DNA of 20,579 bases, taken from a virus. The DNA lies in the IMG/VR virus record IMGVR_UViG_3300004693_000005, positions 1-20,579 of that record. One strand, written 5' to 3'. A model generated the notes under the pieces. It was not told the DNA's origin. It worked only from the letters and a program-made list of their open reading frames with translations, and did not search any database. Position 1 is the stretch's first letter; each line of letters begins with the position of its first letter. This document shows, piece after piece, positions 1 to 20,579 of the stretch. A program made the translations under genes and the position numbers.

Positions 1-1
1 A

Positions 2-112
2 ATATATACTGATAAAACTGAATACCCTTATGAAATAGATAAAGCAGATTATTATTGGGAATATGATATTAGCAATTCAGATTATAAATATATTAAATTT
101 GAAAATATATAA
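2..112 (+). CDS. C-terminal end of an unknown phage protein (cut by window edge)
   Basis: An open frame runs from the window edge to a TAA at 110-112 and gives the last 36 residues of a protein. Its tail, with the pattern E-Y-P-Y-E-I-D followed by Y-Y-W-E and ending I-K-F-E-N-I, closely resembles the tail of the next gene (E-F-P-Y-E-I-N, then S-Y-W-K, ending I-K-F-E-K). The two are therefore probably tandem paralogues. I do not recognise the family and cannot assign a function. The next start codon is only four bases after the stop. Confidence 0.6.
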   Translation: MYTDKTEYPYEIDKADYYWEYDISNSDYKYIKFENI

Positions 113-116
113 TATC

Positions 117-555
117 ATGAAATTTGAAATATTTGCGAAAAAATTATTGTTGGAATTTCCAATATATAACCCAACTTCTAAATTTTTAGATGATATTAAT
201 GATGAAAATGTTAATAGAAATGCTGTTGCATATAATTAAATATAAATTTGATAAAGATAATAATATACAATTAGGTGGAATTTGGCAAAATAAATTAATA
301 ACTGGATTGGTTAGAAGTTTATTTGTTGATTATTATCTAATAAAATATAATTCTATAACTTGCAGTACAGTTTCTAATAAATATGGAAAACCGTTTCTAC
401 AATCATTAGCAAAACAATTCATAGAACAGGGGAAATCTGTTAAAATTATATTAAAAGATAAAGAATTTCCATATGAAATAAACGATCAAGAATCATATTG
501 GAAATCCTCAAATGGAATTATGGCTTCTGAGAAACTTATTAAATTTGAAAAATAA
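117..555 (+). pseudogene. Unknown protein, frameshifted; tandem paralogue of the upstream gene
   Basis: An ATG at 117, four bases after the upstream stop, opens a frame (M-K-F-E-I-F-A-K-K-L and onward) that stops at 237-239 after 40 residues. The +1 frame then stays open to 555 and carries the part that matches the upstream gene's C-terminus. The segment is 439 bases, one more than a multiple of three, so dropping one base in the A/T-rich stretch at about 230-245 gives a single protein of about 145 residues (A-Y-N joined to K-Y-K-F-D). The ATG at 190 in the second frame would give a Met/Leu/Ile-rich N-terminus that looks like out-of-frame translation, so I do not treat it as the real start. 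It could be a pseudogene, a sequencing error or, less likely, programmed frameshifting. Function is unknown. Its position just upstream of the polymerase gene gives no firm clue. Confidence 0.55.
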
Positions 556-558
556 TCA

Positions 559-586
559 TTGCAAACATCAAAATTCTTGGTAAGAT
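559..586 (+). promoter_or_regulatory. Candidate promoter for the DNA polymerase gene
   Basis: TTGCAA at 559-564 is followed after exactly 16 bases by TAAGAT at 581-586. The same 16-base spacing recurs at other promoters in this window. The -10 box ends nine bases before the ATG at 596, so the transcript would be leaderless or nearly so. In such AT-rich DNA a chance match is possible. Confidence 0.4.
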
Positions 587-595
587 TGTTCTAAT

Positions 596-3500
596 ATGTA
601 TAGAAATTGTTATTATGATGGTCGGACAAGTTCAGTCTTTTTACGGACATGGGATGAAAATGGAAAACGGATAGATGCTTCTATTCCATTTAAACCATAT
701 CTGTACATAGAAAGAGAAGGTGGAGATGATGGGGTTTCAATTTTTAAAACACCTCTCGAAAAAAGAGTTTTTAAGAATTCATATGAACGCAAAAATTTCG
801 TAGAAGCAAATACTGATAAATATAGAATTTTTTATAATTTACCAGTCGATCAACAATATTTAATTGATACATATTATGATAAAATTGATGATAAAGATTT
901 TAGTAAATTTGATCTAAAAATTGCTAATATCGATATCGAAACTAAATGTAATAAATATTCTGATTTACATTTAGTTGAGATTAAAAATACTGATGGAGAA
1001 GTAACAAAAGTATATGTAGATGAATTGTCAAAACTCGATAAAAATAAATATACTATATTCGATGAAGAATCAAAACAATGGGAAAGAATTGCAAATAGTT
1101 GTTATCAAAAAACAGAATTTCCACAACCAGATACTGCACTTTTTCCTATTTTACTAATAACCTTGCATGACTCATTAACTGATGAATACCATACATGGGG
1201 GGTTAAAGAATATAAATCAAAAGCGGTGAAAAGATTCTATCATAAATGTGATTCAGAAGTTGAATTATTAACAGAATTTGTAAAATATTGGAAGAAAGAT
1301 TGTCCAGATATTCTTGTGGGATGGGCAATAGAAACTTTTGACGTTCCATATTTAATTAATCGTATTACAAATATTTTAGGAGAAAGTTCAGCAAATAAAC
1401 TATCGCCCGTTAATAAATTGTATGCGTCAGATACTGCTAATACATTCGGACAAAAATTTAAAAAATGGCATATTCAAGGCGTTAGTATTTTGGATTACTT
1501 GTTAGTATATAAAAAGTTTGCAAGAGATAAACGCGAATCTTATAAATTAAATTATATTGGAGAAGTAGAATTAGATGAAGGTAAACTTGAAATTAACGCT
1601 ACAAATCTATCTACATTAGCAGATACAGATTGGGAAAATTTTGTAGATTATAATATTCAGGACGTTGCTCTTGTTAATAAATTAGAAAATAAATTAAAGT
1701 ATATACAGATTGCTAGACTTCTTGCATATAAAGGATGTTCTAATTTTGAAAGCGCATTAGGAACTGTTGGTGTTGTGACAGGTGCTATTTGTGTTCAATC
1801 AAAAAAGAGTGGACTTGTAGTTCCAACATTTCCAAGTACTTCAGTTTCGGAATTTGTTGGAGGATTTGTAAGAGAACCTGTTACTGGATTATCTGAATCT
1901 ATTGTAAGTTTTGATGCGAATAGTCTATATCCAAATACTATTATTACATTAAACATATCACCTGAAACTAAAATTGGAAAAATTATTAATAATCCTGATT
2001 TCAATAATCCAGAAGATATTGCAGAATTAGTGTTGGTAAATAAAAAAGTTCATAAAATACCAATTATAAAATTAAAACAATTTCTAATATCTGAAAATAT
2101 ATGTTTATCAAAATCTAATATTCTATATTCTCAAAAAACTAAAGGTATTATTCCAGAATTAATTGATGATGTATATACAAAACGAGTTAATGCAAAAAAA
2201 GAATATACAATTATAGGTAATAAAATAGAAAAAACTTCACAAGATAAATTAGATATGATATATTTAGATATCTATCAGCAAAATTTAAAATTATTTATGA
2301 ATTCTCTATATGGAGCATTGGCAAATAATTACTGTATTTTTGCTGATGTTGATGCTGCAAGTTCTGTTACCACTACTGGACGTGCTGTAGGAAATGAAGC
2401 AGGAGTTATTATAGATAGATTTGCTAAAGAAAAATATGGAATCTCTAGTAGTTTAGCATTGTACGGTGATACTGACAGTTTAGTTGGAAATACTAAAATA
2501 CGCCATTCAAATGGGATTGAAACTATTGAAGAGTTGTGGAATTTAAATGTAAATAATATAACATATTCCAAATCAGGTCATGAAATGAAAGATACAAATG
2601 GAATAAAAATTCTTACATATCAATATGACATTCCAATATATGATAAAATAAAAAGAATCATTAGACATAAAGTATCAAAAGGTAAATATAAAATTGTAGT
2701 TAATAATAATGAAGTAATAACAACAGAAGATCATGGAATGGTTGTAATTAGAGATAATAAATTACATAGAGTATCTCCAAAAAATATTATTAAAGGTGAT
2801 AAAATTATATATTTAGAAAGTTTAATATCTTTCATAACAGAAGATTTTATAGTAGAGCAATTGGAAGATTTTGTGGATGAATATGTATATGATTTTGAGA
2901 TGGATAGTAATAAAGAAGAAGAACATGTATATTTTGCCAATGATATATTAGTTCATAATTCAATTTATATTACAATTAATCCTATTTTAAAAAAACTTGG
3001 GTATAAATTGTTAACTGATGATGGTGATATAACTGATGAAGCAAGTAAAATTGTTGATGAAATTGATGAAGTTTTAAATAAAGATATTAATACTTGGGCA
3101 AAAAATGATTTATATACAACTGATCCTAGATTTCTGTTTAAACGTGAAGTTATTGCAGAGTCAGGAGTATTTTTGATGAAGAAACGTTATATACTCCATG
3201 TCAATGATAATGAAGGAAAAAAGGTTGATAAGTTTAAATATGTAGGTGTTGAAGTTGCGAAGTCTACAATATCAAAAGAGATTAAAGGGTTCATTAAAAA
3301 TATAATGAATACTACTTTAATATCAAAGTCTGCAAAAATAACTAATGCAGTATATAAAAAGGCATATGAAGATTTTAAAGATTTAAATATAGATGATATT
3401 GCTTTCAGAATATCTGTCAACAATTATAGTAAATATTCTAAAAGTGTAATCATAAATACGTTTGAAAAGGGAACACCAGTGCATGTTAAAGCATCTATAT

Positions 3501-3799
3501 CATATAATCTATTATTAAAAGAGTTAAACATAGAAGATAAATATGAAAGAATAAATTCAAATCAAAAGGTAAAATGGTTCTATCTCAAGAAAAATATTTA
3601 TGGATTAGATGCTATTGCGTATCCAAGTGAATATCCTATTGAATTTAATATATTTCAAATTGATTATAAGAGAATGTTCGAAAAACAACTTGTAAATGCT
3701 ATAGAACGCTTATATGCTAGTGTTAATTGGATGTTACCAGATGTAGGCAATCAAACTACTACTAATTTATTTGATTTATTTTCTAATGATGAAGAATAA
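596..3799 (+). CDS. 43: Family B DNA polymerase, T4 gp43 type, containing a mini-intein
   Basis: Replicative DNA polymerase with 3'-5' proofreading. Exonuclease motifs: Exo I D113-I-E115, Exo II with D249 in F-D-V-P-Y-L, Exo III with D356 in Y-N-I-Q-D. Polymerase motifs: A, D440 in F-D-A-N-S-L-Y-P; B, N569 in N-S-L-Y-G; C, Y623-G-D-T-D627. These positions nearly match those of T4/RB69 gp43. Motif C is interrupted directly after D627 by a 161-residue intein (628-788). The extein resumes at S789 (S-I-Y-I-T). Without the intein the enzyme is 906 residues, against 898 in T4. The C-terminus N-L-F-D-L-F (1057-1062) resembles the clamp-binding peptide of gp43 and would dock on the gp45 clamp encoded downstream. 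The enzyme should be inactive until the intein is removed, because the intein splits the catalytic D-T-D-S motif. The ATG at 596 fits the family N-terminus; there is no SD sequence. Confidence 0.97.
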   Translation: MYRNCYYDGRTSSVFLRTWDENGKRIDASIPFKPYLYIEREGGDDGVSIFKTPLEKRVFKNSYERKNFVEANTDKYRIFYNLPVDQQYLIDTYYDKIDDKDFSKFDLKIANIDIETKCNKYSDLHLVEIKNTDGEVTKVYVDELSKLDKNKYTIFDEESKQWERIANSCYQKTEFPQPDTALFPILLITLHDSLTDEYHTWGVKEYKSKAVKRFYHKCDSEVELLTEFVKYWKKDCPDILVGWAIETFDVPYLINRITNILGESSANKLSPVNKLYASDTANTFGQKFKKWHIQGVSILDYLLVYKKFARDKRESYKLNYIGEVELDEGKLEINATNLSTLADTDWENFVDYNIQDVALVNKLENKLKYIQIARLLAYKGCSNFESALGTVGVVTGAICVQSKKSGLVVPTFPSTSVSEFVGGFVREPVTGLSESIVSFDANSLYPNTIITLNISPETKIGKIINNPDFNNPEDIAELVLVNKKVHKIPIIKLKQFLISENICLSKSNILYSQKTKGIIPELIDDVYTKRVNAKKEYTIIGNKIEKTSQDKLDMIYLDIYQQNLKLFMNSLYGALANNYCIFADVDAASSVTTTGRAVGNEAGVIIDRFAKEKYGISSSLALYGDTDSLVGNTKIRHSNGIETIEELWNLNVNNITYSKSGHEMKDTNGIKILTYQYDIPIYDKIKRIIRHKVSKGKYKIVVNNNEVITTEDHGMVVIRDNKLHRVSPKNIIKGDKIIYLESLISFITEDFIVEQLEDFVDEYVYDFEMDSNKEEEHVYFANDILVHNSIYITINPILKKLGYKLLTDDGDITDEASKIVDEIDEVLNKDINTWAKNDLYTTDPRFLFKREVIAESGVFLMKKRYILHVNDNEGKKVDKFKYVGVEVAKSTISKEIKGFIKNIMNTTLISKSAKITNAVYKKAYEDFKDLNIDDIAFRISVNNYSKYSKSVIINTFEKGTPVHVKASISYNLLLKELNIEDKYERINSNQKVKWFYLKKNIYGLDAIAYPSEYPIEFNIFQIDYKRMFEKQLVNAIERLYASVNWMLPDVGNQTTTNLFDLFSNDEE
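2477..2959 (+). mobile_element. In-frame mini-intein in DNA polymerase motif C (161 residues)
   Basis: A self-splicing protein element inserted between D627 and S789 of gp43. It begins with Ser (S-L-V-G-N-T, block A), has block B with the T-x-x-H motif T-E-D-H at intein residues 83-86, block F (V-Y-D-F-E-M-D ... H-V-Y-F-A-N) and block G ending V-H-N followed by Ser. All residues needed for standard splicing are visible: first Ser, block B Thr and His, penultimate His160, terminal Asn161 and +1 Ser. Only about 50 residues separate blocks B and F, with no LAGLIDADG motif, so no homing endonuclease domain is present. The insertion point (Y-G-D-T-D/S) is the site used by known archaeal family B polymerase inteins, an active-site position that is hard to lose by imprecise deletion. 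Confidence 0.93.
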
Positions 3800-3814
3800 A
3801 TTATACAAACACTA

Positions 3815-3842
3815 TTGATTTATTATAAAACAATGGTAAACT
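3815..3842 (+). promoter_or_regulatory. Promoter, TTGATT-N16-TAAACT
   Basis: TTGATT at 3815-3820, a 16-base spacer, then TAAACT at 3837-3842 followed by ATA. The same hexamers, spacing and ATA extension occur before uvsX (4310-4337), which makes this more than a chance match. The expected transcript start is near 3849, so the ATG at 3860 rather than the upstream in-frame ATGs is the start of the next gene. Confidence 0.6.
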
Positions 3843-3859
3843 ATAAGAGAAATAAAATT

Positions 3860-4231
3860 ATGAGTGATACAACATTAACAACATTCCTTGACGCAATTGG
3901 CAGAACTATTATCGGTGAAGTCGTTGCAGAACAAACCAATCAAACTATCTTAGCAGTAAAGAATCCTGCGCTAATTCATATTGTCCCTAATGCAAATACT
4001 GGACAAATACAATTGCAAATCCTTCCATTATTCTTTAGAGAATTCTTGGCAGATAAGGATGAGGGAACTGTTTGGTTTTATAATCGTGATAATATTACAG
4101 AAAGTGCTCCAATCGCATATGATTTTAAACTTCCTGCTCAATATACACAGATTTTTAATCCATCGCCAATTATAGTTCCTTCAACTAATTCTGAACCACC
4201 TACAATTAAGTTGTTTGATGATGGTCAGTAA
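3860..4231 (+). CDS. Small phage protein between polymerase and recombinase genes, function unknown
   Basis: A 123-residue protein starting M-S-D-T-T-L-T-T-F-L-D. The frame could be extended upstream to 3815, but that stretch holds the promoter, so the ATG at 3860, in the context ATAAAATTATG shared with uvsX, is the better start. It has no signal peptide or membrane segment. Visible features are an N-terminal F-L-D-A-I-G-R-T-I-I-G-E-V stretch, then V-K-N-P-A and a P-L-F-F-R-E-F-L segment, and a Pro/Ser-rich acidic tail. From memory, T4-like marine phages carry a similar small gene between genes 43 and uvsX; this needs a search. The alternating beta-like pattern with a G-E-V turn made me think of a small beta-barrel of the Sm type, but that is a guess. 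It ends 25 bases before a strong terminator, so it is probably its own short transcription unit or the end of the gene 43 transcript. Confidence 0.75.
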   Translation: MSDTTLTTFLDAIGRTIIGEVVAEQTNQTILAVKNPALIHIVPNANTGQIQLQILPLFFREFLADKDEGTVWFYNRDNITESAPIAYDFKLPAQYTQIFNPSPIIVPSTNSEPPTIKLFDDGQ

Positions 4232-4255
4232 GAAATAATATATAATTAATACATT

Positions 4256-4293
4256 AAAAGGTAATAGATGTTAATTCATTTATTACCTTTTTT
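4256..4293 (+). terminator. Intrinsic terminator
   Basis: A perfect 11-bp stem (AAAAGGTAATA at 4256-4266 with TATTACCTTTT at 4281-4291), a 14-base loop and a run of six T at 4288-4293. It separates the polymerase unit from the uvsX unit. Confidence 0.85.
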
Positions 4294-4309
4294 CACGTTG
4301 ATATTGGAT

Positions 4310-4337
4310 TTGATTTTTTATTAATTTATGTTAAACT
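4310..4337 (+). promoter_or_regulatory. Promoter for uvsX, TTGATT-N16-TAAACT
   Basis: TTGATT at 4310-4315 and TAAACT at 4332-4337, followed by ATA, with a 16-base spacer. This is identical in boxes and spacing to the promoter at 3815-3842. It lies just after a terminator and about ten bases of leader before the uvsX ATG at 4353, so it starts a new unit that may run through to the DHH gene. Confidence 0.6.
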
Positions 4338-4352
4338 ATAGGTAATAAAATT

Positions 4353-5501
4353 ATGGCAAAAAAGAGTGAATTAGCAAAAATGACTTCGATATTTGGATCA
4401 GTTGATAAAATGAATCCAGATGCATCTATATTAGAAGATAATAGTATTTCAACAGTAAATGAATGGATATCTACTGGATGTTATGCGTTAAATGCGATTA
4501 TATCAGGATCTTTATATAAAGGGATACCAAGAGGACGTATTACAGGATTTTCTGGTCCTAGTATGTCTGGTAAAACTTTTATTATTAATAAATGTATCGC
4601 AAACGCACAGAAAGAAGGATATATTGGCGTTATATGGGATTCTGAGGTTGCAGTAGATAAAAAGGGAGCAATGGGCGTTGGGGTTGATCCTTCTAAAGTT
4701 AAATCTTATCCAGTTGAAAGTGTAGAGGAATGTAGGAACCAAATTAGTACATTATTAGATAATTTGATTAAACATAATGAAACTTTAGAAGAAAAAGATA
4801 AACAAAAAATTATAATTTCTATTGATTCGTTAGGTAATTTAGCAAGTTCTAAAGAACTTAAAGATGCTGAAGCAGGTAAAGACGCAACAGATACTGGAAC
4901 ACGCGCAAAGTGTATAAAAAGTATGATGCGAGTTTTAACTTATAAAGCAGCAAAGGCTGGAGTTCCGATATTATTTAGTAATCATATTTATGAAGGCATG
5001 GAAATGTTTCCTTCGCTTGTTAAAACTCAAAGTGGTGGCAAAGGTCCGATTTATCTTGCATCCGTCTTGGTACAACTTAGCACTAGAAATGAAAAAACTT
5101 CAGAAAATGATGGAGCAGTAGCATTGGCAAATTCTCATAATATTTCAGGTGTTACATTAGGTGCATTAACAATTAAAAATCGATTTGTTCCTAGTTTCTT
5201 AAAAACTGAATTATATTTGAATTTTAAAACTGGTCTTGATCCTTATGCTGGTTTGTTTGAACTTGCGGAAGCATTTGAAGTAATTAAAAAAGCAGAGAAG
5301 GGATATAACTTTTTATTCAATGGTGAAAGTATTGGAAGAAAGAAGGAATTTGAAAAGAGTAAAGAAGTATGGGAAAAGATTATGCCAGTATTGGAAAAAG
5401 TATTAAATGAAAAACTTTGTTATGGTGGAGGTGGAGATTCTGAAGATATTGCAACAGAAATTGAAGAATTGGAAGATGAAGAAGTTGACGATAAAGAATA
5501 G
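4353..5501 (+). CDS. uvsX: UvsX, RecA-family recombinase
   Basis: ATP-dependent strand-exchange protein that pairs single-stranded DNA with homologous duplex and drives recombination-dependent replication in T4-like phages. The RecA core is clear: Walker A G-P-S-M-S-G-K-T at 68-75, an acidic segment W-D-S-E after the first core helix, and Walker B I-I-I-S-I-D-S-L-G-N at 153-162 followed by L-A-S-S-K-E as in T4 UvsX. A DNA-binding loop region follows (about 211-231, ending Q-S-G-G-K-G). The C-terminus is a glycine stretch followed by a strongly acidic tail, typical of proteins acting with gp32 and UvsY. Its 382 residues compare with about 390 in T4. It has its own promoter and no SD sequence. 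The methyltransferase gene starts 18 bases after its stop. Confidence 0.95.
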   Translation: MAKKSELAKMTSIFGSVDKMNPDASILEDNSISTVNEWISTGCYALNAIISGSLYKGIPRGRITGFSGPSMSGKTFIINKCIANAQKEGYIGVIWDSEVAVDKKGAMGVGVDPSKVKSYPVESVEECRNQISTLLDNLIKHNETLEEKDKQKIIISIDSLGNLASSKELKDAEAGKDATDTGTRAKCIKSMMRVLTYKAAKAGVPILFSNHIYEGMEMFPSLVKTQSGGKGPIYLASVLVQLSTRNEKTSENDGAVALANSHNISGVTLGALTIKNRFVPSFLKTELYLNFKTGLDPYAGLFELAEAFEVIKKAEKGYNFLFNGESIGRKKEFEKSKEVWEKIMPVLEKVLNEKLCYGGGGDSEDIATEIEELEDEEVDDKE

Positions 5502-5513
5502 ACATGATATAAT
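5485..5513 (+). promoter_or_regulatory. Candidate promoter for the methyltransferase gene
   Basis: TTGACG at 5485-5490 and a perfect TATAAT at 5508-5513 with a 17-base spacer, overlapping the end of uvsX. The -10 box ends six bases before the ATG at 5520, which predicts a transcript starting at or beside the start codon (leaderless). This would let the methylase and its partner be expressed apart from uvsX. Confidence 0.5.
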
Positions 5514-5519
5514 TCAAAC

Positions 5520-6476
5520 ATGAAATACAAATTTATAGATTTATTTTGCGGTATTGGTGGATTTCATTTAGCATTAAAAGATCATGCTTCATGTGTATTT
5601 GCATCTGAATGGGATAAAAACGCAGAAAAAACCTATAGAATGAATTTTAATGTAGTTAATTTTGCAGGAGATATAACAAAAATATCTCCTGCAAATATTC
5701 CTTATCATGATATTCTTTGTGGGGGATTTCCTTGTCAACCATTTAGTGTTGCGGGTAATCAATTAGGATTTAATCACAAAGAACAAGGAAATTTATTCTT
5801 TAATATTTGTGATATTTTAAAGGAGAAAAATCCGAATGTAGTATTTTTAGAAAATGTTAAAAATATTATTTCTCATGATGGTGAAAATACCTTTAAAGTT
5901 ATATTAGAAGAACTTCATAAATTAGAATATTACGTGAAATATAAAGTTTTAAATGCGACAAAATATGGAAATCTACCACAAAATAGAGAACGTATTTATA
6001 TTGTGGGATTTAAAGATATTAATGTGTTTAATAAATTCACGTTTCCAGAAGAGATTCCATTAACTACTAAATTATTTGGTGATATAATTAATATTGATAT
6101 TAAACAAGAGCAAAGTTTATACCAAACTAATCTAAGTAGTCCTTCAGTTAAAAAAATGCTAGAAGGAGTAACTGAAAAATATCATATCTATCAGTACAGA
6201 CGATATATGATGCGAAAAAATAAATCTGGTGAATGTCCAACGCTTACTGCAAATATGGGTAGTGGTGGTCATAATGTTCCGCTCATACTAGATAATTTTG
6301 GAGTTAGAAAATTATCAGTAAAAGAATGTTTTAAATTGCAAGGGTATTGCGATAATTATATTATTCCAAATATTGCAACAGGACATTTATATAAACAGAT
6401 TGGAAATTCTGTTCCAGTTACCGTAGTTAAAAGAATTGCGGATAATATCATAGAAGCATTAAATCATGAATATTAA
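5520..6476 (+). CDS. DNA (cytosine-5) methyltransferase
   Basis: Transfers a methyl group from S-adenosylmethionine to carbon 5 of cytosine in a specific DNA site. All main motifs are present in order: motif I F-I-D-L-F-C-G-I-G-G near the N-terminus, motif IV G-G-F-P-C-Q-P-F-S with catalytic Cys72, motif VI E111-N-V, motif VIII Q154-N-R-E-R-I-Y-I-V-G, a target-recognition region (about 180-260), and motif X G-N-S-V-P at about 295-299. At 318 residues it is a complete, compact enzyme. The next gene, a candidate nuclease, overlaps its last 11 bases, the usual arrangement of a type II restriction-modification pair. It could instead act alone to protect phage DNA from host restriction. The recognition site cannot be read from sequence. 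Confidence 0.96.
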   Translation: MKYKFIDLFCGIGGFHLALKDHASCVFASEWDKNAEKTYRMNFNVVNFAGDITKISPANIPYHDILCGGFPCQPFSVAGNQLGFNHKEQGNLFFNICDILKEKNPNVVFLENVKNIISHDGENTFKVILEELHKLEYYVKYKVLNATKYGNLPQNRERIYIVGFKDINVFNKFTFPEEIPLTTKLFGDIINIDIKQEQSLYQTNLSSPSVKKMLEGVTEKYHIYQYRRYMMRKNKSGECPTLTANMGSGGHNVPLILDNFGVRKLSVKECFKLQGYCDNYIIPNIATGHLYKQIGNSVPVTVVKRIADNIIEALNHEY

Positions 6477-7134
6477 AAATCGATATGAGTATGAAATATG
6501 TAGCGATAAAGTTTTTACAATTTTAAACTTTGCAAAGGAGTTTAGTTCTGATAATATTTCCAATCAAAAAACTCATAGAAGTGGATATAATAGAACTAAA
6601 ATAGATATAATTTTTAATACAATAATCGGGAAATCAGGAGAAGTTGCATTTTGTGAATATCTTATGGATTCTGGTAATAATGCAACAGTAGATTTTGAAT
6701 TACTTACAAAAAAAGAAAAAAGTTCTAATATAGAGATTTGGAAAAATATTGTGCCTGATATAAAGGTTGATGACATATCAGCATCTATTAAATCTACAAA
6801 ATCAAATGGAACTAGATATTTAATAAACAGTAATAGTGGATGGATTCAAAATTATGAACATTCCTCTGTTAACTATTTTGGGCTTGCAAGAGTGAATTTT
6901 CCTGATAATATAAAAAAAATAATACAAGATAATGAGTTAAAATCGCTTTATTCCTATTATTTAAAGAATAACATTAAAGTTTTGATTTCAGGATTAATAG
7001 ATAAGAAAACATTTTTTAGTAAAATAAAAAAATTATCAGATCAAGAAGTTAAGTTTTGTGGTAGAGAAGGAGATGATTCTAAGGTTATGTTTGATGATAT
7101 AAGAAATAATGAATGTAATCGGTTTAAATTGTGA
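6466..7134 (+). CDS. Candidate type II restriction endonuclease (PD-(D/E)XK-like), partner of the methyltransferase
   Basis: A 222-residue protein whose ATG lies inside the methyltransferase gene (11-base overlap), so the two are probably translationally coupled. I do not recognise it by overall sequence. A segment G-K-S-G-E59-V-A-F-C-E64-Y-L is followed by P97-D98-I-K-V-D-D-I-S-A-S107-I-K109-S, which fits a PD-(D/E)XK core with helix glutamate, catalytic Asp98 and Lys109. The usual acidic residue before the Lys is replaced by Ser107, as in some divergent nucleases. Gene coupling and this motif suggest the restriction half of a restriction-modification system. It could instead be a nickase or an unrelated accessory protein. 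It has no membrane segments or signal peptide. Confidence 0.6.
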   Translation: MNIKNRYEYEICSDKVFTILNFAKEFSSDNISNQKTHRSGYNRTKIDIIFNTIIGKSGEVAFCEYLMDSGNNATVDFELLTKKEKSSNIEIWKNIVPDIKVDDISASIKSTKSNGTRYLINSNSGWIQNYEHSSVNYFGLARVNFPDNIKKIIQDNELKSLYSYYLKNNIKVLISGLIDKKTFFSKIKKLSDQEVKFCGREGDDSKVMFDDIRNNECNRFKL

Positions 7135-7155
7135 TAAAATTAGAAAAGTAATATT

Positions 7156-8532
7156 GTGGATGAAAATAAAAAAATAAAAGTTGAAGAAAAAAAATTAGAT
7201 CTAGATTATTATGAAAATGTTATTCTTATAAATTCTTTGAATGATTCTGAATATTTAGCATCTATTATTGACCATAGTGATGTTGATTATTTTATAGATA
7301 GTAAAATTAAATTAATATTTAAAAAGATAGTAGAATTTTTTAATGATCGTGGTACATGTCCAAATATTACAGAAATTAAATCTAAATTAATTACTGATGA
7401 AGAAAAGGGAGCATTTAGAGATGTAATAACTAAGAATAGAAATTTATTAGAAGAAAAATTTAATAAAGAAGAATTATATTGTAATACTGAAAGATTCTTA
7501 AAGGAACGAGGACTTTATAAAACCGTTAATAAAGTTGCAGATGATTTCCAGCAAGGTAAGAGAGAAGTTGGAAATGTGTTAAAAGATTTTGAACGCATTT
7601 ATGCAATCTCGTTAACAGAAGATTTAGGGCATTGGTATTTTGAAGAAGTTGAATCCCATATTAAAGATCTTGTTGCTACTTATAATCCGATGCCTACTGG
7701 TTGGAAAAGTTTAGATGATAAAATAGAAGGAGGATTATTTCCTAAAACATTAACATGCTTTGTTGGTCAAGTTAATGTTGGTAAAAGTATTGTATTAGGA
7801 AATGTCTCAGTTAATATGACATTGAAGAATAAAAATGTCCTTCTTATATCTTGTGAAATGTCTGAATTCATGTATTCAAGACGTATAAGTTCTCAATTAT
7901 CACAAATTCCCCATAATGAACTTAGAACTTATGCTGATAAACTTCGAGAAGAAATTAATGGAATTGGAAGTGCATTAGATGGTAATAAATTAATTATTAA
8001 AGAGTATTCTCCAAAATCTGTTACTGTTAGACATATTGATGCGTATATAAGTAAATTACGACATAAAGGATTTAAACCTGATATTATTGTAATTGATTAC
8101 ATTAATTTAATTCAACCTGTTGGGAAAAATTTAAATACATATGCAGAAATTAAAGAGATTGCAGAAGATCTTAGAGCACTTGCATTTAAACATAACCTTC
8201 CTATTGTTACTGCAACTCAAATGGTTCGTAGTAGTCACAATAAAGAGAATCCTGGCATGGAAGGAATTGCTGAAAGTATAGCACTTGCAAATACCTGCGA
8301 TCTTATGTGTTCAATTTGGCAAACTCCAGAAGATAAATTGCTTAGTATTGTTAAAATGGGAATGATGAAAAATAGATTTGGAGTAAATTTTGGAGATTGG
8401 ATGTTTAAAGTAAATTATCCAACATTAACTATGAAAGAAACTAATAAAGATCTTTTTGCAGAAGATTTAAAAACAGAAACTATAGTGAAAAATATAGATA
8501 ACACATTAAGTAAGTTGGAGAATATAAAATAA
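7156..8532 (+). CDS. 41: Replicative DNA helicase, T4 gp41 (DnaB family)
   Basis: Hexameric 5'-3' helicase that unwinds DNA ahead of the polymerase. The N-terminal region (about 1-160) corresponds to the primase-interacting collar. The RecA-like motor begins at P-T-G-W-K-S-L-D (180-187), with Walker A G-Q-V-N-V-G-K-S at 204-211, C-E-M-S-E around E234, Walker B I-V-I-D314-Y-I-N-L-I, and motif H3 T-A-T-Q355-M-V-R. It is 458 residues long, against 475 in T4. The start is GTG at 7156: an in-frame stop lies at 7141-7143 and no in-frame ATG is near, so this is one of the few non-ATG starts here. No primase gene (gp61) is in the window. It is followed after one base by the DHH gene, so the two are surely co-transcribed. 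Confidence 0.94.
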   Translation: MDENKKIKVEEKKLDLDYYENVILINSLNDSEYLASIIDHSDVDYFIDSKIKLIFKKIVEFFNDRGTCPNITEIKSKLITDEEKGAFRDVITKNRNLLEEKFNKEELYCNTERFLKERGLYKTVNKVADDFQQGKREVGNVLKDFERIYAISLTEDLGHWYFEEVESHIKDLVATYNPMPTGWKSLDDKIEGGLFPKTLTCFVGQVNVGKSIVLGNVSVNMTLKNKNVLLISCEMSEFMYSRRISSQLSQIPHNELRTYADKLREEINGIGSALDGNKLIIKEYSPKSVTVRHIDAYISKLRHKGFKPDIIVIDYINLIQPVGKNLNTYAEIKEIAEDLRALAFKHNLPIVTATQMVRSSHNKENPGMEGIAESIALANTCDLMCSIWQTPEDKLLSIVKMGMMKNRFGVNFGDWMFKVNYPTLTMKETNKDLFAEDLKTETIVKNIDNTLSKLENIK

Positions 8533-8533
8533 T

Positions 8534-9418
8534 ATGGAAAAAATAGATTCAAATATAATAATTTTTACACATCGAGATTTAGATGGCGTTGCTTCATACC
8601 TAACCCTTAATTGGATTTTGGGGAAGAATACTAAAATCATTACTACCACTCCACATTCATTGTACGATAACATTAATATTTGGTTAAAGAATGATGCTTT
8701 TGAAAATTATAAAAAGATATTTTTTCTTGATCTTGATACTTCTATAGTTGGAGATATTATAGATCAAGAAAATGTTATTGTAATAGATCATCATACATCA
8801 CATTCATACATTTATAAAAATGCTAAAACGATTTTACAAGAATATTCATCATGTGCTAAATTATTAAAAGATACGTTAGGAAAATCTACAAATTTCAATG
8901 ATGATCAAAAATTGTTAATTGCACTAGCAGATGATCATGATGCACACACTAAAAAAAGTCCATTCTCTGATGATTTAAATATTGTATTTCATAACACTAA
9001 TAATAAAGTAGACTCATTTATTATGAATTTTAGATATGGGTTTAAACGGTTTGATAGAATGCAAAAAAATATTATAGCAGAATATAAGAAGAAACGTGAT
9101 GCATATTTACAACAAGATCGAACTATATATACAGGAAAATTAACAATAAAAACTATTAATTATAAAGTTGTATCAGTTATTGCATCTGAATATATTTCTG
9201 AAATTAGTGATCATATTCTTGAAAAATATGATGCGGATATTGTATTTATTGTTATGCTTAGTAGTCAAAAAGTTTGTATTCGTAAAAAAGAATCTGTTGA
9301 TGTAGACTTATCAAAACTTGCAGAAAAGATGTTGGAAGGTGGAGGTCATAAATGCGCAAGTGGAGGACATTTGACTGAAATATTCAAAAATTTTACAAAA
9401 ACCTTAAAACCATTATAA
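8534..9418 (+). CDS. DHH-family phosphoesterase (RecJ/NrnA-like)
   Basis: Metal-dependent phosphoesterase, either a single-strand exonuclease or an oligonucleotide/nanoRNA hydrolase. Motifs: H13-R-D15-L-D17 (motif I), L-D-L-D ending at D68 (motif II), the signature D85-H86-H87 (motif III), and an A-D-D-H-D stretch (motif IV) at about 132-136. The C-terminal DHHA1-type substrate-binding motif G-G-G-H is at 269-272. At 294 residues it is close to the short NrnA/Orn-like group rather than full RecJ (over 550). It sits one base after the helicase gene in the replication block, which suggests a role in trimming DNA or recycling oligonucleotides during replication. The ATG at 8534 lies in the usual A/T-rich context. 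Confidence 0.9.
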   Translation: MEKIDSNIIIFTHRDLDGVASYLTLNWILGKNTKIITTTPHSLYDNINIWLKNDAFENYKKIFFLDLDTSIVGDIIDQENVIVIDHHTSHSYIYKNAKTILQEYSSCAKLLKDTLGKSTNFNDDQKLLIALADDHDAHTKKSPFSDDLNIVFHNTNNKVDSFIMNFRYGFKRFDRMQKNIIAEYKKKRDAYLQQDRTIYTGKLTIKTINYKVVSVIASEYISEISDHILEKYDADIVFIVMLSSQKVCIRKKESVDVDLSKLAEKMLEGGGHKCASGGHLTEIFKNFTKTLKPL

Positions 9419-9453
9419 ATATTAGTTGAAATAATAAATTCAATATATAATTA
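9414..9453 (+). promoter_or_regulatory. Candidate promoter region upstream of the gene at 9460
   Basis: Two overlapping signals are present. TATAAATA at 9414-9421 is the exact T4 late promoter octamer and overlaps the stop codon of the DHH gene. TTGAAA at 9426-9431 with TAATTA at 9448-9453 (16-base spacer) fits the promoter pattern of this window. Octamers like TATAAATA arise by chance in such AT-rich DNA, so each is only suggestive. Confidence 0.35.
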
Positions 9454-9459
9454 GTATAT

Positions 9460-9780
9460 ATGTTGAATGATAAAATATTGGACAATTTTGTAAATTATAA
9501 CGATCCACTTGATAATATTTGCAATAAAGAATTTGTTATAAATGTGATGAAATTTGGTGCATACTTATCAATTATTAATAATAAACGTATAAATGCTTCA
9601 GTTTTATTCATATCAATACTTGAAAATTCTAAATTACGTGATATATTTATGGAAATCACTGGAGCAGAAAATGTCAGAGATTCATTACTTGGGATAATGG
9701 AAATTTATCCTGTTTTAGTAAAATCTAAAAATACTAAACGTATCTTTGATAAATCGAAAAATAAAAATGACAGAATTTGA
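9460..9780 (+). CDS. Small unknown protein upstream of the gp59-position gene
   Basis: A 106-residue protein, mostly helical in appearance, with an acidic N-terminal half and a very basic tail (K-S-K-N-T-K-R and K-S-K-N-K-N-D-R at the end). I do not recognise it. In T4 the order is 33-59-32, and gp33 has 112 residues, so position and size would allow a late-transcription co-activator. However, I see no gp33-like clamp-binding C-terminus, so this is only a positional thought. Its last 14 bases overlap the next gene, suggesting translational coupling. No SD sequence is present; the ATG follows a candidate promoter within seven bases. Confidence 0.6.
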   Translation: MLNDKILDNFVNYNDPLDNICNKEFVINVMKFGAYLSIINNKRINASVLFISILENSKLRDIFMEITGAENVRDSLLGIMEIYPVLVKSKNTKRIFDKSKNKNDRI

Positions 9781-10420
9781 AAAAAAAATATATAATAAAC
9801 ATCTAGCAGTTTCACGTTCAGCTAGAAATAAAGCATTTAAATTAAAAAAGGATTTTTCTAATTTTGAAGATGATGCTAAATATTTATATATTAAAAAAAT
9901 ATCTATATTCTTTTCTAAATATCCAGAAATTGATATGGATTTATATTTTAGTGCTCCATATAAGTTGTACCTTGATGTAGAATATTTTGATTTAAATTAT
10001 TTTGCATCTCCAAGAGCAATTAAATCTTATTCTATTTATAAACAGGAATTAGATAAATTAAGTCCTGATAAACAACTTGAGGACGTTAAGAACTCATTAA
10101 AATTTATTGCAAAATATTGTTTAGAAAATAACATAACTTTGGATAAATATATATGCCATAAAAAAATTGGCATACATCCTGAATGGATGTATCATATAAA
10201 ACTTAATAATATAAACCTGTACTCTTTAATGGAATTTCCAAATATACTTGATAGTATAAATGAACTCTCAGAAGAGGATCAGTATATGTTATTTGGTAAA
10301 ACACAAAAAGAACTTTTCAACTATAAAACTAACTATCTTCAATCAAATCTTAAAAAATATCTTAAAGTAGCGATAAGAAAAATAAACGGTTTTATTGAAA
10401 ATAATTTAAAAAATAATTGA
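9767..10420 (+). CDS. Unknown basic protein in the position of T4 gene 59 (candidate helicase loader)
   Basis: A 217-residue protein starting M-T-E-F-E-K-K. The frame also has a TTG at 9746, but the ATG at 9767 is the better start. It is rich in Lys, Tyr and Asn, with an N-terminal basic helix, aromatic clusters (Y-F-D-L-N-Y-F-A-S at about 70-78) and a lysine-rich C-terminus. It lies directly before gene 32, as T4 gene 59 (helicase loader, also 217 residues) does. A stretch around H-P-E-W-M-Y-H-I-K-L followed by a hydrophobic helix vaguely resembles a C-terminal part of gp59 as I remember it. Synteny, length and charge support a gp59-like loader that would place gp41 on gp32-coated forks; sequence alone does not prove it. 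Confidence 0.6.
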   Translation: MTEFEKKIYNKHLAVSRSARNKAFKLKKDFSNFEDDAKYLYIKKISIFFSKYPEIDMDLYFSAPYKLYLDVEYFDLNYFASPRAIKSYSIYKQELDKLSPDKQLEDVKNSLKFIAKYCLENNITLDKYICHKKIGIHPEWMYHIKLNNINLYSLMEFPNILDSINELSEEDQYMLFGKTQKELFNYKTNYLQSNLKKYLKVAIRKINGFIENNLKNN

Positions 10421-10444
10421 AATTTTAAAAAAACAACGTATAAT
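10417..10444 (+). promoter_or_regulatory. Strong promoter for gene 32
   Basis: TTGAAA at 10417-10422 and a perfect TATAAT at 10439-10444, separated by 16 bases, overlapping the end of the previous gene. It is one of the two best sigma70-type matches in the window and fits the high expression needed for a single-strand binding protein. Confidence 0.7.
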
Positions 10445-10481
10445 ACACACAACACAAAAACATAAAACAAAATAAAATAAT
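10445..10481 (+). promoter_or_regulatory. G-free, A/C-rich leader of gene 32, possible autoregulatory site
   Basis: From the -10 box to the start codon there is not a single G and very few T; the leader is runs of A broken by C. Such RNA cannot fold stably. T4 gp32 is known to repress its own translation by cooperative binding to an unstructured leader, so this leader could serve the same purpose. No SD sequence is present. I did not find the upstream pseudoknot known from T4. Confidence 0.4.
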
Positions 10482-11348
10482 ATGAAATACAACGCATCAA
10501 TGTTCGATGAGATCAAAGACTCATACAATGTAAAAGCCGAATCATCTTTTAAAGATATAATGAAATTTGAAATTGGTAATACATATTTAGTTCGTCTAGT
10601 TCCAAATTTAGAGGAACCTAAAAAAAGCATATATCATTACTTCCATCACAGTTGGACAAGTGTATCTACTGGAAAATTTATTTCAGTTCTATGCCCTACC
10701 ACATATAAAGAATCCTGTCCTATTGATGATTATGTGATGAAAATCTATCGTAATGGAACTAAGGAAGAAAAGGAAGTTAATAAAGCAATCTCCCGTAAAG
10801 ATAACTGGATGGTTGGAGTATATGTTATTAATGATCCTGTAAATCCAGATAATAACGGAAAACATAAGGCAGTTCGTTATGGACATGAATTGAATAAAAT
10901 CATTGAAAGTGCAATAAGTGGTGATGATAAGGATGAATTCGGTGGTAGGATTTTTGATCTTGTTGATGGTTGCACACTACGAATTAAGTGTGAAGCCAAA
11001 AGTGATAAAGTAAGTGCTGGTAAGAAACCTATGGCTACTTATGCATCATCTAAGTTTCTAGCACCTTCTAAACTTGAAGAAATGACTGATGAAAAGGTAG
11101 ATGCTATTAATGCTAATTTAATCGATCTAACACAATTTATGAAGCCAAAGAAAGCATCTGAATTGCAAAGGATCTTGGATGAACATTTCTTTGGTATTAA
11201 AGATACAGTTTCAAAAGAAGAATATCCAGAAAGCAATGATGAAGATGATTCACGATCTTCTACAAGTTCTCCAGTAAATGAAGATTCAGGTGAAACTGAT
11301 TCTGATACTGATGCTAAATTGAAAGCATTGCTAGACGATTTGGTTTAA
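10482..11348 (+). CDS. 32: Single-stranded DNA-binding protein, T4 gp32 type
   Basis: Coats single-stranded DNA at forks and recombination intermediates and recruits gp59, gp43 and UvsX partners. The 288-residue protein has the gp32 layout: a basic N-terminal segment for cooperativity, a central OB-fold core with the H-H-S-W-T-S (55-60) and F-I-S-V-L-C-P-T-T-Y (67-75) signatures, and a long acidic Ser/Asp/Glu-rich tail ending A-L-L-D-D-L-V, like the acidic tail of T4 gp32 (301 residues) that binds partner proteins. In T4 a zinc is held by one His and three Cys. Here H55/H56, C71 and C79 are present, but the position of the last Cys (C-P-V-C in T4) reads C79-P-I-D82, so the site looks incomplete or altered. 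It has its own promoter and terminator, a monocistronic unit. Confidence 0.93.
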   Translation: MKYNASMFDEIKDSYNVKAESSFKDIMKFEIGNTYLVRLVPNLEEPKKSIYHYFHHSWTSVSTGKFISVLCPTTYKESCPIDDYVMKIYRNGTKEEKEVNKAISRKDNWMVGVYVINDPVNPDNNGKHKAVRYGHELNKIIESAISGDDKDEFGGRIFDLVDGCTLRIKCEAKSDKVSAGKKPMATYASSKFLAPSKLEEMTDEKVDAINANLIDLTQFMKPKKASELQRILDEHFFGIKDTVSKEEYPESNDEDDSRSSTSSPVNEDSGETDSDTDAKLKALLDDLV

Positions 11349-11371
11349 TATAATTAATATCATATGATAAT

Positions 11372-11413
11372 AAAATTCGTTCTATTAATTTAAAACTAAT
11401 AGAACGAATTTTT
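11372..11413 (+). terminator. Intrinsic terminator of gene 32
   Basis: A perfect 16-bp stem (11372-11387 with 11397-11412), a 9-base loop and a T run at 11409-11413. Near the gene 32 stop codon there is also a 12-bp palindrome, TATCATATGATA at 11358-11369, of unknown role. Confidence 0.9.
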
Positions 11414-11424
11414 CACATAATTTT

Positions 11425-11658
11425 ATGAATATTTATAGCGATATTGTAACAAAGGAAATAGAAAATATAATTAATTCTTTTATTTTTGATCCTCACAATA
11501 ATATCACTATCTATAAATTAAATATGAAATTATGTGATGTAATTAAGAAATATGGAATATATAATACCTTTCCATATTGCAGAATTTGTGATAGTAATAA
11601 TGTATCAATATTATTCAAAAATAGTAATGGTGATTGTAAATTAAAATTTCAGATATAA
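11425..11658 (+). CDS. Small unknown protein with a C-x-x-C motif
   Basis: A 77-residue protein starting M-N-I-Y-S-D-I-V-T, with a first half of amphipathic helix and a centre reading Y-C-R-I-C-D, which could be half of a zinc or redox site; no second Cys pair is present, though single Cys residues occur at C37 and near the end. I do not recognise the family. It begins 11 bases after the gene 32 terminator and no convincing promoter lies between, so it may depend on read-through or on a weak start. The following gene begins nine bases after its stop. Confidence 0.55.
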   Translation: MNIYSDIVTKEIENIINSFIFDPHNNITIYKLNMKLCDVIKKYGIYNTFPYCRICDSNNVSILFKNSNGDCKLKFQI

Positions 11659-11661
11659 ATA
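11634..11661 (+). promoter_or_regulatory. Weak candidate promoter before the gene at 11668
   Basis: TTGTAA at 11634-11639 and TAAATA at 11656-11661 with the recurring 16-base spacer. The -10 region is also part of TATAAATA (11654-11661), the T4 late promoter octamer. It lies six bases before the ATG at 11668. Base composition makes chance likely enough that I give low confidence. Confidence 0.3.
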
Positions 11662-11667
11662 TAAAAT

Positions 11668-12165
11668 ATGCAAAACGACGAAATAGCGGCAGCAATGATG
11701 GCAGGATTAGTAGGACAAGAACTCAGAACAGTAGATGAATTAACTGATAAAGTTGGTTCATCAGGGCAAGCAAAAAAGATTGATCCAAGATCCTTTTTAA
11801 CTAGTTTGGTTAAAAAGGAACAAAATAATAGACAAAGTGTTATGGATCAAATAAACCAAGAAGCAATAGAACGTTATCCTATGCCCTCTAATGCCACTCC
11901 ACAAGCACTACAATCCTCTCCACAAGTTTCTGATGTAAATATTAGGCAACGAATGACACCACAAGCAACTATAAGTAATATCGATCCAAAAACATTAATT
12001 AAATTTGCTGATGCTAGTTTAATTTTTGCAAAAGCATTTGATAGAATTAGTGTTTGTATTGAAAAATATGTGAAATATACTACAAATGATTCAAAACCTA
12101 ATATCGTTTCTAATGATTCAAGTGATTCTATTCCAACTCGTAAAATTGGAAAGAATGTTAAGTAA
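11668..12165 (+). CDS. Unknown protein upstream of the sliding clamp gene
   Basis: A 165-residue protein. The first 25 residues form an acidic Ala/Met-rich helix (E-I-A-A-A-M-M-A-G-L-V-G), a Gln/Ser/Pro-rich middle (about 75-105) looks disordered, a predicted helix follows (about 110-138, A-S-L-I-F-A-K-A-F-D-R-I), and the C-terminus is a Ser/Asp/Lys tail. This layout of short helices joined by flexible linkers suggests a protein that bridges partners rather than an enzyme, but I cannot name it. I considered a small terminase subunit and reject it for lack of evidence. Its stop codon overlaps the start codon of the clamp gene by one base (TAATG), so the two are translationally coupled, which ties its function loosely to the clamp. 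Confidence 0.6.
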   Translation: MQNDEIAAAMMAGLVGQELRTVDELTDKVGSSGQAKKIDPRSFLTSLVKKEQNNRQSVMDQINQEAIERYPMPSNATPQALQSSPQVSDVNIRQRMTPQATISNIDPKTLIKFADASLIFAKAFDRISVCIEKYVKYTTNDSKPNIVSNDSSDSIPTRKIGKNVK

Positions 12166-12905
12166 TGGAAACCCTATTAACTCTTAATAAGGAATTATTT
12201 ATAAATAAATTCTTATCACCTATTAGTAAATTAACAGAAAATGTTATTTTAAATGTAGAATCTGATAATATAAATACAGTATGTAATTCACCTGATGCTG
12301 GAGTAATTTTATATGCAAAATTAACTATTCCTGTTGATATACAAACTCCATTAAAACTAAATCTTCTAGATATTGGTAGATTAGTTAGATTAGTTGGTTG
12401 TATTGAAACATCAGGAGATATTACGTTATTAATTAAAGATAATAATATATCTTATAAGGATAAAAGTTTTAATTTTGTATATCATTTATCTGATAATGGA
12501 TATATACCAAAATGTTCATTAGATGCTAAAAAAATAAATAATCTCGTATTTGATACTGAATTTGAACTTCCTATTAGTAAGTTTAATGAAATAATGAAAG
12601 GTGCTTCTATTGTAAGTGATTCTAATAAATTATATCTATATACAACTGATAACGGAATTTATGCGGAATTAAATGATAAAGAAACCCCAAATTCTAATAA
12701 TATTACATATCTAATTTCTGATACTTTCTCTGGTGCAAATATTACAAGACCCTTCCCTTTAAATCTAGAACATATTAGATTAATTAGTGGATTAAAGACT
12801 GATAAACTAAAAGTTCGTTATAATAATAAGTTTGATATAACAGTATTTGAAATATTAGAAGATAATATTTTAGTTAAATTTGTAATATCCGCTCTTGTAA
12901 AGTAG
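12165..12905 (+). CDS. 45: Sliding clamp, T4 gp45 type
   Basis: Trimeric ring that holds the polymerase on DNA and, in T4, also activates late transcription. It has no catalytic motif; the call rests on the fold pattern and context. The 246 residues (T4: 228) alternate beta strands in two similar halves, with the clamp-like stretch L-L-D-I-G-R-L-V-R-L-V (about 67-77), then E-L-P-I-S-K-F-N-E-I-M-K-G-A (about 138-151) opening the second half and continuing into Y-L-Y-T-T-D-N-G-I-Y-A. The C-terminus ends in strand residues V-K-F-V-I-S-A-L-V-K. The ATG overlaps the previous stop as TAATG. No clamp-loader gene (44/62) is in this window. Confidence 0.85.
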   Translation: METLLTLNKELFINKFLSPISKLTENVILNVESDNINTVCNSPDAGVILYAKLTIPVDIQTPLKLNLLDIGRLVRLVGCIETSGDITLLIKDNNISYKDKSFNFVYHLSDNGYIPKCSLDAKKINNLVFDTEFELPISKFNEIMKGASIVSDSNKLYLYTTDNGIYAELNDKETPNSNNITYLISDTFSGANITRPFPLNLEHIRLISGLKTDKLKVRYNNKFDITVFEILEDNILVKFVISALVK

Positions 12906-12929
12906 GTATATTATATTAAATTAATATAA
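12895..12929 (+). promoter_or_regulatory. Candidate promoter overlapped by a palindrome
   Basis: TTGTAA at 12895-12900 and TAAATT at 12917-12922 with a 16-base spacer. A perfect 9-bp inverted repeat with a one-base centre (TTATATTAA at 12911-12919, TTAATATAA at 12921-12929) covers the -10 box. It could be an operator, or simply a chance palindrome in AT-rich DNA. Confidence 0.35.
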
Positions 12930-12933
12930 CAAC

Positions 12934-13275
12934 ATGGCAAATAAATTAACTACATTAGGATATTTCTTAAAAAGACTTAGAGACAGTGGATATTATGCTT
13001 ATAAGTTATATGATGATTATAGTAATAGTGATAGTAGATTATGGACTATTGTTATCGATCCTAAAGTAAGTTCAATTTTTTGTACGTGTTTCTCCTGCGA
13101 TGCAAATTTTGGCGATGATGAACCATATTTAGAACTTTCAGACGGTGGACAGTATTTACCCACACGACTTAAAATTAAAACCATGTCATTCGAAATACTA
13201 ATAGAAAATTTAGTAAAATATGGCATCAATAATAAGACCCCTGAATATAATAAAAGGGGCATAACGAATAAATAA
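12934..13275 (+). CDS. Small phage protein, function unknown
   Basis: A 113-residue protein starting M-A-N-K-L-T-T-L-G-Y-F-L-K-R-L-R-D-S-G-Y. Other visible stretches are R-L-W-T-I-V-I-D-P, a Cys-rich F-C-T-C-F-S-C at about 49-55, and L-S-D-G-G-Q-Y-L-P. The three clustered Cys could bind metal, but the pattern (C-x-C-x-x-C) is not diagnostic. From memory, T4-like phages of marine bacteria carry a similar protein with the L-G-Y-F-L-K-R-L-R-D-S-G start; that would make it a conserved phage gene of unknown role. It starts 28 bases after the clamp gene and ends four bases before the next gene. Confidence 0.75.
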   Translation: MANKLTTLGYFLKRLRDSGYYAYKLYDDYSNSDSRLWTIVIDPKVSSIFCTCFSCDANFGDDEPYLELSDGGQYLPTRLKIKTMSFEILIENLVKYGINNKTPEYNKRGITNK

Positions 13276-13279
13276 TATT

Positions 13280-13666
13280 ATGGCATCCGATAATCCTGAA
13301 AAAAAAGTTAGAAAACCAAAAGTAAAGAAAAAGGAAACTTTAAAATCTTTACCAGCAATACCAGAAACCGTCGATCCTGAAATTCAAGCACTAATAAAAG
13401 ATGCATTTATACAATTTTATGATACAGTATCTATAGAAAATTCTAAAAATAGAAGTATTGATCAATTAAATAATATTACTACGGAATTTTTAAAAGCATT
13501 CATTACAATTGGATATGATTTGAATGGGGATAAAGTTTTCATAATGCATGCTAGTAACGCAAAAGATAGAGATGCATTATTAGAAAATTTAAGATTCACA
13601 ATGTTTAATATCTTTAATCAGTTAAATGGTAATGAGTCTGATGAAGATATGGATCAAATGGAATAA
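13280..13666 (+). CDS. Unknown protein upstream of the terminase, with basic N-terminus
   Basis: A 128-residue protein. The N-terminus is very basic (K-K-V-R-K-P-K-V-K-K-K), as in DNA- or RNA-binding tails, the middle is a helical domain (about 30-115), and the end is strongly acidic (N-E-S-D-E-D-M-D-Q-M-E). I do not recognise it. It lies where T4 has gene 16, the small terminase subunit (164 residues), next to gene 17, but I see no sequence signature of gp16 and a terminator separates it from the large subunit. A small terminase, a transcription accessory protein or an unrelated conserved gene are all open. Confidence 0.65.
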   Translation: MASDNPEKKVRKPKVKKKETLKSLPAIPETVDPEIQALIKDAFIQFYDTVSIENSKNRSIDQLNNITTEFLKAFITIGYDLNGDKVFIMHASNAKDRDALLENLRFTMFNIFNQLNGNESDEDMDQME

Positions 13667-13689
13667 TTCAAAATATTGTAAACTTATTA

Positions 13690-13732
13690 AATTACGATTA
13701 TGTTTAAATAATAGCATAATCGGAATTTTTTT
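13690..13732 (+). terminator. Intrinsic terminator before the terminase gene
   Basis: A 13-bp stem with one mismatch (13690-13702 with 13715-13727), a 12-base loop and seven T at 13726-13732. It ends the clamp-region transcript 34 bases before the terminase start. Confidence 0.8.
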
Positions 13733-13766
13733 GCTTTTAATGTAGTGGTAGATTAAGTAATAAACT

Positions 13767-14492
13767 ATGAGCGATGTTAATGATGTTTGCCCTGAAGATA
13801 AATTTTTAGATGAATTAGAAGATGATATTATAAATGAAAATCCTATAAATGATAAACAATTTTATAGAGGCGATAAAAAACTTCCAAGGGAAAATGCAAA
13901 GTTTAATTTTACTCCTGCAATGGTTAAAGAACTTGCAAAATGTAAAGATAATATAGTTCACTTTGCAGAAAATCATTTTACTATAGTAAATGTAGATAGA
14001 GGTAAAGAAAAAATTGAACTTTATCCAGCACAAAAAAGAGTTCTTAAAAGTCTTGCTAAACAGAGATGGATTTCATTAACCGCATCTCGCCAGTGTGGAA
14101 AAACTACAATCACAACAGTTTACGCATTATGGAATACTTGTTTTTTTGATGATCAACGTGTGCTTATAGTAGCAAATAAGGAAAATACTGCTATTACTAT
14201 TTTTAAGAAAGTTAGATTGGCATATGAATTATTGCCTAATTATTTAAAACCAGGTGTTAAAGAATGGGGAAAAACCGGAGCAGTATTTGCAAATGGTAGT
14301 AGTATAGGCATATCTACAACAACATCAACAGCAGCAAGAGGAGATAGTGCTAATTGTATAGATGGAAGTTCAATAGTTACTCTACGTGATAAAACTACAA
14401 AAGAAATTAAAGATATAAAAATGTCAGATTTAGCAAATATTTTTGAATCTAATGATAATATTTTAAATATAGATATAATAAATGATGAATAA
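13767..14492 (+). CDS. 17: Large terminase, N-terminal fragment (gp17-N) fused to the N-half of a split intein
   Basis: The first part of the packaging ATPase. Residues 1-196 are terminase: a leading acidic region, the adenine-binding-like L-Y-P-A-Q (86-90) and Walker A S-R-Q-C-G-K-T-T (107-114), ending A-A-R-G-D-S-A-N. From Cys197 to the stop at 241 the sequence changes to an intein N-half (C-I-D-G-S-S-I-V-T-L). The protein stops before Walker B, so alone it cannot hydrolyse ATP. The missing remainder is at 15414-16988. Joining exteins 1-196 and the 410 C-terminal residues gives 606 residues, against 610 for T4 gp17. The upstream signal (TTGCTT 13731-13736, 16 bases, TTAAGT) is too weak to call a promoter. 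This is not a pseudogene: both halves keep intein splice signals and conserved motifs. Confidence 0.93.
   Translation: MSDVNDVCPEDKFLDELEDDIINENPINDKQFYRGDKKLPRENAKFNFTPAMVKELAKCKDNIVHFAENHFTIVNVDRGKEKIELYPAQKRVLKSLAKQRWISLTASRQCGKTTITTVYALWNTCFFDDQRVLIVANKENTAITIFKKVRLAYELLPNYLKPGVKEWGKTGAVFANGSSIGISTTTSTAARGDSANCIDGSSIVTLRDKTTKEIKDIKMSDLANIFESNDNILNIDIINDE
14355..14489 (+). mobile_element. N-half of split terminase intein (45 residues)
   Basis: It begins with the catalytic Cys197, followed by D-G and a short block A strand (S-I-V-T-L), a turn of charged residues, then I-K-M-S-D-L-A-N-I-F and a tail ending I-I-N-D-E. Block B with its T-x-x-H motif is absent here and found in the C-half, so the intein is split between blocks A and B, much earlier than in common split inteins, whose N-half is about 100 residues. 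Atypically split terminase inteins with a very short N-half are known from metagenomic phages (AceL-TerL type). Confidence 0.88.
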
Positions 14493-14536
14493 ATGCTGGA
14501 TTTTCTAATATTAGGCGTTAAATACTGTTATAATAT

Positions 14537-15430
14537 ATGAAAAATAGTAGAAATAATCCAGATATAAATAGAAAATATAATTATTTATATAAATTAACTA
14601 ATAAAATAAACAGTAAAATTTATATAGGGGTTCATCGCACTGATAAATTAGATGATGGATATATGGGATCAGGAATGATGTTAAAACGTGCAAAAAATAA
14701 ATATGGAATAGATAATTTTGAAAAAAATATTATTAAATTTTTTAATACATATAAGGAAGCGTTAGATGCTGAGAGAATAATCGTAAACATGGAATTTATA
14801 TCGGATTCTAATAATTATAATGTAAGAGAAGGGGGATTTGGTAATTGTAAATGGTCGCCTGAAATGATTATTATTATGTCGAATACTGCTAAAGAATTAT
14901 GGAATAATAACGAACATAGATTAAAAATGGAAAAAATTACATCTGATCCCGAAAGAAATATTAAAATCGGAAAAAAAGTATCTGAATGGATTAAAACACA
15001 TCCTGATGAACATAAAATTCGTATGGATAAAATAAATAAAAATCCTGATAAAATTAAAAAAACCGCTGATAAACATAGAGGAATGAAACGAACTGAAACT
15101 ACTAAAAAAAATGTTTCAAACGCTTTAAAAGAATTATATATAGAAAATCCAGAATTGGGAATTACTATAAGTGGAAAGGGGTCAAAATATATTTATAATC
15201 CACTAACACAAGAAATTAAAAGAATTTCTAAAGATGAATATATAATAGAAGGTTGGATATATGGAAGTGGACCAAAAAATAAAGAATCTTATAAAGATTT
15301 AAATTCTGGTAGTTTTTTTGGATATGATCCTAATACGTTAACGGTTAAAAGATTTAAAAAAGATATGATATTACCAGAAGGATGGGTTAAAGGACGACCT
15401 AAAGGAGTTACAAATGGCAGATCTAAATAA
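14537..15430 (+). CDS. GIY-YIG homing endonuclease lying between the two terminase halves
   Basis: A free-standing DNA endonuclease that cuts intein- or gene-free alleles and so spreads its locus by repair. The GIY-YIG domain is clear: N-Y-L-Y-K-L-T-N (15-22), K-I-Y-I-G-V-H (27-33) with the Y-I-G at 29-31, R34, G-S-G at 44-46 and a Glu in E-A-L-D-A-E79-R that fits the metal-binding residue. The middle is Lys-rich and helical, with a NUMOD3-like segment (about 155-200, M-K-R-T-E-T-T-K-K). The C-terminus has two copies of a repeat, Y-N/D-P-x-T with E-G-W (220-247 and 263-289), probably DNA-binding modules. It starts 44 bases after the N-half stop, and its last 17 bases overlap the C-half start. 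No clear promoter precedes it; a TATAAT at 14529-14534 is too close to the start codon to judge. Confidence 0.92.
   Translation: MKNSRNNPDINRKYNYLYKLTNKINSKIYIGVHRTDKLDDGYMGSGMMLKRAKNKYGIDNFEKNIIKFFNTYKEALDAERIIVNMEFISDSNNYNVREGGFGNCKWSPEMIIIMSNTAKELWNNNEHRLKMEKITSDPERNIKIGKKVSEWIKTHPDEHKIRMDKINKNPDKIKKTADKHRGMKRTETTKKNVSNALKELYIENPELGITISGKGSKYIYNPLTQEIKRISKDEYIIEGWIYGSGPKNKESYKDLNSGSFFGYDPNTLTVKRFKKDMILPEGWVKGRPKGVTNGRSK
15402..15407 (+). promoter_or_regulatory. Shine-Dalgarno site for the terminase C-terminal fragment
   Basis: AAGGAG lies six bases before the ATG at 15414, inside the end of the endonuclease gene. It is the only strong SD sequence I found at a start codon in this window and supports 15414 as the true start. 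It also links translation of the terminase C-half to the endonuclease gene. Confidence 0.6.
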
Positions 15431-15755
15431 ATATAAAGTTTTTAAAAATGAAAATTTTGAAGTTTTAACTGATAGTGGATTTCAAGATTTTAAAGGCATT
15501 ATTATCGGAGAAAATCCTAATAAAATTAGATTGGATTTTTCTGATAAAACTCATCTAATTTGTACTCCAAAACATAAATTAATTATAGAAGATGGAACAT
15601 GGATATATGCTAAAGATGTAAAAATTGGATTTGTATTATTTGGAGTAATAGAAGTTATACATATTAATATATTTGAAAATGATGATAAAGTATATGAATT
15701 TCTTCATGTGGATAATGGACATAAATATTTTGCAAATGGAAAATTAAATAAACAA
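15414..15755 (+). mobile_element. C-half of split terminase intein (114 residues), ending Lys-Gln
   Basis: It contains block B (L-I-C-T51-P-K-H54-K-L-I with the T-x-x-H pair), a Hint-type A-K-D-V-K-I-G segment (66-72), block F (K-V-Y-E-F-L-H-V-D ... H-K-Y-F-A-N-G) and the end L-N-K-Q114 before the +1 Cys115. Together with the 45-residue N-half this is a 159-residue mini-intein with no internal endonuclease. The canonical penultimate His is Lys here and the terminal Asn is Gln. Inteins ending in Gln are known and can splice, but this pair of changes is unusual and may slow or alter C-terminal cleavage. Confidence 0.88.
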
Positions 15756-16988
15756 TGCCTAATAATTGATGAATGCGCTTTTATTGAAAAGTCATATATG
15801 GATGAGTTCTGGAAGTCTGTTATACCAGTTATTTCATCAGGTAAAAGTACTAAAATTTTTATGGTATCTACACCTAATGGAGTTTTAAATAAATTTTATG
15901 AAATTTATAGTGAAGCTGAGAAAGGAAAAAATAACTGGAAAGCGGAAAGAATAGATTGGTGGGAAGTTCCTGGTCGTAATGAAAAATGGAAAGCAGATAT
16001 GATTTCGACATTAGGTTCTGAAGAATCATTTAATCAAGAATTTGGAAATCAGTTCTTAGATTCTACTAATGGTGCGGTGGGTATAGAAGTGCTAGAAAAG
16101 TTTAAAAACAACATTAAAGACCCATTATGGAAGAGTAAAGACAATACCTATAGAGTATATGAAATGCCTGATAAAGAAAAAATATATGTTATTGGGGTTG
16201 ATGTTGGGGAAGGTATTGGTAGAGCATCATCAACTGCACAAATATTAGATATTACTGATTTAACTAATATAAAACAGGTTGCGGTATATGGATCAAATAT
16301 AATAGAACCTTTTCATTTTGGTAATATTTTATTTAATATATGTTCATCTTGGGGTAATCCTCCGTTATTAATTGAGCGAAATAATTGCGGAGCACAAGTA
16401 ATCGACGCATTAGCACATACATTATTTTACGAAAAGATTGTAAGTTATAGTAAATTAACGAATACTGGTGGAGGAAAAACTACAAGACATTTGGGAGTGT
16501 TCAGTCATAATAATTTAAGATTTAATGCTGTAACTAATTTACGATATTGGATAAATTTCTTACAAGTAGTTTCAGTTAATGATGCGGATACTATAACAGA
16601 ATTTGAAACTTTTGTAAGATATCCGAATGGTACTTATCGTAAGAGTGGTGATACGAATAGAGATGATTATGTTATGGGATTAGTTTGGGCATTATTTATG
16701 TTAGAAACTGATTTATGCCAGCAATATTTTACTATAGATGAGCATGATGATCAAAATAAACCATTAAAATTATCAAGAAATGATGCTGAATATTCGTATG
16801 ATGAGTTATATATACTAAAAGATCTTATTACAGGAGAAGTTATTAATACATGTTCTAAAGTTGATAAAAGACCTCCTATTCAATCTAAGTATATTCCTAT
16901 ATATGGTGATATGGATTCTATATTAGATGGGAGAGAAATAGATATAGATGATTTAAGTAGCATGGGTTATACTATATACATTCCATAA
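15414..16988 (+). CDS. 17: Large terminase, C-terminal fragment (gp17-C) preceded by the C-half of a split intein
   Basis: Residues 1-114 are the intein C-half; terminase resumes at Cys115 with Walker B C-L-I-I-D119-E120-C-A-F-I, then the coupling motif V-S-T-P-N-G (151-156) and the RNase H-like packaging nuclease: D263 in G-V-D-V-G-E-G, E321 in L-L-I-E-R-N-N-C-G and D417/D418 in R-D-D-Y-V-M-G-L (T4 gp17 has D401, E458, D542). Ligated to the N-fragment it gives a full packaging motor that translocates DNA into the prohead and cuts concatemers. The ATG at 15414 has an SD site and overlaps the endonuclease gene by 17 bases. The tube gene starts 19 bases after its stop. Confidence 0.93.
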   Translation: MADLNKYKVFKNENFEVLTDSGFQDFKGIIIGENPNKIRLDFSDKTHLICTPKHKLIIEDGTWIYAKDVKIGFVLFGVIEVIHINIFENDDKVYEFLHVDNGHKYFANGKLNKQCLIIDECAFIEKSYMDEFWKSVIPVISSGKSTKIFMVSTPNGVLNKFYEIYSEAEKGKNNWKAERIDWWEVPGRNEKWKADMISTLGSEESFNQEFGNQFLDSTNGAVGIEVLEKFKNNIKDPLWKSKDNTYRVYEMPDKEKIYVIGVDVGEGIGRASSTAQILDITDLTNIKQVAVYGSNIIEPFHFGNILFNICSSWGNPPLLIERNNCGAQVIDALAHTLFYEKIVSYSKLTNTGGGKTTRHLGVFSHNNLRFNAVTNLRYWINFLQVVSVNDADTITEFETFVRYPNGTYRKSGDTNRDDYVMGLVWALFMLETDLCQQYFTIDEHDDQNKPLKLSRNDAEYSYDELYILKDLITGEVINTCSKVDKRPPIQSKYIPIYGDMDSILDGREIDIDDLSSMGYTIYIP

Positions 16989-17007
16989 TTTCTGTTAAAT
17001 AATATAA

Positions 17008-17583
17008 ATGAATCCGTCGCAACAATCGATTTTAAATAGAGTAAGTAAAGATAAATTCTTATTGGTATTAGATTTACCTATAGTTATGCGTAATAGCACA
17101 CAATTAAATATTGGTGATAATTTAGATGCATTAACTTTTAGTGTTTTTGGTAGTTTAGTTCCTGACATTACAGTTCCACAAATAGGAGTAGAATTTTCAG
17201 GACAAGTTTATAATGTATCTAGTTATACTCGACCTAATCACACGCCTTTAGTTGTAAATTTTGTTATTGATAATGCATTTAAGAATTATTATATATTATG
17301 GCAATGGTTAAATCTTTTAAATACTACTAATGGAAGTATTTATGGTAGTAATGCAGCAACAGTAAAAACTAGCACGTTGCCTGAATATCAAACTACTTTT
17401 ACAATATTTGCATTGGATGAATATAATCAAAAGATTGCACAATGGACATATCACAACGCATTTATTATAGGATTAGGGGGGATTAATTACAATGATAGGG
17501 ATTCAACATGGATAGAATCGACTACAACAATGCAATATAGTAAGATAGATTTTGAATTATTACCTACCTCAACCATAACATAA
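17008..17583 (+). CDS. 19: Tail tube protein (gp19-like)
   Basis: Forms the inner tube through which DNA leaves the virion. The 191 residues show the tube-protein pattern: an N-terminal helix-strand segment K-D-K-F-L-L-V-L-D-L-P, strands around P-D-I-T-V-P-Q-I-G-V and S-Y-T-R-P-N, the helix with aromatic W residues in L-W-Q-W-L-N-L-L-N (about 97-105), then F-T-I-F-A-L-D-E-Y-N-Q and W-T-Y-H-N-A-F-I-I-G-L-G. It is longer than T4 gp19 (163). It sits between the terminase and the sheath, so tube precedes sheath, the reverse of T4's 18-19. Low sequence identity to T4 gp19 means the call rests on pattern and neighbourhood. No SD sequence is present. Confidence 0.75.
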   Translation: MNPSQQSILNRVSKDKFLLVLDLPIVMRNSTQLNIGDNLDALTFSVFGSLVPDITVPQIGVEFSGQVYNVSSYTRPNHTPLVVNFVIDNAFKNYYILWQWLNLLNTTNGSIYGSNAATVKTSTLPEYQTTFTIFALDEYNQKIAQWTYHNAFIIGLGGINYNDRDSTWIESTTTMQYSKIDFELLPTSTIT

Positions 17584-17625
17584 AGAATTATTATATCAGG
17601 TTTTGATAAATAATAATATAATAAT

Positions 17626-19977
17626 ATGTTAACAATTTCTTCACCAGGTGTACAAATTAACGAAATAGATCTTTCAAATACTACTGCTACTACTAAAGGG
17701 ACTAATATCTTTCTTGCTGGTTATGCTCATCAAGGACCAACTGATGAAGTAATATATCCTACTACAATGACTGAATTCGAACAGATTTTCGGATTGCCTA
17801 CAACTCCATCTGAACGTTATTTCTATCATTCTGCACAACAAATCATTCAATCAAACGGAACTTTATTAACAACACGCCTTCCATATGGTTCAGGAAGTGG
17901 ATTTGGATTTACGGATAGTTATAGTGCATTAGTATATCCTTTAGTATCTGCTATAGGATCAGGCGGGTATCAAATTGGAATGCCTTCTCAATATGAATTA
18001 AATTCTAATGAATACGCAAATTTAACACAGAACAATTTTGCATGGGGTAATATAACTACATCTACAAGTTTAATAAATCTTACAAGTACATCAACTGGAT
18101 TTTCTGTAACGTCAGGTAGTTCATCTATTACTGTTCCTTATAATACATTTGATATTTCTGGAAATATTACTACTACTACTACCGCTACTACAACTGCGAT
18201 TGGTGGTTTTAATACTACGATTACTTCTATATCTGCATTAACTGCAACTAGTCATATTACTAATGCAAAATGGAATGGTTCTATTTTAGATGGTGCTATT
18301 GTTATTATCAATAAATCACAAACTACTATTAATGGAAATTCTGAAGGGTATTATGTATCGCTTGCTGATAATAGTAATTTTGGCCCAACTTCTGTATTCA
18401 ATGATGTTAATTATGTTTATAGTTTAACAGGATCAGGAGATTCAAATAATTGGTACACATTACCTAAATCTAGACAATCATTTAGCCTATCTGGATCTAA
18501 TCTTGTAAGTAATGGTGGTAGCGTTTCTGAAACTATTGAATCTACTCCATTATTTAACTTTGGAGATTCTTACTTCGATGATAGTTTAATTCTAAATGTA
18601 TTTAAAATAAAAACTTCAATTTATGAAGCACCATTATTGTCAATATCATTAGCAGAAACTTATATTGGTTCATTAGATTCCACAAAGAAAACTTCTACAT
18701 CACAAGGTGGAGTATTACGTTCATTCTATTTGGCAGATTCTGTTAATAATGGATCTTCTAATATTGAACTTTTAGTAAATCCTGCTATATCAAAACAAAC
18801 TGCATGGACTAATTTAACTTCAGTTAATCCAATTGTAAATGTTACTATAGGTTCAGCAGCTAAAGCATTATTTGCAGATGGTGTATATGCTATAGTAAAT
18901 ACCTTGATAGATAATACTGATGTTGGACATATTCCTGACAAAATTACTCGCGCTCTTACATTAATTGAAAATCCTGAAATTTATCCAGTAGACATTATTA
19001 TCGATGGTGGATTAACTACAATTGCATCAAATCTTACAGCATTAGTATCACATTCTCTGACAAGTAATGTTTATGATGATTCGCAATATATAAATATTAA
19101 TACACTTTCATCATATGCTACTGATGTTGCAAATAATGGGTTTTATGATAAATGGACTACTATATATAATATTTTTGATGGATTTGTATCTCAAACTAGA
19201 AAAGATTGTATGTTTATAGTTGATCCGCTTCGTCAAATTTTTATCAATGGTAAAGATTCAAAGGTAATTGCTGATCCTAAAAATACATTCTCTCAAAATA
19301 TTTACACTCCTTTACAAATATTATACGGTAGTTCTGATGATAATTATTCAGCAACATATGGTAATTGGGTTAAGATGTATGATTCTAATATAGATGCTCA
19401 ATTCTGGTGTCCTGCTTCTGGATTCGTAGGAGCAATTTATGCAAATAATGATTATGCTACATATCCTTGGTTTGCTCCTGCTGGTTTAACAAGAGGTATT
19501 ATTAAAGGTATTACTGATATTGCATTTAATCCGAATCAAAAACAAAGGGATTTCTTATATACAATATCTATAAATCCTATCGTATATTTCCCTGCGGATG
19601 GATATGTTGTATATGGACAAAAAACATTACAGAAAAAACCATCAGCATTTGATCGCGTTAATGTTCGTAGATTGTTCTTATCATTAGAAAAATCTACTCA
19701 AGCAGTAATGAAGTATTTTGTCTTTGAACCAAATACAGACTTTACAAGAACACGAGTTGTAAATATCTTAACTCCAATTTTTGATAAAGCAAAAGCAACA
19801 CAAGGAGTTTATGACTATAAAATAGTTTGCGATTCCAGAAATAATACAAATTTTACTATAGATGAAAATGAGTTAATAGTTGACATATATTTAAAACCTG
19901 TAAGATCTGCTGAATTTATTCTTGTATCATTCTACGCCACAAGAACGAGTCAAAATTTTAACGAACTTATTGCTTAA
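17626..19977 (+). CDS. 18: Tail sheath protein (gp18)
   Basis: Contractile sheath subunit. The N-terminus S-S-P-G-V-Q-I-N-E-I-D matches the S-P-G-I-E-L-K-E start of T4 gp18, which links neighbouring subunits. The C-terminal third is clearly conserved: P-A-G-L-T-R-G-I-I-K-G, N-P-I-V-Y-F-P-A-D-G-Y-V-V-Y-G-Q-K-T, F-D-R-V-N-V-R-R-L-F (675-684), and V-C-D-S-R-N-N-T with the final P-V-R-S-A-E-F-I. At 783 residues it is about 120 longer than T4 gp18 (659); the extra length lies in the Ser/Thr/Gly-rich middle, the likely surface domains, including a near-pure Thr run at 182-191 coded by repeated ACT codons. It ends 15 bases before a terminator. Confidence 0.95.
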   Translation: MLTISSPGVQINEIDLSNTTATTKGTNIFLAGYAHQGPTDEVIYPTTMTEFEQIFGLPTTPSERYFYHSAQQIIQSNGTLLTTRLPYGSGSGFGFTDSYSALVYPLVSAIGSGGYQIGMPSQYELNSNEYANLTQNNFAWGNITTSTSLINLTSTSTGFSVTSGSSSITVPYNTFDISGNITTTTTATTTAIGGFNTTITSISALTATSHITNAKWNGSILDGAIVIINKSQTTINGNSEGYYVSLADNSNFGPTSVFNDVNYVYSLTGSGDSNNWYTLPKSRQSFSLSGSNLVSNGGSVSETIESTPLFNFGDSYFDDSLILNVFKIKTSIYEAPLLSISLAETYIGSLDSTKKTSTSQGGVLRSFYLADSVNNGSSNIELLVNPAISKQTAWTNLTSVNPIVNVTIGSAAKALFADGVYAIVNTLIDNTDVGHIPDKITRALTLIENPEIYPVDIIIDGGLTTIASNLTALVSHSLTSNVYDDSQYININTLSSYATDVANNGFYDKWTTIYNIFDGFVSQTRKDCMFIVDPLRQIFINGKDSKVIADPKNTFSQNIYTPLQILYGSSDDNYSATYGNWVKMYDSNIDAQFWCPASGFVGAIYANNDYATYPWFAPAGLTRGIIKGITDIAFNPNQKQRDFLYTISINPIVYFPADGYVVYGQKTLQKKPSAFDRVNVRRLFLSLEKSTQAVMKYFVFEPNTDFTRTRVVNILTPIFDKAKATQGVYDYKIVCDSRNNTNFTIDENELIVDIYLKPVRSAEFILVSFYATRTSQNFNELIA

Positions 19978-19991
19978 TAGATAGTTATGAT

Positions 19992-20025
19992 AAAACCGCC
20001 ATATTAAAATAATATGGCGGTTTTT
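19992..20025 (+). terminator. Intrinsic terminator after the sheath gene
   Basis: A perfect 15-bp stem (19992-20006 with 20010-20024), a three-base loop AAA, a GC-rich CCGCC/GGCGG base and five T at 20021-20025. It is the strongest hairpin in the window and closes the terminase-tail transcript. Confidence 0.93.
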
Positions 20026-20033
20026 ATTGTACA

Positions 20034-20061
20034 TTGACATTTATATATATACTGTTATTAT
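20034..20061 (+). promoter_or_regulatory. Promoter for the gene at the right edge
   Basis: A perfect TTGACA at 20034-20039 and TATTAT at 20056-20061, again with 16 bases between. It follows a terminator, as expected for a new unit. The -10 box ends five bases before the ATG at 20067, predicting a leaderless transcript. Confidence 0.6.
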
Positions 20062-20066
20062 AAAGT

Positions 20067-20579
20067 ATGGAATTAATTAAATTAACAGAATCTCAAATAT
20101 TAGAATATAGAAAATTATATAAACAAAAATTTTTAAATATCCTTTTTAAAGAATATCCAAACTTAGAACATGATATAATAGACTTTAATAATTTATATCG
20201 ACTAGAACTTACTAATAAATCTCAAATGTTATATCATTATGTTTGTGATTTAAAAATTAAAGCAAAATGTGAAAGTTGCGATAATCAAATTACTATGTTT
20301 GGTGCTAATCGTAATTGGTCATATAATAAATATTGTAGTAAATTATGCACATGTAAAGATTCTGAATTATTAAAAAGACGAGGAAATTCTAGAAAATTAT
20401 TATGCATCGATTCTAGTGGAATTCAGCGTGGATTGATCGATTCTGCATTATTGACAGATATTTCAAATATTAATAAGAATGATATTTTAGAGTATATACA
20501 GGGAAGATCTATAAATGATTTAAAAGTTCATTTTATATATAAACATCCAGATTGGTATAATTTTATTATTACTAAATAT
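20067..20579 (+). CDS. Zinc-finger protein, probable homing endonuclease (cut by window edge)
   Basis: The first 171 residues of a protein that runs off the window. A zinc-finger pattern C68-x2-C71-x18-C90-x3-C94, with Y-C-S before the second pair (N-K-Y-C-S-K-L-C), is typical of the N-terminal module of phage-encoded free-standing endonucleases, including the Vsr-like (EDxHD) group found near split inteins. The catalytic domain would lie beyond the edge, so the class is not proved. The rest is Lys/Leu/Asn-rich with a helix-rich segment after 120. It has its own promoter behind the sheath terminator, as mobile endonuclease genes often do. A different DNA-binding protein is possible. Confidence 0.65.
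   Translation, partial: MELIKLTESQILEYRKLYKQKFLNILFKEYPNLEHDIIDFNNLYRLELTNKSQMLYHYVCDLKIKAKCESCDNQITMFGANRNWSYNKYCSKLCTCKDSELLKRRGNSRKLLCIDSSGIQRGLIDSALLTDISNINKNDILEYIQGRSINDLKVHFIYKHPDWYNFIITKY

What the first reader, a model, noticed from the sequence alone, without database searches (positions are those of the whole stretch)
13767..16988. Fractured large terminase gene: split intein halves flank a GIY-YIG homing endonuclease
The terminase is encoded in two pieces. The first ends with an intein N-half, the second begins with a matching C-half, and an endonuclease gene sits between them. Ligation RGDSAN + CLIIDECAFI aligns without a gap to the T4 gp17 segment into Walker B and gives 606 residues (T4: 610). 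Fractured genes with split inteins and an endonuclease are known from metagenomes, where the best described endonucleases are Vsr-like; a GIY-YIG enzyme here is a less usual partner. The host gene is essential, so trans-splicing must work for phage viability.
Basis: partly seen in the sequence, partly recalled or inferred. Interest (0 to 1): 0.9.

Follow-up and report, generated by a model that had tools for sequence, protein, structure and literature searches.

The report
Split-intein terminase with mobile GIY-YIG gene
A virus of bacteria makes its DNA-packaging motor as two separate proteins that are predicted to weld themselves together, and the DNA-cutting gene between them travels with the welding parts as one mobile unit that recurs at the same spot in dozens of other phages.

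Summary
TerL (T4 gp17-like) is encoded as an N piece (196 extein + 45 intein residues), a GIY-YIG ORF, and a C piece (114 intein + 410 extein residues); the exteins join to 606 residues. The C half folds like the Cat/AceL-type atypical split intein (Foldseek top hit 6dsl, TM 0.83). It is not a one-off: 36 distinct IMG/VR loci carry the same intein at the same Walker-B site (C+1 in all; C1 in all IntN seen), 31 with a GIY-YIG gene between the halves. Intein-less, contiguous, and split-without-nuclease alleles of the same site also exist. Near-identical cassettes (99.8% DNA identity) sit in TerL genes diverged to 80-84%, so the cassette moves as a unit. The intein ends in Gln, not Asn, in 27 of 30 distinct proteins. 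Published precedents: fractured genes, AceL-/GOS-TerL split inteins, and a GIY-YIG-containing fractured gene (AceL NrdHF). The GIY-YIG is therefore neither unprecedented nor unusual here. New are this TerL site, the Gln-ending split-intein clade, the DNA evidence of recent movement, and relatives with TerL in three or four pieces. Trans-splicing and DNA cleavage were not tested. Verdict: new variant of a known kind.

The parts
13767..14354 (+). TerL N-extein (196 aa, Walker A SRQCGKTT), ends ...RGDSAN
   Evidence: phrog_5989 E 2e-49, Terminase_6N 1.9e-6
14355..14489 (+). Intein N-half (IntN), 45 aa, Cys1; stop codon 14490-14492
   Evidence: leave-one-out profile 61 bits vs best shuffle 8.9; C1 in 32/32 relatives
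14537..15430 (+). Free-standing GIY-YIG homing-type endonuclease ORF, 297 aa
   Evidence: PF01541 2.3e-5 above cut-off, phrog_314 4.6e-35; YIG, Glu79 and Asn95 conserved in the family
15401..15407 (+). Shine-Dalgarno-like AAAGGAG inside the end of the GIY ORF, before the ATG of the C piece
   Evidence: sequence; not conserved in most relatives
15414..15755 (+). Intein C-half (IntC), 114 aa, starts MADL, TPKH block B, ends ...HKYFANGKLNKQ (terminal Gln)
   Evidence: CatC 6dsl_B 3.6e-6 by sequence; AlphaFold pLDDT 86.5, Foldseek top hit 6dsl_B TM 0.83, rmsd 1.4
15756..16988 (+). TerL C-extein (410 aa), +1 Cys, Walker B CLIIDE, nuclease domain, with stop
   Evidence: T4 gp17 3ezk 5.1e-21; phrog_2 1.4e-22

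Best explanation
This is a fractured TerL gene carrying a mobile cassette of three parts: the N half of an atypically split class-1-like intein, a free-standing GIY-YIG homing endonuclease gene, and the C half of the intein. The two TerL pieces are made separately, the short IntN docks into the nearly complete IntC, and the intein excises itself (Cys1 thioester, transfer to Cys+1, cyclisation of the terminal Gln), joining RGDSAN to CLIIDECAFI to give a 606-residue TerL. The GIY-YIG enzyme is inferred to cut intein-less TerL alleles at or near the junction, so that repair copies the whole IntN-GIY-IntC cassette into them. Shown here by sequence: the parts, their homology, conservation and selection, the empty, contiguous and nuclease-free alleles, and horizontal movement of the cassette with edges at or close to the intein junctions. 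Inferred: the splicing reaction, the Gln cyclisation, and the nuclease's target.
For: Intein identity: IntC matches CatC by sequence (3.6e-6) and fold (TM 0.83). Catalytic set across distinct proteins: C1 32/32, TxxH 29/30, block-F His103 29/30, terminal Gln 27/30 or Asn 3/30, +1 Cys 30/30. Same-site alleles: contiguous mini-intein in L129 (154 aa, ends THN|C) and L003 (RGQSIN|C...VHN|CLFIDE); empty in L007, L008, L012/L013 and others; split with only 26-54 nt between the pieces in L116 and L120/L124. Recurrence: 36 core IntC loci, 31 with GIY-YIG. Movement: L110 vs L111 cassette 99.8% (3 mismatches in 1268), outer N-extein 83.9% and C-extein beyond 240 nt 79.6%, TerL dS 1.03/1.56 vs cassette dS 0-0.007; L030 vs L037 TerL dS 0.47/0.60 vs cassette 0.01-0.04; L100 vs L103 TerL dS 0.47/0.22 vs cassette 0-0.013. 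TerL tree: the window groups with empty L007-L009 (99) while its GIY groups with L026 and L095/L097; starred branches force at least 6 occupied/empty changes. Purifying selection: dN/dS about 0.07-0.3 for most pairs where dS is usable. Single TerL in 193- and 204-kb relatives.
Against: No splicing or cleavage experiment. Terminal Gln with penultimate Lys is non-canonical; some Gln-ending inteins splice slowly (PMC4031507). No dN/dS for the window's own cassette is possible, because its two close copies are identical. The GIY target site is unknown. Close copies (window, L001, L002) may come from related samples. The elevated identity in L156/L177 extends into the C-extein, so ordinary recombination also acts at this gene.
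Confidence: 0.9

Rival explanations
1. The two TerL pieces work as a two-chain enzyme without splicing; the intein halves are non-splicing remnants or dimerisation parts.
For: [quoted passage not shown] 46 in PMC3322345). The terminal Gln and penultimate Lys deviate from the canonical HN.
Against: C1, TxxH, block-F His, terminal amide residue and Cys+1 are kept across diverged relatives, with dN/dS well below 1. Gln-ending inteins splice (PMC4031507). The break lies between Walker A and Walker B. In L165 a piece of about 11 extein residues holding Walker B is flanked by intein halves.
Confidence: 0.06
2. The interruption is removed at RNA level (group I or II intron) or bypassed in translation.
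For: HEGs in phages often lie in introns; TerL introns exist (ICP1 terL, PMC10448857).
Against: No Rfam intron match in 13500-17300 (best hit a chance snoRNA at E 0.81). Both sides of the break encode matching intein halves. Contiguous alleles read as intact protein inteins (L129, L003).
Confidence: 0.02
3. The GIY-YIG gene is a passenger: the split intein is fixed and the nuclease neither targets this site nor moves the cassette.
For: Split inteins without a GIY gene persist (L116, L120, L124), one has a Vsr-like ORF instead (L125), and the GIY frame is broken in L035.
Against: GIY at split TerL forms one clade (95/98) and is near-identical between diverged TerL alleles together with both intein halves. 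Relatives also sit directly 5' of intein-less TerL (L029, L182, L206).
Confidence: 0.1

Closest known systems
Fractured genes (Dassa et al. 2009, NAR 37:2560; paper not held, known from memory and citations)
   Same: Conserved phage enzyme gene broken by a split intein with a free-standing endonuclease gene between the halves.
   Different: Best known nuclease there is Vsr-like; here GIY-YIG, at a TerL site, with the atypical split point.
AceL NrdHF split intein locus (PMC7891396)
   Same: Phage-like fractured gene with an intervening GIY-YIG putative homing endonuclease.
   Different: Class 3 intein (Ala1), canonical split (98+48 aa), host gene nrdHF, terminal Asn; here Cys1, 45+114 aa, TerL, terminal Gln.
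AceL-TerL / GOS-TerL / Cat atypical split inteins (PMC11766414; PDB 6dsl)
   Same: TerL host, short IntN (25 and 37 aa) with long IntC (about 104 aa), same fold (TM 0.83).
   Different: Terminal Gln and conserved MAD start; insertion site RGDSAN|CLIIDE. The AceL site is recalled as the downstream QEF|CEFL site (from memory, not tested).
Split TerL of isolated T4-like phages: Yersinia phiR1-RT g166/g167/g168, Escherichia TB34, Shewanella Thanatos-2
   Same: TerL in two pieces by an atypically split intein; phiR1-RT and TB34 carry a nuclease between or fused.
   Different: Insertion site IDE|CAFI, a few residues downstream; terminal HN; nuclease of PD-(D/E)XK type (TnsA/Endo I-like), not GIY-YIG.
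Gln-ending inteins: Pab and Mma Pol II, CIV RNR (PMC4031507)
   Same: Terminal Gln with splicing demonstrated in those.
   Different: Those are, to my knowledge, contiguous; here a naturally split clade with Gln as its rule.

Membership tests
Fractured gene | Conserved gene broken in two at a split intein | tested here: met
Fractured gene | Free-standing endonuclease ORF between the halves | tested here: met
   GIY-YIG ORF 14537-15430
Fractured gene | Halves trans-splice | not testable with these tools
   needs co-expression
Atypical split TerL inteins (AceL/GOS/Cat) | Short IntN, long IntC | tested here: met
   45 and 114 aa; 25/37 and about 104 in PMC11766414
Atypical split TerL inteins (AceL/GOS/Cat) | Sequence and fold homology of IntC | tested here: met
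   6dsl_B 3.6e-6; TM 0.83/0.80
Atypical split TerL inteins (AceL/GOS/Cat) | Same insertion site in TerL | not tested
   AceL/GOS papers not held; from memory the sites differ
Class 1 intein | Nucleophile at position 1 and Cys/Ser/Thr at +1 | tested here: met
   C1 and C+1 in the window and all relatives
Class 1 intein | Block B TxxH and block F His | tested here: met
   TPKH (T51, H54) and H103
Class 1 intein | Penultimate His and terminal Asn (usual but not universal) | tested here: not met
   Lys-Gln in the window; Gln in 27/30, Asn 3/30; tolerated variants per PMC4031507. Filed therefore as 'class-1-like'.
GIY-YIG homing endonuclease | GIY-YIG catalytic domain with conserved YIG, Glu, Asn | tested here: met
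   PF01541 above gathering cut-off; Y29 I30 G31, E79, N95
GIY-YIG homing endonuclease | Cuts the cassette-free allele | not testable with these tools
   needs enzyme assay; cassette transfer between alleles supports it indirectly
T4-type large terminase | Walker A, Walker B and nuclease domain after ligation | tested here: met
   606 residues

The most novel reading that the evidence does not exclude
A mobile family in which a split intein and a free-standing GIY-YIG nuclease home together into TerL, assembled stepwise from a nuclease that already stood next to intein-less TerL and from a contiguous mini-intein of the same site: an intein counterpart of collaborative homing of introns. Its split inteins normally cyclise Gln, and repeated invasions can leave TerL in four polypeptides needing three trans-splicings.
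Probability: 0.4. Interest if true: 0.75.

Novelty: new variant of a known kind. Interest (0 to 1): 0.58.

Why it matters
How split inteins arise and how they spread when neither half contains the nuclease are open questions. This one TerL site offers empty, contiguous, split-with-nuclease, split-without-nuclease and fused alleles side by side, plus pairs of phages with near-identical cassettes in diverged genes. That makes the order of events and the homing of a split intein directly testable. The Gln-ending, short-IntN split inteins may also be new protein-ligation tools.

Tried and rejected
RNA intron: Rfam scan gave nothing. Assembly artefact: rejected by identical other records and recurrence. 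The terminal Gln as decay: rejected, since it is the rule of the clade (27 of 30). A hidden second TerL: none found in 18-204 kb records, though these may be incomplete. Cellular genomes: no relatives of this IntC in 84,980 species. Named phage records: the IntC-only search found at best 39% identity, in split TerL genes at the neighbouring site. The AlphaFold model of the contiguous L129 intein was poor (pLDDT 61) and was not used. Fusing the window's two halves for a fold was not tried, because the tool does not accept changed sequences. dN/dS for window vs L026 is saturated or nearly so and was not relied on.

Full report
What is there. The window is a 20.6-kb T4-like phage record. TerL is in two pieces. 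The N ORF (13767-14492) has 196 terminase residues ending RGDSAN, followed by 45 residues beginning CIDGSSIVTLRD. The C ORF (15414-16988) starts with 114 residues, MADLNKYKV...HKYFANGKLNKQ, followed by 410 terminase residues starting CLIIDECAFI. Between them is a 297-residue GIY-YIG ORF (14537-15430) whose end overlaps the start of the C ORF; AAAGGAG lies before the C ORF's ATG. The pieces match terminase families and T4 gp17 structures. The middle ORF matches GIY-YIG (PF01541) and phage homing endonucleases (phrog_314, 4.6e-35).

Intein identity. The C half matches the consensus atypical split intein CatC (6dsl_B) at 3.6e-6 and VidaL weakly. An AlphaFold model from 33 relatives (pLDDT 86.5) has 6dsl_B as its best PDB match (TM 0.83/0.80, rmsd 1.4), followed by many other inteins. 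Leave-one-out profiles score the window's three parts far above 1000 shuffles each. The short-IntN/long-IntC split is that of AceL-TerL and GOS-TerL (25 and 37 residues; PMC11766414).

A recurrent family. Searches with the GIY, IntC and TerL parts and a census found 42 distinct loci with a split TerL at this site. Thirty-six loci carry IntC of the window's clade, 31 of them with a GIY-YIG gene between the halves. The five without GIY are L112 (160-aa ORF of unknown type), L116 and L120/L124 (26-54 nt, no room for a gene), and L125 (554-aa ORF with Vsr-like and Mom-like matches). Across distinct proteins, Cys1 is kept in 32/32, Cys+1 in 30/30, TxxH in 29/30 and His103 in 29/30; the last residue is Gln in 27 and Asn in 3. 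The non-canonical Gln is thus the rule of the clade, not decay. Three Gln-ending inteins (two Pol II inteins and CIV RNR) are known to splice (PMC4031507).

Alleles of one site. The same site is empty in many relatives (for example ARGLSIN-CLFIDEASHI in L007), holds a contiguous mini-intein in L129 (154 aa, THN|C) and in L003 (VHN|C), and is split in the window and its kin. Distant relatives fuse the nuclease to IntN in one ORF (L041/L042, L130). GIY relatives also lie directly 5' of intein-less TerL in L029, L182 and L206; L029's contig begins inside the GIY gene. L029's GIY falls inside the split-TerL GIY clade.

Movement. In L110 vs L111 the cassette is 99.8% identical (3 mismatches in 1268), whereas the outer N-extein is 83.9% and the far C-extein 79.6% identical. 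TerL dS is 1.03 and 1.56 against 0-0.007 in the cassette. L030/L037 and L100/L103 show the same pattern. Identity falls off within tens of bases to about 120 bases of the junctions, as expected of homing with short co-conversion. On the TerL tree the window groups with empty L007-L009 (99) inside a mostly empty clade, and starred branches force at least six occupied/empty changes. Its GIY instead groups with L026 and then L095/L097 (L026's TerL was too broken to be on the TerL tree). L156/L177 differ: there the C-extein is also near-identical, so ordinary recombination is at work too.

Function. dN/dS is about 0.07-0.3 for IntN, GIY and IntC in most pairs where dS is usable. A 193-kb and a 204-kb relative have one TerL only. 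No intron was detected. The best reading is trans-splicing to a 606-residue TerL, with the GIY-YIG enzyme driving transfer of the cassette. Neither reaction was tested.

Known and new. Fractured genes (Dassa 2009, not held), a GIY-YIG fractured gene (AceL NrdHF, PMC7891396) and split TerL inteins are published. Isolated phages with split TerL at the neighbouring IDE|CAFI site are in the databases (phiR1-RT, TB34, Thanatos-2), some with TnsA/Endo I-like nucleases; a Campylobacter phage TerL with intein and HEG is published (PMC3322345). New here, as far as the held literature shows, are this site, its Gln-ending split clade, the cassette-transfer evidence, and multi-piece TerL genes: three pieces in L026, four in L038 and L165. 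In L165 three split inteins and three different ORFs interrupt TerL, and one piece carries only about 11 extein residues.

Limits. All evidence is from sequence; most IMG/VR records are fragments; sampling follows search patterns, so counts are not frequencies; the literature library lacks most subscription papers.

Noticed in passing
L165 375-6246: TerL in four pieces: three split-intein breaks, each with a different ORF between (GIY-YIG; a PD-(D/E)XK-like ORF resembling phiR1-RT g167; a third ORF). The second piece carries only about 11 extein residues, CLVIDEMAFIE (Walker B). Would need three trans-splicings.
   Followed up: partly
L038 1908-6565; L026 1199-4871; L180 4390-7651: TerL in four (L038) or three (L026, L180) pieces; the extra breaks in L026 and L180 have no nuclease gene between the halves.
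   Followed up: partly
window 2477-2959 (inside DNA polymerase ORF 596-3799): Contiguous cysteine-less 161-aa mini-intein at the PolB YGDTD|S motif, ends VHN|S; matches the Aes123 PolB1 cysteine-less split intein (9hth, 3.4e-13). The phage thus has two intein-bearing essential genes.
   Followed up: partly
L003 2098-2796; L005 3508-4206: A second, partial TerL-like ORF (232 aa, ATPase region with Walker A) directly upstream of an intein-riddled TerL; role unknown.
   Followed up: no
L003 4561-7233: One TerL ORF with three inteins: the C half of a split Walker-A intein and two contiguous mini-inteins only 11 residues apart around Walker B.
   Followed up: partly
L029 2-2586; L182 2003-4383; L206 1883-4482: GIY-YIG gene of the same broad family directly 5' of an intein-less TerL.
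   Followed up: partly
Campylobacter phage CP81 (NC_042112) near 102014 and 125194: TerL N and C matches lie about 23 kb apart and on opposite strands: halves may be unlinked, still with intein-like flank on the C part.
   Followed up: no
L112 983-1465: 160-aa ORF without Pfam match sits where the GIY gene normally lies between the intein halves.
   Followed up: no
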